A stretch of 64,000 nt of DNA from Nitrosopumilus adriaticus (GTDB taxonomy: Archaea > Thermoproteota > Nitrososphaeria > Nitrososphaerales > Nitrosopumilaceae). The stretch lies in NCBI RefSeq assembly GCF_000956175.1, contig NZ_CP011070.1, positions 434,001-498,000 of the forward strand, given 5' to 3'. Positions 1 to 64,000 of this stretch are shown piece by piece; positions within the stretch are counted from its first letter, which is position 1; the number at the start of each line of letters is the position of its first letter. The notes under the pieces are model-generated. The model was not told the DNA's origin and ran no database searches. It saw only the letters and a list, made by a program, of their open reading frames with translations. A program made the position numbers and the translations under genes.

Positions 1-786
1 GCGATTTATCACTTTAACAAACAAAACTATGAAGTTACATCTCTGATAAAATCACAAAATGGTGCAAGAGCATATCTGAAAAGATCTTATGAAAAACAAA
101 AAAGAACAATCCCAATTGTTAGAACATCTATTCTTCAAACCTCTGAGAGAAACGCAATACATAGAGATGTAATTGTAAAATCAAAAAAACTTGCTTTGCG
201 TTATGGTATAATTGAGCTAAGCAGAACAATTACTGGATATCTAAAAGGAAATTATAACGAGTCATCTGAAAATTTTGAAACTCATAATGGAACAAGCATT
301 TCATCATGGCGTAATTTTAATTGGAAATCAAAGCATTCTTCCGTTAGTATAATTGTTCCATCAGAGTTTATTTCAAAACCAAACTCTGAATCAAAAAACC
401 AGATTGCGGCAGACTCTACAATTCATACAATAACGCATGTGTTTATCAATGCTGCAAAAATTGTAACAAAATCTGAATCAAATGATATTGACGCATATTA
501 TGAAAATGGTGTGATCTACCTTTATGACAATTCATCTGATGGATTCAATGGATGCAGCAAAATAATCTATGATGATTTTGAAAAAATTCTTGATACTTGT
601 AATTCGCTACTTTGTGATTGTGATTGCCCAGTAGATCCTAAACAGAAAAAATTAGTTGAACAGGGTGAGAATTGGGGTGGGTGCCCAAAGTGCACCTTTA
701 CGACAAATTATTGCGTAACAAAAAATAAAGAACTGTCAAAATTTAAAGCAAAAGAGTTCTTTGAAGTTTTTTCTAATCCTACTTGA
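1..786 (+). CDS. C-terminal part of a DEAD/DEAH-box helicase with DUF1998-type zinc domain (5' truncated by window)
   Basis: The frame is open from base 1 to the TGA at 784-786, so only the last 261 residues are visible and the real start lies outside the window. The visible part has the layout of a DUF1998 domain: a Thr-His-Thr motif followed by a helix, an IYLYD strand, an acidic glycine turn, then a cysteine cluster (LCDCDCP and, further on, GGCPKC) that would hold zinc. In MrfA-type helicases this domain sits after the two RecA domains and is linked to DNA repair. The helicase motor itself is not seen, so the assignment rests on the tail alone. Confidence 0.65.
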   Translation, partial: AIYHFNKQNYEVTSLIKSQNGARAYLKRSYEKQKRTIPIVRTSILQTSERNAIHRDVIVKSKKLALRYGIIELSRTITGYLKGNYNESSENFETHNGTSISSWRNFNWKSKHSSVSIIVPSEFISKPNSESKNQIAADSTIHTITHVFINAAKIVTKSESNDIDAYYENGVIYLYDNSSDGFNGCSKIIYDDFEKILDTCNSLLCDCDCPVDPKQKKLVEQGENWGGCPKCTFTTNYCVTKNKELSKFKAKEFFEVFSNPT

Positions 787-805
787 CCTCGTATTTGATT
801 AAACA

Positions 806-922
806 TCAATGTTTGTGATTTTTAATGCAACTATCACAAAATTCCGAACCACAATGCTCACAAGAAATCAACTGACCTGGGCGATAACCTGTAAAGCAAT
901 TATCACAACTAGTCCCATTCAT
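806..922 (-). CDS. zinc mini-protein, 38 aa
   Basis: A 38-residue reading frame starting ATG at 922. It has three Cys-x2-Cys pairs (CDNC, CEHC, CDSC) and a C-terminal HKH, so it is very probably a small treble-clef or zinc-ribbon protein. The regular Cys spacing in so short a frame argues against chance. Function unknown. It lies between the helicase and the regulator with no overlap, and is one of many zinc mini-proteins in this window. Confidence 0.6.
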   Translation of the reverse strand: MNGTSCDNCFTGYRPGQLISCEHCGSEFCDSCIKNHKH

Positions 923-961
923 AGAGTTTCTTAAAAATTCTAAAATAAAAATATACGCGAA

Positions 962-1762
962 TTACTCTTTTAGCTTGCTTTCTTTAAAGATGTCAGAGCC
1001 ATACCAGCAGTACCTGAAATAATCTAGACACCATTCATGAAACATCAAGTCGTCTGAATAAAACATTTCAGTAAGATCTGATTCCCCATCAAGTGTTGGG
1101 AACATAATACATGCCTCTTTCTCATTGAGAATTAAAACAGTTTGAACATTTTTTTCCATCTTTCTTTCGATTAGTCCCTTTTCAACTAATTTGTCAAATC
1201 CAAGTTTTTTGAGTAATGCTTTTCGTCCTTTTGGGACTACAGCTGACTCTGAAAATATGTAGTTGAATTTGACTCCTTTCTTGACTTGCTTTACTAGAGG
1301 TTCTATCAAGTCAAGTGGAACTTCAGACAAAACCTCATAGATGTATTCGTTGGAATTTTTGTAAACATTTTTCCACTGCTCAAGTACTTTTGATATGCCT
1401 TTGATGTATTGACCGTTAGCTAATTGACCGCAACGCATTTGAAATTTGTGTGGAATATTGCCAAAATAATGATCCTCGAAATATTTTCTATTTTGTGAAA
1501 TAAACACAAGTGATGGAACTTGTGTGCACACAATTTTACCAAATGTCGTTAATGTATACTTGCCATCAGTTTTCTTTTCAATCAATCCACTCTGTTCTAG
1601 TCTAGTAAAATTTCGATGGACTTCTTGTTTTGTTGCATCGATTTCTTTTGCCAATGAGGTGGGGGTAGAATTTTTTTCTAATAACTTGAATAAAATTTGC
1701 ATTCTCTGTGGGCTTGCCAAATCCAACACATAGTTTGCAGTTTCATCAAATAGATCACTCAT
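962..1762 (-). CDS. FilR1-like winged-helix transcriptional regulator
   Basis: 266 residues. The first about 75 residues form an ArsR/MarR-like winged helix: a SPQRMQILFKLLEK helix, a TSLAKEIDATKQEVHRNFTRLEQ recognition unit, and a wing ending KYTLTTFGK. The rest (about 90-260) resembles the FilR1 middle domain (DUF1724) of archaeal regulators, including a charged VLILNEKEACIMFPTLDGESD strand and a C-terminal FRYCWYGSD stretch. It probably binds DNA as a dimer and senses an unknown ligand. It is transcribed away from the upstream nitroreductase-like gene on the same strand with a 42-base gap. Confidence 0.75.
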   Translation of the reverse strand: MSDLFDETANYVLDLASPQRMQILFKLLEKNSTPTSLAKEIDATKQEVHRNFTRLEQSGLIEKKTDGKYTLTTFGKIVCTQVPSLVFISQNRKYFEDHYFGNIPHKFQMRCGQLANGQYIKGISKVLEQWKNVYKNSNEYIYEVLSEVPLDLIEPLVKQVKKGVKFNYIFSESAVVPKGRKALLKKLGFDKLVEKGLIERKMEKNVQTVLILNEKEACIMFPTLDGESDLTEMFYSDDLMFHEWCLDYFRYCWYGSDIFKESKLKE

Positions 1763-1804
1763 CGATAATACTACTCAATACTGGATAAAAATCATTACAG
1801 GAAA

Positions 1805-2785
1805 CTATTCTATCACTTTGATAAGATCTTTGAGTTTCCTTCTTGATTTTGGTGGTTTTTTCTTGTCGGGATATCCAATACACAGAATTGATGATGGCCT
1901 CAATTCCGTACCTAGAATTCTCTTGACTTTTTCCTCATCAAACATTCCAATCCATATCGTGCTTAATCCTACCCCTGATGCAGCTAAGAGGGAAAATGCA
2001 GCTGCAATTGTTGCATCTTGTAATGAGAACTTCTCTAATATTTCGGGAGGAAACTTTAGCTTTACTCTTGATGGTTCAGTACAAAAGACCAGTACTACAG
2101 GCGCATCAACATACGGCTGTTTATTTGCAGCCTCCACAAGCGCTTCTTTTGTTTTTTTATTTTTGATTAGATATACTTGAAATCCTTGAAAGTTCCCTGC
2201 TGTTGGGGCAACATCAGCAGCTGATAATATCTTGTCAATCTTCCAATCTTCTACTTTGGTTTTTTCAAATTTTCTTGTTGAACGCCTTGTGGAAAAAACT
2301 CTGAATATATCAGTAGGTGAAAGATCCTGTCTTATCTTCTCTGGCTCTGATGAAAGAATTGCCTCAATCAGTGATTTTTTTGAATCTTTTTTGGATGTCT
2401 CTTGCTGAGTTTTTTTATCATCTCTAATCCAAACCGAAGGGTAGAATTCCTTTGTTCCAATGTAGACGTACTGAGGCTCATGAGGAACTTTGGCATATTC
2501 TAAAACTCTGTCTTGAATTATGCTGGTCTTCACCTCTAACAACGGATGATTAGTTAGCATAAACTGAGTTACATCTGAATTCACTCTGATTATGCTTGTT
2601 TGGTCTTCTAGCTCTACTTCTCCAGTAGAATTTTTTTTCAAAATTTCGACTAGATTTTCTAATTCGTTTTTATTTAAAATTACAACATCTGTATCGTCTT
2701 CATCTACACCTTTCCATACTAATCTACAACCTTCTTTTGATGTGTATGATGCCTCTATAGTTTGGAATTCCATGATGTTTTTCAT
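1805..2785 (-). CDS. nitroreductase-family protein with N-terminal extension
   Basis: 326 residues. About 150-326 match the FMN-dependent nitroreductase fold: RRSTRKFEKTKV (phosphate-binding Arg-rich start), APTAGNFQGFQVYLI, a helix with DATIAAAFSLLAASGVGLSTIWIG, and a C-terminal LCIGYPDKKKPPKSRRK. The first 140 residues do not belong to that fold and carry no motif I recognise. Substrate unknown; such enzymes reduce nitro compounds, quinones or cobalamin precursors. ATG at 2785 is the longest start; ATG at 2773 lies about 25 bases after an A/T TATA-like stretch (about 2795-2803) and is equally possible for a leaderless mRNA. Confidence 0.7.
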   Translation of the reverse strand: MKNIMEFQTIEASYTSKEGCRLVWKGVDEDDTDVVILNKNELENLVEILKKNSTGEVELEDQTSIIRVNSDVTQFMLTNHPLLEVKTSIIQDRVLEYAKVPHEPQYVYIGTKEFYPSVWIRDDKKTQQETSKKDSKKSLIEAILSSEPEKIRQDLSPTDIFRVFSTRRSTRKFEKTKVEDWKIDKILSAADVAPTAGNFQGFQVYLIKNKKTKEALVEAANKQPYVDAPVVLVFCTEPSRVKLKFPPEILEKFSLQDATIAAAFSLLAASGVGLSTIWIGMFDEEKVKRILGTELRPSSILCIGYPDKKKPPKSRRKLKDLIKVIE

Positions 2786-2815
2786 AATTGTTAACTATAA
2801 AAAAAAAGTTTGTTG

Positions 2816-2965
2816 CTAGCCAATTAAACCGCTAGCAACAAGATAGGCACCTGCACCCATTCCAATTACTGCGCCGATACCCATGCAGAGAAGATCGAAT
2901 TTTACGACCTTTTTGAAAGGGGCATGAACCATTTTATCCCAGGTTGAGATTTGTTGTATTTTCAT
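2816..2965 (-). CDS. 49-aa membrane protein (copy 1 of a paralogous pair)
   Basis: Short frame, ATG at 2965, TAG at 2816. A charged amphipathic start (WDKMVHAPFKKVVKFD) is followed by one hydrophobic glycine-rich helix (MGIGAVIGMGAGAYLVASG), so it is probably a single-pass inner-membrane peptide. A second copy at 20188-20337 is almost identical in protein and shares a promoter motif, which supports both as real genes. The function is unknown. Confidence 0.75.
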   Translation of the reverse strand: MKIQQISTWDKMVHAPFKKVVKFDLLCMGIGAVIGMGAGAYLVASGLIG

Positions 2966-3020
2966 GATTATGTTATGGAAAAAGTTGTTCATAGATTCTG
3001 GTAAATTTAATTGATTACCG

Positions 3021-3038
3021 GTAAGCTGAATAGCTGAC
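3021..3038. promoter_or_regulatory. near-palindromic promoter motif shared with the second 49-aa gene
   Basis: GTAAGCTGAATAGCTGAC lies about 56 bases upstream of the start of the 49-aa gene on the minus strand. The second copy of the gene has GTAAGCTTACTAGCTTAC about 35 bases upstream (20372-20389). The pattern GTAAGCT-A-TAGCT-AC is preserved while the surrounding DNA differs, as expected of a regulator site. It also lies upstream of the 37-aa gene at 3159. Confidence 0.5.
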
Positions 3039-3074
3039 TAAGGTATAAGCATAAAAATTGTGTATCAATACCAT

Positions 3075-3134
3075 GCGAGAACAATATTACCCTAGACCAG
3101 TAAAAGCCTGTGAGTTTTTTCACAGGTGTCTCGC
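3075..3134 (+). promoter_or_regulatory. structured 5' leader (nested stems)
   Basis: GCGAGA (3075-3080) can pair with TCTCGC (3129-3134), and inside it CCTGTG (3107-3112) pairs with CACAGG (3121-3126) around a U-rich loop. The structure ends about 25 bases before the start codon at 3159, next to a strong Shine-Dalgarno (AAAGGAGG at 3144-3151). It could be a regulatory leader. There is no second example by sequence, although the leader at 3541-3601 has the same nested layout. Confidence 0.4.
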
Positions 3135-3158
3135 TGTTTATCCAAAGGAGGTATTACA

Positions 3159-3272
3159 ATGATAAAAAATAACCAAAAACCAAAATTAATGATTCCAAGA
3201 AACAAAAAGGCATTCTATGCCTTTTATGCTATTGCTGGAATTTCTGTAATTGTTTTGTCTGTGGTGCTTTAG
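3159..3272 (+). CDS. 37-aa single-pass membrane peptide
   Basis: ATG at 3159 follows a near-perfect ribosome binding site, AAAGGAGGT, seven bases upstream. The product has a basic N-terminus (about ten Lys/Arg/Asn residues) and one hydrophobic segment FYAFYAIAGISVIVLSVVL reaching the stop, so it would be tail-anchored. Its TAG is followed directly by the ATG of the next gene, so the two are likely cotranscribed. Function unknown. Confidence 0.6.
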   Translation: MIKNNQKPKLMIPRNKKAFYAFYAIAGISVIVLSVVL

Positions 3273-3467
3273 ATGCAAAATTCAATAAGAATTGATTGTT
3301 GTAGAAAATGTGGTTCCACTCAAGAGATCAAGCAAAAATGTTCTATTTGTTCACAGGCAATCAAATTTGAATGTAAAACTTGTCTCACCGAATCAGATGA
3401 GCAGATTCATTCAACATGCCAGCTAGTTGATTTTAATTTCAAACCTCCAATATCCCATGTTGCATGA
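3273..3467 (+). CDS. zinc mini-protein, 64 aa
   Basis: Begins immediately after the stop of the 37-aa membrane peptide. It contains CCRKCG, CSIC, CKTC and a late HSTC, a set of Cys/His pairs typical of a B-box or double zinc-ribbon fold. Nothing points to an enzymatic role; a nucleic-acid or protein-binding adaptor is the most likely kind of function. The coupling with a membrane peptide is notable. Confidence 0.6.
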   Translation: MQNSIRIDCCRKCGSTQEIKQKCSICSQAIKFECKTCLTESDEQIHSTCQLVDFNFKPPISHVA

Positions 3468-3480
3468 TTAGAATATCTAA

Positions 3481-3491
3481 GGCATGCCACA
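3481..3491 (+). promoter_or_regulatory. GGCATGCCACA promoter element (site 1 of 3)
   Basis: Contains the palindrome GGCATGCC followed by ACA. A TATA-like stretch (about 3504-3513) follows some 18 bases later. The same 11 bases occur at 6241-6251 and 8603-8613, each time upstream of a TATA-like box and a small gene. It serves the transcript that begins near 3535 and includes the structured leader and the gene at 3620. Confidence 0.55.
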
Positions 3492-3540
3492 GCTTGAAAA
3501 ATATTTTGATATAATGATTCGTGCTAACCTGTATGGCGAT

Positions 3541-3601
3541 AACGTAAGAGGCTGACATATCTATTGGATCTCCTCGATCCTGATAGTTGCCTCTTTACGT
3601 T
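3541..3601 (+). promoter_or_regulatory. structured 5' leader with long outer stem
   Basis: AACGTAAGAGGC (3541-3552) pairs with GCCTCTTTACGTT (3589-3601) with one bulge, and the interior holds a perfect hairpin GGATC-TCCTC-GATCC (3566-3580). It ends 18 bases before the ATG at 3620. The stem is far stronger than expected in such AT-rich DNA, so it is likely a folded leader. Its ligand or effect is unknown. Confidence 0.5.
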
Positions 3602-3619
3602 TCACCAAAAAGGAATAAA

Positions 3620-3982
3620 ATGAAAAAATCAAACTCTGAAAATAAAAAACTTGGACTGCTTTTAGGTGCAGTGCTGCTTGTCTCTTTATTTTCTGTATCT
3701 GCATATGGTGATTCTCCAAAAAATCCTAATGTTAATTCAATTAAAATACAATATCTTGCAAAAACATCTGGTGATAGCTATTATGTTCAATTCAAAACAT
3801 GTGTTGGACAAGAGCATGTTCCAACTCCAACTTTCTCCATAATCTCTGATCTTGGCTCCAAAGTTGTAAAATATAATAAATTACAGTTGGCAAATTCATG
3901 TAAAAACTATGAAACATCAGTTGATGCAAAATATGGTGATAGTATTCTAATCCAAATGCCCATTGAGATGACAAAAAAATGA
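3620..3982 (+). CDS. small secreted protein
   Basis: 120 residues from the ATG at 3620, chosen over an upstream TTG because that TTG lies inside the leader stem and the ATG gives a clean signal peptide (MKKSNSENKK, then LLLGAVLLVSLFSVSAYG). The mature part is rich in beta-forming residues and has two Cys (one in FKTCVGQEH, one in NSCKNYE) that could form a disulfide. No family recognised. The TGA overlaps the next ATG (ATGA), so the two genes are translationally coupled. Confidence 0.7.
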   Translation: MKKSNSENKKLGLLLGAVLLVSLFSVSAYGDSPKNPNVNSIKIQYLAKTSGDSYYVQFKTCVGQEHVPTPTFSIISDLGSKVVKYNKLQLANSCKNYETSVDAKYGDSILIQMPIEMTKK

Positions 3983-4182
3983 ATATCTATGACACAAAAT
4001 CTGTAATTTGCCACAAATGTAAATTTGTAATCGGGGAGATTGATTTTGATGCAGAAGTAACATTGCCTCTCTGTGGAAACTGTGCAAATCCTATGCCTGA
4101 AGGAGACAAAATCCTCTACACTGCAAGCTATTTCAAGAATAACCCTCCTCTTAAAAAATCAGTTATGGTACAAACCTCATAA
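3979..4182 (+). CDS. zinc-ribbon mini-protein, 67 aa
   Basis: Overlaps the secreted-protein gene by ATGA. CHKC near residue 12 and CGNC near residue 34 form the two knuckles of a rubredoxin-like or zinc-ribbon site. The C-terminal third is basic and unstructured-looking. It is a probable cytoplasmic partner of its cotranscribed neighbour, but the role is unknown. Confidence 0.65.
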   Translation: MNIYDTKSVICHKCKFVIGEIDFDAEVTLPLCGNCANPMPEGDKILYTASYFKNNPPLKKSVMVQTS

Positions 4183-4283
4183 ACCTACTTTTCATCTATA
4201 AAGTACTAGAAATAGTATCAATCTTGTCTAGTTACAAATCTAAAAGTTTTCAAAAAAAAAATGAAAAGAAAAAGTATTTTATT

Positions 4284-4499
4284 TTATAATTCTATTACTG
4301 TACCTGCAGCTAATGAATATTGTTGACTTTGCTCATCCCCGTGAACATCATACCATGAAATATTCAGGTTTACTTTGTTTCTGATAGCAGACTCTACTGT
4401 AATACAGCTTGCATGCTTCAATCTTTGTTGAATTGGTCTCTCTTGAATTGGATTTTCTTGTATTGGATTTTCTATTGTTTGATTTGTTGATTTTTTCAT
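4284..4499 (-). CDS. 71-aa protein with NPIQE repeats
   Basis: The N-terminus has three tandem copies of a five-residue unit (NPIQE, NPIQE, RPIQQ), followed by a compact beta-rich domain (VNLNISWYDVHGDEQSQQYSLAAGTVIEL). No signal peptide. The compact part resembles small barrel domains, but I do not recognise a family. ATG at 4499 is the start; a longer frame in another register is a shadow. Confidence 0.5.
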   Translation of the reverse strand: MKKSTNQTIENPIQENPIQERPIQQRLKHASCITVESAIRNKVNLNISWYDVHGDEQSQQYSLAAGTVIEL

Positions 4500-4749
4500 G
4501 TTTTTTAACTAGAAATTTGGATTTAGCCAAATGAGTGAAAATTAATTTTTGATCGCTGCATCTATTTTGACTATTTTTTTGTTAATAATGACTTGAAAAT
4601 TTTAATTAAATTTTAGCATATAGTACTAAAAATAATGATATTTTCTTGAAGATTAGCAAAAAAAATTGATCTTTCTGAAATTACCTGACTAACTTGACAA
4701 CTCTCACTTACAAGACCACATTAGTAAATTAGTTTTCAAAAATATCTAA

Positions 4750-6195
4750 TTGGATTCAGAACAGGTACTGCAAACTATTAAAAATGAAAATATATCGTTC
4801 ATTGATTTTTGGTTTGTAGATATTTTCGGTGAATTACATAATGTTGGAATGCCAAGTTATGCAATTGACAAGGATAGTTTTGTTAATGGTCTTGAAAAAC
4901 TAGATGCAAGCTCCATTGTTGGATTCAAATCCGTAAATCACTCTGATATGATTTTATTACCTGATCCAAATTCGTTTAAAATTCTTCCAAATGATTATGA
5001 TCCTGGTAATAGGAAAAATGCTCGAATATTCTGTGATTTGTATGATGGTAGCACCAGAAAGGAATCGAGATTCAATCGAGATTCTAGAGGTATTGCAAGT
5101 AAAGCATCAGAAAAACTGTCTGAATTTGGACTGACTCATACTAATTGGGGCCCTGAAATTGAATTTTTTGTCTTTGATACGATTAATGTCTATCCGTCAC
5201 CATATGCTGCAACTCATGCCTATGGAGGCTCTGGATATTCAATCGAATCCAAAGAATCCCCTTGGGCTAAAGGGAATGTAAGTACTGCAATTGACCTCAA
5301 AGAAGGATATTATCCATCACAACCAAAGGATACTCTTGAAGGGTTTAGAAAGGATGTTTGTGATGATTTGTATAATTATTTTGGAATTAAGATTGAAGCA
5401 GAGCATCATGAGGTTGCAACTTCAGGTCAATGTGAAATCAATTTAGTATATGATGAAATGATTGCAATGGCAGACAATGTCATTGCAGTTAAAAATTTAG
5501 TTAAAGTAAAAGCAAAAAGAAAAAACAAGGTTGCAACTTTTATGCCAAAACCAATTTTTGGCGATAATGCATCAGCTATGCATACTCATCAAAGTCTGTG
5601 GAACGGAAAAACAAATGTAATGTATGATGAAACTGATGAGCAATCTCAAATGAGCCAAACCGGCAGATATTATGTTGGAGGAATTTTAAGTCATGCATCA
5701 GCTTTGTGTGCAATTACTAATCCTACTACAAATTCTTACAAACGTCTTGTTCCAGGTTTTGAAGCACCAACTAATGTTTGCTGGGGTTTGGGTAACCGTT
5801 CAACTGCAATTAGAGTTCCAATGTATAATAGGAATCAATCAAAGAGCAAGAGAATAGAATATCGTGTACCTGATCCTACTGCAAACATCTATCTTTTAGA
5901 GGCTGCATTGTTGTTAGCAGGATTGGATGGAATAAAAAATAAAATTGATCCTGGAGATCCTATTGAAGAAAATGTTTACAAACTTTCTCCTGAAAAGAAA
6001 CGAGAATACAAAATTGGAACATTGCCTGTTTCTCTGAAAGGTGCACTTGATTCATTGGCAAGTGATTCAAAGTTCTTAGAAGAAATTTTCACAAAAGATT
6101 TCCTTGATGCATATGCTGAAATAAAATACAAAGAATATACTGCATTTGCTCAAACCCCAACAGCTTGGGAAGTTTCAATGTATGCTGATGCCTAG
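4750..6195 (+). CDS. glnA: type I glutamine synthetase
   Basis: Makes glutamine from glutamate, ammonia and ATP, the entry point of ammonium assimilation. 481 residues, normal for GSI. Signatures in order: N-terminal beta-grasp with DFWFVDIFGELHNVGMP; GPEIEFFVFD (metal-binding Glu); EHHEVATSGQCEINL; FMPKPIFGDNASAMHTHQSLW (ATP and metal site); NPTTNSYKRLVPGFEAP; and NRSTAIRVPMYN with the catalytic Arg. The bacterial adenylylation-site motif near the C-terminus is not evident. Start is TTG at 4750 in an A/T-rich promoter. It is monocistronic. Confidence 0.95.
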   Translation: MDSEQVLQTIKNENISFIDFWFVDIFGELHNVGMPSYAIDKDSFVNGLEKLDASSIVGFKSVNHSDMILLPDPNSFKILPNDYDPGNRKNARIFCDLYDGSTRKESRFNRDSRGIASKASEKLSEFGLTHTNWGPEIEFFVFDTINVYPSPYAATHAYGGSGYSIESKESPWAKGNVSTAIDLKEGYYPSQPKDTLEGFRKDVCDDLYNYFGIKIEAEHHEVATSGQCEINLVYDEMIAMADNVIAVKNLVKVKAKRKNKVATFMPKPIFGDNASAMHTHQSLWNGKTNVMYDETDEQSQMSQTGRYYVGGILSHASALCAITNPTTNSYKRLVPGFEAPTNVCWGLGNRSTAIRVPMYNRNQSKSKRIEYRVPDPTANIYLLEAALLLAGLDGIKNKIDPGDPIEENVYKLSPEKKREYKIGTLPVSLKGALDSLASDSKFLEEIFTKDFLDAYAEIKYKEYTAFAQTPTAWEVSMYADA

Positions 6196-6240
6196 ATTAA
6201 TCTGATTTTATCTAAATTAATTTTCATGTTTTACAAAAAA

Positions 6241-6251
6241 GGCATGCCACA
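6241..6251 (+). promoter_or_regulatory. GGCATGCCACA promoter element (site 2 of 3)
   Basis: Identical to the elements at 3481 and 8603. A TATA-like AAATATTTTTT stretch begins about 20 bases downstream (near 6269). The transcript would carry the hairpin leader at 6340-6379 and the small secreted gene at 6448. Confidence 0.55.
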
Positions 6252-6339
6252 AACTGTCCGGTATAGCCAAATATTTTTTGTATGATCTACTTGTAATGCA
6301 AAACCCACCAGGCCAATCTGCAAAAAGTCGTTTAGCAAT

Positions 6340-6379
6340 TCTAGTTGGAAGGGAGTCCGACCTTTCCCTTCTAACTAGA
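6340..6379 (+). promoter_or_regulatory. long hairpin in the leader of a small secreted gene
   Basis: A 15-base arm (6340-6354, TCTAGTTGGAAGGGA) pairs with 6365-6379 (TCCCTTCTAACTAGA) with a single mismatch around a 10-base loop. It lies downstream of the GGCATGCC promoter and ends ten bases before a possible leader peptide start. It is not followed by a T-run, so it is more likely a leader structure than a terminator. Confidence 0.5.
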
Positions 6380-6388
6380 GGAAAAAAC

Positions 6389-6451
6389 ATGCCTGGAATC
6401 ATTCACGATGTGAGAAATTTCACTTATCTTACTAAGAGGAGGTGTATTTGA
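6389..6451 (+). CDS. possible 20-aa leader peptide
   Basis: ATG at 6389 follows GAGGA at a good distance and opens a 20-codon frame whose TGA (6449-6451) overlaps the TTG at 6448 of the next gene. That overlap and the internal GGAGG (6438-6442) look like translational coupling. The peptide itself has no recognisable feature, so this is tentative. Confidence 0.3.
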   Translation: MPGIIHDVRNFTYLTKRRCI

Positions 6452-6744
6452 AAATAATGAAATCAATATTGGCAATATCAATTATGGCAATCTTGACTAC
6501 AGGAGTTGTTGCTCCCTCATTAACTGATGCATATGCTCAACCTACAAAGGCTGATTATTCAGACAAACTCAAAGCAAAATCATATGGGGTAAAAACTAAA
6601 GACAAAATACCATTCCAGAGTTCACATAAAATCATTCATGATGAATTTGGTTCTGTAAAGAAAGAACAAGTAAAAACATACAAGAAGATTGTGGCAGAGT
6701 ATAGTGCAAAACAAATTCTCAAAAATCTCTATAAACTAGGATAA
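6448..6744 (+). CDS. small secreted protein
   Basis: About 98 residues. The strong ribosome binding site GGAGG (6438-6442) is five bases before the TTG at 6448; ATG at 6457 is the alternative. Either start gives a signal peptide (MKSILAISIMAILTTGVVAP, cut near DAYAQ). The mature part is Lys-rich with no Cys and no known domain. It belongs to the GGCATGCC promoter set, so it is probably co-regulated with the genes at 3620 and 8657. Confidence 0.6.
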   Translation: MKIMKSILAISIMAILTTGVVAPSLTDAYAQPTKADYSDKLKAKSYGVKTKDKIPFQSSHKIIHDEFGSVKKEQVKTYKKIVAEYSAKQILKNLYKLG

Positions 6745-6823
6745 TTTTTTTTATCCTGTTTTTTCTTTTTAGTAAAATTGAAATTTCATCAAAGTCTTTA
6801 AATGAATATTCTATAGAAATAAT

Positions 6824-7564
6824 ATGAAAACAATTTGGTTTGCTATTCCATTTATTTTAATTGGCACGATTGCTATTTCAGAATCATTTTCTGAAGAAAC
6901 AAAAACATTTTTCATCAGTCCTTCTCTTGTTGATTGTGTAGGAATAGCGGCACAAAAATGCTTACAGATTCGTGAAGATGAAACTTCTGACTGGCAGAAT
7001 TTTTATGATTCAATTGAGGGGTTTGCTTTTGAGCAAGGGCATTCATACAAAATATTAGTAAAACTAACTGACATAGAAAACCCTCCTGCAGACTCTTCTA
7101 ATAAAAAATACGCTCTCATTGACATATTAGAAAAAACCTCCACAAGACATATTCCTTACAAAAATATGTGTGCACCTGGCTTTGTCCCCTTGGGTGAAAT
7201 CTGCGTACTTGATGATAGGTGTGGTCCTGGAGCATATCCTGGCAAAGTATGTGTGATGAATGGTCAAGAAAAACCATATCTCAGACCATTACTACAAGGC
7301 GAAGCTGGGATCCCTGCTCATTCTGTAATCTGTGCTGAAAAGTTGACTTTGATTTTCAAATCAAATGATGGATCTCCTGCATGTGTAAAGCAACAATCTG
7401 TTCAAACGCTTCAAACTCGTGGATGGCAAATAAATTTTCCTAACTTTGCATGTACCTTGGAATATGCTCCAATTTGTGGTGTTGACGGGAAAACATATGG
7501 GAACACATGTATGATAACATCTGAGCATATTGCAATTAATCATGTAGGTGAATGCAGTGAATAA
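6824..7564 (+). CDS. secreted protein with C-terminal Kazal domain
   Basis: 246 residues with a signal peptide ([14 protein letters not shown]). The C-terminus is a Kazal-type fold: C-x5[14 protein letters not shown], then a final cysteine. Kazal domains usually inhibit serine proteases outside the cell. Upstream is a cysteine-rich segment ([12 protein letters not shown]) and one copy of a two-Cys unit ending RGW that recurs in other secreted proteins of this window. A leaderless start at ATG 6824 fits the TATA-like TTTAAATGAATATT just upstream. Confidence 0.85.
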
Positions 7565-7919
7565 AATAATTCCAATTTCTTTAGCAGTGGGGATAAGTAT
7601 CTTGATTGTGGTGATAGGAGTAAATTCACTAAATTTTGAGCCTGTACCTCCAGTATCACAACAAGATTTACGAATAATGATTGATGAGTGGATGAATAGT
7701 TCTGATAGAAATGATTTGGAACCTAGATTGGAAATTATGAAAGCATATTATACATTTGAAGAATCAGGGCAAAAACTATCTGATGATCAGGAAGGACGCG
7801 TAATGCTAAACCAAATTCGAAAGATGATAAGTTTTGATATTCCAAAAATGGAATTGGACCAAATTAAAGCAGAGATAAGAAATGATCTCAGGGAAATGGG
7901 TTTTAATCCCAAAGAATAA
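7557..7919 (+). CDS. membrane-anchored small protein
   Basis: Overlaps the end of the Kazal gene. GTG at 7548 and GTG at 7557 are both possible; the second gives [12 protein letters not shown], a normal N-terminal anchor. One transmembrane helix (residues about 4-22) is followed by a helical, charged extracytoplasmic domain of about 95 residues without cysteines. The overlap makes cotranslation with the Kazal protein likely; function unknown. Confidence 0.6.
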
Positions 7920-7954
7920 TTTAAATAAAATATTTGTACAATAATTCCTTGGTA

Positions 7955-8335
7955 GTGTCTAATCTACAAATCATCAAAGAATTCTATGATTCTTTTAGAA
8001 ACAAAGACAAAAAGTATCTGGATTTATGTGATGATGAAATTCAATGGATTACTACTGAGGATATGCCAAATGGTGGAAAATATGTTGGTGTCAAAGCAGT
8101 CTTTGAGGATTATTTTCCAAAAATGCTTTCAAATTTTAAAGAATTTCACGCCATTCCAGAGCAATTTCTAGATTTCAAGGATCACATAATGGTTATTGGA
8201 AAATATCAAGGGATTTCTATAAAGGACAAAAATTTTGAGGTACAATTCTCACATGTATATCTATTACAAGAAAACAAAATTGTTCAATTCAGACAATTTA
8301 CTGATGCCAAAGTAATTTCAGATTCTTTGAAATAA
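7955..8335 (+). CDS. SnoaL-like / NTF2-fold protein
   Basis: About 126 residues. The helix IIKEFYDSFRNKDKKYLDLCDDEIQW, the GGKYVGVKAVFEDYF loop, and the C-terminal strands ending HVYLLQENKIVQFRQFTDAK are typical of the SnoaL_2/NTF2 cone fold, used for small-molecule binding or isomerisation. No signal peptide. GTG at 7955 (or TTG 7949) is favoured because a TATA-like TTTAAATAA lies about 27-30 bases upstream. Confidence 0.75.
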   Translation: MSNLQIIKEFYDSFRNKDKKYLDLCDDEIQWITTEDMPNGGKYVGVKAVFEDYFPKMLSNFKEFHAIPEQFLDFKDHIMVIGKYQGISIKDKNFEVQFSHVYLLQENKIVQFRQFTDAKVISDSLK

Positions 8336-8481
8336 CTATTTTAAAATTAATTTCGAATCTAAAATTTCCAATGTATCTATGATTACAAAAGATGTGTTCG
8401 TATAGAAATGATCCAACATTCAAAATGATTGAATATTTTGGACAAACACCAATCAATAAAGTAATTTTTCATAATGACACT

Positions 8482-8547
8482 AACATCAAAAAACTCTCAA
8501 AGACTTTCGTATCCTTACGACTCCACACTTTGAGAGATTTTGATGTT
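8482..8547. repeat. long inverted repeat (possible structured RNA)
   Basis: A 21-base arm at 8482-8502 (AACATCAAA... to ...CTCTCAAAG) is matched in reverse complement by 8528-8547 with only one base inserted and one mismatch. The loop contains a further CGTA-TCCT-TACG hairpin. No T-run follows and it is 150 bases past the nearest gene, so it is not a simple terminator. It could be an ncRNA or a small palindromic element. Confidence 0.55.
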
Positions 8548-8602
8548 TTTATCAAATCTAGAGTTGTCATCTCCTTCAAGTGTGCTATCCATTTCTCAAA
8601 AA

Positions 8603-8613
8603 GGCATGCCACA
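8603..8613 (+). promoter_or_regulatory. GGCATGCCACA promoter element (site 3 of 3)
   Basis: Third exact copy. An AATATTATATC TATA box begins about 16 bases downstream, and the ATG at 8657 is about 27 bases after that box, as in a leaderless transcript. Confidence 0.55.
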
Positions 8614-8656
8614 AATTAACTGCTAATATTATATCATTCTAGTACGATAGTATACC

Positions 8657-8821
8657 ATGTCAACTGTAATTCAATACAAATTTGACCAAAAACCAAGCCA
8701 GGAAATTCTGGTTGAAAGTGAGGCCAAAAACCCTCTCTCAACTAGCATTTCTGCTATGGATATGATTGGTCTTTCTTGGATCTTCAAAAAAGATGAAGAC
8801 CTGCTTGAGGAATTCAAGTAA
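8657..8821 (+). CDS. 54-aa protein, unknown
   Basis: Leaderless-type start: TTATAT at about 8629 and ATG at 8657. The product has a beta-like first half (VIQYKFDQKPSQEILVE) and an amphipathic acidic end (KKDEDLLEEFK), no signal peptide and no Cys. It sits 33 bases upstream of the phasin-like gene and probably shares its mRNA. The DNA around 8712-8738 can also fold (GTTGAAAG with CTCTCAAC). Confidence 0.5.
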   Translation: MSTVIQYKFDQKPSQEILVESEAKNPLSTSISAMDMIGLSWIFKKDEDLLEEFK

Positions 8822-8854
8822 TCATTCTTAATCAAATAGGAGGAGGTGCGAAAA

Positions 8855-9277
8855 ATGAGTAAAATAGAAAACACAAGCAATCACAAAGATGTCTATTCTA
8901 TATGGAGTGATAGTGTTGACAGCTTCTATTCAAATATAGAAAAGTCAATCCCACAATTCCACCAAGCAGCTACTAATCTGCTCCAAGAATATGTGCAAGC
9001 ATGGAATAATGCTTCATCATCAATTATTGATATTCAAAGAGAATTTGCAACAAAAACAGGAATTAAATCCAATCTCCCAGAATCATCAATTAGTATGATA
9101 AATGACTCTACAGAAAAGATAAACCGTTCATTTAATGTTCAAAGTAAGATGTCAATTGCATCAATTGATGCAACCAAGCATAATATCCATACATGGAATG
9201 AAAATTCAAAGTCTTTTGTTAACATAAACAAAAGTATAATGGATTCATTGGTATTGCCATTTAATCCAAAAATATAA
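8855..9277 (+). CDS. phasin-like helical protein
   Basis: 140 residues from ATG 8855, eight bases after GGAGGAGG, a very strong ribosome binding site. The sequence is one long run of amphipathic helices with WSDSVDSFYSNIEKSIPQFHQAATNLLQEYVQAWNN, resembling phasins that coat polyhydroxyalkanoate granules; no signal peptide or Cys. Marine ammonia oxidisers encode PHA synthase genes, which makes this plausible, but the match is by pattern only. Ends in a clear terminator hairpin. Confidence 0.5.
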   Translation: MSKIENTSNHKDVYSIWSDSVDSFYSNIEKSIPQFHQAATNLLQEYVQAWNNASSSIIDIQREFATKTGIKSNLPESSISMINDSTEKINRSFNVQSKMSIASIDATKHNIHTWNENSKSFVNINKSIMDSLVLPFNPKI

Positions 9278-9301
9278 TGGAGATAACATCTCCATTTTAT
9301 T
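9276..9301 (+). terminator. hairpin terminator after the phasin-like gene
   Basis: AATGGAGAT (9276-9284), loop AAC, ATCTCCATT (9288-9296), followed by a T-rich tail. The stem is perfect and begins at the stop codon. Confidence 0.65.
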
Positions 9302-9411
9302 TATTCAAAATATTTTGTTTTGAATAATACCATCTTTTCTAAAGATACAAAAATTATTACTGTGGCAAAAAACTTTGGAAATTAAGAATAAAAAAAGAAA
9401 ATTTAAAAAAA

Positions 9412-9714
9412 TTAATTGGTTGGATTCATCAAAGCAGCACGCTCTTTTGTTTTTTGATCAACTAGTGCCTGAACATATTTTCCTGGCTCTGCATTACAAT
9501 CACCGATGTTTACTGCAAATCCGTCCATAGTTTCACCAATACAACCATTTTCAGTAACTGCGATTACTTTAACCATCTCCATATTGTGCTCTGGTGAGGT
9601 GTAGAACATCAAATATGCAAAAAGAAGACCAGCTCCTAATGCAATAACTCCTGCAACAATCATAGTGTTGGCTCTACCTGATTTTTTATCTGATTTGTTA
9701 TTCACTGCAGACAT
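9412..9714 (-). CDS. single-pass membrane protein with small beta domain (paralogue A)
   Basis: 100 residues: a basic N-terminus (KSDKKSGRANT), one helix (MIVAGVIALGAGLLFAYLMFY), then an extracytoplasmic domain containing KVIAVTENGCIGETMDGFAVNIGDC. The divergent neighbour at 9848 has the same layout and the same Cys spacing, so the two are ancient paralogues. The paired cysteines could form a disulfide or bind metal. Function unknown. Confidence 0.75.
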   Translation of the reverse strand: MSAVNNKSDKKSGRANTMIVAGVIALGAGLLFAYLMFYTSPEHNMEMVKVIAVTENGCIGETMDGFAVNIGDCNAEPGKYVQALVDQKTKERAALMNPTN

Positions 9715-9766
9715 GATACCACTACTGCTAAATAAGTAATAAAGAAATTAGACATTTTCCAAAGGT

Positions 9767-9799
9767 AATTTCCAAATGTGAAAACTGTACATGGAAATT
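9767..9799. promoter_or_regulatory. inverted repeat in a divergent promoter
   Basis: AATTTCCA (9767-9774) and TGGAAATT (9792-9799) form a perfect inverted repeat between the two divergent paralogous membrane-protein genes. Such a site could bind one regulator that controls both. Confidence 0.45.
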
Positions 9800-9847
9800 G
9801 TTTCTGTGTGTTATATCTTGGTTTCACACTATATCAAGTGAAGAAAA

Positions 9848-10207
9848 ATGTACAATCAAAAGCAAAACGAAGGTAAAGTATCGCGACGCGTGCTTTTATC
9901 TGCACTGATTGCAGGACTTGCAGTCGTTGTAATCTTCACAGTGACTCCTTGGAACTACATTCCTACAGAGATTACTGAAGACGTAACTGTGATAGCAACA
10001 ACCGAATACGGCTGTGTTGGAGAATCACAATTTGGACTAAACGTGGTCGTGCCTGATTGTAGTGCACAAGTCGGCGATACTGTGTCTGCCACATTTAATG
10101 TTCCTTCGGGACTGTTAAACGGATATTGGGAAGAGCTTGAAAAAAGACAAAATCCGATGGTAGATGAATGGGATAAAGACGTTAGTGGAACAGGTCTTTC
10201 CCCATAA
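9848..10207 (+). CDS. single-pass membrane protein with small beta domain (paralogue B)
   Basis: 119 residues. Helix at about 14-34 (VLLSALIAGLAVVVIFTVTPW) followed by TVIATTEYGCVGESQFGLNVVVPDC, aligning with the divergent paralogue A. It has an extra C-terminal helix of about 30 residues (LLNGYWEELEKRQN). No known family. The two genes share one 133-base intergenic region with an inverted repeat. Confidence 0.75.
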   Translation: MYNQKQNEGKVSRRVLLSALIAGLAVVVIFTVTPWNYIPTEITEDVTVIATTEYGCVGESQFGLNVVVPDCSAQVGDTVSATFNVPSGLLNGYWEELEKRQNPMVDEWDKDVSGTGLSP

Positions 10208-10371
10208 TTTTTTTATTTTTGCAACAAAATATCTTAAATAACTAAAATTGTAATGATATTTTTAAAATTATTCAAAAAATAACTTGAAAACTTGTATTAA
10301 AACTATCAGTATGATTTAATCTAATAATTTCTACGAATCCCTCTTAAGCAATTTTTTCATTTTTCTGTTCA

Positions 10372-11205
10372 ATGACTAAACTACTCTATGCATCAATCAT
10401 TGCTTCAGTAATTGTTATGTCTGTTTTTAGTACCAATGCCTTTGCCCAGTCCGAATTTAAAAAAATTGAAGGCGACGAACTACTAAATCCTATTTCACAA
10501 GATATTCTTGCAAAAATAGAATTTTCAAAGAAACAATTCCAGCAAGCAAAAGAAACTGAAAACAAGCGTACTGCACAACAAAAACTCATCGACGAGCAAC
10601 GAAAGATTTCCCAAGAATCTCTAAAACAAGAAATTAAAAGAATGGAAAAGTCCTATGAAGAATTTACTCCTAGAAACGCATTTGCAAAGTATGTTTCAAA
10701 TCTAAATGCAACAAATCATGGGATATTCTGGGATCAATTTGATTATCTTCAAGTCAAAGTATCTCTAGCAAGGGATGCAAGGGACTCTGTTCTAAAACAG
10801 GGAGGAACATTTTCTGATGCCATGAAGCAATATGTTCAATTTGCCAAGATGCCAAAAATTGAAATGCAAAATATTGTGCGTGAACTTAACATAAAACACA
10901 ACCTTGCACAAGAAGACATTCAATCCAATTTTGACATGAACGGGAAATTACCTCGATATGAAAATGATCTCGCAGCTCCATGCTATGGTTGTACTGCAAA
11001 AATATCCAAAGTCCAAGTTGATTCAAACCAATCAGTTCCTATATCTAGAACTGTGCTTGAACCAAAACCTCTACAGATAACTGATCTCAAAGAATCCCTT
11101 TCAGATCTACAAAAAGAATTCCTAGAGTCAAGAAATATCATAGAACAGAAAAAAATGGTATTTGAGATGAATGAAATCATAAAACAAATTCAAGATCTCA
11201 AATAA
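10372..11205 (+). CDS. secreted coiled-coil protein (family member 1 of 4)
   Basis: 277 residues with a signal peptide ending AFAQ. Residues about 40-100 are a Lys/Glu coiled coil. A conserved core follows: RNAFAKYV, FWDQFDY, KVSLARDARDSVLKQGG, then LNIKHNLA and FDMNGKLPRYE. The same core occurs at 20446, 21445 and 46057. This copy adds a C-terminal CYGC motif and a second helical hairpin. Likely periplasmic or pseudo-periplasmic; function unknown. Confidence 0.8.
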   Translation: MTKLLYASIIASVIVMSVFSTNAFAQSEFKKIEGDELLNPISQDILAKIEFSKKQFQQAKETENKRTAQQKLIDEQRKISQESLKQEIKRMEKSYEEFTPRNAFAKYVSNLNATNHGIFWDQFDYLQVKVSLARDARDSVLKQGGTFSDAMKQYVQFAKMPKIEMQNIVRELNIKHNLAQEDIQSNFDMNGKLPRYENDLAAPCYGCTAKISKVQVDSNQSVPISRTVLEPKPLQITDLKESLSDLQKEFLESRNIIEQKKMVFEMNEIIKQIQDLK

Positions 11206-11282
11206 TTTTTTTATTTTAATATTAAAATCTAAACTACTCGATGCTTCTTCTCATCTGTTTTAACAAATGATAATTTGACTGA

Positions 11283-11684
11283 TTATTTTGTATTTTCTAT
11301 GACTTTGATTAGACCATCTTCGATATCTTCACCTGAAATCTTGAGATTTTCATCTGATGCCATTGAAAGTAAGGATGTAGGCCTTGCCAAACTGATGAAA
11401 TTCTCATTATTTTTTTGATAAACAGCAATAGTACATGGTAGCAATAACCCAAGATCTGGATTGGCCTCTAACACTTGTTTTGCAAGATGGGGATTACATA
11501 CTTCCATTAGTTTGTATTCATCTGTAAACTCTAGTCCTTTTTCTGATAGAATTTTTTTAAAATCAAGCGTTTCTAAAACACCAAACCCAATCTCTTTGAG
11601 ATTTTCAGAAAGATCAGTGATGGTATTGTCAATACTTTTTTTGGTTTTGACTGTATGTGTGAAATTCATATTACTATTTTTCAT
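11283..11684 (-). CDS. DUF302 domain protein
   Basis: 133 residues. The segment SIDNTITDLSENLKEIGFGVLETLDFKKIL, followed by YKLMEVCNPHLAKQVLEANPDLGLLLPCTIAVYQ, is the DUF302 pattern, including the conserved CNP and LPC cysteine motifs. The family is cytoplasmic and often found near sulfur or metal genes; its chemistry is unknown. It faces the rhodanese gene at 11780 across a divergent promoter, in keeping with a sulfur connection. Confidence 0.85.
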   Translation of the reverse strand: MKNSNMNFTHTVKTKKSIDNTITDLSENLKEIGFGVLETLDFKKILSEKGLEFTDEYKLMEVCNPHLAKQVLEANPDLGLLLPCTIAVYQKNNENFISLARPTSLLSMASDENLKISGEDIEDGLIKVIENTK

Positions 11685-11779
11685 TTTGATCTTATATAGA
11701 CAAATACGATTTCCACACTTGAAAGTTATTTCTGGAAAATGTATTTTACTATAATAATAATATCTACAGAAATAGTTTC

Positions 11780-12523
11780 ATGAATCAAAAACACATTGGA
11801 ATTATAGTGTCCATAATAATTGGAATTACTATTATTGGTACAGTTGTTCTAGACCAAAATTCAACTCCTGACAGTCTTGAAAAATTTGCGGTAACTTCTG
11901 AAACATTGAACGTATTGCTTGAAAACAAAGAACATGTTTTAGTTGTAGATATCAGAACTACTGATGAATATCAATCAGGACATTTGTTTGGTGCATCTCA
12001 TGATGTTCTGGACTCTTCAACTCTTGAAAAAAGAGTTACCACAATTCAAAATAGGTTACCTGATGTAGTCTCCAGATATAATTTTGTCTTGATTGACAAT
12101 GACGGTTCTGATGCAAAAAAAGCAGCTCAAACCATGACTGAGATGGGGATTCAGACATTCTATCTTGATGGGGGAATGAATAATTTATCTGACAATCTTG
12201 TTTTTAGCTCTCAAACTGTGATTGATTCAGAAGAATTGGCATCAAAACTCGCATCTGATGAAGATTTGTATTTGTTGGATGTTAGACAACCTGATGAATT
12301 GCTGGAATCTAAAATTGATGGTGCAGTAAACATCCCTCTGGCTGACATATTCAAACCAAACGGAATGGATTCTATTCCTACTGATAAACCAGTAGTGGTA
12401 ATTTGCGGTTCTGGAAATAGGGCAACAATAGCCACCTATGCACTGGCACAAGAAGGCATTGATTTTCAAGTTCTAAAAGGCGGAATGAAAGCATGGAACT
12501 CCCAAGTTCAATCGGAAATGTAG
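11780..12523 (+). CDS. exported tandem rhodanese
   Basis: 247 residues: an N-terminal anchor or signal (IGIIVSIIIGITIIGTVVL), then two rhodanese domains (about 45-145 and 150-245). The second has the active-site loop CGSGNRAT with the persulfide cysteine and LLDVRQPDEL. The first has VVDIRTTDEYQSGHLFGA, but where its cysteine should be it reads DNDGSD, so it is catalytically dead. It probably transfers sulfane sulfur outside the membrane. It is divergent from the DUF302 gene. Confidence 0.88.
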   Translation: MNQKHIGIIVSIIIGITIIGTVVLDQNSTPDSLEKFAVTSETLNVLLENKEHVLVVDIRTTDEYQSGHLFGASHDVLDSSTLEKRVTTIQNRLPDVVSRYNFVLIDNDGSDAKKAAQTMTEMGIQTFYLDGGMNNLSDNLVFSSQTVIDSEELASKLASDEDLYLLDVRQPDELLESKIDGAVNIPLADIFKPNGMDSIPTDKPVVVICGSGNRATIATYALAQEGIDFQVLKGGMKAWNSQVQSEM

Positions 12524-12586
12524 CCTTGCTGAACTTTTCATTTTTTAAATCAAGATTATATTGTATGATGTAGAGAAAATCAGTAT

Positions 12587-12937
12587 ATGGCTGATTTTAA
12601 AATTTTAGGAAGAGACTCTGATTTAAGAAAAGCAATTCTAAAAGCTCTATCAGATGAATACTCTAGGACTATAATGAATTTCACTATAGAGCAACCAAAA
12701 TCTGTGGTGGAGATTGTAAAAGGATGTGACATTCCAATGACTACTGCATACAGACGTGTAAATGAACTTGAAGAGAATAAAATTCTCAAAGTTACAGGCT
12801 CTGTTGTTACTGATGATGGCAAAAAATATTTTTTGTATCAAAATAGACTAAAGTCCATCTATGTTATATTTGGTTTAGAAGAATTAGATGTACAAATTGT
12901 AGAGAATGATGGCATGGGAATCAGTGCTTATTGGTAG
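12587..12937 (+). CDS. ArsR-like winged-helix regulator
   Basis: 116 residues. KAILKALSDEYSRTIMNFTIEQPKSVVEIVKGCDIPMTTAYRRVNELEENKILKV is an ArsR-type helix-turn-helix with wing; the C-terminal 30 residues (IYVIFGLEELDVQIVEND) are a small effector or dimer strand. No Cys metal site is apparent except one in the HTH (GCD). It ends ten bases inside the convergent zinc mini-protein gene. Confidence 0.75.
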   Translation: MADFKILGRDSDLRKAILKALSDEYSRTIMNFTIEQPKSVVEIVKGCDIPMTTAYRRVNELEENKILKVTGSVVTDDGKKYFLYQNRLKSIYVIFGLEELDVQIVENDGMGISAYW

Positions 12938-13137
12938 TTTGTTTTGTATTTTAGTTTTGAAAGTTTGTCCCTAGCTTTTGTTCTTAGTATAGTATGACAA
13001 CATGGACATCTTGTTTCATTATACACCATGAAAATTCCACAAAAACTACATCGTTTCTGACCTTCCTGATATTTGAATTGCATTGAAACTCCACTGCTTT
13101 TGTATTTATGACAAACACCTCTACATATTGCTGGCAT
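12928..13137 (-). CDS. CxGxC zinc mini-protein (family member 1 of 4)
   Basis: 69 residues with the family pattern CRGVC near the start, then YQEGQKRCSFCGIF, CPCC and a basic tail LRTKARDK. Members at 38319, 39778 and 44126 share all these positions. Six or more cysteines point to two zinc sites, and the Arg/Lys tail suggests nucleic-acid binding. It starts two bases after the stop of the 51-aa zinc protein upstream, so they form an operon. Confidence 0.7.
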   Translation of the reverse strand: MPAICRGVCHKYKSSGVSMQFKYQEGQKRCSFCGIFMVYNETRCPCCHTILRTKARDKLSKLKYKTNYQ

Positions 13138-13139
13138 TC

Positions 13140-13295
13140 TTACTCAAACCTCAACAAAGACCCGCAACACTTACAGATTATTCCGAATTGGTTTGATACT
13201 ATTTTCTGACTCTCGCACACAAGACATCTTCTTGATAGTTTTGCATAGAATCCAAAATTTTTTGCAAAATTTGGATCTTCTAATTGTAATTTCAT
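13140..13295 (-). CDS. zinc-ribbon mini-protein, 51 aa
   Basis: ATG at 13295, TAA at 13140. RCLVCESQ and CKCCGSLLRF give the two knuckles of a zinc ribbon. A TATTATATC box lies about 25 bases upstream, consistent with a leaderless mRNA. It is cotranscribed with the CxGxC protein that starts two bases after its stop. Function unknown. Confidence 0.6.
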   Translation of the reverse strand: MKLQLEDPNFAKNFGFYAKLSRRCLVCESQKIVSNQFGIICKCCGSLLRFE

Positions 13296-13420
13296 AATAA
13301 TATTTCTGTTTTAAGATATAATACAAAAGTAGACAATTTCCGATAACGATTTCCAATTTTGAAAGTCAGATGAGAAAATTATATTTTCAAGTTATAACAA
13401 AATGCTGTTTTTTTTAATTA

Positions 13421-13984
13421 ATGAACATAAGTAAAGGAATATTGATTGGAATTGTAGCTGGTGTTCTTACTTCTGGAGCACTTGCTCTATCCTATGATTC
13501 CTCACAAGCAGATGCGATGCCTGGTATGAGTATGGGCAGTTCTAGTAGTTCAGGAGGTATGAGTCCTGGTTCGAGCTCTAGCTCTAGTATGGATGGAATG
13601 ATGGGAGGTGGTCCAAGTAGACATGGTGTCTTCTATGGTCCCGGAACTATACACCAGCAATGTCATATGGGTGGTGATATGCTTCCACGTTACTGTGAAC
13701 CATACTACAAAGCAATGTCATCCGTAGTTGGAGTAAAAGTGTCCAATGTAGATCCTGTTGACGAAAAAACTCTTCGAGTTACACTCAAAGAACTTAGTGT
13801 AGCAAATTCTGGCGTCAATCAGAAGATCTCAATTTCTGCAGGTGCAGGTGATTTGGTAGGCACTGCTGTAATTGGTAGTGGTTGGTCGGGAACTACAACT
13901 GTGGATATTCCCTTGAAAGGAATGGGCCACATCTATAATCATGGAAGCATGCACGTCCACATATTTCCTGTAACTAACGGATAA
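13421..13984 (+). CDS. secreted Met/Ser/Gly-rich protein, possibly metal-binding
   Basis: 187 residues. Signal peptide or anchor (ILIGIVAGVLTSGALALS), then a low-complexity stretch of Met, Gly and Ser (about 32-68), and a folded C-terminal domain with His-rich ends (GPGTIHQQCHMGG, MGHIYNHGSMHVHIF). The Met and His clusters are of the kind that bind copper in exported proteins, so a copper role is a reasonable guess. No family recognised. Confidence 0.7.
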   Translation: MNISKGILIGIVAGVLTSGALALSYDSSQADAMPGMSMGSSSSSGGMSPGSSSSSSMDGMMGGGPSRHGVFYGPGTIHQQCHMGGDMLPRYCEPYYKAMSSVVGVKVSNVDPVDEKTLRVTLKELSVANSGVNQKISISAGAGDLVGTAVIGSGWSGTTTVDIPLKGMGHIYNHGSMHVHIFPVTNG

Positions 13985-14104
13985 GGGAAATAATTTTTTA
14001 TTTTTTAATACATCTTTTTTCTATCTTGAAAATAATTCGAATCCATAAATCGTACATTTTACAATGTTTTAAAAATACAAATTCTATGAATTCATAGACT
14101 AGAT

Positions 14105-14956
14105 ATGGAAAAAATTTGTTGGGCTAACACAGAAAATTTCAATGATGCAGAATTTATTATAGTTGGAATTCCTGATGAATCTCAATCTCATGCTTTAAGA
14201 AAAGGAACTGAAGAAGCTCCACTTAAAATTCGTGAAATATCCAATTTACGTGATTCATTTGAAAGAAATGGAAAAATCTCAATTGGTAGACCCCTGAAAG
14301 GAACCAAAAAAAGGGTACATGATCTTGGAAACATATCCCGAAACCAGATAAAAGAAACATTTGAAAAAATTGTTCATTCCTCAAAGATTCCAATCTCGAT
14401 TGGAGGTGATCATTCCATAACTACAGAAATTATTAAAACTATTTCAAACAAAAATGAGAAAATATCCCTTGTTTATTTTGATGCACATCCTGACTTTGTT
14501 AGCTCACACAGAAACTATTACGGTTCTGTAATTACTGATGTTCTTTCACATATTGAAATAGAGTCTAGTCTTCAAATAGGAATACGTACTCCTGAAGAAG
14601 AGGAATTGGAGAATCTCAACAAATACCATCTTGATGTAATCACACCTTTTGATATTCAAAAGAACGGAATAGAAGATATTGCAAACTCTATTCTAAATAA
14701 ATTGGGCAAAAATGTCTATGTCTCTTTTGATATGGATTGTATAGACCCTTCATTTGCACCTGGTGTATCAGTTCCTGTACCTTTGGGTCTGAGCAGCACT
14801 GATTGCGTCTATTTATTGCAAAGAATTGCTGAAAAAGGAATAATTGGGATGGACATTATGGAAGTATGTCCAAGTTTTGATGTTAAAGACAGAACTTCTC
14901 ATTTAGCATCTAGGATAATATCTGAAGTACTTTATTCCTCAGGAGAATCATCTTGA
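14105..14956 (+). CDS. ureohydrolase (agmatinase/arginase family)
   Basis: 283 residues. All metal-binding motifs of the family are present: GGDHSIT, YFDAHPDF and SFDMDCIDPSFAPGV, holding a two-manganese site. The family releases urea from agmatine, arginine or formimino-glutamate; the sequence alone does not settle the substrate. The gene overlaps the P5C dehydrogenase (TTG at 14953 inside its stop), so arginase feeding ornithine into P5C, or agmatinase, should both be considered. Confidence 0.9.
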   Translation: MEKICWANTENFNDAEFIIVGIPDESQSHALRKGTEEAPLKIREISNLRDSFERNGKISIGRPLKGTKKRVHDLGNISRNQIKETFEKIVHSSKIPISIGGDHSITTEIIKTISNKNEKISLVYFDAHPDFVSSHRNYYGSVITDVLSHIEIESSLQIGIRTPEEEELENLNKYHLDVITPFDIQKNGIEDIANSILNKLGKNVYVSFDMDCIDPSFAPGVSVPVPLGLSSTDCVYLLQRIAEKGIIGMDIMEVCPSFDVKDRTSHLASRIISEVLYSSGESS

Positions 14957-16524
14957 CTGAATTTGAAAATGAATTTACGTGGGGAAGAGCAATCTCACAA
15001 AACACCACAGATGAATTTCATGAAAAATTTGAAAAAGCGGTTGATGATGCAAAAAAAGAATTTGGTAAAAAATATCCGTTGATAATTAATGGCCAAGAAA
15101 TCTATTCTGATGAAACTTTTTTTGTAACCTCCCCTTCAGATTCACAAATTACTATCGGTGAATTTTCAAAAGCAACAATCTCTGATACAAATGATGCAAT
15201 ATCTAGTGCAAAAAATGCATTTGAAATATGGAGCAATACATCATATCTAAAACGAGCTGAAATTTTTAGAGAATGTGCTGATTATTTTTCCTCAAGAAAA
15301 TTCTTTTTGACTGCAATAATGACTTTTGAAAACGGTAAGAATCGTTTTGAGGCAATGGGGGATGTTGATGAGGCGATAGATTTTATGAGATTTTATGCCT
15401 TTCAGCTAGAAAAAAACAAAGGATTTTACAAACAAACTTCTCATCCAAACCCTCGTGAAAAAACTCAGACTATAATGAAACCATATGGTGTATGGGGTAT
15501 TATTGCTCCGTTTAATTTTCCTTCAGCGATTGCAATAGGGATGACTACTGGTGCATTGATTACTGGAAATACTGCTGTTTTAAAACCTGCAAGTACTGCT
15601 CCGTTATCATCTTTTTATTTTGTAAATTTTTTGTTCTCAAAAATTCCTAATGGTGCAATTAATTTTGTTACGGGTTCAGGTAGTACTCTAGGAAAAACTT
15701 TGATTGAAAGTAAAGATGTTGATGGAATAGCATTTACAGGTTCAAGAGAAGTCGGAATGCAAGGTTTCCAAGAGTTCACCAAAACCACTACAAAGCCTTT
15801 CATTTCTGAAATGGGCGGAAAAAATCCGGCAATTGTAACCAAAAATGCCGATTTGGATAAGGCATCTGAAGGAGTAATGAATGCGGCTTTTGGATTTGGT
15901 GGACAAAAATGCAGTGCATGCTCTAGGGTTTATGTTCACAATGATGTCGCTGATCAATTCATTTCAAAGATAGTTGAGAAAACAAAGAAACTAAGAATAG
16001 GGATGCCTTGGCAAAAGGATGTGTTTTTGGGTCCTGTAATTAATAATGATGCCAAAATAAAATTTGAAAATGCAGTAAATCTTGCAAAGCAAGACGGAGA
16101 GATTCTTACAGGTGGAATAGTTCTTAATTCATCCGAACTTGAGAAGGGATATTTTGTGGAACCAACAATAGTTACAAAATTACCTGAAGACCATAAACTT
16201 GTCAAAGAGGAATTATTCTTACCCTTTCTATGCATTCAAAGATATGATACACTTGATGATGCAATCAAGCTTGCAAATCAAACAGAATATGGATTAACTG
16301 CAGGAATTTTTAGCAATGATGAAAAACAATTAGAAGAGTTTTTCTCAAAAATTCAGGCAGGTGTTGTGTATGCAAATCGTTTTGCAAGTGCAACAACTGC
16401 AGCATTAGTCTCTAGTCAACCATTTGTGGGATGGAAAAATTCCGGATCTACTGGAAAAGGAGCTGGTGGTGAAAATTATTTACAGCAATTCATGCGCAGT
16501 CAAACTCAAACCCGCTGTGATTGA
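14953..16524 (+). CDS. 1-pyrroline-5-carboxylate dehydrogenase
   Basis: 523 residues, an aldehyde dehydrogenase of the P5CDH branch: oxidises glutamate semialdehyde to glutamate with NAD(P). Seen: GVWGIIAPFNFPSAIAIGM, TGNTAVLKPAS, FTGSREVG (cofactor site), SEMGGKNP (general-base Glu), GFGGQKCSACSR (nucleophile Cys). Start TTG at 14953 overlaps the ureohydrolase stop, a sign of translational coupling. Its 3' end overlaps the convergent proline dehydrogenase by 19 bases. Confidence 0.93.
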   Translation: MTEFENEFTWGRAISQNTTDEFHEKFEKAVDDAKKEFGKKYPLIINGQEIYSDETFFVTSPSDSQITIGEFSKATISDTNDAISSAKNAFEIWSNTSYLKRAEIFRECADYFSSRKFFLTAIMTFENGKNRFEAMGDVDEAIDFMRFYAFQLEKNKGFYKQTSHPNPREKTQTIMKPYGVWGIIAPFNFPSAIAIGMTTGALITGNTAVLKPASTAPLSSFYFVNFLFSKIPNGAINFVTGSGSTLGKTLIESKDVDGIAFTGSREVGMQGFQEFTKTTTKPFISEMGGKNPAIVTKNADLDKASEGVMNAAFGFGGQKCSACSRVYVHNDVADQFISKIVEKTKKLRIGMPWQKDVFLGPVINNDAKIKFENAVNLAKQDGEILTGGIVLNSSELEKGYFVEPTIVTKLPEDHKLVKEELFLPFLCIQRYDTLDDAIKLANQTEYGLTAGIFSNDEKQLEEFFSKIQAGVVYANRFASATTAALVSSQPFVGWKNSGSTGKGAGGENYLQQFMRSQTQTRCD

Positions 16525-17378
16525 ATCAATGAACTTCCAAGTAGCAAAATATTTCTTTTTCTTTCTTTGATCCTTCTAATTGAATATGGTAACCAATTAA
16601 CTCCATATGGAATATAATCTGATACAACAAATTTCTTTTTGATTAGTTTTGGTTTGAGTTCATCTCTTATTCCTTTTAGCATTTGAAATTCAAATTTCTT
16701 TGGATATTTTTTTGACAAATTTTCTGCCTTTTTTATTATTTTTCCATCATGTGATGCTATTCCAAACTCATTTCCTTTCTTGAATAATATCTTCATTAGT
16801 TTTACAAAATTTTTATCCACATCTTCTTTTGATTTGAAGGATATGCTTGCTTTTTCTCTGTATGCTCCTTTTACTAGACGAATTTTTGCCCCAATTCGTA
16901 GCAAATCAATCAGATCATCCTCTGTTCTTTTGAGATTTGCTTGTAATGCAATTCCTAGTCGCTCATACTTTGAAAAAAATTTATTGTAAATCTCTATAGT
17001 CTCATCTGTATGCTCTGAGGATTCCATGTCAAGCCAGACAAAAACATGGGCATTTCGTGCATTTAGAATAATTTTTTCAAAATTTCGGTAACACTCTTTC
17101 TGACTTATTGAAAGACCTATCTGTGTAGGTTTGACTGATACAGCTCCGCGAATTTTCCATTTTCTAAAGGAATTGATGATTTTTTGATATTCATTAACTG
17201 TTGTAGTGATCTGTTTCTTTGAAGTGTGATATTCACCTAGTTTGTTTACAATTGCATGCCTTCCTGATTGATATGCATTTTTTGCAGATGTTAGAGCGTC
17301 ATCTATTGTGTTGCCTGCAATCCATTGTTTTGCTATTTTAAACAAAACCTTTTCCATCAACTGAGTTCCTGATACCAC
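16506..17378 (-). CDS. proline dehydrogenase
   Basis: 290 residues, a stand-alone FAD-dependent PRODH barrel. Visible signatures: VKPTQIG, WLDMESS, RLVKGAY, ASHD, FEFQMLKGIRDE and the C-terminal YGVNWLPYSIRRIKER substrate helix. It oxidises proline to pyrroline-5-carboxylate, which the convergent neighbour takes to glutamate. The size is usual for a monofunctional archaeal or bacterial PRODH. Confidence 0.93.
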   Translation of the reverse strand: MVSGTQLMEKVLFKIAKQWIAGNTIDDALTSAKNAYQSGRHAIVNKLGEYHTSKKQITTTVNEYQKIINSFRKWKIRGAVSVKPTQIGLSISQKECYRNFEKIILNARNAHVFVWLDMESSEHTDETIEIYNKFFSKYERLGIALQANLKRTEDDLIDLLRIGAKIRLVKGAYREKASISFKSKEDVDKNFVKLMKILFKKGNEFGIASHDGKIIKKAENLSKKYPKKFEFQMLKGIRDELKPKLIKKKFVVSDYIPYGVNWLPYSIRRIKERKRNILLLGSSLIQSQRV

Positions 17379-17497
17379 AGTAAGTATTGACTAGCGATAA
17401 TTATATGATTTTAGATTAATCCCTGACAGATTATGATAAGAAATATTTTGATGAGAAAGGAAAATTAAATTAGTTTAGAACTACAAACCAATCAGAT

Positions 17498-18145
17498 TTG
17501 GTTCAGATTCATTTTGTTGAGGTTGATAGTTTTCTGGATTTTGCGCGATTTGTTTGCGCATTCAGAGAATACCCTTTGAGGGTATATGCTCATAAATTGA
17601 ATAATAAGATGATTCTATCTTGCAGGTTGGTTCTGTCAAATTCTATTCTTGCATTTTACACTGATTATGAAAATGGAAGGTATATAGAATATGATCCAAA
17701 AGGAGGGAAAGAAACTGCAAGAGTTGTCAATTCTATAGACTCATCTTCTCAATATGCTCCGATAATTCATTTGGATTCACTACCTTTTCCATTAAAATCC
17801 TACAAAAAAATCTCAAACAAATTCAAAACTTCCAAAGTACTGGATTTAGGAAATTTAGCTAGATTGACATATGATCCTGAATGGCCTGACGATCCAAAGG
17901 TTACTCTATTGTGTTTTCCACATAGAAAAAAATGGATTATTGGTTACATGTCGATGATAGAATTAGTTGAAACTGTTTATTGTTTTTATTATGTAGAGTT
18001 GGACACAGAACCTGACAAAGCATTCATAAAATATTCAGGACATAAGGGAGTTCCGGCACAATTTACCGACATATTTCAACACGGATTTCCATATCTTCCT
18101 GTAGTTAAATTGAAAAAAGAACACCCAATTTTTGGATTAAAGTGA
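17498..18145 (+). CDS. conserved-looking protein of unknown function
   Basis: 215 residues, TTG start, no signal peptide or membrane helix. Composition is that of a normal cytoplasmic globular protein (many aromatic residues, strands such as VTLLCFPHRKKWIIGY and VYCFYYVELDTEPDKAFIKY). I do not recognise a family. It stands alone between proline dehydrogenase and a zinc mini-protein. Confidence 0.6.
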   Translation: MVQIHFVEVDSFLDFARFVCAFREYPLRVYAHKLNNKMILSCRLVLSNSILAFYTDYENGRYIEYDPKGGKETARVVNSIDSSSQYAPIIHLDSLPFPLKSYKKISNKFKTSKVLDLGNLARLTYDPEWPDDPKVTLLCFPHRKKWIIGYMSMIELVETVYCFYYVELDTEPDKAFIKYSGHKGVPAQFTDIFQHGFPYLPVVKLKKEHPIFGLK

Positions 18146-18275
18146 ATTTTCTAAATCAAACAAACTTGATATGTTTATTTTTCTCAAATCATCATAAGTG
18201 GAATTTAGAAATTAAAATCCAGACTTTTGAACATTTGTGAATTGAATTTTTAACGAAATAATGCTGGTGTAAAAT

Positions 18276-18449
18276 TTAATCTTCTTTGGGAACATAGTTC
18301 TTACATGAGCATTTAGTGCATACTATTTTTGATTGTAATTTTCCACTTGGCATTGATGTACCTGGTAAGAAATCCCCAGTACCAATGCGACCCAACGCAA
18401 GATGATGATCCTCTTTTGAATGCAGACAATTTTTACAATCGTCGTTCAT
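18276..18449 (-). CDS. zinc mini-protein, 57 aa
   Basis: ATG at 18449 after GAGGAGAG. CKNCLHS near the N-terminus and CTKCSCKNY near the C-terminus provide the four zinc ligands, with a histidine-containing acidic loop between. No family name known. It is isolated, with promoter sequence upstream. Confidence 0.6.
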   Translation of the reverse strand: MNDDCKNCLHSKEDHHLALGRIGTGDFLPGTSMPSGKLQSKIVCTKCSCKNYVPKED

Positions 18450-18683
18450 TTCTCTCCTCTAACAAAGTCATTTCATAAATATTATGACTTGACTTGGATT
18501 TAAAGTGGTGAATCCCCGTGATGTGGAATCTAAATTGGGGGCCTTGAAATACACTTACAAGTCACCCCGAATATCTATGAAAGTTAGTTCAGTTCTCTAA
18601 ACTCCATTGCGTTATCTAATTAAAAACATCTTTGAGTATAATTTCTACATCATGGTTAAATACAAATTTTGCATAATGTTACT

Positions 18684-18782
18684 ATGCCCCAATCTATTAC
18701 AAAAAAGATATTTCAAATCATTCAAAGCAAGTGGAACCAATTGGATGAACCTGATCAAGAATGGATTGAATTAGAAAAATAG
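18684..18782 (+). CDS. possible 32-aa helical peptide
   Basis: An ATG frame with Lys/Gln-rich first half and a Trp/Glu-rich second half (WNQLDEPDQEWIELEK). It would be a single amphipathic helix. Only composition supports it, so it is tentative. Confidence 0.3.
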   Translation: MPQSITKKIFQIIQSKWNQLDEPDQEWIELEK

Positions 18783-18898
18783 TGGTTGAAAATCTGACTA
18801 GGATTTTGTTTTAAAATACATGCTAAAATAAACTACATTTGGATTGTATCTTCAAGCCTTGAAGAAGATGTTTTGAGAAAAAGAAAATTGGAGGACTG

Positions 18899-18967
18899 CT
18901 AATCCTCGTCTTCATAGTCTGATTCATCATCTATGTCATCATTATAGTCATCGTATTGATAACTCAT
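18899..18967 (-). CDS. possible 22-aa acidic peptide
   Basis: ATG at 18967, TAG at 18899. The product is almost entirely Asp, Glu, Tyr and Asn. The same bias is seen in the Asp/Tyr-repeat proteins at 26550 and 45411, but there is no homology beyond composition. Tentative. Confidence 0.25.
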   Translation of the reverse strand: MSYQYDDYNDDIDDESDYEDED

Positions 18968-19107
18968 AGCAAATGTGGGTTGGAATTCTTGAATTTAAAC
19001 AAGATGAATGATTCATTCGTGTTGCTTTTTTATAATTTGAAATGTACAAATTATGATAGATAGGTTGGAGGCTATTCCCAGACCGTTTACCTCACACCAT
19101 CTATTTA

Positions 19108-19154
19108 CAAAAGATACGAATTACTTATGAACATCATGAATTTAGCTTGAATGA
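19108..19154 (+). promoter_or_regulatory. MKTR-type promoter P1
   Basis: Contains AAAGATACGAA, a TATA-like ACTTATGAA, then TCATGAATTTTAGCTTGAA-like sequence running straight into the start codon. Similar sequence at 27998, 55165, 59232 and 63108 marks a shared promoter with TATA 25-33 bases before the start. Confidence 0.6.
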
Positions 19155-19652
19155 TTGAAAACTAGTCTTTTGATAATCATCGTAAGTGCAATAATTGCAT
19201 CATCGATTGTTTTTGTTGCAATTTGGTATAGCATTCCAGAAGAATGCAACGAGGAATGTGAAATTAAACCCAGAAGTATATTGGCAGGGATAAGTGGACT
19301 TGGAACTATTGATCCGTTTAAGAGACCCTCTGAGATTAAACCATCATATGATCCCTACGTGGTAGAGATACCTTTTGATCAAACTATTCGATATGAAAAT
19401 CTTGAATTATACTTTTACGATACTGAAGACAGTAGATGTCCCATGGATGTTACTTGCATCTGGGAAGGACAAGTAACTGCAATGATTCATGTGAAAAACC
19501 AAACTCACAAAATATCGGGGTATTTTACTCCAAACCACACAATGAATTACATTTCTCCATACAATATCACTCTGGTGGATATTAGACCATATCCGGTTAG
19601 CACAGAAAAACCAAATTATGTTGTAACCTTGGAGATAAAAAAATTAGAATGA
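19155..19652 (+). CDS. exported MKT-leader protein with SRCP/CxWxG domain
   Basis: 165 residues, TTG start. The first 20 bases (TTGAAAACTAGTCTTTTGAT) match the shared leader of the MKTR genes, encoding MKTSLLIIIVS, a signal anchor. The mature part has LYFYDTEDSRCPMDVTCIWEGQV, a small exported domain also found in bacterial lipoproteins, whose paired Cys should form a disulfide. A close paralogue is at 53100. It has its own shared promoter and 3' element. Confidence 0.8.
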   Translation: MKTSLLIIIVSAIIASSIVFVAIWYSIPEECNEECEIKPRSILAGISGLGTIDPFKRPSEIKPSYDPYVVEIPFDQTIRYENLELYFYDTEDSRCPMDVTCIWEGQVTAMIHVKNQTHKISGYFTPNHTMNYISPYNITLVDIRPYPVSTEKPNYVVTLEIKKLE

Positions 19653-19668
19653 CTAATTGTTATTCTTG

Positions 19669-19736
19669 ACTGCAAAAATACAAGATTCAAAAATTAACTC
19701 TCGCTAGGGGAATTATTTGATTGATTCGATTCCCTA
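19669..19736 (+). repeat. 3' conserved element, copy 1
   Basis: Begins ACTGCAAAAATACAAGATT, includes TCTCGCTAGGGG, and can close a stem GGGAAT/ATTCCC. The copy at 28462-28529 matches over about 68 bases, with the stem kept although its bases differ. Both lie directly after MKTR-type genes. Confidence 0.6.
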
Positions 19737-19785
19737 TCTGTTATTTTGATATGTGGAAAAATTCTTTTACTGGTACCAAAAATTT

Positions 19786-19914
19786 TTACTGTGTCATTTT
19801 TTCGGTAGCGAGTGTTTTGTCTTTCAAATGAGTTTTTTCATGATCCAACACATTTTGAAAATTACCTTCCCATGAATCCCACCTGAAATTACAAAGTTTG
19901 CATCTATATGCCAT
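19786..19914 (-). CDS. C2H2-like zinc mini-protein, 42 aa
   Basis: CKLC close to the start and HEKTH in the middle form one C2H2-type finger (C-x2-C, later H-x3-H). Its ATG follows directly on the TAA of the 35-aa gene, so they are cotranscribed. Short but well-formed, hence accepted. Confidence 0.55.
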   Translation of the reverse strand: MAYRCKLCNFRWDSWEGNFQNVLDHEKTHLKDKTLATEKMTQ

Positions 19915-20022
19915 TTATTTTTTCATATTTCCTGTTTTCTTGTTCTCATCTTGGGATACGTTTATGTCATAAGAATTTTTTTCTTGTTTCCATTTTAGTT
20001 TTGAAAATAAATTTTTTAACAT
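19915..20022 (-). CDS. 35-aa basic peptide upstream of a zinc finger
   Basis: ATG at 20022; the TAA abuts the ATG of the zinc-finger gene (TAAATG). The peptide is Lys/Asn-rich with no motif. The tight spacing is its main support. Confidence 0.35.
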   Translation of the reverse strand: MLKNLFSKLKWKQEKNSYDINVSQDENKKTGNMKK

Positions 20023-20187
20023 GATTAAATAATGCTGATCATAGTAATGAACAATGATCTAGTTGACTATAACCTGCTTGAACACAACTTGATCTTTGAT
20101 GACTGTATTACCCTATCATGAAGTTTCCAACAACAATAGAACAAGAACTATTCAAAAATGAAATGTCAAAATAAAAGAGTAGAGTTG

Positions 20188-20337
20188 CTAGCCGATTAAC
20201 CCACTAGCAACAATGTAAGCCCCTGCACCCATTCCAATCATTACTCCGATTCCCATACAAATGAGATCAAACTTTACGACTTTCTTGAATGGTGCATGAA
20301 CCATTTTATCCCAGTTTGAGATTTGTTGTGTTTTCAT
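20188..20337 (-). CDS. 49-aa membrane protein (copy 2)
   Basis: Same length and nearly the same protein as the one at 2816-2965 (WDKMVHAPFKKVVKFDL, then MGIGVMIGMGAGAYIVASG). Many third-position differences with few amino-acid changes indicate selection on the protein. Shares the GTAAGCT-A-TAGCT-AC promoter motif. Function unknown. Confidence 0.75.
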   Translation of the reverse strand: MKTQQISNWDKMVHAPFKKVVKFDLICMGIGVMIGMGAGAYIVASGLIG

Positions 20338-20371
20338 AATGTCATTACGTTACTGTTGATGATAACTCAGA

Positions 20372-20389
20372 GTAAGCTTACTAGCTTAC
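20372..20389. promoter_or_regulatory. palindromic promoter motif of the second 49-aa gene
   Basis: GTAAGCTTACTAGCTTAC, an almost perfect palindrome about 35 bases upstream of the start at 20337; counterpart of 3021-3038. Confidence 0.5.
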
Positions 20390-20445
20390 TTGTAATGTTG
20401 GTAGATCCATTATATGTGAAAAAAAACAAAATTTGTTCTCAAATG

Positions 20446-21333
20446 TTAGTCTTCTCTAGGAAGTTTTCCATTCTCATCAAACATATTTTGGACATCTAAT
20501 GTAGAATTTCCATATTTCACGCTCAGATTCTTATTGACATCCATGATTTCTTTTTGCGTTACAGCAGCTTCTTGCTGAAAGATTTTCATGGCTTCAAATG
20601 ACGATTTTCCATCTTTGAGTGCCTCTTCTTTGGCATCATGTGCCTGCTGAGAAATCTTCTCTGTAAACAAGAATTGTTGCCAGAATATTGCTCTGACTGA
20701 ACTGTCTACTTCCTGTATGAATCTGTAGAAAACATTTCTAGGGCTGTTAGGTTCGTTTCTCTTTTCGGATTCTTTCAGGTCGTTTTGCAGGTCTTCTTTG
20801 GCAAGCTGCCTGCCTTTTTCAATTTCTTGTCTTTCTTTGCTGTCTTTTTCTCTTTTTATTTCGTCTTTCTTTTGTTTTTCAATCTCTTGTAGCATCTTTG
20901 AAAAAGGATCCAACTCTATTTTTTTCTCTGATATTTTTGGAGTTTTTGTAACTGGCTCTTGAATCTTCTTTGCTTTACTTTCTGTTACTTTGTATGTGAT
21001 TTCTGCACTTGTGTATCTGTTATCTTTTTTCGCATAGACTACGATGTCATACTCTCCAATTTCTACAGGAATTGGAGATGTTACTGAAAACTGACCTGTT
21101 GAATTAGTTGAGGTCTTGATGATTCCAGAAGGAAAGTATATGCTAATCAAAACCTTGGAAACAGGTTCCTCATCCAAAGTTATTGTTTTTCCATGTATCA
21201 TTGAATGCTGACCTTCTTCATACTCTGATAGACTATTGATACTAAGCATGAAATCTTCTACTGCCCATGCAGGGTTTGCAAGAAAAAGTCCCATCATACA
21301 TGATAGTAGTACTATGGAAGTTATTTTGTACAT
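20446..21333 (-). CDS. secreted Ig-like plus coiled-coil protein (family member 2 of 4)
   Basis: 295 residues with signal peptide ending AWA. Residues about 35-115 form an Ig-like or carboxypeptidase-regulatory-like beta domain (GKTITLDEEPVSKVLISIYFPSG). A Lys/Glu coiled coil (130-200) leads to the family core: RNVFYRFI, FWQQFLF, and at the end FDENGKLPRED. This member is alone in having the beta domain. It lies 111 bases downstream of a second family member on the same strand. Confidence 0.8.
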   Translation of the reverse strand: MYKITSIVLLSCMMGLFLANPAWAVEDFMLSINSLSEYEEGQHSMIHGKTITLDEEPVSKVLISIYFPSGIIKTSTNSTGQFSVTSPIPVEIGEYDIVVYAKKDNRYTSAEITYKVTESKAKKIQEPVTKTPKISEKKIELDPFSKMLQEIEKQKKDEIKREKDSKERQEIEKGRQLAKEDLQNDLKESEKRNEPNSPRNVFYRFIQEVDSSVRAIFWQQFLFTEKISQQAHDAKEEALKDGKSSFEAMKIFQQEAAVTQKEIMDVNKNLSVKYGNSTLDVQNMFDENGKLPRED

Positions 21334-21444
21334 GCAATTGATTTGAAAAAATAAAGATAATTCACAGTATTCAAAAAAATGATCAATGGATTTGAAATTT
21401 CTAGAGTCAGATCGATAACTGTATTAGAAAAAAATAGAGATTAG

Positions 21445-22077
21445 TTAATCATACCTTGGAAGTTTTCCATATTTGTCAAAGGTAGATTGAACTGAATCAT
21501 CTGCTAATCCATGCTTGATGTTGAGGTCTTTGGTAATGTCTATTAGTTGCACTCTTTTTACGGCACCTGCATTGTGATATGCCTCTCTTGCTTCTTGAAG
21601 AGAACCTCCATTATCTAAGACATTTTTCATTGCTTTTCGTGCATCAGAGACCTTTTGTTGCTGAAAATTGAACATATCCCAGTACACTAACTGAGTTTCA
21701 GCGGGTTTTGAGGCTACAAAACTGGTAAAGGATGCCTTTGGTGTGTGATCTTTGTATTTGTCAGTCATTCTGTCAAGTTCTTTGTTTAGTTCCTGCTTTG
21801 CAACAGCTCTTTGTTGATCAATGAATTTTTTGTGTTCTTGTTGTTTTTTATTTTCATCTTTGATTTCAGCCATTTGCTTTTTCATTATCTCTATCTTTTC
21901 AAGTATTGACTTTGCAAAAGGATCCTTGTTAATTTGTTCAGCGTTTCTTACTGTAAAATCATTATCTTGCATTGTTTGTGCAAATGCTTGAACAGATTCA
22001 TTTACTGAAACAGTTGATAATAACATGATTCCAAACATCACGCTATAGATTACATGTTTTGAATTATTCCTAGTCAT
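21445..22077 (-). CDS. secreted coiled-coil protein (family member 3 of 4)
   Basis: 210 residues with a signal peptide ending AFAQ. Coiled coil at about 45-100, core KASFTSFV, YWDMFNF, KVSDARKAMKNVLDNGG, LNIKHGLADDSVQSTFDKYGKLPRYD. It is the minimal form of the family: no extra domains. Tandem with the Ig-containing member, probably by duplication. Confidence 0.8.
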   Translation of the reverse strand: MTRNNSKHVIYSVMFGIMLLSTVSVNESVQAFAQTMQDNDFTVRNAEQINKDPFAKSILEKIEIMKKQMAEIKDENKKQQEHKKFIDQQRAVAKQELNKELDRMTDKYKDHTPKASFTSFVASKPAETQLVYWDMFNFQQQKVSDARKAMKNVLDNGGSLQEAREAYHNAGAVKRVQLIDITKDLNIKHGLADDSVQSTFDKYGKLPRYD

Positions 22078-22239
22078 TGAACATGATTTTTTGTTTTTTT
22101 ATTTACTGATTATGAACAATACAATCGGAATCTTAATCTACAACAAAATTAATTACGTGCAGTTCAAATTCAATCTTGTATCATAAAATTCTAAATACAT
22201 GTGTATCTTTGTGTAAAAGGGTTTTAATTATAAAAAAAC

Positions 22240-23655
22240 TTGTTAAGACCTGTGAATCGAATTTTACTTTTTTTAGTGTTGCTTACTAATCTGGTTTCTT
22301 CTACTGCGATGGGAGATATAGATTCTCCAAGAAAACAAATGGCAAATGGGGTACCTTCAGAAGATGTAATATGCAAAAATGGACTACAGTTAATGATCAG
22401 AAGTAATGGTGATGCAATATGTGTAAAATCATCTTCTATAGAAAAATGGGTTAACTCGCAAAGGGCAGAAATTGTAGATTTCTCTCTTCGAGACTCAAAA
22501 AATAACGATACCTCATCAGATAAAGGGCAAGTAGAAACTGACATTTTCCCAGAAAAAATCCTTGTCCAATCTGCACGTGATTCGTATGTTTTAGGCTCTA
22601 CAATGACTTTTACGGGAGAATCCGAGCCAAACACAAGTCTTGAAGTTGAACTAGAAGATTCTGATGGGAATAAGGTTTACACAGATATTTTAGAGATTGA
22701 TGATTCAGGAATAGTACAATTTGAAATAAAAACTGATGATTCTTTTACTCATGGGGCATATTTTTTGATTTTAAAACATGGAGATGACTCTGAAATAGTA
22801 CCTGTACAAATTGGAGAATCAGCAGGGGATATTGCAGCTGTAATTGAAAAATTCCACTTTGATTACAACTCAAACGCTTCAATTGAAATTTTTGGACCCC
22901 TTTCAGCAAAAATCTCATTGACAGTTTATGACTCTCGTGACAATGTACGTTTTGAGGACAAAGTACAGCTTGACAAAAAAGGTCATGCTGAATATTTGCT
23001 AGACCTTTCAGGTTACAAAAGAGGAAATTACTATTTAGTGCTAAACTATGCTTCTGAAGAAACAATTGAGGAGTTCACAGTCGGGTTAAGTAAAGGAATT
23101 ACTCCTATTGATATCAAAATAGATGATAATTATTACAAAATTGGAGAGACAGTTCTTCTCAGCGGAAAGTCTTCAGACAATACCAAGATTCTGATAGAAT
23201 TAATCGATCCTACTGGAGAAGTCATTGATAAAATTGAATATTACACTGACAATGATGGTAAATTTACATATCCATTAGAGCTATCTCTTGGAAAGCAAAA
23301 TGGGTTATGGACAGTCAAAGTTAGTAATGCTGAAAGAATTTCTGAATTGACATTTGAGGTGGTAGGAAAAGAAAAAATTCTAACGGTACAACTTGACAAA
23401 GAAGAACCATATAGACATGGAGAGTTTGTAACTATTTCAGGAACAGGCATAGATTCAGAGTTTCAATCTGTAATTCAGATAACATCTACTGATGCGTTTT
23501 TCGAATTAATACCAGAGGTAACAAATGAGGGTACTTTTTCTGAAGTATGGCAGATTCCAGAAAACTTGGCACCTGGAACTTATACTGTATTAGTTAAGGA
23601 TGATACCGAAGATGTTACAACCAACTTTCAAGTCATATACAAAACAGAATCATAA
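22240..23655 (+). CDS. secreted multi-domain beta protein
   Basis: 471 residues, TTG 22240 or GTG 22252 start, signal peptide (RILLFLVLLTNLVSSTA). Residues about 45-80 hold the recurrent two-Cys unit (ICKNGLQL ... AICVKSSS). From about 110 on there are four or five Ig-like beta domains of about 90 residues (for example YYKIGETVLLSGKSSDNTKILIEL, and FVTISGTGIDSE), as in bacterial MG2/Big-type surface proteins. Probably a cell-surface adhesin or S-layer associated protein. Confidence 0.75.
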   Translation: MLRPVNRILLFLVLLTNLVSSTAMGDIDSPRKQMANGVPSEDVICKNGLQLMIRSNGDAICVKSSSIEKWVNSQRAEIVDFSLRDSKNNDTSSDKGQVETDIFPEKILVQSARDSYVLGSTMTFTGESEPNTSLEVELEDSDGNKVYTDILEIDDSGIVQFEIKTDDSFTHGAYFLILKHGDDSEIVPVQIGESAGDIAAVIEKFHFDYNSNASIEIFGPLSAKISLTVYDSRDNVRFEDKVQLDKKGHAEYLLDLSGYKRGNYYLVLNYASEETIEEFTVGLSKGITPIDIKIDDNYYKIGETVLLSGKSSDNTKILIELIDPTGEVIDKIEYYTDNDGKFTYPLELSLGKQNGLWTVKVSNAERISELTFEVVGKEKILTVQLDKEEPYRHGEFVTISGTGIDSEFQSVIQITSTDAFFELIPEVTNEGTFSEVWQIPENLAPGTYTVLVKDDTEDVTTNFQVIYKTES

Positions 23656-23735
23656 AGTTTGAAATCAGATAATACTTTGATCTGTTCAAAAAAAAGTTTC
23701 ACACTATAACTAATTAAAACTAAACAACATCATTT

Positions 23736-24107
23736 CTATACATGATTTTTCTTTTTTCTCATAATCCCAAAAAAGAAACAAATCAGGATGCCTAACATGA
23801 TTACTGATAAAAACAAATCAAAAGAATCGTCATCAAATGTAAATAATTCTTGTATTGCTTCAGTTGTAAGATATATGGTAAACAATGAAAAAGCTAATGC
23901 GATGTATTTTAATTGAGAGACCCCAGTTTTCCTATACGCAGAAACTGCCATGATTGTTAAAAATATTGATAGTCCTGCAATGGCAACAGTTACAGATCCT
24001 GCAATAATATCATCTTGAGTTACAATGTCGGCTGGATCATCAAATGGATTAAGGTAATCAAGCTGTAGAAAAATATTTGATATTACCGATAGATATGATT
24101 CAAACAT
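23736..24107 (-). CDS. three-helix membrane protein in a regulator operon
   Basis: 123 residues. Helices at about 33-57, 67-86 and 95-115, with a basic C-terminus (RKKKNHV) and an N-terminal acidic extracellular stretch. No family confirmed; similar small membrane proteins are paired with winged-helix regulators in other archaea. It starts 12 bases after the regulator's stop. Confidence 0.65.
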   Translation of the reverse strand: MFESYLSVISNIFLQLDYLNPFDDPADIVTQDDIIAGSVTVAIAGLSIFLTIMAVSAYRKTGVSQLKYIALAFSLFTIYLTTEAIQELFTFDDDSFDLFLSVIMLGILICFFFGIMRKKKNHV

Positions 24108-24119
24108 TCTATATCTTTG

Positions 24120-24647
24120 TTATTCCTGTTCAAATGCTGAAAAGACATCTACCATGTTGTTAATCATAGAGTTCCATGTGGTTGATTTGCATTTCCTTAG
24201 ATTCTCTAGAACGTTTTTTCTGCTGGTGAGATGATATAGGGTATATTTTCCAGAATACTCTGACTCTACAATGTTTAATTCCAATAATCTTTTCATGTGC
24301 CAACTAACAGTTGAAGATGATAACCCGACTCTTTTTGCTATGTCTTGATGCGTAGATGGCTCATGTTGAAGTAAACACAAAATGATACTTCGTGGGGATT
24401 CTAAATTAAATACGGAAAGTACTTTATCGCTTGATTCGTCAATGTGGTAATAATTTTTGTAAAACTTTGTTTTGACTGATTTGATTTTTCCTTCCTTTTC
24501 AAGAACATTAAGATGGTATTGAACTGTACCCATTGAGAATCCTAGATTATTCTTAATTTTTCTTAGATGGGAACTAGGATTGTTAATTATAAAATCTAAG
24601 ATCTGCATCTGTGGGGATTCTAGCATTTTCTTACGATCTCTACTCAC
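24120..24647 (-). CDS. double winged-helix regulator
   Basis: 175 residues with two helix-turn-helix units: SSHLRKIKNNLGFSMGTVQYHLNVLEKEGKI (about 20-55) and STHQDIAKRVGLSSSTVSWHMKRLLELNIV (about 98-130). This tandem arrangement is typical of archaeal MarR/ArsR-like regulators that act with membrane partners. The downstream membrane-protein gene strengthens that reading. Target unknown; the adjacent surface-protein genes are candidates. Confidence 0.8.
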   Translation of the reverse strand: MSRDRKKMLESPQMQILDFIINNPSSHLRKIKNNLGFSMGTVQYHLNVLEKEGKIKSVKTKFYKNYYHIDESSDKVLSVFNLESPRSIILCLLQHEPSTHQDIAKRVGLSSSTVSWHMKRLLELNIVESEYSGKYTLYHLTSRKNVLENLRKCKSTTWNSMINNMVDVFSAFEQE

Positions 24648-24911
24648 AAAATCAAGAATTTAACCTATTCTACAAACAATTACAGTTTTTTGACAAATTT
24701 TGTTTTCTCAGATCTAGACTTGTATCATAGAATGTTTTAGGCAGTTGCTAGAAACCCTAGTGGCAGGTAGGTTTATCATGACTGTTAGACTGCTTGGTTC
24801 ATCGATACTTGCCTATTTTTTTAGATTGATGTGAAAAATTACTCATGAAAATAATTTCAAATTCAATCTTGTATCACAAACAAAGTATATTCAAATCCCA
24901 AAAAAGAACAA

Positions 24912-26393
24912 TTGGCAGTTCGTAGATTCTTCGTCATTCCTATTGCCATCGTAATTAGTTTGTCCTTTACTTTCTTCTTGTTAAATTCTGATGGTATGTC
25001 TGATGCAAATCTGCTTGGCTTTGATATGGACAAAGACGGAGTGCCTGATTCTTTTGATAACTGTCCAAGAAATACCAATTTTGATCAGACAGACTTTGAT
25101 TCAGACAAATTGGGAGATGAATGTGATATTGATGATGATAATGACGGGCTTTCTGATTCACTTGATCAGTTCGACACAGATCCTGAAGACTGGGCAGACT
25201 TTGACTTTGACGGGATAGGATCATTCAAAGACACCGATGATGATAATGACGGGATTTTGGATGTGGTGGACTCTAGTCCTTTGCCCATTTCAGAAAGCTT
25301 GGCAACAAAATACCTCCATGACATACGTGTATGTGCTGACATGGATGAAGGTACATCGCGTCTTGTGTGCTATTCTGCGTTTTTTGGCAAGATTGCAGAA
25401 AACGAGGAAAATAATTCCGATGCACTAGAACTCTCAATTGCGTTATCTAAGATTGGAACGATTGATGACTGCCATTTTGTTTCTCATGAAGTAGGGCATG
25501 TTGCATACGCTGAGAATCCAAATGTAATTGACAATCTCATTGGAATGGATGGGACAATGTGCAGGGGTGGATATTTTCATGGTGTTTTAGCTGCGTATTT
25601 TCATGAAGTTCAAGAAAACAACAAAAAACTTCCCTCTGATTACAAATCAATATGTGATGATTTGATAGGTTCTTCAAACTATCAAGACTGTGTGCATGGA
25701 TTGGGACACGGGTTGGTGCATTTTTTTGGTGAAGATCTAAACTCTTCTTTGGATATGTGTCATGAAATGTCCTTTTATCAGGACAGGCTGTGTGTCAAAG
25801 GCGTGATGATGCAGTATACTGATAATGTTCTGACCCGACAAGGAATGAATCAAAATACGCTTTCAACTTTGTGTGATGAATCAGAATTGAGCTCTGTTGA
25901 TTTTATGGAATGCAGCATGTCAGTTGGAACAACTCTTTCATTTTTTACCAATCATGATGTGGAAGGAGGTACGGAATTTTGCAAATTAATCAAACATGAG
26001 CAATCTCAAAATTATTGTCTTGAAGGGTTGAATCTGGAGATTCGGGATTCAGAAAAATATGAAACAGATCCTTTGACACTAGATGAAAGAGAAAAATTCC
26101 AACCACAATTTGTAGAAGGAACATCCAAAGTAATTGACATTCAAAGTCCTGCAGTTGTCTCTGATTTTCACTTTATCTCTGAGGCAGGATTCATCTCATT
26201 TGTAATTGATCGGCCACACTATGTGGTAATGTATATTCCAAATGAGTATGTGACTTCGAAAATGGTAGTGACAGTTGGGGGAGAGATTCCTGATGATCTA
26301 GATGCCAAGAGAAATGTTTTGGGAGAAGATATCTCCATGATAAGATTTGTCTCTGAGAATTCAGGATTGGTAATGATTACGCCACTGCCCTGA
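24912..26393 (+). CDS. secreted TSP3-repeat protein with Cys/His-rich domain
   Basis: 493 residues, TTG start, signal peptide. Residues about 35-115 are thrombospondin type 3 calcium repeats (DKDGVPDSFDNCP, DIDDDNDGLSD, DDDNDGILD). A larger domain then has a run of Cys and His motifs: SHEVGHVAY, MCRGGYFHGV, CVHGLGHGLVHFFG, CHEM, CVKGVMMQ. The HEVGH fits the HExxH metalloprotease pattern, but the repeated HG and C motifs also suggest a structural metal or disulfide domain. C-terminal 100 residues are beta-rich. Confidence 0.75.
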   Translation: MAVRRFFVIPIAIVISLSFTFFLLNSDGMSDANLLGFDMDKDGVPDSFDNCPRNTNFDQTDFDSDKLGDECDIDDDNDGLSDSLDQFDTDPEDWADFDFDGIGSFKDTDDDNDGILDVVDSSPLPISESLATKYLHDIRVCADMDEGTSRLVCYSAFFGKIAENEENNSDALELSIALSKIGTIDDCHFVSHEVGHVAYAENPNVIDNLIGMDGTMCRGGYFHGVLAAYFHEVQENNKKLPSDYKSICDDLIGSSNYQDCVHGLGHGLVHFFGEDLNSSLDMCHEMSFYQDRLCVKGVMMQYTDNVLTRQGMNQNTLSTLCDESELSSVDFMECSMSVGTTLSFFTNHDVEGGTEFCKLIKHEQSQNYCLEGLNLEIRDSEKYETDPLTLDEREKFQPQFVEGTSKVIDIQSPAVVSDFHFISEAGFISFVIDRPHYVVMYIPNEYVTSKMVVTVGGEIPDDLDAKRNVLGEDISMIRFVSENSGLVMITPLP

Positions 26394-26456
26394 CAATAAA
26401 GGGGAAAAATTATTTTTTGAAAAATATTATTGAAATAAAAATAATACTCTAAAATT

Positions 26457-26500
26457 TGTATCAAAAAATACCTGTTATTAATTCACTAAATCGACATGCT
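26457..26500. other. remnant of the 3' end of a 44557-like gene
   Basis: TTGTATCAAAAAATACC and AATTCACTAAATCGACATG here match the end of, and DNA beyond, the gene at 44557 (44536-44578). Immediately after ACATG the sequence switches to match 45359 onward. This looks like a deletion of the whole 232-aa gene between two ACATG copies. Confidence 0.55.
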
Positions 26501-26549
26501 GTGTATAGAATAATTTTGAATACGAGGGTTCAAAATAATAAAAAAGAAG

Positions 26550-26942
26550 TTATTGAGATTTAATGGTTGCCAAAGTTTCCATAATTACTTTGATTTGCTT
26601 CATTAGGACTTGTTGCATATCTGCTAGCTGTTCTTGCAAGAATTTAATCTCCTCCCGTAGTTTTTGATTTTCTTCTCTAAGACTAATTAGTTCTTTCTTG
26701 TCGTCATCATACTTGTCATCATCGTATCTGTCGTCATCATACTTGTCATCATCGTATCTGTCGTCATCATACTTGTCATCATCGTATCTGTCGTCATCAT
26801 ACTTGTCATCATCGTATCTGTCGTCATCATACTTGTCATCATCGTATCTGTCGTCATCTTCGCTTGCAAAAGCAAAGCCAGTAGGCAGAGAAAGCACCAA
26901 AATTGCTAACAGAAAGAATGTTGCAATACTGTATTTCTTCAT
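26550..26942 (-). CDS. secreted Asp/Tyr-repeat coiled-coil protein (copy 1)
   Basis: 130 residues from ATG 26942; this start is chosen because the other copy (45881) has no start codon further upstream in the matching sequence. Signal peptide MKKYSIATFFLLAILVLSL, then about ten units alternating RYDDDKYDDD, then a heptad-repeat coiled coil (LREENQKLREEIKFLQEQLADMQQ). The acidic repeat could bind calcium or other cations at the surface. The second copy has more repeats. Confidence 0.8.
   Translation of the reverse strand: MKKYSIATFFLLAILVLSLPTGFAFASEDDDRYDDDKYDDDRYDDDKYDDDRYDDDKYDDDRYDDDKYDDDRYDDDKYDDDKKELISLREENQKLREEIKFLQEQLADMQQVLMKQIKVIMETLATIKSQ
26701..26850. repeat. 30-bp tandem repeats inside the Asp/Tyr-repeat gene (five units)
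   Basis: Five identical 30-base units plus a partial one, encoding ten residues each. Identity at the DNA level means recent slippage or gene conversion. Confidence 0.9.
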
Positions 26943-27128
26943 GGTAAACATAACGGCAAAATTCAATTTAATGAGGGTAGATATTTTCCATAACTGATTT
27001 TCATGTATGAAAGTAATGCCTAATCTTTCATAATATTATGGAAAAATTATTGATAGAGCCGGATGGTTTTACTTTAGACTGAAAGAGTACGATGTCTCAT
27101 TTTATCTACCAAGAGTAAAAGATTACAA

Positions 27129-27458
27129 TTAACGAGGCCAATAAAACATGATTGCAACCCCTATCAAGACAATAATGGAACCTATTATCTCAAATCTGTC
27201 TGGTTTTTTCTTGTCAACCCAATATCCCCAAATAATTGAGGATACTACAAATATTCCTCCATACGTTGCATACACTTTTCCAAAGTCTGCGGGTTGCAAA
27301 GTCATAACAATTCCATAAGAAAATAAAATCAATCCACCAATCAAACCCAATACCTTTCCCTTATGATCACGTAGCCATTTCCATACAAGATACCCTCCAC
27401 CAATCTCTAGTAGTGCTGCAAAAAAGAAAATGCCAATAGTTGATGCTACTTCGACCAA
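27129..27458 (-). CDS. YnfA/UPF0060-type membrane protein B
   Basis: 109 residues, four helices. LLEIGGGYLVWKWLRDHKGK and ATYGGIFVVSSIIWGYWVDKKKPDR are the UPF0060 signatures; the family is related to small multidrug resistance transporters. Positive residues concentrate in loops 1 and 3 (WLRDHKGK, DKKKPDR), which predicts both ends outside. Overlaps its paralogue by 13 bases. Together they may form an antiparallel heterodimer. Confidence 0.85.
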   Translation of the reverse strand: MVEVASTIGIFFFAALLEIGGGYLVWKWLRDHKGKVLGLIGGLILFSYGIVMTLQPADFGKVYATYGGIFVVSSIIWGYWVDKKKPDRFEIIGSIIVLIGVAIMFYWPR

Positions 27459-27811
27459 ATTTTTTCTCCTTTTCTTGGATAGTAGAAAATTATCAAGACT
27501 CCAATAACCGCAATTATTGTTCCAACGATGTCATAGTTGTCAGGAGTTACTCCATCAATTAGCCACCCCCAAAATACTGACATTACAATAAAGACTCCTC
27601 CATAAGCTGCATAGACTCTATGAAAGTGAGTTTTCTGAAATGTGGGGACTATTCCATACAAAAATAACACGAATCCTCCGATTGCCCCTAATACAAAACC
27701 AAAATCTTCACGTATCCAAAGCCAAACTAGGTACCCACCACCAATCTCACAAAGACCAGCTAGAAAAAATAACAAAACTGAAGTGAAAAAATTCTTTGGT
27801 TGGTTATTCAT
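27446..27811 (-). CDS. YnfA/UPF0060-type membrane protein A
   Basis: 121 residues, four helices, with CEIGGGYLVWLWIRED and AAYGGVFIVMSVFWGWLIDG. Here the basic residues sit at the N-terminus, loop 2 (QKTHFHR) and C-terminus (PRKGEKIWSK), predicting both ends inside, opposite to the overlapping paralogue. It is the first gene of the pair. Confidence 0.85.
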   Translation of the reverse strand: MNNQPKNFFTSVLLFFLAGLCEIGGGYLVWLWIREDFGFVLGAIGGFVLFLYGIVPTFQKTHFHRVYAAYGGVFIVMSVFWGWLIDGVTPDNYDIVGTIIAVIGVLIIFYYPRKGEKIWSK

Positions 27812-27865
27812 TTAACACCAAAATGGAATAAAGATTCTATATTATAACTAGTTAAGATAAATGGG

Positions 27866-27976
27866 TTGGAATCCAAGAAAAAGCAGTTTTGTGGTTATTG
27901 TCCTGAAGACAAATGTTTGTTAGATTGTAAGATATGTAATCCAAAGTTTGGCAAAGGATGCAAATGTGATTGCTAA
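27866..27976 (+). CDS. 36-aa cysteine-rich mini-protein
   Basis: TTG start about 20-27 bases after a TATATTATA box. Eight Cys in 36 residues: FCGYC, KCLLDCKIC, GCKCDC. Likely binds two metal ions or iron/copper, in the style of a metallothionein or small zinc knot. Its closeness to the metal regulon at 28.6-30.7 kb fits this. Too small for a family call. Confidence 0.5.
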   Translation: MESKKKQFCGYCPEDKCLLDCKICNPKFGKGCKCDC

Positions 27977-27997
27977 ACCTAGTTTTAGACTGTAAGA

Positions 27998-28044
27998 ATA
28001 AAGATTCGAAATTCTTATGAATCTCATAATTTTAGCTTGAATAA
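27998..28044 (+). promoter_or_regulatory. MKTR-type promoter P2
   Basis: AAAGATTCGAA, CTTATGAAT, CATAATTTTAGCTTGAAT, then the TTG start at 28045. Matches P4 and P5 almost base for base. Confidence 0.65.
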
Positions 28045-28368
28045 TTGAAAACTAGACTCATCATCATATCTATAATTGTGATAATTGTTGTTTTGTCTGG
28101 TATAGTTTATGCAATTTCAGTAATTAATGAACCAAAAACTGCAAAAGATTGCAGATTCACATATGCAAAGGGTGGACAGGAAATGTTGGATTGTCTAGAA
28201 AAAATTAGAGATAACTCGTCTATACCTTCTGCACAAGAGTTTCTGAAAATGGATTGTAAAGAACTTGAACATCATTTTCCTGAATTTCCTAACAAAGAAG
28301 TTGCAGATGCTTGGATAACCAGAATGCATGAATGCCTTACTGAACAAGAAAAAGAAAATGAAAACTAA
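28045..28368 (+). CDS. exported MKTR-leader protein with Cys repeat (short form)
   Basis: 107 residues, TTG start, signal MKTRLIIISIIVIIVVLSG. The mature part is almost identical to the first 95 residues of the protein at 47474, including CRFTYAKGGQEMLDC and MDCKELEHHFPEF. It ends KENEN because its last bases are the start of the next MKT leader. This is a recent duplicate with a shorter C-terminus. Confidence 0.8.
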   Translation: MKTRLIIISIIVIIVVLSGIVYAISVINEPKTAKDCRFTYAKGGQEMLDCLEKIRDNSSIPSAQEFLKMDCKELEHHFPEFPNKEVADAWITRMHECLTEQEKENEN

Positions 28369-28450
28369 ATTTTTGATTGCATGTGGAATTGTGGGTACGG
28401 GTATCTTAATTACAATAATATTTTTAGAATGGGTCTCACAATTTGAGTAA
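28358..28450 (+). CDS. 30-aa MKT-leader membrane peptide
   Basis: ATG at 28358 lies inside the 3' end of the previous gene (AATGAAAACTAA). The product is MKTKFLIACGIV plus a single helix and EWVSQFE, then a stop. It is either a tiny membrane protein or an MKTR cassette that lost its body. The 3' conserved element follows. Confidence 0.45.
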   Translation: MKTKFLIACGIVGTGILITIIFLEWVSQFE

Positions 28451-28461
28451 TTTTTACTTTT

Positions 28462-28529
28462 ACTGCAAAAATACAAGATTACGACATTAATTCTCGCTAG
28501 GGGCTTTATCTAATTGATTAAAATCCCCG
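28462..28529 (+). repeat. 3' conserved element, copy 2
   Basis: ACTGCAAAAATACAAGATT and TTCTCGCTAGGGG as at 19669; the closing stem here is GGGG/CCCC instead of GGGAAT/ATTCCC. Confidence 0.6.
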
Positions 28530-28638
28530 TGCTGGAGTATGATAAGGAAGGGCCATTTGACTCTAAAAAACAGGTAATTTAATTCTGTGATGGGCCACCA
28601 TGATCTGTTTATAGACTAATAGAATATACTAATTCTAA

Positions 28639-29106
28639 TTGACTGTTGATCTTGACAATATCGATGTTGCAATAATAAAATCCTTAATGCAGGATGGAAG
28701 GAAATCCTTTCGAGCTATCTCTAGAGAACTTAAAATCAGCACTCCTACCATTAAAGCAAGATATGATAGGTTGGTAAATATGGGATTGATTAAATCTGTA
28801 CGCCCAGAAATTGACATTTCAAAAATTTCAGTTAGCGCTAAGAAAAAACTTCCAAACGAATTGGTAGATTATCTAAAGATTCAAAAAAAGAGTCTTCACA
28901 TCAATCTTGACAATCTCAAGGTAAAACTAGAATGTGAATTTTGTGAAGGGCCAATTCATGAAAAACCCAAAGTATTAAAATTTGCAGATATTGAGAGATT
29001 TTTCTGCTGTAGTTCGTGTAAAAATGACTACCGGGAAAAATATGGTGGAAGAATACAATCTTTAATTGAAGAATATGAAGAAAATAAAAAAATGAAAAAA
29101 GCCTAA
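28639..29106 (+). CDS. Lrp-type regulator with C-terminal TRASH metal-sensing domain
   Basis: 155 residues, TTG start. AsnC/Lrp HTH at about 5-55 (DVAIIKSLMQDGRKSFRAISRELKISTPTIKARYDRLVNMGLI); C-terminal TRASH domain CEFCEGPI then FFCCSSCKNDYREKYG, a cysteine set that binds copper or similar metals. Such proteins control copper resistance genes in archaea. It is convergent with the DUF4396 gene (4-base overlap), and nearby promoters carry TTTACAATTGTAAA, a likely operator. Confidence 0.88.
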   Translation: MTVDLDNIDVAIIKSLMQDGRKSFRAISRELKISTPTIKARYDRLVNMGLIKSVRPEIDISKISVSAKKKLPNELVDYLKIQKKSLHINLDNLKVKLECEFCEGPIHEKPKVLKFADIERFFCCSSCKNDYREKYGGRIQSLIEEYEENKKMKKA

Positions 29107-29582
29107 TGGCATGAAGGCTTTTTCCCTTTTTGGACTTCTTTTTTCATAGCCCAGTACATTATTGGGTATGATGCCAAAAATCCAACAGGCAATATTATTG
29201 CCAATCCAATCCAGAAGATAGGACCAAACAAATGTGCGCCAATAAATCCCGGAATTAGAAATGCTGCAGTGTTTTCAGCAAATTCCATTGATGCTATGCT
29301 TGCAGTATCTCCCACAATTGCAACTCTAGCTGCTTGTTTTAGAGATAGTGTCTTGAGCATTGGAATTATTGTAAAAGCGTAACCTGTTGCAAAGGCTAAA
29401 CTCACAGCAAGAATCAGGGTAGAAATAAAATCCCAATTGTAATGGAATCCCAATATCATTCCAGTAACTTCTCCAATGTTGCATCCTAGCAAACATCTAA
29501 GGGTGTGCTTTATTGTCTCTTTACGCAAATTAGTAGACGTTAGTCCATGTTTTGCATGAGTTGTGTGGTTGTTTTGATTCAT
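29103..29582 (-). CDS. DUF4396 membrane protein
   Basis: About 160 residues from ATG 29582 (an upstream ATG is inside the operator region). HTLRCLLGCNIGEVTGMILGF is the DUF4396 signature, with Cys residues in the first helix, followed by three more helices and a His/Cys tail (KKPSCH). The N-terminus is His-rich (NNHTTHAKHG). The family is linked to metal handling; a copper role is inferred from the operator and the neighbouring TRASH regulator. Confidence 0.82.
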   Translation of the reverse strand: MNQNNHTTHAKHGLTSTNLRKETIKHTLRCLLGCNIGEVTGMILGFHYNWDFISTLILAVSLAFATGYAFTIIPMLKTLSLKQAARVAIVGDTASIASMEFAENTAAFLIPGFIGAHLFGPIFWIGLAIILPVGFLASYPIMYWAMKKEVQKGKKPSCH

Positions 29583-29619
29583 GACCGCTATACGGCAATC
29601 AGGTAGATATTGACTAGAC

Positions 29620-29633
29620 TTTACAATTGTAAA
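29620..29633. promoter_or_regulatory. TTTACAATTGTAAA operator 1
   Basis: A perfect 14-base palindrome 38 bases upstream of the DUF4396 start. Two further exact copies lie at 30126 and 30179. Confidence 0.65.
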
Positions 29634-29782
29634 ATACACTACACTGTGAATTCATTTAGCAATACAACCTAAAAAATCAAAGAAACAAAACATGTTGTTT
29701 TTTTCTTTGAATATAAAATACAACAACTATCTAAAATTAACTAAAGTTTAATTCAAAAATCATATCCATGTAGCAAAGACAA

Positions 29783-29926
29783 TCATGAGATTCCTTCCTT
29801 TAGAATTGCTCTAGCATTTAGTAAAGACTCGTTATTTCTGGTAAGATTTCTTTTGAATTGAACAAATCTACTCATTATTCCATTGTAAGAGATCACCGCA
29901 TCCTGAACTAATGACCTTTTACTCAT
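29783..29926 (-). CDS. 47-aa basic helical protein
   Basis: ATG at 29926 overlaps the stop of the 65-aa gene (ATGA). Product is basic and helical (SKRSLVQDAVISYNGIMSRFVQFKRNLTRNNESLLNARAILKEG in part), no membrane segment. Translational coupling and the metal-type operator upstream of the pair are the main clues. Function unknown. Confidence 0.55.
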   Translation of the reverse strand: MSKRSLVQDAVISYNGIMSRFVQFKRNLTRNNESLLNARAILKEGIS

Positions 29927-30120
29927 TTGACTCTCTCCTCAAACAATGTCCATGTCAATCCTTGAAGATCCTCCCAACTTACTGGAGTTTCATCATCCAC
30001 AAGAGTTTCCACTTCTTTTACAGGTTCTTTGGTTACCTGAGTTGTTGACAGCGAGTGTTGCTGTTTTGTTTTTATGCATTGTTGCATGTATGAATAATAT
30101 GATGTGATATAGTTATTCAC
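29923..30120 (-). CDS. 65-aa acidic protein in the operator-controlled pair
   Basis: ATG at 30120, six bases from operator 2. N-terminal Tyr/Gln-rich helix (MNNYITSYYSYMQQCIKTKQQ) and an acidic tail with EDLQGLTWTLFEER. No known family. Cotranslated with the 47-aa gene and divergent from DoxX. Confidence 0.55.
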   Translation of the reverse strand: MNNYITSYYSYMQQCIKTKQQHSLSTTQVTKEPVKEVETLVDDETPVSWEDLQGLTWTLFEERVK

Positions 30121-30125
30121 AAGAC

Positions 30126-30139
30126 TTTACAATTGTAAA
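30126..30139. promoter_or_regulatory. TTTACAATTGTAAA operator 2
   Basis: Exact copy immediately upstream of the 65-aa gene on the minus strand. Confidence 0.65.
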
Positions 30140-30178
30140 ATAAAAAATCTGAACTGGAAAATACTCCAATATTGTATA

Positions 30179-30192
30179 TTTACAATTGTAAA
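30179..30192. promoter_or_regulatory. TTTACAATTGTAAA operator 3
   Basis: Exact copy 38 bases upstream of the DoxX start, the same distance as operator 1 from its gene. Confidence 0.65.
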
Positions 30193-30229
30193 GTATACTG
30201 TTGATTTATCCTGTAGTGTATAATGAGAC

Positions 30230-30652
30230 ATGATTAAACTACAACAAAAACAACAACCAAACAAAATCCAAGAATTAACCTATTGGGGAATTAGAGCCTC
30301 AGTTGGAATAATATTTTTTGTATATGGTATGCAAAAATTCGATCCAGTATGGCGGGATCATTTAATTGGTTTTGGACTTCCTCCAGAACTGCAAATCCCT
30401 ATTGCGTTGGCTGAAACCATAGGCGGTATGTTTCTCATAGTTGGATTTATGACTAGAATCACTGGTGTCATATTTAGCATAATTCTATTGGATGCAATAT
30501 TTCACATTAGATGGGAAAACGGATTCTTCATATCTCAAGGTGGTTGGGATTATGATCTTGCACTTCTTGCAATGATGTTATTTATCATTGCAACTGGAAC
30601 TGGTAAAATCTCCATCAATTCAAAACTGAAGATTCCAAAAATTCTTCAGTGA
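30230..30652 (+). CDS. DoxX-family membrane protein
   Basis: 140 residues with four helices: YWGIRASVGIIFFVYGMQKF, then ALAETIGGMFLIVGFMTRITG (the DoxX signature), then two more, the last around LALLAMMLFIIATG. DoxX proteins associate with quinone or thiosulfate oxidation and with redox stress. Operator 3 places it in the putative metal-responsive regulon. Confidence 0.85.
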   Translation: MIKLQQKQQPNKIQELTYWGIRASVGIIFFVYGMQKFDPVWRDHLIGFGLPPELQIPIALAETIGGMFLIVGFMTRITGVIFSIILLDAIFHIRWENGFFISQGGWDYDLALLAMMLFIIATGTGKISINSKLKIPKILQ

Positions 30653-30700
30653 TTTTTATTTATTTTTCATTTCATCTTGTTGCGATGATAAAACGTGCTG

Positions 30701-30736
30701 AGGTATAGATAACGACTCCTCATTTGACCTTTTTGA
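30701..30736 (+). repeat. intergenic element GGTATAG...CTCCTC...TTTGACCTT, copy 1
   Basis: GGTATAGATAACGACTCCTC followed by ATTTGACCTTTTT. A second copy at 37455 shares about 28 of 34 positions. Both lie about 50 bases after a stop codon, so this may be a 3' RNA element. A short hairpin CAAGCC-TTTAC-GGCTTG follows at 30777. Confidence 0.4.
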
Positions 30737-30919
30737 AGATATTTTGAACAAATCTTTTTCTAACTAAAAAAAGGTTCAAGCCTTTACGGCTTGGAATTCA
30801 GATATTGCTATTTTGATTTGTTTATCTTAAGATAATTGTATCATAAAGTATCTCTATGAATTTCGTTCAACAATTTGATTTCTATAATGTTTAATAATGC
30901 AGTTATTTTGTGTTTTTCA

Positions 30920-31849
30920 ATGACTAAAACAATACTATCGACAATATTTCTATCGACAATTCTTTTGACATCTTTGATTGCCACTGCTGGCCTTCAAACT
31001 GCAAATGCTACAACTAATCTTGTAGTTAATGGAAGTTTTGAAGAAGATCCTACCTCAATCTGTCCTACTTGGTTCGTTATATTATCTGCAGGTTCAACTG
31101 TCATTAATGGATGGACTATAGATGGAACTTCTATTGATTGGATTTGTACACTTTGGGAAGCATCAGATGATACAAAAAGCATTGATCTAGCTGGAACCCC
31201 AGGACCAGGCAAAATCTCACAAGAGATTCCTACAGTAGTAGGAGCCACTTATGACGTGTCTTTTGATATGGCAGGAAATCCAACTTTATGTGGAGATGGC
31301 AATATCAAAACCATGAAAGTTTCTGTAGCTTCATATGAAGACCAGATTGATTTTGATATTACAGGAAAATCAAATACTAACATGGGCTGGGAAACACAGA
31401 CATTTTCATTTGTTGCAGAGTCCTCTACTAGTACGTTAAGCTTTGAGAGCATTAATGATATTTACTGTGGAGTTGCACTTGATAATGTCTCAGTTATAGA
31501 GAGTGTTCCACCTGTGACTCCAGTAGATATTGATATCAAACCAGGAAGCGATGTAAATCCAGTTAATACAAAAAGCAAGGGAGTAATCCCAGTAGCTGTG
31601 TATTCAACTGCAGACTTTGATGCAACCACAATTGATCCAGATACAGTAGTATTTGGACCAAACGGAGCAGCAGAATCTCACGGTAAAGCACACATTGAAG
31701 ATGTTAATGGTGACGGACTAGATGATGTTGTACTTCATTTCAAGACTCAAGAGTCTGGAATAGCAAAAGGTGATACTGAGGCAACTCTCACTGGTGCAAC
31801 ATTTGATGGAACTGCAATAGAAGGCAGCGACAACATCAGAACAAAATAG
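30920..31849 (+). CDS. secreted DUF642-like surface protein
   Basis: 309 residues from ATG 30920, which begins MTKTILST and gives a signal peptide ending ANA. The N-terminal domain reads NLVVNGSFEEDP ... INGWTIDG ... SIDLAGTPGPGKISQEI, the DUF642 jelly-roll pattern of carbohydrate-binding surface proteins. A C-terminal domain (DIDIKPGSDVNPVNTKSKGVIPVAVY, then an EDVNGDGLDDVVLHF calcium loop) follows. First of three large surface-protein genes. Confidence 0.8.
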   Translation: MTKTILSTIFLSTILLTSLIATAGLQTANATTNLVVNGSFEEDPTSICPTWFVILSAGSTVINGWTIDGTSIDWICTLWEASDDTKSIDLAGTPGPGKISQEIPTVVGATYDVSFDMAGNPTLCGDGNIKTMKVSVASYEDQIDFDITGKSNTNMGWETQTFSFVAESSTSTLSFESINDIYCGVALDNVSVIESVPPVTPVDIDIKPGSDVNPVNTKSKGVIPVAVYSTADFDATTIDPDTVVFGPNGAAESHGKAHIEDVNGDGLDDVVLHFKTQESGIAKGDTEATLTGATFDGTAIEGSDNIRTK

Positions 31850-32044
31850 GTTTTTTCCTTTTTTCTTTTATTTTTAAATAATTTCTTAATCTGTATTCCC
31901 TTTTCATCCCCAAAACAGTAACTAAGTCCACGTGTACCCGTATTAACATCTGATAGTATTACGATTTTTAAGAAAATTATTTTTATATTATTTTTTAATT
32001 ACAAATAATTACATTTAACTACATAGTCTTATTCAAAATTCACA

Positions 32045-33451
32045 ATGACTAAAAATACAATTTCTAAGAGCATGTTTTCTCTAATTGCTCTTGGAGCACT
32101 CACTACACTTCTAATGACAATTCCAAATACTTCTTACGCCTTTGTTACAGATGGTTTTGTTGGACCAGTTGATTTTGGTTTGAGTTACAATTATGAAAAT
32201 TGGGCATCTACTCTAAATGGTGAATTTATCAAAATGACTCCACCTATTGGATTGATTGGAAATAATAATTTCAATGATCATAACCTTCGTGCATTTGATG
32301 AAGGACAAAATCTATCCTTTGGGTCTTCATTTAATGTTGATATTCTAGCAACTACTGGTAATCCTGGAGTACTTCCAGCAGGCACATATGCAAGCCATTA
32401 TGTTGCATATGATCCAGTTAATTCAGGAATTGAAGGATGTATTGATTTTGATGCAGACATTGAAGCTGTTATCACTTCAACATCTTTACTGCAAGCAACT
32501 GATGTATTTCAAGACTCAGTAACCACAGGAGCAATATATCAAAACCCTGGATTACGTGGACTTGAAAGTAATCAGGATGATGTAGTAATTGCAGATTCTG
32601 ATACTGTTTGTCTTGCATTTAGAGCCTCAATTCCTGGTGATTTCATCAGAGTTTTAACATCATTTTCACCATTAGGTGAAGATACCGATGAGGATGGCAT
32701 TCTAGATGGAAACGACAATTGTCCAGATACTCCAAATGCTGATCAAACTGACTCAGATGGTAATGGAATAGGTGATGCATGTGATAATACACCTCCAGTT
32801 GCAGAAGATGACGAATACACTATTGATGAAGATACTGTTCTAAATAATGATGTCACTACAAATGACAGTGATGCAGAAGATGATATTCTAACTGTAACAC
32901 TCGTAGATGATGTTTCAAATGGAATACTTGTCTTTAATTCTGATGGTACATTCGAATACACTCCAAATGAAAACTATTTCGGATCTGACTCATTTACTTA
33001 CTTTGTAAATGATGGAAGCGAAGATAGTAACATTGCAACCGTTTCAATTACTGTAAATGCCGTAAATGATGCACCAGTATGTTCTGAAGGAAGTGATCTA
33101 GGAACTCTTTGGCCACCTAACCACAAAATGAAATCAATTGATATTTCACTTGAAGCAACTGATGTTGATGGGGATGATTTATTCTTTACAATTACTAGTA
33201 TCTTCCAAGATGAACCAGTAGACACAAAAGGTGATGGAAAAACAAAACCTGATGCAAAAATCATTGATGAAAATACTGTTGAAGTAAGGGTAGAGCGTTC
33301 AGGAAATGAAAATGGTAGAGTTTACCATATCACTGTAGATGCAAGTGATGGTGAAGCATCCTGTACTGGAACATTCACAGTTGGAGTGCCACATGACAAG
33401 AAAGACACACCTGTAGATGACGGAGCAAACTTCAACTCTACAGAGTCCTAA
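32045..33451 (+). CDS. secreted TSP3 and cadherin-like surface protein
   Basis: 468 residues. Signal ends YAF; an N-terminal beta domain (about 30-205); a TSP3 repeat (DTDEDGILDGNDNCPDTP, to GIGDACD); a cadherin-like tandem-95 repeat (VAEDDEYTIDEDTVLNNDV, YFGSDSFTYFVNDG); and a C-terminal domain with LWPPNHKM and paired Cys. All are calcium-stabilised extracellular modules. It probably forms part of the cell envelope or adhesion layer. Confidence 0.82.
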   Translation: MTKNTISKSMFSLIALGALTTLLMTIPNTSYAFVTDGFVGPVDFGLSYNYENWASTLNGEFIKMTPPIGLIGNNNFNDHNLRAFDEGQNLSFGSSFNVDILATTGNPGVLPAGTYASHYVAYDPVNSGIEGCIDFDADIEAVITSTSLLQATDVFQDSVTTGAIYQNPGLRGLESNQDDVVIADSDTVCLAFRASIPGDFIRVLTSFSPLGEDTDEDGILDGNDNCPDTPNADQTDSDGNGIGDACDNTPPVAEDDEYTIDEDTVLNNDVTTNDSDAEDDILTVTLVDDVSNGILVFNSDGTFEYTPNENYFGSDSFTYFVNDGSEDSNIATVSITVNAVNDAPVCSEGSDLGTLWPPNHKMKSIDISLEATDVDGDDLFFTITSIFQDEPVDTKGDGKTKPDAKIIDENTVEVRVERSGNENGRVYHITVDASDGEASCTGTFTVGVPHDKKDTPVDDGANFNSTES

Positions 33452-33572
33452 CTTTTTCTTTTTTCATTTTCTAAACTCTAAAATATTTTCATAAATTCTT
33501 TTCTTCATAACTTATCTATACGAAATTCGTCTACAAGATCAGTTTATTAGATGTGCTTAATGGTTTATTATA

Positions 33573-35930
33573 TTGAAATTAAAATTATTAATTCCAATAA
33601 TTTTCAGTGTTTTACTTTTAGGTTTTACACTACATCAAGATGTTTTTGCAGCAACATGTTCTGATTTTACAGATGAAACAAGTTGTAATGCCTCTTCATT
33701 TTGTGCATGGGAAAGCAACATGTGTGTTATTTCCCTACCAAGTGATGGAACCCTCACAGTAACAAAAGATGCCTCCCCATCTACCATAGACTTGGCAGGT
33801 TCTGGAGGACAAGAACAAACAACAATCACAATTGATGTTCAAGGAATCTCACTAGACCAAAATCTTGAGACTATATTTCTAATGGATTCTTCTGGAAGTG
33901 TAGGATCTTCTGGATGGCAAATAGAAAAAGATTTTGTAAATAATATTATTCAAACAAGCCTGCCTGACTCAACTGATCCTGTTGGAATTATCCGATTCTC
34001 TAATTCTGCTATAGTTGATCATCATTTAATTGATAATCAAGACAGAAACGTACTCCAAAATCTTGTTAATAGTTTGAACTTTATTTCTAGTACAACTGCT
34101 ACAAGGGATGCAGTACAAGCTGGAATAAATGAATTCAACACTAATGGTGTTTCTAATGCTCCAAAACTCATGTTACTAATTACTGATGGAAATCCATTTC
34201 CATCTAGCTCACAAAATCCTTGTACTGCCCCCTCTCTTAAAACTCAATTAGATTCTAATGCAATAAAAGTAGTAATTATTGGAGTTGGAAATAATTGGAA
34301 TCCTTCCTTAATTTCTTGTTTGGTCGATGATCCAAGCACTGATATCATATTTGTTAGCAGTTTTTCAGCAGGCTTATTTAATCAAATTAAATCACAAATT
34401 GATGCACAAATCATTGCAGCCAATGCTGCATCAAATGTCAATCTAGTTGAGACAACACAAAGTCATATCATTGATGAAGATAATTTCTCCATTCCACCTG
34501 ATTCAATATCCACCCTTCTTGGAGGACAAACCCAATTGGTTTGGAACAACATTGCACAACATGTAGGAGACAATAATGATAGGCTATCTATTGATGAAAC
34601 ATTTACTGTTTCCTTTACTGCAAAATCAAATCAACCAGGTGTTGACTTGGAAGTAAACGATTTGACAGAATCTACAATCACCTTTAATGATCCAAATGGA
34701 TCTCCAATGAGCGTTGATTTACCACAGGCATTAATCACAGTAATTGATCCTTTCCCAACAATCACAGTACCCTCTGACATTACTGAAGAAGCAACCGGAC
34801 CTAATGGTGCAAATGTGGACTTTGTTGTAACTGGAAATGATGCAAATGACGGAGCTCTAACCCCAACTTGTGATGCAAACACTGGTGACTTGTTCCCACT
34901 TGGAACCACTCCAGTAAATTGCTCTGTTACTGACTCTTCAGGAAATACCGTGAATGATTCTTTCACAATAACCGTACAAGATACAATTCCTCCAACACTT
35001 GACCTTCCAGCTGATATAACTCAGGAAGCAGAAGGACCAAACACTCGTGTATTCTTTGATACATCTGCAACTGACATTGTAGATGGTACTGTAACTCCAG
35101 TCTGTAGTGCAACATCAGGTGACACATTCCCACTTGGAACAACTCCAATTACTTGCACTGCAACAGATAACGCTGGAAATACTGCAGACTCTTTCTTTGA
35201 TATCTTTATTGAGGATACTACAGCCCCTGAACTAACTGTACCTGGTGATATATCAACTAGCACTGGTGATCCAAACGGTACCGAAGTATTCTTTGATACT
35301 TTTGCAACAGACCTAGTTGATGGAGATATTACGCCAACTTGTGATGTTTCATCCGGATTTGTTTTCCCAATTGGAACAACCACAGTAAATTGTTCTGTAA
35401 CAGATAACGCTGGAAATACTGCAGACTCTTTCTTTGATGTAATTGTAGAATTATCCTACAAGGGTCAAAAAGAGGCTCAAATTTCATTCTTAGAAGCACT
35501 AACTGATGATGCACCAAAGAAAACTCACAAAGATCTTGAAAAGGCAATAAAATCTATTGAGAAAAGTATTGATGATAAATTATGGGAAACTGATGTTACG
35601 CTAACTGAAAAACACGGTCACAAAGTCTTTGACGAAGAAAAATCTGCAGTTAAAGACCTGTTAAAGATTCAAAAAGATGATGATTCAACTGACGTATCTC
35701 AAGTGATTAAAGCGCTAGTTGATGTTGACAGAGAACTTGCACAAGATGCAATTGATGCAGCTACTGTTTTTGCAGGTGACAAAAAAGTCGATAAAGAACT
35801 AGAGAAAGCAAATGATGAGATGAAAAAGGCCCAAGAAGAATTAGATGACGATAAACCTGACAAGGCAATTGACAAATTCAAGAAAGCATGGGAGCATGCC
35901 CAAAAAGCAATCAAACACGCAACAAAATAA
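33573..35930 (+). CDS. VWA-HYR surface protein with helical C-terminus
   Basis: 785 residues, TTG start, signal ending VFA. A small Cys cluster (about 29-54), a von Willebrand A domain with MIDAS motif DSSGSVG (about 95-290), then three HYR beta domains of about 85 residues (each with LPADIT- or VPSDIT-like start and CSVTDNAGNTAD-like end), and a Lys/Asp-rich helical domain of about 145 residues. A secreted adhesion or matrix protein; largest of the three surface genes. Confidence 0.88.
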   Translation: MKLKLLIPIIFSVLLLGFTLHQDVFAATCSDFTDETSCNASSFCAWESNMCVISLPSDGTLTVTKDASPSTIDLAGSGGQEQTTITIDVQGISLDQNLETIFLMDSSGSVGSSGWQIEKDFVNNIIQTSLPDSTDPVGIIRFSNSAIVDHHLIDNQDRNVLQNLVNSLNFISSTTATRDAVQAGINEFNTNGVSNAPKLMLLITDGNPFPSSSQNPCTAPSLKTQLDSNAIKVVIIGVGNNWNPSLISCLVDDPSTDIIFVSSFSAGLFNQIKSQIDAQIIAANAASNVNLVETTQSHIIDEDNFSIPPDSISTLLGGQTQLVWNNIAQHVGDNNDRLSIDETFTVSFTAKSNQPGVDLEVNDLTESTITFNDPNGSPMSVDLPQALITVIDPFPTITVPSDITEEATGPNGANVDFVVTGNDANDGALTPTCDANTGDLFPLGTTPVNCSVTDSSGNTVNDSFTITVQDTIPPTLDLPADITQEAEGPNTRVFFDTSATDIVDGTVTPVCSATSGDTFPLGTTPITCTATDNAGNTADSFFDIFIEDTTAPELTVPGDISTSTGDPNGTEVFFDTFATDLVDGDITPTCDVSSGFVFPIGTTTVNCSVTDNAGNTADSFFDVIVELSYKGQKEAQISFLEALTDDAPKKTHKDLEKAIKSIEKSIDDKLWETDVTLTEKHGHKVFDEEKSAVKDLLKIQKDDDSTDVSQVIKALVDVDRELAQDAIDAATVFAGDKKVDKELEKANDEMKKAQEELDDDKPDKAIDKFKKAWEHAQKAIKHATK

Positions 35931-36363
35931 TTAACCTCTTCGCTTCTTTTTTCTTTTTAAAATTTAATTTCATGCCTATCTGCATCCATTTTCATCCTCA
36001 AAATAGTAGGTGACTCCCCGTGAAGTTGAACTCACTTGCGGTGTATAACTAAAAGTATGAAACTCTGAAAAACTGTCTAGTTTTGCATAGTTATGAACTC
36101 TGTTTGGGTTTCAAACTACATATTTTTAAAAAATGGCATAGTTTGGCATAGTTTTGAGCCTGAAATTTAGGATTCTACATTGAATGTTATAGGATTTTGT
36201 GTGCCGGGGGCGAGTTTTGTGAAACTAGTTTGATGCCCATCCATTTTGTTTATAAAGAAAATTTAATTTTTCCAATTTTAGATCTTTTTTAAAATTAGAA
36301 TTGGACAATATTTTCTAAAATATTAACAAACTGCAAATATTTTCTGAAAAATGCCAGTGAAAG
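35931..36363. other. intergenic region without a supported gene
   Basis: About 430 bases with no convincing coding frame. It contains a TTTTCATCCTCAAAATAGT stretch resembling one after the DUF642 gene (near 31903), and three close copies of GCATAGTTT (36090-36155). No strong hairpin terminator or tRNA was seen. Confidence 0.5.
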
Positions 36364-36404
36364 TCTTAAAGTTCAGGTAACATAGTTACGTATCATTTGA
36401 TAAC
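36364..36404 (+). promoter_or_regulatory. 41-base promoter block with GTAACATAGTTAC palindrome
   Basis: From TCTTAAAG to TTGATAAC, 40 of 41 bases are identical to 38256-38296 read on the other strand. The palindrome GTAAC-ATA-GTTAC is at 36377-36389, just after a TTAAAG TATA-like box, the position of a repressor site. It precedes the 37-aa zinc protein. Confidence 0.65.
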
Positions 36405-36442
36405 CATAAAAAAGAACATGATTCTATGAGCGAATTTGAGGG

Positions 36443-36556
36443 ATGGAATTGAAAAAGATTTGTAAGACCTGTGAGAAAGAATTTGAAAACAGATCAAGCT
36501 ATTTTTGTTCAGTAGAATGTGCTGGTAAAAATCTGGAGGAATTTAGTAATTCTTAA
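36443..36556 (+). CDS. zinc mini-protein, 37 aa
   Basis: ATG at 36443. CKTC, then FCSVECAGK, a TRASH-like four-Cys site. The 29-aa protein at 42407 has the same CxxC and CSxEC arrangement. It follows the duplicated promoter block. Confidence 0.55.
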   Translation: MELKKICKTCEKEFENRSSYFCSVECAGKNLEEFSNS

Positions 36557-36591
36557 AAAGAACAATTTTTGGATTTTTATGGTGGATTTGA

Positions 36592-36936
36592 ATGGATTCT
36601 AAATTATTGATATTTGTAATTGCAGGTTTGATCATGCTGTCTTATTCTACATATGATGCATTTGCACAACCTTTGCAAGAGGTAAATGCAGATGTGATTG
36701 AATTTGACGGTACATTTGGAATAATTGAGATTTCATGGAACAATAACGGCGCATCATACTATGAAGTTGGATGTGTAAGCTGTATGCCAAACTTGTCTGA
36801 TACTACCCCTGAAAACTCGATGATCCTAAACGATGTTACTGCTTTTGCTAATGGTGATGCGCTCCTTTATGTTATAGCATATGATGAGAATTCTGAGATA
36901 ATTACAGCAACACAAGTCATTATGAAATTAGTCTGA
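36592..36936 (+). CDS. small secreted beta-rich protein
   Basis: 114 residues with a signal peptide (LLIFVIAGLIMLSYSTYDAFA). The mature part has GIIEISWNNNGASYYEVGCVSCMP, like a fibronectin-type or Ig-like strand pair, with a Cys pair. Function unknown; 35 bases after the zinc mini-protein and likely in the same transcript. Confidence 0.65.
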   Translation: MDSKLLIFVIAGLIMLSYSTYDAFAQPLQEVNADVIEFDGTFGIIEISWNNNGASYYEVGCVSCMPNLSDTTPENSMILNDVTAFANGDALLYVIAYDENSEIITATQVIMKLV

Positions 36937-36988
36937 TAATTATCAAGAAATATGTATTTTTATCCAAACAAATGATGATGGAAAGAAA

Positions 36989-37405
36989 ATGAAAACTCTG
37001 TACAAAATAACTATTGGCATCACCATTCCGTTGGTGCTTTTTGGAATCTTTGTTCTGCTTATAGCAATTAATGTAAGCCACATGCTTGAAAACTCTGAAA
37101 GATGGATGGTTGAACTAGAACCAGATCTTGATTTATCTGATGATCAACTAGAATCACAAATAAAAAATGAAGATCTCAAAGAACTTCGCCTTTATAGAGT
37201 GCAAACCCTTGAAGATTACTTTGAATCACTGCCTCCTAATTTTGAGCGACAGTTCAAGGCTTCAATTGATACTGAGCATAGATTTGTTGTCTATATTGAT
37301 GAAAACCACGAATATTCTAAACAACAAACACAATCAATTTTTAATGATATTGATGGAATCAAAGAATCCCGATATCTTCATGATTGGTTACTAAATAAAA
37401 ATTGA
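36989..37405 (+). CDS. membrane-anchored helical protein
   Basis: 138 residues. One N-terminal helix (ITIGITIPLVLFGIFVLLIAI), then an acidic extracytoplasmic domain (DLDLSDDQLESQI, HEYSKQQTQSIFNDIDGI). No Cys, no known family. Its ATGAAAACTCTG start resembles the MKTR leader only in the first nine bases. The GGTATAG element follows about 50 bases after its stop. Confidence 0.6.
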   Translation: MKTLYKITIGITIPLVLFGIFVLLIAINVSHMLENSERWMVELEPDLDLSDDQLESQIKNEDLKELRLYRVQTLEDYFESLPPNFERQFKASIDTEHRFVVYIDENHEYSKQQTQSIFNDIDGIKESRYLHDWLLNKN

Positions 37406-37454
37406 ATTCAAAGAAATTTCTTGGTTCAAATTGTAATGGAAGCATGGTTTGACT

Positions 37455-37490
37455 GGGGTATAGTCAACAGCTCCTCGTTTGACCTTGTTT
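37455..37490 (+). repeat. intergenic element GGTATAG...CTCCTC...TTTGACCTT, copy 2
   Basis: GGTATAGTCAACAGCTCCTC followed by GTTTGACCTTGTTT; counterpart of 30701. Confidence 0.4.
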
Positions 37491-37522
37491 AGAATTTATG
37501 GTAAAAAAAGAGAAAAAAAACT

Positions 37523-38233
37523 CTAGATATGTGAACTTCTCATATTGAGAAATACAGAATCTTTGAGTTCTTTGAGTTGTTCTTTAATTGACTTTGCAGT
37601 CTCTGAATCTCCATTCTCATATGCATCTCTAAGCTGTTGCAATAAATCTAGAAATTGAGCTCTTGCAGCGTCAACATCGGCATCACCAGTTGGTTCTGAG
37701 AATTTTTGCTGGAACTTTTCAATTTTTCTATCCATCTTATCACCCTTCATCTTTGAGTGATCATATGTCTTTGAAATTGATGTAAAGTTTGTACTATCAC
37801 CTGCGTCAACAACAAAGATGTTCTTGGTCTTTGTTTGAGATTCTTCATCTCTGTCTATGCTGATGATTTTCCAGACAACAAACTTGTTGTCTTCACCATC
37901 TTTTGCAATTCCAATTTTTGCTTTCATTGCATCAGTAACACCGTTACTTTCTGCAACAGAAACTGCTTGACCCAAAGAAACTGTTACTTGGCTTTTTAGC
38001 TCAGCATGAGTCTCTTTTGTCATTTCAGCAGGAATTACAATTGATCCAGTAAATCCTTCAACTAGGATAGCTTTGTGTCCATGTCCTTTTTTGTGGTATT
38101 TGTCTCCACCCATTTTTGCATAATCTCCGCCTTCTGCCATTACACCAGGTAATGCTGCAACAAACATCAGAGCAAAGACTGCTGCAAATGCAGGAATCAT
38201 GTACTTTGTTTTACTATTCATTGATAGTTTCAT
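37523..38233 (-). CDS. secreted His/Lys-rich protein with PepSY-like domain
   Basis: About 236 residues; MKLSMNSK at 38233 or MNSK at 38221 are the likely starts, giving signal peptide YMIPAFAAVFALMFVAALPGVMA. A histidine-rich stretch (KYHKKGHGHK) is followed by a beta-alpha domain (FTGSIVIPAEMTKETHAELKSQVTVSLGQAVSVAE) that looks like PepSY, then a Lys/Glu coiled coil. Possible metal binding. Its promoter is the duplicated 41-base block, so it is co-controlled with the zinc genes. Confidence 0.7.
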   Translation of the reverse strand: MKLSMNSKTKYMIPAFAAVFALMFVAALPGVMAEGGDYAKMGGDKYHKKGHGHKAILVEGFTGSIVIPAEMTKETHAELKSQVTVSLGQAVSVAESNGVTDAMKAKIGIAKDGEDNKFVVWKIISIDRDEESQTKTKNIFVVDAGDSTNFTSISKTYDHSKMKGDKMDRKIEKFQQKFSEPTGDADVDAARAQFLDLLQQLRDAYENGDSETAKSIKEQLKELKDSVFLNMRSSHI

Positions 38234-38255
38234 CAATTTTAGAATAAAAGTTGTT

Positions 38256-38296
38256 GTTATCAAGTGATACGTAACTATGTTACCTGAACTTTAAGA
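38256..38296 (-). promoter_or_regulatory. 41-base promoter block, copy 2, with palindrome
   Basis: Reverse copy of 36364-36404 with a single change; palindrome GTAAC-TAT-GTTAC at 38271-38283. It lies between the secreted-protein gene (minus) and the CxGxC zinc gene at 38319 (plus), so it may control both. Confidence 0.65.
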
Positions 38297-38318
38297 CCTC
38301 TGCTGGTATTTTTTCTTC

Positions 38319-38510
38319 ATGGTTCAATTCTGCAAGGGTATTTGTGAGCAGAAAAAGGCATATTCGATGCCAAATAATTTACGTTATAAATCCGGACAGA
38401 AAAGATGTGGTCTCTGTGATTGTTATTTTTATACTGATGAACATTCCTGTCCATGTTGCAGTACGCGACTTAGGACTAAACCTCGAAACAAACGACTATG
38501 GGAAAGATGA
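38319..38510 (+). CDS. CxGxC zinc mini-protein (family member 2 of 4), module A
   Basis: 63 residues: CKGICEQ, LRYKSGQKRCGLCDCYF, CPCCSTRLRTKPRNKR. Matches the family position by position. First gene of an operon with the winged-helix and membrane genes at 38549-39698, and 36 bases after a palindromic operator. Confidence 0.72.
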   Translation: MVQFCKGICEQKKAYSMPNNLRYKSGQKRCGLCDCYFYTDEHSCPCCSTRLRTKPRNKRLWER

Positions 38511-38548
38511 TAATCTGTTATGGGCTGTATTTTTAGGGGCGATAATTT

Positions 38549-38851
38549 CTGGTACGTGAATACAGGGATAGAATTTACATTAGAAAGGATATTCTCTTGA
38601 AGCTTTACGAGTATGGTGAGATGAATCAAACAAGATTGATGAGTATTTGCGGTCTGAATAACGTAAAACACAAAGGAATTGTGGACAGTATGGTGGAAAA
38701 ACAGATGATAAACAGAAAAGAAGAGCCATGGGGAAACAAGACAATTTACAAATACAGTATATCTGAGAAAGGAAAAAATCTACTTGAAGAAGTCTTGCAG
38801 AAATATGAGGACTTGTTCCCTAGAGACAACGGAGACAAAAAAAATGACTAA
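38549..38851 (+). CDS. winged-helix regulator, module A (probable CTG start)
   Basis: About 100 residues. The frame upstream of TTG 38597 encodes YRDRIYIRKDILLKLYEYG, which aligns with YRDRIYIVKDIILTLSEYG of the paralogue at 43159; so translation must begin further up, and the only near-start codon after the in-frame TAA is CTG at 38549. The HTH reads NQTRLMSICGLNNVKHKGIVDSMVEKQM, with a C-terminal LFPRDN. Its stop overlaps the membrane-protein ATG by eight bases. Confidence 0.7.
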   Translation: MVREYRDRIYIRKDILLKLYEYGEMNQTRLMSICGLNNVKHKGIVDSMVEKQMINRKEEPWGNKTIYKYSISEKGKNLLEEVLQKYEDLFPRDNGDKKND

Positions 38852-39299
38852 CAAAAAAGAACGTGAAAATATTTTTGAAATTTTAGATGGAATGATGTTC
38901 CAGCTAAGTAAAACAAAAAAAATGTTCTTAATTATGATAATTACGACATTAATCATTCCTCCAATATCCATAATTGCAATTTCCAGTGCATTTGATCCTC
39001 CTCATCAAGACAGGTTCAAAGAGGATTTTGATATACGATTACAATCAAAATTGGATAGTGGTGAGATAACTGAAGATGAGTATAATTTGATAAAGGAGAA
39101 ATTCTCAAAGAAGATAAAACCTCATCCTTTACTCCGTCCTCATCAGCTTGTAATATTTGCAATTTCTGTCGTGTGGTTGGGCGTTGGTATTAGGCAGTGG
39201 TTTGTTATTTCTAAATGGGATAAGAGATATCAACAGTTCAAGGAAAACCAAAAAGAGATTGATAAGAAATTTGAGGATGATTCAGATGATGAAAAATAA
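38844..39299 (+). CDS. two-helix membrane protein, module A
   Basis: 151 residues from ATG 38844. Helix 1 about 25-50 (MFLIMIITTLIIPPISIIAISSA), an acidic extracytoplasmic loop with short-C-terminal-like helical repeats (LQSKLDSGEITEDEYNLIKEKF), helix 2 about 95-115, and a cytoplasmic tail WFVISKWDKRYQQFKENQKE. The tail matches the module B protein (SLNSWNKRYCNYLKKREN). It overlaps the regulator gene, pointing to joint function. Confidence 0.72.
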   Translation: MTNKKERENIFEILDGMMFQLSKTKKMFLIMIITTLIIPPISIIAISSAFDPPHQDRFKEDFDIRLQSKLDSGEITEDEYNLIKEKFSKKIKPHPLLRPHQLVIFAISVVWLGVGIRQWFVISKWDKRYQQFKENQKEIDKKFEDDSDDEK

Positions 39300-39323
39300 A
39301 ATGATTAATGGAAATGTCGTACA

Positions 39324-39698
39324 ATGAATAATCTAAATATTTTGTTTTATGCCGCAGCTGCAACTACTGCAATTGCAGGAATAATTCATGTTGTCTTGGG
39401 TATTCCATCAAACAATCAGAACATGCAGATACTATTTGTTGTAGGTGGAGTTGTACAAATCTTCTGGGTTGTGCCAATGATCAGAAAATGGGGAAATGTA
39501 TGGTATGGTGTTGGTCTGGGCGGAACTCTTGTATTCATAGCGATATGGGTAATTACCAGAATTCCTGATAATTTCATTACTGGTAGAGGGGGACGAATCA
39601 GTGATAACGGAATCTTGACTGAAGTATTTCAGATTGCATTTGTTGCACTGATAATAGCTATTCTTGTCATGGGAAGTAAAATAACTGAGAAAAAATGA
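39324..39698 (+). CDS. four-helix membrane protein
   Basis: 124 residues with helices at about 5-27, 36-53, 60-80 and 98-118 and a short basic end. It follows the module A membrane gene by 24 bases on the same strand, so it is probably its last gene. No family assigned; there is no counterpart in module B. Confidence 0.65.
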   Translation: MNNLNILFYAAAATTAIAGIIHVVLGIPSNNQNMQILFVVGGVVQIFWVVPMIRKWGNVWYGVGLGGTLVFIAIWVITRIPDNFITGRGGRISDNGILTEVFQIAFVALIIAILVMGSKITEKK

Positions 39699-39777
39699 AA
39701 TACTATAATTTTCAAAAACAAAAAAAGTATTATGAATTGGTATATTATCGCTCTATCAACAATCATCGGATTGGAAT

Positions 39778-39984
39778 CTAATTATATTTGATTATTCTCT
39801 TTTGATAAACTCTGTTTTTGGCTCTAACACGCAATTTCGTGTTACAGCAGGAACAACGAATCAGTTTTGTCTGAATGAAACGAGAACATGTGGTGCACCA
39901 TTTTAATCCGTTCTGATACTTTAAACCTCCTTCAAATCTTTTTGTCACAAAGTCAATGCAGTATCCTTTACATCTTGGTGCCAA
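39778..39984 (-). CDS. CxGxC zinc mini-protein (family member 3 of 4)
   Basis: 68 residues: CKGYC, LKYQNGLKWCTTCSRF, CSCCNTKLRVRAKNR. This member stands alone, divergent from the multicopper oxidase across an intergenic region with three tandem decamers. It may regulate, or be regulated with, the oxidase. Confidence 0.7.
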   Translation of the reverse strand: MAPRCKGYCIDFVTKRFEGGLKYQNGLKWCTTCSRFIQTKLIRCSCCNTKLRVRAKNRVYQKRIIKYN

Positions 39985-40017
39985 GATATCTTAAAAAAAT
40001 TCTTACTAGATAAGATC

Positions 40018-40047
40018 ACTGTATGCAACTGTTTGCAACTGTTTGCA
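40018..40047. promoter_or_regulatory. three tandem 10-bp repeats in the oxidase promoter
   Basis: ACTGTATGCA followed by two copies of ACTGTTTGCA. The 10-base period places all sites on one face of the helix, as in operators bound cooperatively. Located between the zinc mini-protein and the multicopper oxidase. Confidence 0.55.
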
Positions 40048-40081
40048 GAATAAACTTCCTAGTTAATAGCAAAACAAATTC

Positions 40082-41437
40082 ATGTTTTTCGTGGACAGAA
40101 CCATTGTAATGCTCATCGGAGTTGTCTCCCTTGGAGTAACACTTGGCATTTTTTTCTTTGATGCAGAATTACCTTTACAGTCATTTGCAGAAGATAATTC
40201 TGTTCACAATCCCCCAAAAACAATCACCTATACTGTAATTGCTGAAGATACAACACTTGAGATTGCTCCTGGAACCAGAGTTGAAGCCTGGACATACAAT
40301 GGAACCATTCCTGGTCCTACGTTAAGGGCAACTGAGGGTGATCGTGTAATTATCAATTTTATCAATAATGGGAAACTCCCACACACAATGCATTTTCATG
40401 GAGATCACAATGAAAAAAATGATGGCGTATTCCAAGAAGTTCTTCCCGGTGAATCATATGTCTATGATTTCATTGCAGAGCCTGCAGGACTATTCATGTA
40501 TCACTGCCATGTGATGCCCGTCTCTGAGCATATTCGAAATGGTTTGTACGGTGCATTCATAGTTGATCCTAAAGAAGGATTGGAACCTGCACGAGAATAT
40601 GTACTAGTAAAAGGAGAATATGATTTAGAAGATCAAGAGACTTGGACTCCAGATTATGTTTTCTTTAATGGATATGCTGATCAATATTGGAATTATCCAT
40701 TACCTGTTAAGACTGGAGAAAAAGTAAGATTGTATTACGTTGACATGGGAGCAATTGCTGCTTTTGGATTTCACATTCATGGAACAATCTTTGATACAAT
40801 AATATCTGGAATTTGGGAGAATAAACCCATACGAACCCAAACATGGGAAGTAAGTCCAGGAAATGCAGCTATCTTCGAGGCAACATGGAAAGACCCAGGA
40901 AGGTATCTTTTCCACTTGCATGGTGTTCCAGAAGAAAAAGGAACAATGGCTTACTTTGATGTACGTGAAGCTTCCTCTGATGCAGTTGATGGTGTAGAAA
41001 TTGCAAGAACAAAATCTATAGACATGTGGGAATGGCAAAAACAGATTACAATTAATTTACAGCAACCAGATCCAAATGGCGAGATTACAAAAACATCTGC
41101 TAGTTCATCTGGGCATTCCCAACATGCTCCAGCATCTACTGAAATTGATGAATCTCAGATAGTTGAAACAAATCTCTGTGATGTGGAAACTGGTTCTGCA
41201 GTTCCATCCTCAAACAAATCATATTATCCGAAATTCAATCAGGCAAATGTTGGTGATACTGTGACGTGGACTAACAAAGACGTCTCTGTACATACCATTA
41301 CAAGCAATGATGATCTATTTGACTCTGGAATGATGATGCCTGGTGATACATTTGAACAAAAATTTGATGATGCAGGTTTGTATGAATATTATTGCATGCT
41401 TCATCCTTGGATGACTGGAGCTGTAAAAATAAAATAA
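40082..41437 (+). CDS. multicopper oxidase with C-terminal plastocyanin-like domain
   Basis: 451 residues, exported. Two cupredoxin domains (about 45-165 and 180-300) with copper ligands HTMHFHGDH, FMYHCHVMPVSEH, FHIHGTIFD and FHLHG, as in two-domain oxidases and nitrite-reductase-like proteins of ammonia oxidisers. The expected axial Met is Leu (HIRNGL), as in laccases. A linker (about 325-365) leads to a blue-copper domain (VSVHTIT, then YYCMLHPWMTG). The electron donor or acceptor is not clear from sequence. Confidence 0.9.
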   Translation: MFFVDRTIVMLIGVVSLGVTLGIFFFDAELPLQSFAEDNSVHNPPKTITYTVIAEDTTLEIAPGTRVEAWTYNGTIPGPTLRATEGDRVIINFINNGKLPHTMHFHGDHNEKNDGVFQEVLPGESYVYDFIAEPAGLFMYHCHVMPVSEHIRNGLYGAFIVDPKEGLEPAREYVLVKGEYDLEDQETWTPDYVFFNGYADQYWNYPLPVKTGEKVRLYYVDMGAIAAFGFHIHGTIFDTIISGIWENKPIRTQTWEVSPGNAAIFEATWKDPGRYLFHLHGVPEEKGTMAYFDVREASSDAVDGVEIARTKSIDMWEWQKQITINLQQPDPNGEITKTSASSSGHSQHAPASTEIDESQIVETNLCDVETGSAVPSSNKSYYPKFNQANVGDTVTWTNKDVSVHTITSNDDLFDSGMMMPGDTFEQKFDDAGLYEYYCMLHPWMTGAVKIK

Positions 41438-41971
41438 TTATTTTTCAAAAGACAATTCCATCATCATGTCTTTGATTTGAAAATCTATCTTTTTTTCCAA
41501 CACGTTGTTAAAAATTAGCTCCAATACAGTTTTGTGATACAATGACCAATTATATCCTAAATCGTGTTTTATTATGTAGCTGTGCTTTGATCCATTGATT
41601 GTGTGGTTCATCTCAAAATCTGATATCTTCATTCTCGTAACAAACCACGATACAAAAGAGTCAATATCCATGGTTCCTTTCATAAACGTGGAAATATCTG
41701 ATACTATGCTCTGGCCAATCTGTCGTGCCAATTCAACTGTCTCTTCTTCTGATAGTTTTTCAAACAATGCACTGACTATGGGTTTTGCAACTGGAATCAT
41801 GCCAACCTTGGGCTCAAACATGTCCCAGTCTACATATCTTGAAAAAATTTTGTTTGCCAACACATTAAGACTGACTCCTTGAGATTCAGATTCTGCTCTT
41901 ATCTTATCTAGAACACTGCCATCCAATCTGAATGACATTGTTTCTGTTTTCTTTTTTTGCTCATCTGACAA
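41438..41971 (-). CDS. ribbon-helix-helix regulator with C-terminal domain
   Basis: 177 residues. The N-terminal MSFRLDGSVLDKIRAESESQGVSLNVLANKIFSRYVDWD is a ribbon-helix-helix DNA-binding unit. The rest is a helical domain with no Cys cluster. Its stop abuts the oxidase stop without a gap. Target unknown. Confidence 0.75.
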   Translation of the reverse strand: MSDEQKKKTETMSFRLDGSVLDKIRAESESQGVSLNVLANKIFSRYVDWDMFEPKVGMIPVAKPIVSALFEKLSEEETVELARQIGQSIVSDISTFMKGTMDIDSFVSWFVTRMKISDFEMNHTINGSKHSYIIKHDLGYNWSLYHKTVLELIFNNVLEKKIDFQIKDMMMELSFEK

Positions 41972-42017
41972 GTATTGTGATTATTTCTCACGCATTAATA
42001 ATGTATTTTTATTTCAT

Positions 42018-42341
42018 TTAATGGAATCCTTTGCAAGTATCCCTTATTTCCTTGATAATCTCCTCAACTATGACTGCTTTGCTTTTTATGATTTTAGCAA
42101 CATCTTCTCTTTCTTTGTCATCCATGTTTCTTCCCAACTGACAATGAGCAGTGGCAAAAGCAATTCCTTGCAGATCTCCCATGAAATACCCATGGATGAA
42201 ATTGTATGGATTTTCAACATTTCCAAACTGCCTCACAAATTTCTTTACTGCTTTTTCTGATGGTTTTATCTCATTATACGCCTGAATTGACGTGTTGAGT
42301 GCTTTTTCTATTGACTGCTTTAATTCAGAATCCATCATCAT
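42018..42341 (-). CDS. helical cytoplasmic protein, unknown
   Basis: 107 residues, all-helical, with one HGYFMGDLQGIAFATAHCQLGRNM segment containing His and Cys. No membrane or signal segment. It lies 46 bases upstream of the ribbon-helix-helix gene on the same strand, so may share its transcript. No family recognised. Confidence 0.6.
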   Translation of the reverse strand: MMMDSELKQSIEKALNTSIQAYNEIKPSEKAVKKFVRQFGNVENPYNFIHGYFMGDLQGIAFATAHCQLGRNMDDKEREDVAKIIKSKAVIVEEIIKEIRDTCKGFH

Positions 42342-42406
42342 TTCACTTTATGTGCCTGAATAGATTCTGTGAAATTGTCTTTTTTCCATTCTGTTTTCCA
42401 GTACTT

Positions 42407-42496
42407 TCAATGCTCTAATTCATTTGAACATTCTATAGAACAAACATCATCACACCAATGTTCAAATTTTCTTCCACATACAATACAAGTTCTCAT
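42407..42496 (-). CDS. zinc mini-protein, 29 aa
   Basis: A leaderless frame: TTTATAAAT lies about 25 bases before ATG 42496. It has CIVCGRKF, then WCDDVCSIECS, resembling the 37-aa protein at 36443 in its CxxC and CSxEC. At 29 residues it is among the smallest plausible zinc proteins here. Confidence 0.5.
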   Translation of the reverse strand: MRTCIVCGRKFEHWCDDVCSIECSNELEH

Positions 42497-42565
42497 AATG
42501 TGTATAGCACTCCTTTTTGATTTATAAAATTTTCAACATTTCCTTTCATGCCCATCACTGCATTT

Positions 42566-42811
42566 TTATTTCATGTATTCCACTAGTGATAAAGTGGATT
42601 CTATTCCCTCCATCTTTCTTAGTTTCCATTGTACAGCATCACGCAAATGATCCAAACTAGCAGCTTGTAATTTTACAATAATTCTCCATGGACCGTCTAT
42701 CAAAGTGGATTCTTTTACAACATCAATCTCATTTAATTGATTCATCACACCATCCATTGATTCATGTTTACACATTATCAAAACAAATACGATACTAGGA
42801 CTATCCTTCAT
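42566..42811 (-). CDS. stand-alone Lrp/AsnC ligand-binding domain
   Basis: 81 residues forming only the RAM effector domain: SIVFVLIMCKHESMDGVMNQLNEIDVVKESTLIDGPWRIIVKLQAASLDHLRDAVQWKLRKMEGIESTLSLVEY. There is no helix-turn-helix. Such proteins assemble with full-length Lrp regulators or act as amino-acid sensors. Confidence 0.85.
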   Translation of the reverse strand: MKDSPSIVFVLIMCKHESMDGVMNQLNEIDVVKESTLIDGPWRIIVKLQAASLDHLRDAVQWKLRKMEGIESTLSLVEYMK

Positions 42812-42884
42812 TTAGCATATCTCCAAAATTGAGTTTAATTTGTCAGATGCAGTAGTGATTGGATTTTTTTCATATTCATCCTTT

Positions 42885-43001
42885 TTAATTTAAATTTTTT
42901 TCACGTTTAGGTTTCGAATGCGCTTTTACCATGTGTCTTTTTGTTCTTTCAGGATTTGTAAACTCCATATTACAAATTTTACATGTGTTAGAAAAACTCA
43001 T
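42885..43001 (-). CDS. single C2H2 zinc finger, 38 aa
   Basis: ATG at 43001. CKICNMEFTNPERTKRHMVKAH is a near-classical C2H2 finger (C-x2-C-x12-H-x4-H), then a basic tail SKPKREKN. Probably binds DNA or RNA. Confidence 0.65.
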   Translation of the reverse strand: MSFSNTCKICNMEFTNPERTKRHMVKAHSKPKREKNLN

Positions 43002-43093
43002 CTCTCTTTTTAAAATATTTTTAACAGTACTTTTACTGAATGGAATCTTTGACTTCATAATGAAATAGAGTATTTGATGTTATAAGGAGTTGC

Positions 43094-43106
43094 TTAACAT
43101 TGTTAA
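43094..43106. promoter_or_regulatory. TTAACA-T-TGTTAA operator 1
   Basis: A palindrome located directly after a TTATAAGG TATA-like box and upstream of the module B regulator gene. Two other copies: 43975 and 44326. Related to the GTAAC-N3-GTTAC palindromes of module A. Confidence 0.6.
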
Positions 43107-43158
43107 TCTACTTGATATTTCCATAATAGTTAAAGGAGTAGTTCCATCAACGGAAGCA

Positions 43159-43473
43159 TTGGTTGATTCCAAAAAATATCGTGACCGAATCTATATCGTT
43201 AAAGACATCATTCTGACACTTTCTGAGTATGGCCAACTAAACCAAACTGCATTGTTTAGTTTTTGCGGATTAAACATCACAAAACACAAACAAATCTTAG
43301 ATAATTTAGAACAAAATGAAATGATACAAAGAGTAGAAACTGTAGATGGGAAAAGAACAATCACCATCTTCAAAGTAACTCCGAGAGGAATGGATTTCTG
43401 TCATGATATATTGGAACCCTTTGAAAATCTATTTCCAAGAAGTGGGAAATCCCCTTCGATGGATATTGAATAA
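43159..43473 (+). CDS. winged-helix regulator, module B
   Basis: 104 residues from TTG 43159. An earlier TTG (43090) overlaps the palindromic operator and is rejected. DSKKYRDRIYIVKDIILTLSEYGQLNQTALFSFCGLNITKHKQILDNLEQNEMIQRV is the HTH; the C-terminus ends ENLFPRSG as in module A. Its stop abuts that of the convergent membrane protein (43474). Probably binds the adjacent palindromes. Confidence 0.78.
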   Translation: MVDSKKYRDRIYIVKDIILTLSEYGQLNQTALFSFCGLNITKHKQILDNLEQNEMIQRVETVDGKRTITIFKVTPRGMDFCHDILEPFENLFPRSGKSPSMDIE

Positions 43474-43857
43474 TTACTCTTCTTTGTCTAGTTGATATTT
43501 TGAAGCAATGTCTTTATCCAAATTCTCTCGTTTTTTCAGATAATTGCAATACCGCTTATTCCAAGAATTTAATGATCTAAACTGCTGTATGCCTGCAACC
43601 AGCCAAATCCCAGAAGTGACTAATACGGCAGTCAGCAAAACTGTCAATAATATTGCAAAATCCCCTTCATTTTCTATCAATTGAAGGAATTTTGGGTGTG
43701 TAAGCAAGTATAGAGATATCCCAATTGCAAGTGGTGCTAAAATTAATGCCGAAAATGAGACGCCCAACATCAATCCCTTAAGTTGCTGAATTTTCTCAAT
43801 GAACAAATCCATTGAGCTTAGGATGTTATTGTGATTATCAGACAAATTCTTCCTCAT
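43474..43857 (-). CDS. two-helix membrane protein, module B
   Basis: 127 residues. Helices at about 28-52 (LMLGVSFSALILAPLAIGISLYLL) and 68-92, with cytoplasmic tail QFRSLNSWNKRYCNYLKKRENLDKD that matches the module A protein. Convergent to, rather than cotranscribed with, its regulator, unlike module A. This rearrangement while keeping the set together supports a functional link. Confidence 0.75.
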   Translation of the reverse strand: MRKNLSDNHNNILSSMDLFIEKIQQLKGLMLGVSFSALILAPLAIGISLYLLTHPKFLQLIENEGDFAILLTVLLTAVLVTSGIWLVAGIQQFRSLNSWNKRYCNYLKKRENLDKDIASKYQLDKEE

Positions 43858-43974
43858 CGATATTCAGAAAAATTTGTTTTATGTGTTTTGAATTTCCCAT
43901 GAATGATACATCGGTATCTTTTTCAAACAATCTCATTTCTAATCTGTAATTAATTTGAAGTATATAGGAAGTAC

Positions 43975-43987
43975 TTAACAATGTTAA
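43975..43987. promoter_or_regulatory. TTAACA-A-TGTTAA operator 2
   Basis: Palindrome about 15 bases after AGTATATAGG, upstream of the small gene pair at 44007; same TATA-to-palindrome layout as operator 1. Confidence 0.6.
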
Positions 43988-44006
43988 TCCAGTTTTATTA
44001 GAAATT

Positions 44007-44123
44007 ATGCCAATTCCAAGTATGAAAAAAAAAGTAGATATGGAAGATGATAATTTGGATAAAAGAAATGAGGATTGGTGGAGGCTGGAAAAATCTCAGA
44101 TAGGAAGAAGGAGATTTTGCTAG
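44007..44123 (+). CDS. 38-aa charged peptide, module B
   Basis: ATG at 44007, 20 bases after operator 2; TAG two bases before the zinc-gene ATG. Highly charged with a basic end (KKKVDMEDDNLDKRNEDWWRLEKS). Its position in the transcript is the main support. An overlapping longer frame for the zinc protein exists, so this could also be leader. Confidence 0.4.
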   Translation: MPIPSMKKKVDMEDDNLDKRNEDWWRLEKSQIGRRRFC

Positions 44124-44125
44124 GT

Positions 44126-44329
44126 ATGACTTTTTGTTGTAAAGGGATATGTGAAACCTTGATGTTGACACCGGTCCCAACTTCATTGCGATACCAATTA
44201 GGCTACAAAAGATGTACGATGTGTTCTGTTTTTGTGGAAACAGAAAATCTGAGATGCCCATGTTGTGGAGTGCGCCTAAGAACTAAATCAAGAAACAAGA
44301 AACGCTCAAAAGAAGAATTGTCTCATTAA
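44126..44329 (+). CDS. CxGxC zinc mini-protein (family member 4 of 4), module B
   Basis: 67 residues from ATG 44126, matching the start of its paralogues: CCKGICE, LRYQLGYKRCTMCSVF, CPCCGVRLRTKSRNKKR. An earlier in-frame start exists (44075) but lies in the preceding small frame. The stop codon is inside operator 3. Confidence 0.72.
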   Translation: MTFCCKGICETLMLTPVPTSLRYQLGYKRCTMCSVFVETENLRCPCCGVRLRTKSRNKKRSKEELSH

Positions 44330-44338
44330 CAATGTTAA
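44326..44338. promoter_or_regulatory. TTAACA-A-TGTTAA operator 3
   Basis: Third palindrome, covering the stop codon of the zinc gene. On the minus strand it is about seven bases after the end of the 53-aa gene, so it may act as a spare operator or serve an antisense promoter. Confidence 0.5.
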
Positions 44339-44345
44339 GTATTAT

Positions 44346-44507
44346 CTAAATAGTATTTTCCCAAAATCCAATTAATGCAGAAGCAACTACTCCAAATAGG
44401 AAATAATGACTGTTTGTCATCCTCGACGCATGTCCTAGTTTTCGTTGTCTGCCTCTAGATACAAGGTAATATTTCCAACCGCTTCTGCATTTTTTTCTAG
44501 ATTGCAT
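44346..44507 (-). CDS. 53-aa basic membrane protein
   Basis: ATG at 44507, TAG at 44346. Very basic N-terminus (SRKKCRSGWKYYLVSRGRQRKLG) followed by one helix (YFLFGVVASALIGFW). Probably a single-pass protein with a nucleic-acid or lipid-binding head. No family known. Confidence 0.5.
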   Translation of the reverse strand: MQSRKKCRSGWKYYLVSRGRQRKLGHASRMTNSHYFLFGVVASALIGFWENTI

Positions 44508-44556
44508 ATTAGTTAATAATGGAAACTAAAGTTCTTGTATCAAAATTTACCTATGA

Positions 44557-45231
44557 CTAATTCACTAAATCAACATGTTTTAGTTTTTTAACCATAGATA
44601 TAATTGCCAAAATAACACCTGCTGCCCCCAAAGATAAACTGAAAATTAGCAAATCATAACTTCCTTCATCATGCGAAACACTCGTGGATTCTGAACTCAT
44701 TGAAGATACTTTTTTTTGGAGTGAGGCGATTGCATTTTTTAAAGCCAAAACTTCGGAACTGGATGTTTGAGCATTTTGTTGTGGAAAATCAAGTATTGCA
44801 GTAGATTCTACATCTTCAATGGGAATCTGCACGTCTATGTTTATTCCGTTAATCTCTCCTTTGATATCCATGATTATTGAGCCTGTTTTTGTCGGAATTA
44901 CAGGTGAATAATAATATCCTGGTCTAGGATCTGAATTGATATCGATTTTTTTGGTAGCCCCTCCATACATTGCAGTTGCATCTATATTTTTGAAAGCACT
45001 AGTAATTCCCTTGTACGTCCCTTCAGTCTCGCCCACTTCAACTATTTTAAAGACAAAATCATTTCTAATTCCTACAACAGGAGGTTCGATTCCCCACCCT
45101 ACATCAATTTTGATATTCTCTACATTAACTGAAGTATGTGCTGATGCTGGTGCAGACCCAACACAGAGAGATAGGACGAACAATACAGATACTGCGATTA
45201 CAAAACCGCCTATGTTTTTGGATCTTTTCAT
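44557..45231 (-). CDS. exported protein with C-terminal anchor (YtkA-like domain)
   Basis: About 224 residues from ATG 45231 (ATG 45255 is also possible). Signal peptide ends PASAH, then a beta domain (IDVGWGIEPPVVGIRNDFVFKIVEVG ... YYYSPVIPTKTGSI), a coiled coil (LKNAIASLQKKVSS) and a C-terminal helix with basic tail. The beta part resembles YtkA-like domains of copper and respiratory proteins. Its 3' end left a trace at 26457, where the gene appears deleted. Confidence 0.7.
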   Translation of the reverse strand: MKRSKNIGGFVIAVSVLFVLSLCVGSAPASAHTSVNVENIKIDVGWGIEPPVVGIRNDFVFKIVEVGETEGTYKGITSAFKNIDATAMYGGATKKIDINSDPRPGYYYSPVIPTKTGSIIMDIKGEINGINIDVQIPIEDVESTAILDFPQQNAQTSSSEVLALKNAIASLQKKVSSMSSESTSVSHDEGSYDLLIFSLSLGAAGVILAIISMVKKLKHVDLVN

Positions 45232-45410
45232 TGAAAAAATATCTTGTTTCACCATATCAACACACAGTTATCATTACACCATTAAAGAATAAAACAGGAA
45301 AGACTATTTCCATAATTGGTTTTCAATAACGGAAATTCTGGATTCACAAGCATCACATGCTGTATATAGAATAATCTTGAATACAAGGGTTCAAAAAAAT
45401 AAAAAAGAAG

Positions 45411-45881
45411 TTATTGAGACTTTATGGTTGCCAAAGTTTCCATAATTACTTTGATTTGCTCCATTAGGACTTGCTGCATGTCTGCCAGTTGTTCTTGCAA
45501 TGATTTAATTTCTTCACGTAGTTTTTGATTTTCTTCTCTAAGACTAGTTAGTTCTGTTTTTTCATCATCATCGTATCTATCGTCATCATACTTGTCATCA
45601 TCGTATCTATCGTCATCATACTTGTCATCATCGTATCTATCGTCATCATACTTGTCATCATCGTATCTATCGTCATCATACTTGTCATCATCGTATCTAT
45701 CGTCATCATACTTGTCATCATCGTATCTATCGTCATCATACTTGTCATCATCGTATCTATCGTCATCATACTTGTCATCATCGTATCTATCGTCATCTTC
45801 GCTTGCAAAAGCAAAGCCAGTAGGCAGGGATAGAACCAAAATTGCTAACAGAAAGAATGTTGCAATACTGTATTTCTTCAT
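45411..45881 (-). CDS. secreted Asp/Tyr-repeat coiled-coil protein (copy 2)
   Basis: 156 residues from ATG 45881. Same signal peptide, repeat and coiled coil as at 26550, but longer: about fifteen alternating RYDDD/KYDDD units. The flanking DNA on both sides is also copied. The repeat-number difference shows the repeat is expanding and contracting. Confidence 0.8.
   Translation of the reverse strand: MKKYSIATFFLLAILVLSLPTGFAFASEDDDRYDDDKYDDDRYDDDKYDDDRYDDDKYDDDRYDDDKYDDDRYDDDKYDDDRYDDDKYDDDRYDDDKYDDDRYDDDEKTELTSLREENQKLREEIKSLQEQLADMQQVLMEQIKVIMETLATIKSQ
45571..45780. repeat. 30-bp tandem repeats inside the copy 2 gene (seven units)
   Basis: Seven identical 30-base units and a partial unit, compared with five in the first copy. 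The unit differs from the first copy by one base (CTA for CTG). Confidence 0.9.
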
Positions 45882-46056
45882 GGTAAAAATAACGACAAAA
45901 TTCAATATAACGAGGGCAGATATTTTCCATAACTGATTTTCATGTATGAAAGTAATGCCTAATTTTTCATAAAATACGATATTCGTATCTTGCCCAGTTC
46001 TGATACACTGATAAATCATCAGTACCTGTTATATAGAAAAATTCATTCGGTATTTT

Positions 46057-47484
46057 ATGCGTGGTTTGGGGGTTGTTGCAACAAGTGTTGTCTTTGCACT
46101 ATTTTTTGCCATGAGTCCAGTGTTTGCCCAAGAAACAAGCGAGCAGACTACTCTATCAGATGATCTTCAAAATAATCCCTTGGCACAAGACATTCTAAAA
46201 AAAATTGAACAGACAAAAAAATGGATTGAAGAACTAGAACAAAGAAACTATGAAAAACTAGCCGCACAAAAAGAACTGGAGGCTAAAAGATCCAAATCCC
46301 TTGAAATACTAAATCAGGATCTTGCAGATTGGGAAAAACTGTGGGATTACTATTCTTCTTACAATGCCTTTGACAGGTTTGTAGATAAGATTCCTGACTC
46401 TCAAGTACAAGATGTCTTTTGGGATCAGTTTGAATTCAAGGAACAAAAAGTTGAGGCAGGAAGAGATGCATTCAAAAAAGTACTAGATGACGGGGGTTCT
46501 CGACGTGATGCTCTACAAGCATATCTTGTAGCAGCTGAAACTAAACGTATTGAGCTAATAGAGACAAATTCGCAGTTTAATGTTAATCATAACTTGGCAT
46601 ACTATTCACAACAAATTCTATTTGATGAAGAAGGGAAATTCATTGATTCGCAGATAACTGGAGAGCAACTAAGAAAATACTATGAGGATTATAGGACAAA
46701 CCCTGCATATCTTCAAGCAAATCCAAATGACTCTTTATCGTGGGAAGATCTTGGAAAAACAAACCCTGATACTGAATGCAGAGAAGGAAATGTAGTAGTA
46801 TACAGATTCCATGCAGATGATTATGTCTGTGTAAGTATAGCTACTGCAGAGATGTGGGTAAGACATGGAATGGGTGAGATTACAGGTGATGTGCAAAATA
46901 GATTTGATCAAGAGGTCGTCTCTCCACTTACAAAATGCAATGACGGATTTACTGTAATATTTAATCTTGAAACTGAAAAATATTCATGTGTCCTTGATGA
47001 TACTGCAAAAGATTGGATAGAGCAAGGACTGGCAGAATCTCATAGTGCAGATGATTATGTGGCAGCCAGTATAGAAAACAAGGATGCATCTGAAAGAGTA
47101 GAAAAAGTCAATCAGCAAATATGGGAAATTAAAAAAGAGTTTGAAGAGAATCAAATCAAACTAAAAAAAGAATATGACATAAAATATGAAGATGCCCTAA
47201 CTGCATCAAAGATTGATGAAAAGAATGCAACTGTTGATTACAACCAACGCTCAGGCATGTCAAAAGAGGAATTGAGCATAAAAATTGGTGAGATTAGAGA
47301 AAATCTTGAATCCGAAAAAGAATCACTACTTGAGAACAAGATTGACGATTTGAAAAGTCTTGAAAAAGAGTTTGAAGATGCCATGAAAGAACTTGTTTCT
47401 CTATATGAGGATGATCCATTCGTTGAGGTCAGATTGAACATGGGTCATATAGGATACGAGGCAGTCTCTAGAGATGAAAACTAG
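46057..47484 (+). CDS. secreted coiled-coil protein (family member 4 of 4) with two Cys units
   Basis: 475 residues, signal ends VFAQ. Coiled coil and the family core (YNAFDRFV, FWDQFEFKEQKVEAGRDAFKKVLDDGG, FNVNHNLA, FDEEGKF) fill the first 200 residues. Two copies of the recurrent Cys unit follow (ECREGNVVVY ... YVCVS, and KCNDGFTVIF ... YSCVL), then a long coiled coil. The gene ends SRDEN because its last bases are the leader of the next MKTR gene, making it the first in the array. Confidence 0.82.
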   Translation: MRGLGVVATSVVFALFFAMSPVFAQETSEQTTLSDDLQNNPLAQDILKKIEQTKKWIEELEQRNYEKLAAQKELEAKRSKSLEILNQDLADWEKLWDYYSSYNAFDRFVDKIPDSQVQDVFWDQFEFKEQKVEAGRDAFKKVLDDGGSRRDALQAYLVAAETKRIELIETNSQFNVNHNLAYYSQQILFDEEGKFIDSQITGEQLRKYYEDYRTNPAYLQANPNDSLSWEDLGKTNPDTECREGNVVVYRFHADDYVCVSIATAEMWVRHGMGEITGDVQNRFDQEVVSPLTKCNDGFTVIFNLETEKYSCVLDDTAKDWIEQGLAESHSADDYVAASIENKDASERVEKVNQQIWEIKKEFEENQIKLKKEYDIKYEDALTASKIDEKNATVDYNQRSGMSKEELSIKIGEIRENLESEKESLLENKIDDLKSLEKEFEDAMKELVSLYEDDPFVEVRLNMGHIGYEAVSRDEN

Positions 47485-48097
47485 ACTCATCATCATATCT
47501 ATAATTGTGATAATTGTTGTTTCGTCTGGTATAGTTTATGCAATTTCAGTAATTAATGAACCAAAAACCGCAAAAGATTGCAGATTCACATATGGTAAGG
47601 GTGGGCAGGAAATGTTGGATTGTCTAGAAAAAATTAGAGATAACTCGTCTATTCCTTCTGCACAAGAGTTTCTGAAAATGGATTGTGATGATTTGAATCA
47701 TATCTTTCCAGAGTTTCCTAGCGAAGAGGTTGCAGATGCTTGGAACACAAGAATGCATGAATGCATTAATGAACAAGAGTCATTACAATCTCAAGCAAAT
47801 GAACTTGGAATGGACAAAGGAATTGTAACCGAGATGGAAAATTTACAACAAATGTCATGTGATGAAATTATCCAAAGGAATACAGAAGGTGAATATCGTA
47901 GTAGTGATAACCGAGAATTTGCAAGAGAGAAAACCCTTGATTGTAGTGATATTGAAGAATCTTTTGCAGTAAATGCATCATGTGAAGAATTGTATGAAAG
48001 GTATCATAGTGGCCAACAATATTGGTTTGAAGACCATAAACAAATAACAGAAAACAGATTAGCTAAATGTTCAGAGATTGTGGATAATGAAAACTAG
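47474..48097 (+). CDS. exported MKTR-leader protein with three Cys repeats
   Basis: 207 residues. The first about 95 match the protein at 28045. Three repeats of about 35-45 residues carry a Cys followed by acidic residues and close with a second Cys (MDCDDLNH...HEC; MSCDEIIQ...LDC; ASCEELYE...AKC). The start overlaps the previous gene by 11 bases; the end (VDNEN) overlaps the next leader. Function unknown; probably disulfide-linked helical hairpins. Confidence 0.8.
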   Translation: MKTRLIIISIIVIIVVSSGIVYAISVINEPKTAKDCRFTYGKGGQEMLDCLEKIRDNSSIPSAQEFLKMDCDDLNHIFPEFPSEEVADAWNTRMHECINEQESLQSQANELGMDKGIVTEMENLQQMSCDEIIQRNTEGEYRSSDNREFAREKTLDCSDIEESFAVNASCEELYERYHSGQQYWFEDHKQITENRLAKCSEIVDNEN

Positions 48098-49316
48098 ACT
48101 TTTGATAATTATTGGAATACTTATGATGGCGACAATTCCATTTGTCACATTTGCTGTACTTGATAGATATTCTGATTATGGCGAACATGTGGGCGCTATG
48201 GAGGAAAAAGAAGATAAATCTGCAAAACTTGGTGATAAATACTACATAGAACCAGAAAGAAAAGAGAAACTAGAAGCAGTTGAGCTTGATCTTAGAGATA
48301 GAATCACTCAATTACATCAACAAAAATCTTTATCCTCTTTTGGAGTAAACCTTGATCATCGCACACAAGAAATTATTGTAATAGTTGAAAAGGATCATTT
48401 TAATGCTGAAATTGAAAAAATGATATCTGAGTATCCTGATGATATCCGAATTGTTTTCTTCAACGACGGAATTTATCTTGATGAATGGTCCGAATCCGAA
48501 CCAGGAATAATGAAAAAAGCAAGAGATTTGGGTATCAATAACATCATGGATGCTGTTGATTCAGAAGAATTGAGTTTTGATGAGAAAAAAGAGTACATCC
48601 AGATTAGATATGAAGAAGATGGTCCTGTGACAACTCCTTCTCTGAATATTAGGATCAAAGACTTTACTAGAAATTTGGACTATGGAGAACGTCCTACATT
48701 CACTGTAATTGAAACAGGATATGCTATTCCATGCACGCATCCAACACTAGAAGTGTACTATCTAAAACAAGAAACTGGCAATGAACACACACTTGATGAT
48801 CTGGTGTACGAGGATAGAATTATGTACTCTTGCCCTTTCTTTGATTCCTTTTACCCTGTTTTAAAATTCTGGGATGAAACAGATTTTGAACCATTTCCTG
48901 TCTGTGAAAAGGAAGGACGGTATCTTGTAGTGGGTGATTCAGGTTATGAAAGGATGCCCTTGGAGGAATACTATTGTGGGATGGAAAATCAAAACATAAC
49001 GATATCAAAGTGGGATTTTAGTGAAGAGCAATCTTATGTCATAATTCCGTTAGGTGCAGTTATTCACGGAAGCGCCTCATTGATTCCAGAAGAAATTACG
49101 GTTGTTTTAGGCAAGAATAATACGATTACTTGGATTAACGATGATGATACAGTCCACACACTTGTCAGTGACAAGGGCGGCAATGAAAGATGGTCAACTG
49201 GAATGATGAGACCTGGAGAGTCATCGTCTGTGACATTTAACAACACTGGAATTTTTAATTATCATGGAACTCCCGGACCTTGGATTACAGGTACAGTAAC
49301 AGTCTTGGAGAAATAG
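48087..49316 (+). CDS. exported MKTR-leader protein with degenerate cupredoxin
   Basis: 409 residues from ATG 48087. N-terminal signal MKTRLLIIIGILMMATIPF. The last 95 residues have the plastocyanin-like fold (IPEEITVVLGKNNTITWINDDDTVHTL ... GESSSVTFNNTGIFNYHGTPGPWITGTV). Compared with a working site (YYCMLHPWM at 41380-41410), Cys, His and Met are Gly, Gly and Ile, so it cannot hold a type 1 copper in the usual way. The middle (about 60-300) is not recognised. Confidence 0.75.
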   Translation: MKTRLLIIIGILMMATIPFVTFAVLDRYSDYGEHVGAMEEKEDKSAKLGDKYYIEPERKEKLEAVELDLRDRITQLHQQKSLSSFGVNLDHRTQEIIVIVEKDHFNAEIEKMISEYPDDIRIVFFNDGIYLDEWSESEPGIMKKARDLGINNIMDAVDSEELSFDEKKEYIQIRYEEDGPVTTPSLNIRIKDFTRNLDYGERPTFTVIETGYAIPCTHPTLEVYYLKQETGNEHTLDDLVYEDRIMYSCPFFDSFYPVLKFWDETDFEPFPVCEKEGRYLVVGDSGYERMPLEEYYCGMENQNITISKWDFSEEQSYVIIPLGAVIHGSASLIPEEITVVLGKNNTITWINDDDTVHTLVSDKGGNERWSTGMMRPGESSSVTFNNTGIFNYHGTPGPWITGTVTVLEK

Positions 49317-49319
49317 AAA

Positions 49320-51848
49320 ATGAAGGCTAGACTTTTAATTATATTTTTGATTGCATTTACAACAATTGGTATGGTATCTGCTGATGCATACCACAATGAA
49401 GAAACATCAAGAGGCAGTAATGATCCAAGCATTGCAGTAACTGAAGATGATGCATATGTAGTTTGGATGGATAGCAATCATCCAAATTTTGGTGATGTTT
49501 ATTTTACAAAGATCACAGATGGAAAAACAATACAAGTCCCAATCAATATAACAAATGGAACATCGTTTTATCCACATCCACAAATTCATGTTTTTGAAAA
49601 TAATGTCTATCTGCTATGGGAAGACAGAGTATCTGAAGATGGTGATGAACAGATGTTTTTTGCAAAAAGCAATGATGATGGAAAAACATTCAGTGAACCA
49701 AAGTCAATTCCTGAGAACAACCAGTCAATTTTCCGTCCTGCATCAGTACACCAAGTAAATGATATCCTCTATGTGTTTGGAAGTAATTGGAATAGAGAAG
49801 CAAGACAAAGCAGCATCATATTTGTAACAAGTGATGACTATGGTGAGACATTTTCAGAACCAACAGTTCTGTTTAATCATGAACAATCAGATCAAGACAT
49901 AAGGATACAAGTGTATGATGACACAATTTACATTTTGTCTGATGACCGAAATGACTTTGATGAAATTGGTTCATTGTATCTTAGAAAAATTTTGCCTACT
50001 GGAGAACTGTCTGATATTGTAAATGTCAATGGAGGCACTACTAGTGTAACTCATCCACAATTTGCAGTGTATGACGAAAACGTCTATGTCTCATGGAGAG
50101 AAAGAGTATATGAAAAGGGAGACTGGGGAATCACTGAGAGATGGTACCAAGTCTTTACAAAAAGCCATGATGGTGGAGATACGTTTGGTGAGATAATCAC
50201 GTTTGATTCAGATCCTAAGTCAATTGACACTGTGGGTGCGGAGGGGGATTTTGTGTTTGCTTATGATGACTCTGTGTATGTATTATGGAAATCCGAATAT
50301 TGGGATGGGGAGACTCAAGAGTTTAAGATCTTTCTTGCATACAGTACCAACAACGGTCAGGATTTTACCGTAATGACAGTACCACTAAATGAAAAGATAG
50401 TAGACCATGGATACATTACAACAATACTGGAAGGTGACAATCTGCATCAGATTGCAGTAACTGGAAAAAATCTACCATATAATGACGCAGCAGTATATTT
50501 TGCATCAAAAACTGACAATGAATATTCAGTGCCTGTAGACATCCTAAAAGATATTCAGACGAGAATTGGCTGGATGCCAAAGTTTGCATCAGATGGAAAC
50601 AATGTTCATTTTGTAACAGAAGGAAACAATGACAAGAACTGTTTGTTGTATTCATTTAGTAATGACAATGGTGAGTCATTTGGAGATGTTATGAATCTCA
50701 GCTATGGAGATGATTACACCTGTTTTGGTAAGAATCTAGATATCAAACCACCAATCAAACAAATATCCTCAGGTACAGAACTCTCAGATGTACAATGCAA
50801 AGAAGATCGTACTGTGGGATATGTTTTGTCACTAAGACAACGAGATGATATGCCCGTATGTGTCAGTGCAGACAGTCATGATGAGTTGGTAAACAGGGGA
50901 TGGCTCTTAGAAAATGGACAAGAGATTTTGTCATTGGATGCTGCAAAAAAATTCATCGAGTCCAGTCCCACATTTTTATCTGGAGGGGTTGAGGATTCCA
51001 TCAATCTTGATATCGTAAATGTAAGAAAAACAATTCCTCCAATTGTTACAATCAATGGGACATTTGTTGTGATGAACACCAAAGACATTCTCAGTGATGG
51101 TCCATTTGAAGTGGTAACTGAAACACCTGATACAAAAAATGTTGCAATGCAAGTGGCACAGATAAACAAAGTACATTCCGCAATAATTGATGGCACTTGG
51201 GATGAAATCAACCAAGACTATGTAGAAGATATTCCAAAAGAAAATACATTTCACCAATATTCTCCTGGCCCAACCTCACGCATAGTGTTGGAGATTGGTG
51301 ATTCAATTAACAAAAGAGGAATGATTCCAATTACAATTACAGAAATATCTGAGAATGCGGTAGGAAGTGCAACATTTTGGCAGTTTCAGCCAATAAGGCA
51401 TAATGGGGACAATCGAGGAGTAACATGGGATTTTTTGCCAGAGTCACATCGACAAGGATGGGGATTCTTTGATGAGAATGGAGATGATGCATGGGATGAC
51501 TCTAAAATTCCAAGGGACAAATATGGAATTCCTGCAGACGGACACGGATATCCGATGTTTTGTGGAGATCAAAGAGTAAATGGAGAATCAGCACATCCAT
51601 CGGGAATTCCAATAAAACCAGACGTGAGAACTGTGATCATGAAATCTGGACAGATGGGATATCTTCCAGATTCAGATGGAATTTACAACATTAGATATGG
51701 TTCATTATTTGAGACAGACGTAATATTTCCAGACAATGCCAAAATAATTGAAAATGAATCAATGTTGTGTATTATGGAAAACGTCAGAGAAGATGCAACA
51801 CACGGATATTATACAAATTTAGTTTTTGAGTTGGAAAATGAAAACTAG
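49320..51848 (+). CDS. exported sialidase-like beta-propeller (MK-leader)
   Basis: 842 residues. A variant leader (MKARLLIIFLI). Residues about 35-480 contain repeated blocks of the Asp-box or BNR type (SNDDGKTFSEPKSI, SDDYGETFSEPTVL, SHDGGDTFGEIITF, SNDNGESFGDVMNL), as in sialidase folds. One recurrent Cys unit (QCKEDRTVGY ... VCVSAD ... NRGW) and a C-terminal domain with GWGFFDENGDDAWDD and paired Cys follow. Enzyme activity is uncertain: it may only bind glycans. Confidence 0.8.
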   Translation: MKARLLIIFLIAFTTIGMVSADAYHNEETSRGSNDPSIAVTEDDAYVVWMDSNHPNFGDVYFTKITDGKTIQVPINITNGTSFYPHPQIHVFENNVYLLWEDRVSEDGDEQMFFAKSNDDGKTFSEPKSIPENNQSIFRPASVHQVNDILYVFGSNWNREARQSSIIFVTSDDYGETFSEPTVLFNHEQSDQDIRIQVYDDTIYILSDDRNDFDEIGSLYLRKILPTGELSDIVNVNGGTTSVTHPQFAVYDENVYVSWRERVYEKGDWGITERWYQVFTKSHDGGDTFGEIITFDSDPKSIDTVGAEGDFVFAYDDSVYVLWKSEYWDGETQEFKIFLAYSTNNGQDFTVMTVPLNEKIVDHGYITTILEGDNLHQIAVTGKNLPYNDAAVYFASKTDNEYSVPVDILKDIQTRIGWMPKFASDGNNVHFVTEGNNDKNCLLYSFSNDNGESFGDVMNLSYGDDYTCFGKNLDIKPPIKQISSGTELSDVQCKEDRTVGYVLSLRQRDDMPVCVSADSHDELVNRGWLLENGQEILSLDAAKKFIESSPTFLSGGVEDSINLDIVNVRKTIPPIVTINGTFVVMNTKDILSDGPFEVVTETPDTKNVAMQVAQINKVHSAIIDGTWDEINQDYVEDIPKENTFHQYSPGPTSRIVLEIGDSINKRGMIPITITEISENAVGSATFWQFQPIRHNGDNRGVTWDFLPESHRQGWGFFDENGDDAWDDSKIPRDKYGIPADGHGYPMFCGDQRVNGESAHPSGIPIKPDVRTVIMKSGQMGYLPDSDGIYNIRYGSLFETDVIFPDNAKIIENESMLCIMENVREDATHGYYTNLVFELENEN

Positions 51849-52767
51849 ACTTTTGATAATAATTGGAATCGTAATATTTGCAATTTCCATAACTTCATCT
51901 TCTCTTGTATATAATCAGGAAATTAAATTGTTTACTGGAATGATGATGTCTACTGATTGTAGACCTGGTGAAATAAGACACAATGATCAATGCATCGAAT
52001 TTGAAGTTCCTTCACATATTGGTACTCTAAATTATGGGATTGATTCTATTGTTTCATACTGTGAAGAAATACCTACACCTCCGAATTCTGGTATTGGTAT
52101 TGACAGGTGCATTCCATTTGAATTTGTAGATGTAGATGAACTGTTGCAGAGAATCCAAAACAACAACACTGAACCATTAAGCTGGCCTTCATCAATAAAA
52201 CTTTCTTGGTGTGCAGATAGATTTGATTCTATTAAACATGAGTTTTTAGAAAATTTTGATGGGTGTGATACCTCTGATTGTTCAGCAGAGCCACCATTAT
52301 TTTCTTCAGCCCTAAACAATGATGAAGAATTTATTGAACAAGGGTGTGCACAATTTGTAGATAAATGGGCATATCTAACTGAAGATAACGATTTTACTTG
52401 GAATCAGGTTTACTGGGAAGATTTTGTAAATCATCATTACAAATTTGAGATAACTACGGATCCTGAGAGAAACCAAAAATGTGCAAAACTCTTTGATTTG
52501 ATAATGCTTAGTGCACCTGATTCTGATTTGTGGTATGAACTAACTGAGACCAATGATTTTGTGGATGCACAATGCGCAAGTGTTGTGGAGGAATGGGAAG
52601 ATTTGACTGAGTATAATGTGTGGAATATTGGTCTATCTTGGGATAATGTGGTAGAACATGAATTGTACGGTTGTAATAAGAATGAAGTTTATTTTTCTGG
52701 TATTTGTATGACTCAAGAAACTAAAGATCGAGCACAATCTATTGGAGAATTAGAACATGAAAACTAG
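51838..52767 (+). CDS. exported MKTR-leader Cys-rich protein
   Basis: 309 residues from ATG 51838. After the signal there is a C-x2-G-x7-C unit (CRPGEIRHNDQC) and a region with about twelve further Cys in spaced pairs, including two related stretches (CAQFVDKWAYLTEDNDF and CASVVEEWEDLTEYNVW). A closing C-x-K-N-E-V-x4-G-x-C unit is near the C-terminus. All Cys are probably in disulfides. It ends LEHEN at the next leader. Confidence 0.72.
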   Translation: MKTRLLIIIGIVIFAISITSSSLVYNQEIKLFTGMMMSTDCRPGEIRHNDQCIEFEVPSHIGTLNYGIDSIVSYCEEIPTPPNSGIGIDRCIPFEFVDVDELLQRIQNNNTEPLSWPSSIKLSWCADRFDSIKHEFLENFDGCDTSDCSAEPPLFSSALNNDEEFIEQGCAQFVDKWAYLTEDNDFTWNQVYWEDFVNHHYKFEITTDPERNQKCAKLFDLIMLSAPDSDLWYELTETNDFVDAQCASVVEEWEDLTEYNVWNIGLSWDNVVEHELYGCNKNEVYFSGICMTQETKDRAQSIGELEHEN

Positions 52768-53098
52768 GAAAATATTTTGGCTTTCAGTTACAATTTTTTC
52801 CATATTGATAATTGGCGCTGTCTTGTACATGAATATTCTATCTTTTGAGCGTCTATTTCCTCTGGATTGTGATGTTACAGAGGAATGGCTGAGAGGAAAA
52901 ACAGACTTTCTTGTAGTCAAGAACTTTTTGAATAACTATCCTGATTCAGAGTTTAAAAATTTGGGAAATGTGGAAAACATGCCAAGATATTGCCAATATG
53001 CTTTTGTTGTAGAAAAACAGGGAGAAATAAAACAAATCGTAATCACAGTTGACAAAAATCTGCAACTGACGAGAATTACTGCTGATCACGGAGAATAA
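52757..53098 (+). CDS. exported MKTR-leader small protein
   Basis: 113 residues. MKTRKIFWLSVTIFSILIIGAVLYM is a longer anchor. The mature part ends in beta strands (KQIVITVDKNLQLTRITADHG) with two Cys. No family recognised. Its leader overlaps the previous gene; it ends one base before the next ATG. Confidence 0.65.
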   Translation: MKTRKIFWLSVTIFSILIIGAVLYMNILSFERLFPLDCDVTEEWLRGKTDFLVVKNFLNNYPDSEFKNLGNVENMPRYCQYAFVVEKQGEIKQIVITVDKNLQLTRITADHGE

Positions 53099-53099
53099 A

Positions 53100-53681
53100 A
53101 TGAAAACTAGACTTTTGATAATTATTGCATTTGTGATGGTTTCTACAATCACTGAATCATTTGCAGAAGAAATCGAAATAAAATTTGATGAAACTCTTCT
53201 CTATGATAGTTTGAAACTGTATTTTTATGATATAGAGGATTCTAGATGTCCTTTGGATGTGACATGTGTTTGGGAAGGAAAAGTTTCAGCAATGATCCAC
53301 GTTAGCAATGAAACTCATAAAATTGGAGGTGGATTTGAAATTGGAAAACCACTCACATACATCACACCATACACAATTACCCTAATTGATGTAAAGCCAC
53401 ATCCCATCAGCACCGAAAATCCTGACTATGTGGCAATTTTGGAGATAACAAAATCTGATAGTACTGATGAACTAACTGATGAGCAGGTTTGTGGGGTTGG
53501 AAATGTACTACTTGATGGGGTTTGTGTTCCTGAAAACAAAATTGAAGAACATGAAATAGACCAGCTAAGGGGAGAATCCCTCTCAAATCCTGAAGTGATG
53601 ATAATAATTGAGAGTCTTGGTGCAGGATTGATTGTATTGTTTATTGTAATTTATGCAATTAAAAAGAAGAAAAAGAAATGA
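53100..53681 (+). CDS. exported MKTR-leader protein with SRCP/CxWxG domain and C-terminal anchor
   Basis: 193 residues. The domain (FYDIEDSRCPLDVTCVWEGKVSAMIHV ... YVAILEI) is paralogous to the one at 19155. It then has a short C-x2-G-x7-C unit (CGVGNVLLDGVC) and a C-terminal helix (VMIIIESLGAGLIVLFIVIYAI) with basic tail, so it is anchored at its end. Its ATG is one base after the previous stop. Confidence 0.8.
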   Translation: MKTRLLIIIAFVMVSTITESFAEEIEIKFDETLLYDSLKLYFYDIEDSRCPLDVTCVWEGKVSAMIHVSNETHKIGGGFEIGKPLTYITPYTITLIDVKPHPISTENPDYVAILEITKSDSTDELTDEQVCGVGNVLLDGVCVPENKIEEHEIDQLRGESLSNPEVMIIIESLGAGLIVLFIVIYAIKKKKKK

Positions 53682-54058
53682 TTTCAGTAGATTGTTCTCA
53701 CTCACTTGCAATAAAAGACAAACTGCTGATCTTCGTAGCTGACAAACTGGGAGCACTCCCAATTCTAAAGTCTGACAAGTTTTTTCTTGAATCCTTCGAT
53801 GAATTTTCAATAGACAAGCATAAAGTAATCTCTGCAATTGAAGAGTTTCTGGACTCTGTCAACTTGAGAGAAAACTTTCAGATAGTTCCAAAGGGTGATG
53901 ACATCAAGATAGAACCTATTGATGGTGAGGGCATGAAGACAAAACTAGAAAAATTATCCAAGATAAATGAAAACCCTTTCTTTGAGTGCACACATTGTGG
54001 GTTTATGACTATGTATGAGGAAGAACTAAGAACGCATAGGCTTATTCATTATATCTAG
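53678..54058 (+). CDS. zinc-finger protein coupled to the array
   Basis: 126 residues, overlapping the previous stop (ATGA). An N-terminal helical domain without signal peptide precedes a C-terminal C2H2 finger (FECTHCGFMTMYEEELRTHRLIHY). A possible regulator cotranscribed with the exported proteins; target unknown. Confidence 0.7.
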   Translation: MISVDCSHSLAIKDKLLIFVADKLGALPILKSDKFFLESFDEFSIDKHKVISAIEEFLDSVNLRENFQIVPKGDDIKIEPIDGEGMKTKLEKLSKINENPFFECTHCGFMTMYEEELRTHRLIHYI

Positions 54059-54141
54059 AGTGGTGAAACTAAGAATAGCTTCTGAATTGTTAGATAACAA
54101 ATGTGAATAAAAGTTAAATGTTAAAACCTGTTATGACATAC

Positions 54142-54342
54142 ATGGATTCAAAAATTGCAATGTTTTCAATATTTACCCTTACTGTAATTCTAACCATGGG
54201 GCTTACAGTAGATACAGCAGTTGCTCAAACCTCTGCATCAGTTGATGGCGGGGAAGAATACAAAGACGGATCACATGAAGGAAAATCTTGCCCATCTAAA
54301 GATAAAAAAACTGCATCAGTTGATGTTGGTTTGAATATCTGA
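54142..54342 (+). CDS. small secreted acidic protein
   Basis: About 66 residues with start MDSKIAMFSIFTLTVIL (ATG 54142; 54118 and 54133 are alternatives) and signal ending AVAQ. The mature part is short, with SASVDGGEE and a second TASVDVG copy, and a single Cys. No family. A TTAAATGTTAA TATA-like stretch sits about 25 bases before 54142. Confidence 0.55.
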   Translation: MDSKIAMFSIFTLTVILTMGLTVDTAVAQTSASVDGGEEYKDGSHEGKSCPSKDKKTASVDVGLNI

Positions 54343-54355
54343 TTTCTGTGAACGC

Positions 54356-54739
54356 ATGAATTCCTTCAAATTAAAGCAAGTTGTCATTAAAAAAATAGAT
54401 TTACTGCTTACAAAAAATATTGGCGATAAGGAACGACTTGAACAAATTCAGATGAAGCTTGCACGTGGACTACCATTGTTTTCTGAGAATCAGGCATACA
54501 TTGACGCACTAATTTTGGATAATTTGTCTGACAAAGAAATTGATTCTATCAGAAAAGAAATAGAGTCTGCAATACTTGAAAAATCGGATTTTGATGAACA
54601 ACAAATGATGTGCTGTATTTGTTGTGGAAATGCAAAAAAATCCCTTGGCAGTGGTGGAATGTGCGGTACTTGCTATCTTGACTATAACATAAAGATCTCA
54701 AAATTCATTACAAGACCTATGGTTGGCAGAACATTTTAG
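54356..54739 (+). CDS. helical zinc-finger protein
   Basis: 127 residues. Helical first two-thirds with a short-C-terminal-domain-like LDNLSDKEIDSIRKEIESA, then CCICCGNAKKSLGSGGMCGTC, a four-to-six Cys zinc knuckle. Located 13 bases after the small secreted gene. Cytoplasmic; role unknown. Confidence 0.65.
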   Translation: MNSFKLKQVVIKKIDLLLTKNIGDKERLEQIQMKLARGLPLFSENQAYIDALILDNLSDKEIDSIRKEIESAILEKSDFDEQQMMCCICCGNAKKSLGSGGMCGTCYLDYNIKISKFITRPMVGRTF

Positions 54740-54742
54740 AAA

Positions 54743-55141
54743 TTGAACGGTCTTAATTATTTTTTCACGCCAGTAGGTCCTGAATACAAAAAGACATTTG
54801 CAAGAAATGTTGGCATTGGCTTTTTGCTACTTTTTGCATTTTATGGTGCTTGGAATTTATTCAGTGATATTTCTGAGCCTGAAACTATCTCAAATGATTC
54901 TGACATTGAAGAACTAATCAAAACTTTCAAAGAAAAATATTCAGACCGCGAGATTACTGAATTTCCTGATTCCAAAGGAATCCCCTACAAGTATGTGGCA
55001 CATGCACAAAATAGTGATGTTGAATTGCTTTTAGAAAAAGACAGAGTAGTGTTAAAGGCTTGGAAGGATGGTGACACATTATGCATTGTTTCAAATCCTC
55101 TTCCAAGAGATATTTTGGATAACTGTCCTCTAAAATGGTGA
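54743..55141 (+). CDS. membrane-anchored protein
   Basis: 132 residues, TTG start, one helix (NVGIGFLLLFAFYGAWNLF) after a basic 20-residue cytoplasmic tail, then an extracytoplasmic alpha/beta domain with C-terminal Cys pair (TLCIVSN, DNCPLKW). It starts three bases after the zinc-finger gene's stop. Function unknown. Confidence 0.62.
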   Translation: MNGLNYFFTPVGPEYKKTFARNVGIGFLLLFAFYGAWNLFSDISEPETISNDSDIEELIKTFKEKYSDREITEFPDSKGIPYKYVAHAQNSDVELLLEKDRVVLKAWKDGDTLCIVSNPLPRDILDNCPLKW

Positions 55142-55164
55142 ATTGAACATTTAATCTACCAGAA

Positions 55165-55213
55165 GTAAAAGATACGAAGTCTTTATGAATATCATATTTT
55201 TGAGATGTAACGT
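55165..55213 (+). promoter_or_regulatory. MKTR-type promoter P3
   Basis: AGTAAAAGATACGAA, TTTATGAAT, ATCATATTTTTG; same pattern as P1, P4 and P5 but leading to a gene without the MKTR leader. Confidence 0.5.
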
Positions 55214-55630
55214 ATGGCTCTTCCCAAAAAATTACAACGACCACATGGAATTACCATTGTTGCAATTTGGTTTGTACTTGAGGGAATCTATTATTTTTAC
55301 ACCCATTCAATTGGCATGTTTGGTGGAGCGAATCTGTTGGAAATATTTGCAGACGATCTGGTGCAAAATTCTTTGACCGCCTATGGATTGGGGTTGGCCA
55401 TGTTCAATTTTGTTGTTGCATGGGCATTCTGGGATGGTAAGGCATGGATAAGAATACCAACAATCATTGTCTTGTCTACAAGTGTTATTGTAACTTGGAT
55501 ACTGTTTTCATTCCAATTAGCAAGTGCATTTGAGAGTATTTTGAGTACTGCGTTAACCGGTGTTGTCATAATTTATCTCTTAAAATCAAGTGTAAAGAAA
55601 TACTTTGAACAATGTAATTCTGGATTTTAA
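55214..55630 (+). CDS. four-helix membrane protein
   Basis: 138 residues with helices at about 12-32, 55-75, 83-105 and 108-128. The N-terminus KKLQRPHGITIVAIWFVLEGIYYFY recalls DUF2127-like integral membrane proteins. ATG 55214 fits leaderless transcription from P3. No functional clue. Confidence 0.7.
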   Translation: MALPKKLQRPHGITIVAIWFVLEGIYYFYTHSIGMFGGANLLEIFADDLVQNSLTAYGLGLAMFNFVVAWAFWDGKAWIRIPTIIVLSTSVIVTWILFSFQLASAFESILSTALTGVVIIYLLKSSVKKYFEQCNSGF

Positions 55631-55634
55631 TAAA

Positions 55635-55670
55635 ATAAAAACTAGATTTTTGATAATTATTGGAGAGTGA
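55635..55670 (+). pseudogene. orphan MKTR leader (no gene attached)
   Basis: ATAAAAACTAGATTTTTGAT, followed by AATTATTGG, matches the MKTR leader for about 30 bases, but its start codon is ATA and a TGA follows after 11 codons. It is a trace of a lost cassette or of a recombination junction. Confidence 0.6.
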
Positions 55671-55683
55671 ATGTGCAGTGAAT

Positions 55684-56010
55684 TCATTTTTGATTAAAAA
55701 GTAGAATGCTGTGAATTCTATGTTTCATCTTTAATGATTGCAAATCTTCTTTGTACGTTATTGTACTAACTGCCATCATAACTGTGATGATTATGAATGA
55801 AAGCATTACAATAAAATTCTGATAAAGCCATTCAGTTGAAAATAGTTCTATTGACTCTGTCTTTTTTTCACTAATTCCTAACTGGTTTTCGTATAGGATC
55901 ATCCCATTTTGATTTTGAACTGACACTCCCATAGTATCTGGATGCGCAAATACAATCGATATTGAACCGCTTAGAAGCAAGACTGTTAGGAATATCCCGT
56001 ATATTTTCAT
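55684..56010 (-). CDS. exported two-helix protein
   Basis: 108 residues: signal MKIYGIFLTVLLLSGSISIVFA, an extracytoplasmic loop of about 45 residues, then a helix (FIVMLSFIIITVMMAVSTI) and a basic cytoplasmic tail. No Cys. Downstream of the regulator pair on the same strand. Function unknown. Confidence 0.62.
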   Translation of the reverse strand: MKIYGIFLTVLLLSGSISIVFAHPDTMGVSVQNQNGMILYENQLGISEKKTESIELFSTEWLYQNFIVMLSFIIITVMMAVSTITYKEDLQSLKMKHRIHSILLFNQK

Positions 56011-56033
56011 AATTTTGAGCCTAAAAACAGAAT

Positions 56034-56618
56034 TTAGCAGATGATCTTTAGCGGATCAGAATTTGCAATCTCGTTAATCGTCACATACATGTTAAACTCG
56101 TCATCGTCTACCTTTACTTCAAAACTATCAATCGTGGAATAGTATTTTTTGTTGTGCTCTGAATCCCCCAAATCATTTGTGGCAAGCAGTCCGTGTGAAA
56201 TCAAATATGAAATGTTTTCAGAAATATTTTCTGTATCTTTTTTTGCCCTTGATACAATCTCCCAGATAGTGATTGGATAGTCAAATGCAATGTCTAGGAT
56301 TTGTTTTTTTACTGGATCATCAAAGGATTCTAAAATTGCACTTTTCAATGACTCGTCTTTAATCTCAACTGTGTGTCTTGCTTTTGATTCAAGACGACAA
56401 ATTACATCTAGGGTTTTTTTAATTAATGGTGTGCAGTCATCTCCGAGAACTTGCCCTGTAATCGTTTGGAATTTCTCAAAATCTTTAATTGATGACAATA
56501 AGGTCATGTGATGCTGCTCAAACAATGAATTTTTTATTTTTGTTATTTCGTCATAACTGACAAAATCTGAAAATGTTTTCTCAAAAGGTGAAGCTAGGAG
56601 AGTCTCCATTGCAGTCAT
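56034..56618 (-). CDS. winged-helix regulator with N-terminal sensor domain
   Basis: 194 residues. Helical N-terminal half with three Cys, then a winged helix at about 100-165 (DDPVKKQILDIAFDYPITIWEIVSRAKKDTENISENISYLISHGLLATNDLG). Its ATG overlaps the upstream regulator's stop (ATGA). Likely a two-regulator operon. Confidence 0.72.
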   Translation of the reverse strand: MTAMETLLASPFEKTFSDFVSYDEITKIKNSLFEQHHMTLLSSIKDFEKFQTITGQVLGDDCTPLIKKTLDVICRLESKARHTVEIKDESLKSAILESFDDPVKKQILDIAFDYPITIWEIVSRAKKDTENISENISYLISHGLLATNDLGDSEHNKKYYSTIDSFEVKVDDDEFNMYVTINEIANSDPLKIIC

Positions 56619-57121
56619 GGATAAACGGCCTCTCCTATTGGATACTTTGGTAAACGTGACAGGTTTACCTGAAGTCGTATCTGACTAACTCTTGTAGATA
56701 CACTAAACTCTGCCTTTGAAATTATTTTGTCATACAAACGAACACGATTTGTAGTCTTTGTGTATCCTACAGGCAAAATAAAACCATCTTGTAACAGCTC
56801 GTTGAATTTACGGTAAGCTCCTGACTGTGAAACTCCTGCATGTCTTAACATCTCGTCTTTTGGAATTGGTTTGTCAATGTGCAACAGAATTTTTCGTTTT
56901 ATTGCATCAGAATAAATTCCAATAATTTTTTCTGCAAGATTATGTTCGTACAGCTCAATCCATAGTGAATAGTCATGATCTTTTAGAATAGTCAGTGCAG
57001 ACTTTACTTTGGACTTGGGCTTGCTCTCACATGCAAGCATGGTGCTCTGTCCTGGCTCTAGATGGTTATTTGCATTTCGTATTGTGTCAATACACAATAA
57101 CTGAGAAAACTGGTTTGGCAT
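56615..57121 (-). CDS. winged-helix regulator
   Basis: 168 residues. HTH at about 85-125 (SDAIKRKILLHIDKPIPKDEMLRHAGVSQSGAYRKFNELLQDGFIL), N-terminal half with one Cys pair and charged linker. Coupled to the next gene by ATGA. It lies downstream of the small membrane protein at 57232, its most likely target. Confidence 0.72.
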   Translation of the reverse strand: MPNQFSQLLCIDTIRNANNHLEPGQSTMLACESKPKSKVKSALTILKDHDYSLWIELYEHNLAEKIIGIYSDAIKRKILLHIDKPIPKDEMLRHAGVSQSGAYRKFNELLQDGFILPVGYTKTTNRVRLYDKIISKAEFSVSTRVSQIRLQVNLSRLPKYPIGEAVYP

Positions 57122-57231
57122 TGATGATAATAGGTCAAAATAATACTTAAGAAATACTACTTTTTCTTTTTTTTGAGAAAATCATTTTTCTTTAAATATC
57201 TGTGGAAATTTAGGCACAAAAAATGGGAGGT

Positions 57232-57537
57232 TTAACCCCTTCCCATGGCTGCATACTTGCCTTTTCTTCCTCTGATGAAGAAAGACGCTGCAATTCCGCC
57301 AAACACTCCGCCTGCAAGTATTGATGCACCAACTATTCCATCTGCTGCAAAGTATGGAGTTCCAGAACCAAATGCATCAGGATTTGTTGCAATGGTCTTT
57401 TTGTTTGCAGGATCTTCTAGCCAATCATACAATGATCCTTTGTCAAGAACGTCATACTGTGCAAAGGCTGGCTGAATTACTACAACAAGCATTGCAGAAA
57501 ACAACATTCCGGCATAGATTGAACTTGTTTTTTTCAT
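57232..57537 (-). CDS. small exported membrane protein, possibly a respiratory or AMO accessory subunit
   Basis: 101 residues: signal peptide ending AFAQ, an extracytoplasmic stretch (YDVLDKGSLYDWLEDPANKKTIATNPDAF), then one glycine-rich helix (VGASILAGGVFGGIAASFFIRG) and basic end RGRKGKYAAMGRG. This shape fits a small subunit of a membrane complex. Archaeal AMO has such extra subunits, but I cannot match it to one. It is followed by two regulator genes and faces a large exported protein. Confidence 0.7.
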   Translation of the reverse strand: MKKTSSIYAGMLFSAMLVVVIQPAFAQYDVLDKGSLYDWLEDPANKKTIATNPDAFGSGTPYFAADGIVGASILAGGVFGGIAASFFIRGRKGKYAAMGRG

Positions 57538-57637
57538 GGCGTTTTTATTTAGAATCTGATATAAAAAAACAGAACAGTTTTCCCAAAAAAAATAATTTCA
57601 TATTTGTGTTTTATACAATTATTCCACTATATGATAC

Positions 57638-58741
57638 ATGCTGAGAAGAATTTTTCTAGCTGGCATTTTACTGGCATCACTTTCTTTTCTACCTGCACAT
57701 GCAGTACAACTAGATGCTGCAATTCCAAAAAATTCCGAAGAGTTTGTTCCATCATTTCAGTTTACTAGAATCATATCAATACAGTATGATGAGAACAGTC
57801 AATTATCTGAACTTGTTGGGGACAAAAAATATAATGTACGAATTGATCTTGATTCAGAAAATTCTGCAATACTAATTGATTTGATAAATGCGGAACTGGA
57901 AAAAAAATCATTTGTAAGAGTAAGTGGGATTGACGGTGTATATTCTGCAATTGTTATTCCGCAACAAAACTCGGTTAGCATAGAGTTTAAAATAATTTTA
58001 CAGCCTGTAATGTATGGTCATTTTGTTGGTGATTCAACACTTGATTCTGAATGGAGGGGGTTTGAAATACCTGATGTTGTTGCAGTATCATCTGAGTATG
58101 GAATGTATGATATCAACTCCCCAAAATCAGTACTGCTAGCAGTAATGCCTAATGTATTGGATTATCTGTCTGATTCAGAGGCGATGCGATTGTTGGAATT
58201 AAAATTCCTTGATACTAGCGGCCTAAGTGATTTACCGCTATCAAAGTGGGAATCCATGTTTGATCCTACTGCAAAGATGAGTGAAACCCAGGAATATGGA
58301 TTTTCAGGAGGCGTAATTACAAACTATTCCATGGGTATCTGCTCTGTATACTTGGGATTGTGCCAAGACAGGAGCTATGCTGAAGAATTTACAATTCATG
58401 GGGAACGATATTCTATAAAATCAATTGAATCCCAAGATGACGCAACCATAATTATCGAAGGCTATGTTCAGGAATCCCGTCATGGGGGTGTTGAAATGCT
58501 TTCGATTGCAGATTCTGCCCCTGACAGGGGAAACGAAAACGACACTCAGGTTCCAATAATGTATGCAATGTCTGGTGCAGGAGTTGCACTTGCAGTTGGA
58601 TTTTTCATCTGGAGTGATAAGAAGAGCAAGAAAACCAGTACAGAGCAAACAGGAATTGATCCAAAGAGTCTATGCGCAGTTCCAATAGGAAGTTCTGCTG
58701 GTAGTTATCAAACAAACCGTGTAACTGCTCATCTGGAATAA
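57638..58741 (+). CDS. exported protein with C-terminal anchor
   Basis: 367 residues: signal ending AHA, about 280 residues of extracytoplasmic beta-rich domain with two Cys (GICSVYLGLCQ), a helix (VPIMYAMSGAGVALAVGFFIW) and a basic cytoplasmic tail of about 45 residues. It is divergent from the small membrane protein at 57232, suggesting shared control. No family recognised. Confidence 0.7.
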   Translation: MLRRIFLAGILLASLSFLPAHAVQLDAAIPKNSEEFVPSFQFTRIISIQYDENSQLSELVGDKKYNVRIDLDSENSAILIDLINAELEKKSFVRVSGIDGVYSAIVIPQQNSVSIEFKIILQPVMYGHFVGDSTLDSEWRGFEIPDVVAVSSEYGMYDINSPKSVLLAVMPNVLDYLSDSEAMRLLELKFLDTSGLSDLPLSKWESMFDPTAKMSETQEYGFSGGVITNYSMGICSVYLGLCQDRSYAEEFTIHGERYSIKSIESQDDATIIIEGYVQESRHGGVEMLSIADSAPDRGNENDTQVPIMYAMSGAGVALAVGFFIWSDKKSKKTSTEQTGIDPKSLCAVPIGSSAGSYQTNRVTAHLE

Positions 58742-58845
58742 TTTTTTTCTATTTCATTTTTTATGTACCTGTTAAATTTTTAAAATAATTTTTTTCTTTG
58801 GGAATATGTTGTTGTCTTTATCTATCATTATGACATAGTATACTC

Positions 58846-59214
58846 ATGAGTCTAATTGGAATGTATGTGCTTAATACAAAATACGATGAGCAGAAAACCC
58901 GCTTGGCTTTGGATATTTTGTATGGTGATCGAAAAAACCAGTTTCGTGAATTGTCTTTGGTGTTATTGAATCAAAAGGCATTACACATGATGCCTCATTG
59001 GAAAGAATACATTCTCAACTTTTGTTTGGATGTGGAGGAGTCATTTCTTACTTGGTCTGATCAAAAACCACTACTTGCAAACTCTCCTCAAAAATCACTG
59101 ATGATTCTAAGACGCTTGGGACAGAAAAAAACTTCGATGAACCAGATTGCACACTTGCTTAACATCTCCTATGATTTATCATTGGAATTCAAGGAACTAT
59201 ATCGACGTCTATAG
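58846..59214 (+). CDS. helical protein of unknown function
   Basis: 122 residues, helical, no signal or membrane segment. The end (SPQKSLMILRRLGQKKTSMNQIAHLLNISYDLSLEFKELYRRL) resembles a helix-turn-helix, so it could bind DNA. One Cys only. Confidence 0.5.
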   Translation: MSLIGMYVLNTKYDEQKTRLALDILYGDRKNQFRELSLVLLNQKALHMMPHWKEYILNFCLDVEESFLTWSDQKPLLANSPQKSLMILRRLGQKKTSMNQIAHLLNISYDLSLEFKELYRRL

Positions 59215-59231
59215 TTTCTTGATTTTGTTAG

Positions 59232-59282
59232 GGTAAAAGATTCGAAGTCTTTATGAATCTCATAATTTTAGTTTGAATAATT
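59232..59282 (+). promoter_or_regulatory. MKTR-type promoter P4
   Basis: GTAAAAGATTCGAA, CTTTATGAAT, CATAATTTTAGTTTGAAT, ending at the ATG. Shared with P2 and P5. Confidence 0.65.
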
Positions 59283-59945
59283 ATGAATGCTGTAAACACA
59301 TTATTTGTAATTAGCACAATAATGGTACCATTAATCCTAATTTCATTAAATTATGAATCAATAGATAATTTTTACAACATCGCACAACCTCTAAATGATT
59401 TTGTGTTAGATGATTGGATAAGTTCCAATTATCCAGACAGATTTCAAGAAATCAAACAGCTAGATGATTCTACATGTTTTGTTACTCCAACAAACAATCA
59501 ATATTGTTACAAGAAACCAAATGGAGGTGATGATTTCAAATTTACTCACCCCATAGGAGATAATGGGATTAGTGGAGAACTCCATCTTGAACCACTACAC
59601 AACATTACTGGATATTGGACAATGAAAGAAATCACTCTGATAACTCAAGATACTGCAATGATTACTTTTTCAGATAATTCTGAAAAGTATCCAAAAAAAA
59701 CACTTGACAGATGGCATATGACTGAATTTGAATTTACAAAAACTGTAGAAAAATATGATACATTTGTAGCATTTTGTACTAATAATGGAAAAAATCTTGA
59801 GGTAATGCAGTATTTGGGAATAATTACAATTGATGAAATAGATTATGTTGCAACTTGGCATATAGGTGCAGCATCAGAGAATCCAGTTACCTGTAAATAT
59901 CCTGAAATAATTGAAAGTAGTTTTGGACATGACTTTGGAATTTAG
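59283..59945 (+). CDS. exported protein, first gene of a P4 operon
   Basis: 220 residues. N-terminal signal or anchor (TLFVISTIMVPLILISL). The mature part is alpha/beta with four Cys in two pairs (DDSTCFVTPTNNQYCY; AFCTNNG, VTCKYPE). No MKTR leader and no known family. Its stop is three bases before the next MKT leader. Confidence 0.65.
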   Translation: MNAVNTLFVISTIMVPLILISLNYESIDNFYNIAQPLNDFVLDDWISSNYPDRFQEIKQLDDSTCFVTPTNNQYCYKKPNGGDDFKFTHPIGDNGISGELHLEPLHNITGYWTMKEITLITQDTAMITFSDNSEKYPKKTLDRWHMTEFEFTKTVEKYDTFVAFCTNNGKNLEVMQYLGIITIDEIDYVATWHIGAASENPVTCKYPEIIESSFGHDFGI

Positions 59946-59948
59946 AAA

Positions 59949-60359
59949 ATGAAAACTAAACTTTTGATAATAATTGGCATAATTGTTACAGGATCTCTAG
60001 TAATTACAGGAACAATCTTGATTGATTTTCCAATAAAGATGAATCCTACATATGACTTGCCTGAAAATGATGTCTATTGCAATACACAAATTCTAGTCCA
60101 AACAACTCACAAAGTAGACAGGGAAGTTTTTGCAAAAACAGTTCTAAATGAGATTAAAAAATTAGATTGGAGATTTGATTGGTCAGATAGATACATCCTG
60201 ATTACCGACATGCAAAATGAAAAACTTCGCATTACCATTGAAGGCTTGTGGTCACCTGAGGGAAGTGGTGCAAGACTAATAGAATCCTTGGAACATCTGG
60301 ATGAAGTTGAGTCAGTACTTGAAGATAGGGGAGTGCGTATAGCACTTGAATGCCAATGA
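59949..60359 (+). CDS. exported MKT-leader protein
   Basis: 136 residues with leader MKTKLLIIIGIIVTGSLVITG. The mature domain (VDREVFAKTVLNEIKKLDWRFDWSDRYILITDMQNEKLRITIEGLW) is a beta-alpha-beta unit with two Cys. The TGA overlaps the next ATG (ATGA). Function unknown. Confidence 0.68.
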   Translation: MKTKLLIIIGIIVTGSLVITGTILIDFPIKMNPTYDLPENDVYCNTQILVQTTHKVDREVFAKTVLNEIKKLDWRFDWSDRYILITDMQNEKLRITIEGLWSPEGSGARLIESLEHLDEVESVLEDRGVRIALECQ

Positions 60360-62257
60360 AGACTAGATACAAAATTCTCTCAATTGTAATTTTAGGAATT
60401 ACTGTAATTAGCGGCGCATTTGGTGCAGCATATTTGATTCCTGGTATGCATACTGATGCTTCGTATCATCCAGATTATGACAGGGATTATGAATACAAGA
60501 TTACTGGTGATAAGGGTGGAGCTGGTTCTCACACAAAAACAGAACTGATCTTTACTAGAACAACTGTTGATGAGCCATTAATTCTAGACTCTGCTGAGTT
60601 GACCAAAGGACTATACTATACTGATGATATTTTGTTCTGGGATTGGCAAATCTATTCTTTTGAAAATTTTGTCTTTGTTAGTTGGGTTACCTCTGAGCAT
60701 TCCTGGTCTGATGTATTTTTGGCAATAAGCAATGATTTTGGCAAAACCTTCGAAGTAAAAAACATCAGTCAGGATAGAAATTACATTGATCATTATAAGA
60801 TAGATTTTTCTGATGAGTCCATCTATTTTGTCTGGCATCAGAATTTTATCACTGAAGAAAATGACCACCTGACTCATCTTTATTTTACAAAATCTGACAA
60901 TTATGGAGAATCGTTTGGACAACAAAAACTCATGAGTCGTTTTGATACTAGATCCTTTGAATTTGATATGGAGGCATTTGATGATAATGTCATTTTAGTC
61001 TGGAGAGAGGATACGGATTCCCAAGAAGAGAAAAACATATGGTTTGCAACAAGCACTGATAGAGCAGAATGGTTTGATAGGGAAGCAAAATTGTTTGGGG
61101 CTCGTGTTGATGTGGAATCTTTAGATGGAATTTTACATTTTACCGGACTTTCAGAAAGACATGCTACTGAAGTTTGGTATGCATATAGTGATGATATGGG
61201 GCAAACTTTACATAAAAAAATAGTCTTTGATGCTGATTGGAAACTCAGTCCTTATGCTGAACGTCCTTTTCCAAAGATCACATTTGAAGACAGAGTTTTT
61301 GTAGAATTTGAAATGCGTAATGCAGAAGGAGAAAAAACGCATTACAAAGTTCCTATAATTGATGAAAATGAGAAAGAAGTTGACTGGTCAGACATTACAT
61401 TGATGAAACCAAACAGCGTGGAATTCTTCTATTATCCTGATCCTGAGGATAAAGAGGACACACACCAGTTATTCATGCTAATCCGATTGCCTGAATGGAT
61501 GGGCGGTGCCGAAAATGATGTTTCTGCATTCAGAGCATACAGTGCCAAGGCTCTAGATGATCCCTGCATTGTAAAGTATTGGCCTGATGTAGGACGACAA
61601 CGAATTGAGAACCCATGTCAGGGAGGAATGTACAGAGTTATTGATGGTGCCATAACTTATGGTGCAACACACAGAACAACTGCCATGACTGCGCTTCCAT
61701 ACCTTGAACTTTCAATTGATAAAAACGGAATGATGTATGTTGAACCTCCCACATTCACTCCATCTGAAAACGGTGTGGTTGCATATGGCAGAAATATGTC
61801 TCTAGATGAGATACGTCAAAACTCTGAATTTCTTGCCGAATCATTTGCAAAACACTATCCAAAATACCCTCCAATACCAACAGAGTTTGCCGGATACACC
61901 TTGTCTGAGATAACTCCTGAAAACCATTCTACTACTGTAAGGTATTTGGATTTTCCAAACAAAGTTGGATATATCACCATGATGGTGGGAACTGGAACAA
62001 TACATCCAGATTTTTCAAAATCTAATGTGGAGTATTGGCAGATAGGTGACACTGAAATCAAGATTGCTGGAACTGCAATGGATGAAGACAGTACTACGCC
62101 TGAATCCCTTAGAACATATGAGATAACATTCAGAGACGGATACTATTACATGATAGAAGGAAAAAATCTAGAGTTTCTCAAAAAATCAATTATCTCGCAC
62201 TTTTTCCCAGAATATTCCTATGATGATATGTTTTTGGTATTAAAAAATGAAAACTAG
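60356..62257 (+). CDS. exported sialidase-like beta-propeller (MKTR-leader)
   Basis: 633 residues from ATG 60356 with leader MKTRYKILSIVILGITVISGAFGAA. BNR-like blocks occur at about 120-300 (SNDFGKTFEVKNIS, SDNYGESFGQQKLM, SDDMGQTLHKKIVF), as in the protein at 49320. A Cys-paired middle and a C-terminal alpha/beta domain (SIISHFFPEYSYDDM) follow. It ends VLKNEN at the next leader. Confidence 0.78.
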   Translation: MKTRYKILSIVILGITVISGAFGAAYLIPGMHTDASYHPDYDRDYEYKITGDKGGAGSHTKTELIFTRTTVDEPLILDSAELTKGLYYTDDILFWDWQIYSFENFVFVSWVTSEHSWSDVFLAISNDFGKTFEVKNISQDRNYIDHYKIDFSDESIYFVWHQNFITEENDHLTHLYFTKSDNYGESFGQQKLMSRFDTRSFEFDMEAFDDNVILVWREDTDSQEEKNIWFATSTDRAEWFDREAKLFGARVDVESLDGILHFTGLSERHATEVWYAYSDDMGQTLHKKIVFDADWKLSPYAERPFPKITFEDRVFVEFEMRNAEGEKTHYKVPIIDENEKEVDWSDITLMKPNSVEFFYYPDPEDKEDTHQLFMLIRLPEWMGGAENDVSAFRAYSAKALDDPCIVKYWPDVGRQRIENPCQGGMYRVIDGAITYGATHRTTAMTALPYLELSIDKNGMMYVEPPTFTPSENGVVAYGRNMSLDEIRQNSEFLAESFAKHYPKYPPIPTEFAGYTLSEITPENHSTTVRYLDFPNKVGYITMMVGTGTIHPDFSKSNVEYWQIGDTEIKIAGTAMDEDSTTPESLRTYEITFRDGYYYMIEGKNLEFLKKSIISHFFPEYSYDDMFLVLKNEN

Positions 62258-63086
62258 ATTCCTGATATTCATCTGCATTGCTGTTTTTGTTACATCCAGT
62301 CTTATGGTAATTGCATACACATATCCTGAATCATTTGATTTGACAAGACCCTATTCTGAAATTGGTGAATATGACGGCACGGTTTCAGAAATTGCATTAA
62401 TGATTGATGAACAATGCTCAAACAAAAATCAATTCAGTGATTATCCATTTACCAAAACATCAAATGGTCATTACTATATTGATAATGTGATCTGTGAGCG
62501 AATTAATGTAGAGCAAGGCGGATGTCTGGAGCCATTTAGCAAGGGATTTCCTGATGAAACCTGTAGGAATCGTTTAACTTTTGATTATCCTTATGGTGAA
62601 ACGGGTCCATACTTTAGCAAAGAATTTTGCAATCAGGTGAAATCATGGGAACCTGCACTTACTGACACTGTTGAAAACAAACGAGTAAACTCTGAATGGC
62701 TTCAGATATGTATTATTCGTGGATTGATAGAAGACACTTCATGGGTTTTGCTTCCAGTAACTTCGTGTAGTTATCCTTGGCATGAGTCAAACCATGAAAA
62801 GACAAAACAGTACTATGTAGAGTATAGAAATATTTTTGGAAATTATGATTCATCAGATCCTCAAGAAAATTCTGAGGCGATGCATTATATCATAACTAGA
62901 TATTATGAAGATCTTGGAAAAGACATCCTTGATGTAAAGACAATCTTTGACCATTCAACTACTGGAATGGGTGAAGGATGTAATACGATTGTAGGTGGAA
63001 CTTGGCACTTGAAGATTCAAAATACTGATCTTTCATATTTTTTGGATAGTGGTTTTATTAAACAAAAGATATACCGTGAAAACTAG
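62247..63086 (+). CDS. exported MKTR-leader Cys-rich protein
   Basis: 279 residues with leader MKTRFLIFICIAVFVTSSLMVIAYTYP. Eight or so Cys spread through the mature part (EQCSNKN, VICERINVEQGGCLEPF, ETCRNRL, EFCNQV, QICIIRG, SCSYPW, GCNTIVGG), likely as disulfides. It ends YREN because its last bases are an orphan leader. No family recognised. Confidence 0.7.
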   Translation: MKTRFLIFICIAVFVTSSLMVIAYTYPESFDLTRPYSEIGEYDGTVSEIALMIDEQCSNKNQFSDYPFTKTSNGHYYIDNVICERINVEQGGCLEPFSKGFPDETCRNRLTFDYPYGETGPYFSKEFCNQVKSWEPALTDTVENKRVNSEWLQICIIRGLIEDTSWVLLPVTSCSYPWHESNHEKTKQYYVEYRNIFGNYDSSDPQENSEAMHYIITRYYEDLGKDILDVKTIFDHSTTGMGEGCNTIVGGTWHLKIQNTDLSYFLDSGFIKQKIYREN

Positions 63087-63099
63087 GATTTTACTTTAG
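63076..63099 (+). pseudogene. orphan MKTR leader at the end of a gene
   Basis: GTGAAAACTAGGATTTTAC followed by TTTAG: the leader pattern reads MKTRILL and then stops. It terminates the previous gene exactly as functional leaders do, yet starts nothing. Confidence 0.55.
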
Positions 63100-63107
63100 A
63101 ATGCAAG

Positions 63108-63154
63108 AGTAAAGATTCGAAATTCTTATGAATATCATAATTTTAGCTTGAATC
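63108..63154 (+). promoter_or_regulatory. MKTR-type promoter P5
   Basis: AGTAAAGATTCGAA, CTTATGAAT, CATAATTTTAGCTTGAAT, then CATGCAAG; almost identical to P2. Confidence 0.65.
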
Positions 63155-63388
63155 ATGCAAGTGTATGTTCGCAAAGATGTTCAGGCATTCGAATATGTCT
63201 CTTTTACTGAATTTAAAAATGAAGAAGAGTTGGATTTTTGCTGTGAGAAACTCGAGAAATATGTTTCAGTTGTAAAATCTTGGAGTAGCAAAATTGGAAA
63301 ATTCTGTATTGTAGAAAAAGATACTCTTACGCCAATTGATTACTGTCCTTTCTGTGGTAAAAAAATCGACTATGTCGATGTGGAGTAA
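63155..63388 (+). CDS. zinc mini-protein under promoter P5
   Basis: 77 residues, no signal peptide. FCCEKLEKY near the middle and YCPFCGKKIDY at the end give a zinc-ribbon-like set. It precedes the last MKTR gene by five bases and is cotranscribed with it, so a cytoplasmic zinc protein begins this operon. Confidence 0.65.
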   Translation: MQVYVRKDVQAFEYVSFTEFKNEEELDFCCEKLEKYVSVVKSWSSKIGKFCIVEKDTLTPIDYCPFCGKKIDYVDVE

Positions 63389-63393
63389 AGAAA

Positions 63394-64000
63394 ATGAAAA
63401 CTAGACTTTTGATATTTTTTTTGATGTCTACTGGTGTTGTGATGACAGCTAATGCTGTTCCTATGTTGGATCCTACTCATGCATTTGATTTTTCTGAAAT
63501 AGTAATTGTTGGCAAGATTCTTTCAGTAGAAATTTTATCAGAACCTGAAATCTCAAAAACTGAAAATACTTATCGTGAGGTATCTGGTATTGCACTTTAT
63601 GACATACAAGTGGTAGACTCATTTAAAAATCCAGATAAATACAAATCCATTTCTGTTCCTGGACTTTTTTTGCGAGATCCTCATGGAATGTCCTATGAAA
63701 CTTATCCCTATGAAGTCGGACAACATGTTTTGTTATATCTGCAAGAAAACCAACACGGATATGCCGGAACTGATCTGATTATCCGAAGTGGGGATTCTAG
63801 ATTATTAGAAGGTGAACTTTGTGAGTCTGGATATTATTTTGACAAAGGGCATTGTGTAGTAGTTGATGACTCTGTCCAAACTCCTCTCCCTTCTTGTAAA
63901 AGTGGGCCTAGCCCTGATGGTGATAATTGGGTTTTCTTTGACTGCAAGTGGGTTGTGGCTACACCTGGATGGATTTTTGAAGATGGTATTTGGAAAGATG
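63394..64000 (+). CDS. exported MKTR-leader protein (3' end outside window)
   Basis: At least 202 residues; the frame is open at the window edge. Leader MKTRLLIFFLMSTGVVMTANA, then an alpha/beta domain with FSEIVIVGKILSVEIL and YEVGQHVLLYLQENQ, as in small exported OB-like domains, followed by a C-x2-G-x7-C-like unit (CESGYYFDKGHC) and two more Cys near the visible end. Confidence 0.75.
   Translation, partial: MKTRLLIFFLMSTGVVMTANAVPMLDPTHAFDFSEIVIVGKILSVEILSEPEISKTENTYREVSGIALYDIQVVDSFKNPDKYKSISVPGLFLRDPHGMSYETYPYEVGQHVLLYLQENQHGYAGTDLIIRSGDSRLLEGELCESGYYFDKGHCVVVDDSVQTPLPSCKSGPSPDGDNWVFFDCKWVVATPGWIFEDGIWKD

Follow-up and report, generated by a model that had tools for sequence, protein, structure and literature searches.

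A candidate palindromic operator for Lrp-TRASH copper regulators of ammonia-oxidising archaea

The window analysed here, a 64-kb stretch from a marine ammonia-oxidising archaeon whose genome is a single contig of 1.80 Mb, carries three identical palindromes at which a copper-sensing switch protein, the product of a neighbouring gene, very probably docks. Comparison with relatives points to a wider arrangement, in which such a switch and a palindrome upstream of the promoter box very probably control the genes for copper pumps and for the maturation of copper proteins throughout the ammonia-oxidising archaea (AOA). An earlier sequence-only reading called the window genes a possible new copper-stress set. 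The architecture is not new, being already known in kind from archaeal CopR; what is new, as read from the genomes, is a defined operator and promoter geometry for CopR-like regulation across AOA. Both ammonia oxidation and electron transfer in these organisms rely on copper, and a precise operator, a regulator family and a target list spanning several genera make cop regulation directly testable in cultured strains.

Palindromes, genes and promoters in the window

The 14-letter palindrome TTTACAATTGTAAA occurs in three exact copies in the window, the same three that the sequence-only reading had placed at 29620, 30126 and 30179, and the 64 kb hold no further copy with up to two mismatches. 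A first-order Markov model predicts 0.0028 exact copies per 64 kb, and 0.08 in the whole genome against the six observed, all of which fall within two islands. The features around the sites are listed below, with conservation given relative to a near-identical cluster in another Nitrosopumilus genome (L114), a Nitrosarchaeum locus (L115) and a decayed locus in genome G018.

28639-29106, plus strand: REG1, a 155-aa regulator with an Lrp/AsnC-type HTH and a C-terminal TRASH domain (Pfam); candidate binder of the palindromes
29103-29582, minus strand: DUF4396 membrane protein, 159 aa (Pfam PF14342, 1.3e-32; ATG at 29582; dN/dS 0.11)
29603-29610, minus strand: weak TATA-like element of the DUF4396 promoter, 10-17 nt past operator 1; a partial TTAAATAT match, located from the family-wide TATA peak
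29620-29633, no strand: candidate palindromic operator 1, exact match, 37 nt before the DUF4396 ATG; position kept in L114 and L115
29783-29926, minus strand: 47-aa ORF, 83% conserved in L114; dN/dS 0.35, below other frames
29923-30087, minus strand: 54-aa ORF, ATG at 30087; dN/dS 0.16 versus L114
30109-30116, minus strand: TATA-like element of the 54-aa ORF promoter, 10-17 nt past operator 2
30126-30139, no strand: candidate palindromic operator 2, exact match, 38 nt before the 54-aa ORF; kept in L114
30179-30192, no strand: candidate palindromic operator 3, exact match, 37 nt before the DoxX ATG; kept in L114, L115 and at the decayed G018 DoxX
30202-30209, plus strand: TATA-like element of the DoxX promoter, 10-17 nt past operator 3
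30230-30652, plus strand: DoxX-family membrane protein, 140 aa (Pfam DoxX, 1.2e-9; dN/dS 0.11)

Two of the gene starts deserve comment. What had been described as a 65-aa ORF is better read as 54 aa from the internal ATG at 30087, because L114 has an in-frame stop just upstream. The DUF4396 start is likewise the ATG at 29582 rather than an upstream GTG, which falls beyond the palindrome. The spacing of 38 bases that had been noted for two genes is real but undercounted, as all three genes lie 37-38 nt from their palindrome. The start of the 47-aa ORF overlaps the stop of the 54-aa ORF, neither has a Pfam match, and in both ORFs synonymous change exceeds amino-acid change in the own frame, although few substitutions enter the two dN/dS values.

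The same geometry runs through the family. Among 190 promoter sides with a downstream gene, the TATA box TTAAATAT starts exactly 10 nt past the palindrome in 105 (at least 6 of 8 matches) and at any other single offset in at most 12, and ATG codons peak 37-38 nt from the palindrome. The centre of the TATA box thus lies about 24 nt before the ATG, which would place transcription start at or near the start codon. The site-bearing genes are therefore probably leaderless, with the palindrome abutting the BRE. The three window promoters keep the correct spacing, and their TATA matches are weaker than those of the family.

Regulators and the sites that accompany them

The sites extend well beyond the window. 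Three of the six exact genomic copies of TTTACAATTGTAAA lie in a second island (island 2, at 182-192 kb, about 270 kb away), and the free-centre motif TTTACANNTGTAAA has six exact sites in the 174-194 kb stretch, where copies with up to two mismatches number 22 against a mean of 4.2 and a maximum of 11 in 200 shuffles. Besides a second regulator (REG2), island 2 has genes for two DsbA-like thioredoxins, HtrA, a DsbD/CcdA-type membrane protein, a YHS protein, a glutaredoxin, a plastocyanin, a beta-propeller protein and a Met-rich protein, and it adjoins a NirK-like multicopper oxidase. Sites that are exact or have one mismatch precede the genes for DsbA, REG2, HtrA, CcdA, plastocyanin, the propeller and the Met-rich protein. 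Each of the two islands holds an Lrp-TRASH gene. The possible copper-stress set proposed from the window thus stands as a set but not in its extent, which is far larger, with the second regulator and the main island lying outside.

Domain searches agree with the earlier recognition of an Lrp-TRASH regulator alongside the sites. The HTH_AsnC match (Pfam PF13404) has an E value of 5.4e-12 in REG1 and 6.5e-14 in REG2. The TRASH match of REG1 (9e-5, 22.9 bits) falls just under the Pfam cut-off of 27 with its Cys pattern intact, and those of REG2 (34.7 bits) and of the REG1 ortholog in L115 (29.3 bits) exceed it. The TRASH Cys columns are invariant in the alignment, the invariant residues of REG1 being C99, C102, C123, C124 and C127. 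The two regulators are 52% identical, both keep the TRASH cysteines, and their recognition helices are nearly identical (STPT[IV][KQ]ARY[DQ]RL); REG1 itself has a dN/dS of 0.09 versus L114. Profile and fold searches with REG1 return Lrp-family HTHs (PDB), the fold match being restricted to the Lrp HTH, and in a predicted model, of the monomer only, a disordered linker joins a winged HTH to a TRASH module, the HTH and TRASH parts being of fair quality. By Pfam, the RAM domain (AsnC_trans_reg, PF01037) is absent from REG1, REG2, L097, L115 and L140, and it is present in more distant TRASH relatives from other families of the order (L095, L058, L193).

Across genomes, the sites follow the regulator. 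Among 41 genomes, the four with a close regulator hold 13 (the window genome, G000), 17 (G013), 5 (G003) and 4 (G031) sites, and the 37 without one hold 0-4 each (4 versus 37, p 4e-4). In 80 loci (0.88 Mb) around homologous regulators, obtained from a scan of named genomes of Nitrosopumilus, Nitrosarchaeum, Nitrosotenuis, Nitrososphaera, Nitrosocosmicus and relatives, TTTACANNTGTAAA has 138 exact copies, as compared with at most three for each of 59 half-site-permuted palindromes and 0-1 occurrences for any spacer other than 2. The largest cluster of site-bearing genes in these relatives comprises CPC-type P1B ATPases and YHS proteins, followed by the regulator itself, CcdA/DsbD, DsbA and Met-rich proteins. 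The palindromes thus behave as a real regulon, as had been claimed: they are conserved, and they recur at copper-ATPase, DUF4396 and DoxX promoters of relatives. In the orthologous loci L117, L124, L186 and G031 the regulator is encoded together with copA, which is not so in the window genome. Within the genus, 3 of the 25 members searched, counting the window genome, have a close regulator, and this patchiness suggests an ecological marker for copper exposure.

A much expanded version of the system is present in G013 (within C1:580000-724000; L082, L083, L085). It consists of an island of about 33 kb with about 20 operators and a further regulator locus, and its genes include those for two copper ATPases, for rhodaneses and for several DsbA proteins. 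In addition, contigs labelled Phycisphaerae, Amylibacter, Saprospiraceae and Planctomycetota (L131, L134, L163, L188) encode REG2-type regulators that fall inside the Nitrosopumilus clade, and these are probably mis-binned AOA contigs.

Which of the two regulators reads the window sites is a separate matter. The sequence-only reading named the neighbouring Lrp-TRASH protein, and it is the best candidate, as sites persist where only a window-type regulator is found. No second regulator of this type was detected at E 1e-12 in 12 genomes with a REG1 ortholog, several of which are incomplete MAGs that may miss a paralog. Most of these genomes keep sites at CopA, DUF4396 or DoxX promoters, and in the 11 of the 12 whose few sites were read one by one, most sites precede genes for copper ATPases, a YHS protein, an MFS transporter, DUF4396 or DoxX. 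Since the gene order in L117, L124 and L186 is, moreover, site-CopA-REG1, we infer by guilt by association that REG1 binds the palindrome. A somewhat unlikely alternative is that the window sites are read by REG2 of island 2 and that REG1 acts elsewhere. It would account for the fact that REG2 is preceded by a site in its own genome and in those of relatives whereas no palindrome lies upstream of the REG1 gene, and the near-identity of the recognition helices would allow it. In a tree of 81 regulator proteins, REG1 groups with L114, L115 and Nitrososphaera proteins (99/94), a group with no member known to have a site before its own gene, and nearly all REG2 relatives have one. Against this alternative, REG1 orthologs travel with DUF4396, DoxX and the sites in three genomes, and most of the 12 genomes described above keep sites with no second regulator detected. 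Both proteins may bind, in which case REG2 would share the palindromic sites of REG1.

Copper and the competing signals

We consider it likely, from genome comparison, that a family of short, RAM-less Lrp-TRASH copper regulators in AOA uses TTTACANNTGTAAA as its operator and switches genes on at copper excess. A regulator dimer, of REG1 and/or REG2 in the window genome, would bind the palindrome directly upstream of the BRE and TATA box of largely leaderless genes. The TRASH cysteines would bind Cu(I) and thereby alter either the engagement of DNA by the HTH or the recruitment of TBP/TFB; most likely, the Cu(I)-bound regulator would promote TBP/TFB recruitment, so that excess copper turns the genes on. 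The core of the target set in relatives would consist of a copper-exporting P1B-ATPase, YHS proteins and the regulator's own gene. In the window genome, the same switch would drive an envelope copper and thiol set from both islands, made up of two DsbA proteins, DsbD/CcdA, HtrA, plastocyanin and the Met-rich protein from island 2, and DUF4396, the 54/47-aa pair and DoxX from the window. Activation on copper excess, as opposed to repression or a response to limitation, is the least certain part of this scheme.

The proposal has close precedents. The CopR/CopT proteins of Pyrococcus furiosus/Thermococcus and Sulfolobus also combine an Lrp-type HTH with a C-terminal TRASH domain, use the half-site TTNNCA/TGNNAA directly upstream of the BRE, are linked to copA (as are the AOA regulators in relatives only) and control multi-gene regulons (PMC7830388). 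In P. furiosus, CopR is a copA activator with the motif TTNNCAWWWTGNNAA directly upstream of the BRE; recruitment of TBP/TFB has been proposed in Pyrococcus and has genetic support in Sulfolobus and Halobacterium, and Thermococcus CopR has been reported as a repressor (PMC7830388). The AOA system differs in several respects: the spacer is exclusively 2 rather than the 3 of TTNNCAWWWTGNNAA, the half-site is the stricter TTTACA, and the regulators lack the RAM domain found between HTH and TRASH in CopR/CopT. The window genome departs further, having no CopA, two paralogous regulators and, as site-bearing genes, DUF4396, DoxX and a disulfide/cupredoxin set. VNG1179C of Halobacterium salinarum, an Lrp-like copper regulator and activator of a copper ATPase gene, resembles the REG1-type regulators by description. 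The cop box TACANNTGTA of Gram-positive bacteria belongs to CopY, a BlaI-family repressor unrelated to Lrp-TRASH proteins; its core looks identical to that of the AOA palindrome, presumably by convergence.

Copper, the signal suggested in the sequence-only reading, is the best supported one because CPC-type P1B ATPases head the list of targets in relatives, and both of those that were tested score above the curated NCBIfam cut-off for copper-translocating P-type ATPases. The copper reading of the regulon is thus a well-supported proposal, even though its strongest marker, the P1B-ATPase, is missing from the window genome itself. An unlikely variant holds that the regulon answers copper limitation or the supply of copper to cupredoxins, with DsbA, CcdA, plastocyanin and NirK-linked maturation turned on for loading or scavenging. 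Such a role would suit island 2, where cupredoxin and disulfide-maturation genes sit beside nirK with no exporter, and it recalls Nitrososphaera viennensis, in which CopT is encoded near CopA2/CopZ and copper limitation raised the expression of both copA2 and a DsbD (PMC7785015). CopT adjoins a copper ATPase in an AOA and is probably of the same family; the rise of CopA2 is a poor fit to a simple excess-induced model, and AOA may differ from other archaea. The same study left the regulation of AOA cop genes an open question and described no operator (PMC7785015). On the other hand, the N. viennensis limitation motif TTCSGSMTTTGWACYANT differs in sequence from the palindrome and was rejected as the same element, the commonest site-bearing genes in relatives are CPC-type ATPases and YHS proteins, and copA of Pyrococcus, Sulfolobus and Halobacterium is activated through CopR-type proteins at excess copper.

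Quite unlikely, in our estimate, is a regulon that responds to a different soft metal (Ag, Hg) or to thiol/oxidative damage and for which copper is one inducer among others. TRASH domains may also belong to systems for other metals, P. furiosus CopR came off its DNA with silver too, and thiol-disulfide proteins are numerous in the set, which further includes a rhodanese in G013 and DoxX. Yet the ATPases carry CPC and pass the copper-translocating cut-off, the other targets are plastocyanin-type and Met-rich proteins, and the sites that were inspected showed no recognisable mer gene. Finally, that the palindromes are chance occurrences or a repeat devoid of regulatory function is extremely improbable and was rejected on the window match scan, the Markov expectation (0.003 in the window) and the permuted-palindrome counts, as site position and TATA phase are kept across several families and the sites are conserved in L114; lone exact copies do exist in coding DNA, and the four further exact copies of TTTACANNTGTAAA elsewhere in the genome, one of them inside the aIF2-gamma gene and recurring there in relatives, look like such background. 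A tRNA or RNA-family reading was set aside because the palindrome keeps constant distances within promoters.

DUF4396, DoxX and neighbouring genes

No E1-E2 P-type ATPase of any kind was found in the window genome (PF00122 search; 99.9% complete), and 14 of 14 control genomes have one. Copper export must therefore rest on something else, which leads to the reading that DUF4396 with DoxX replaces CopA; the pair may take over the export or buffering of copper. A fuller version is possible but doubtful: this AOA lineage would have lost, or never had, a copper P-type ATPase, and its CopR-type switch would have been rewired to DUF4396-DoxX, with DUF4396 (CxxxC and Met-Glu in predicted helices) a new membrane copper exporter or chaperone that cooperates with DoxX in copper or thiol detoxification. 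Together, the operator, the regulator family and the target list provide DUF4396 and archaeal DoxX with candidate copper functions.

Regulator, DUF4396, site(s) and DoxX are kept together in the window genome, L114 and L115, and in L115 a single site between the divergent DUF4396 and DoxX genes serves both. Few genomes of the phylum have DUF4396 (3 of 300 above the cut-off), and it occurs with an operator in a Nitrososphaera genome as well (L210). An alignment of nine members from archaea and bacteria, including actinomycetes, has C30-x3-C34, E38, M99 and E100 as invariants; the predicted structure (pLDDT 49) gives nothing reliable beyond four helices. On some bacterial and haloarchaeal plasmids DUF4396 lies beside copper proteins: it adjoins a four-helix copper-binding protein in Streptomyces and is near plastocyanin and DUF302 in Halobaculum, and three other plasmid neighbourhoods have no clear copper gene beside it. 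In Acidihalobacter it is reported at the edge of a metal-resistance cluster (PMC7760498).

The earlier statement that DoxX has no known metal role is only partly right, as proteins of the DoxX family belong to the core of the copper-buffering bufferin clusters (PMC12452194) and the window protein matches the NCBIfam HvfX Cu-RiPP family, albeit below its cut-off (2.5e-8; 34.3 bits against 80). The likeness to bufferin/oxazolin (hvf-type) copper RiPP clusters (PMC12452194) lies in a DoxX-family membrane protein within a copper-stress set; unlike those clusters, the window proteins covered by a general Pfam scan include no recognised MNIO enzyme or Cys-rich precursor. The 54-aa ORF was considered as a bufferin-like Cys peptide and rejected, having a single Cys that is absent from its L114 counterpart. 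DoxX proteins elsewhere in the genus were likewise rejected as regulon members, the best-matching paralogs being without a site except in L115 and the decayed G018 copy. In the latter (L094; G018 C5, 9471 and 11582) the system is decaying: one operator precedes a DoxX pseudogene broken by stops and another a Met-rich gene, and the regulator is reduced to a TRASH fragment.

Several small genes upstream of REG1 were also noted. A 36-aa metallothionein-like ORF with nine Cys, under the usual ORF size limit, lies at 27866-27976 on the plus strand. It has homologs (E < 1e-10) in 5 of 41 genomes (G000 two, G003 three, G013 four, G018 two, and G008), mostly those that also hold Lrp-TRASH regulators, and homologs occur near such regulators in L082, L159, L165 and L184. 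It was not retained as a regulon member, as it has no upstream palindrome and a near-match is present at one homolog only (L082). Two adjoining UPF0060/YnfA-family membrane proteins (27129-27811, minus strand) recur as a pair near Lrp-TRASH regulators in L165, L184 and L190, and they were set aside because no palindrome lies near the window pair. Beyond them, at 26550-26966 on the minus strand, a 138-aa predicted secreted protein consists in part of repeated DDDKYDDDRY units and is possibly cation-binding.
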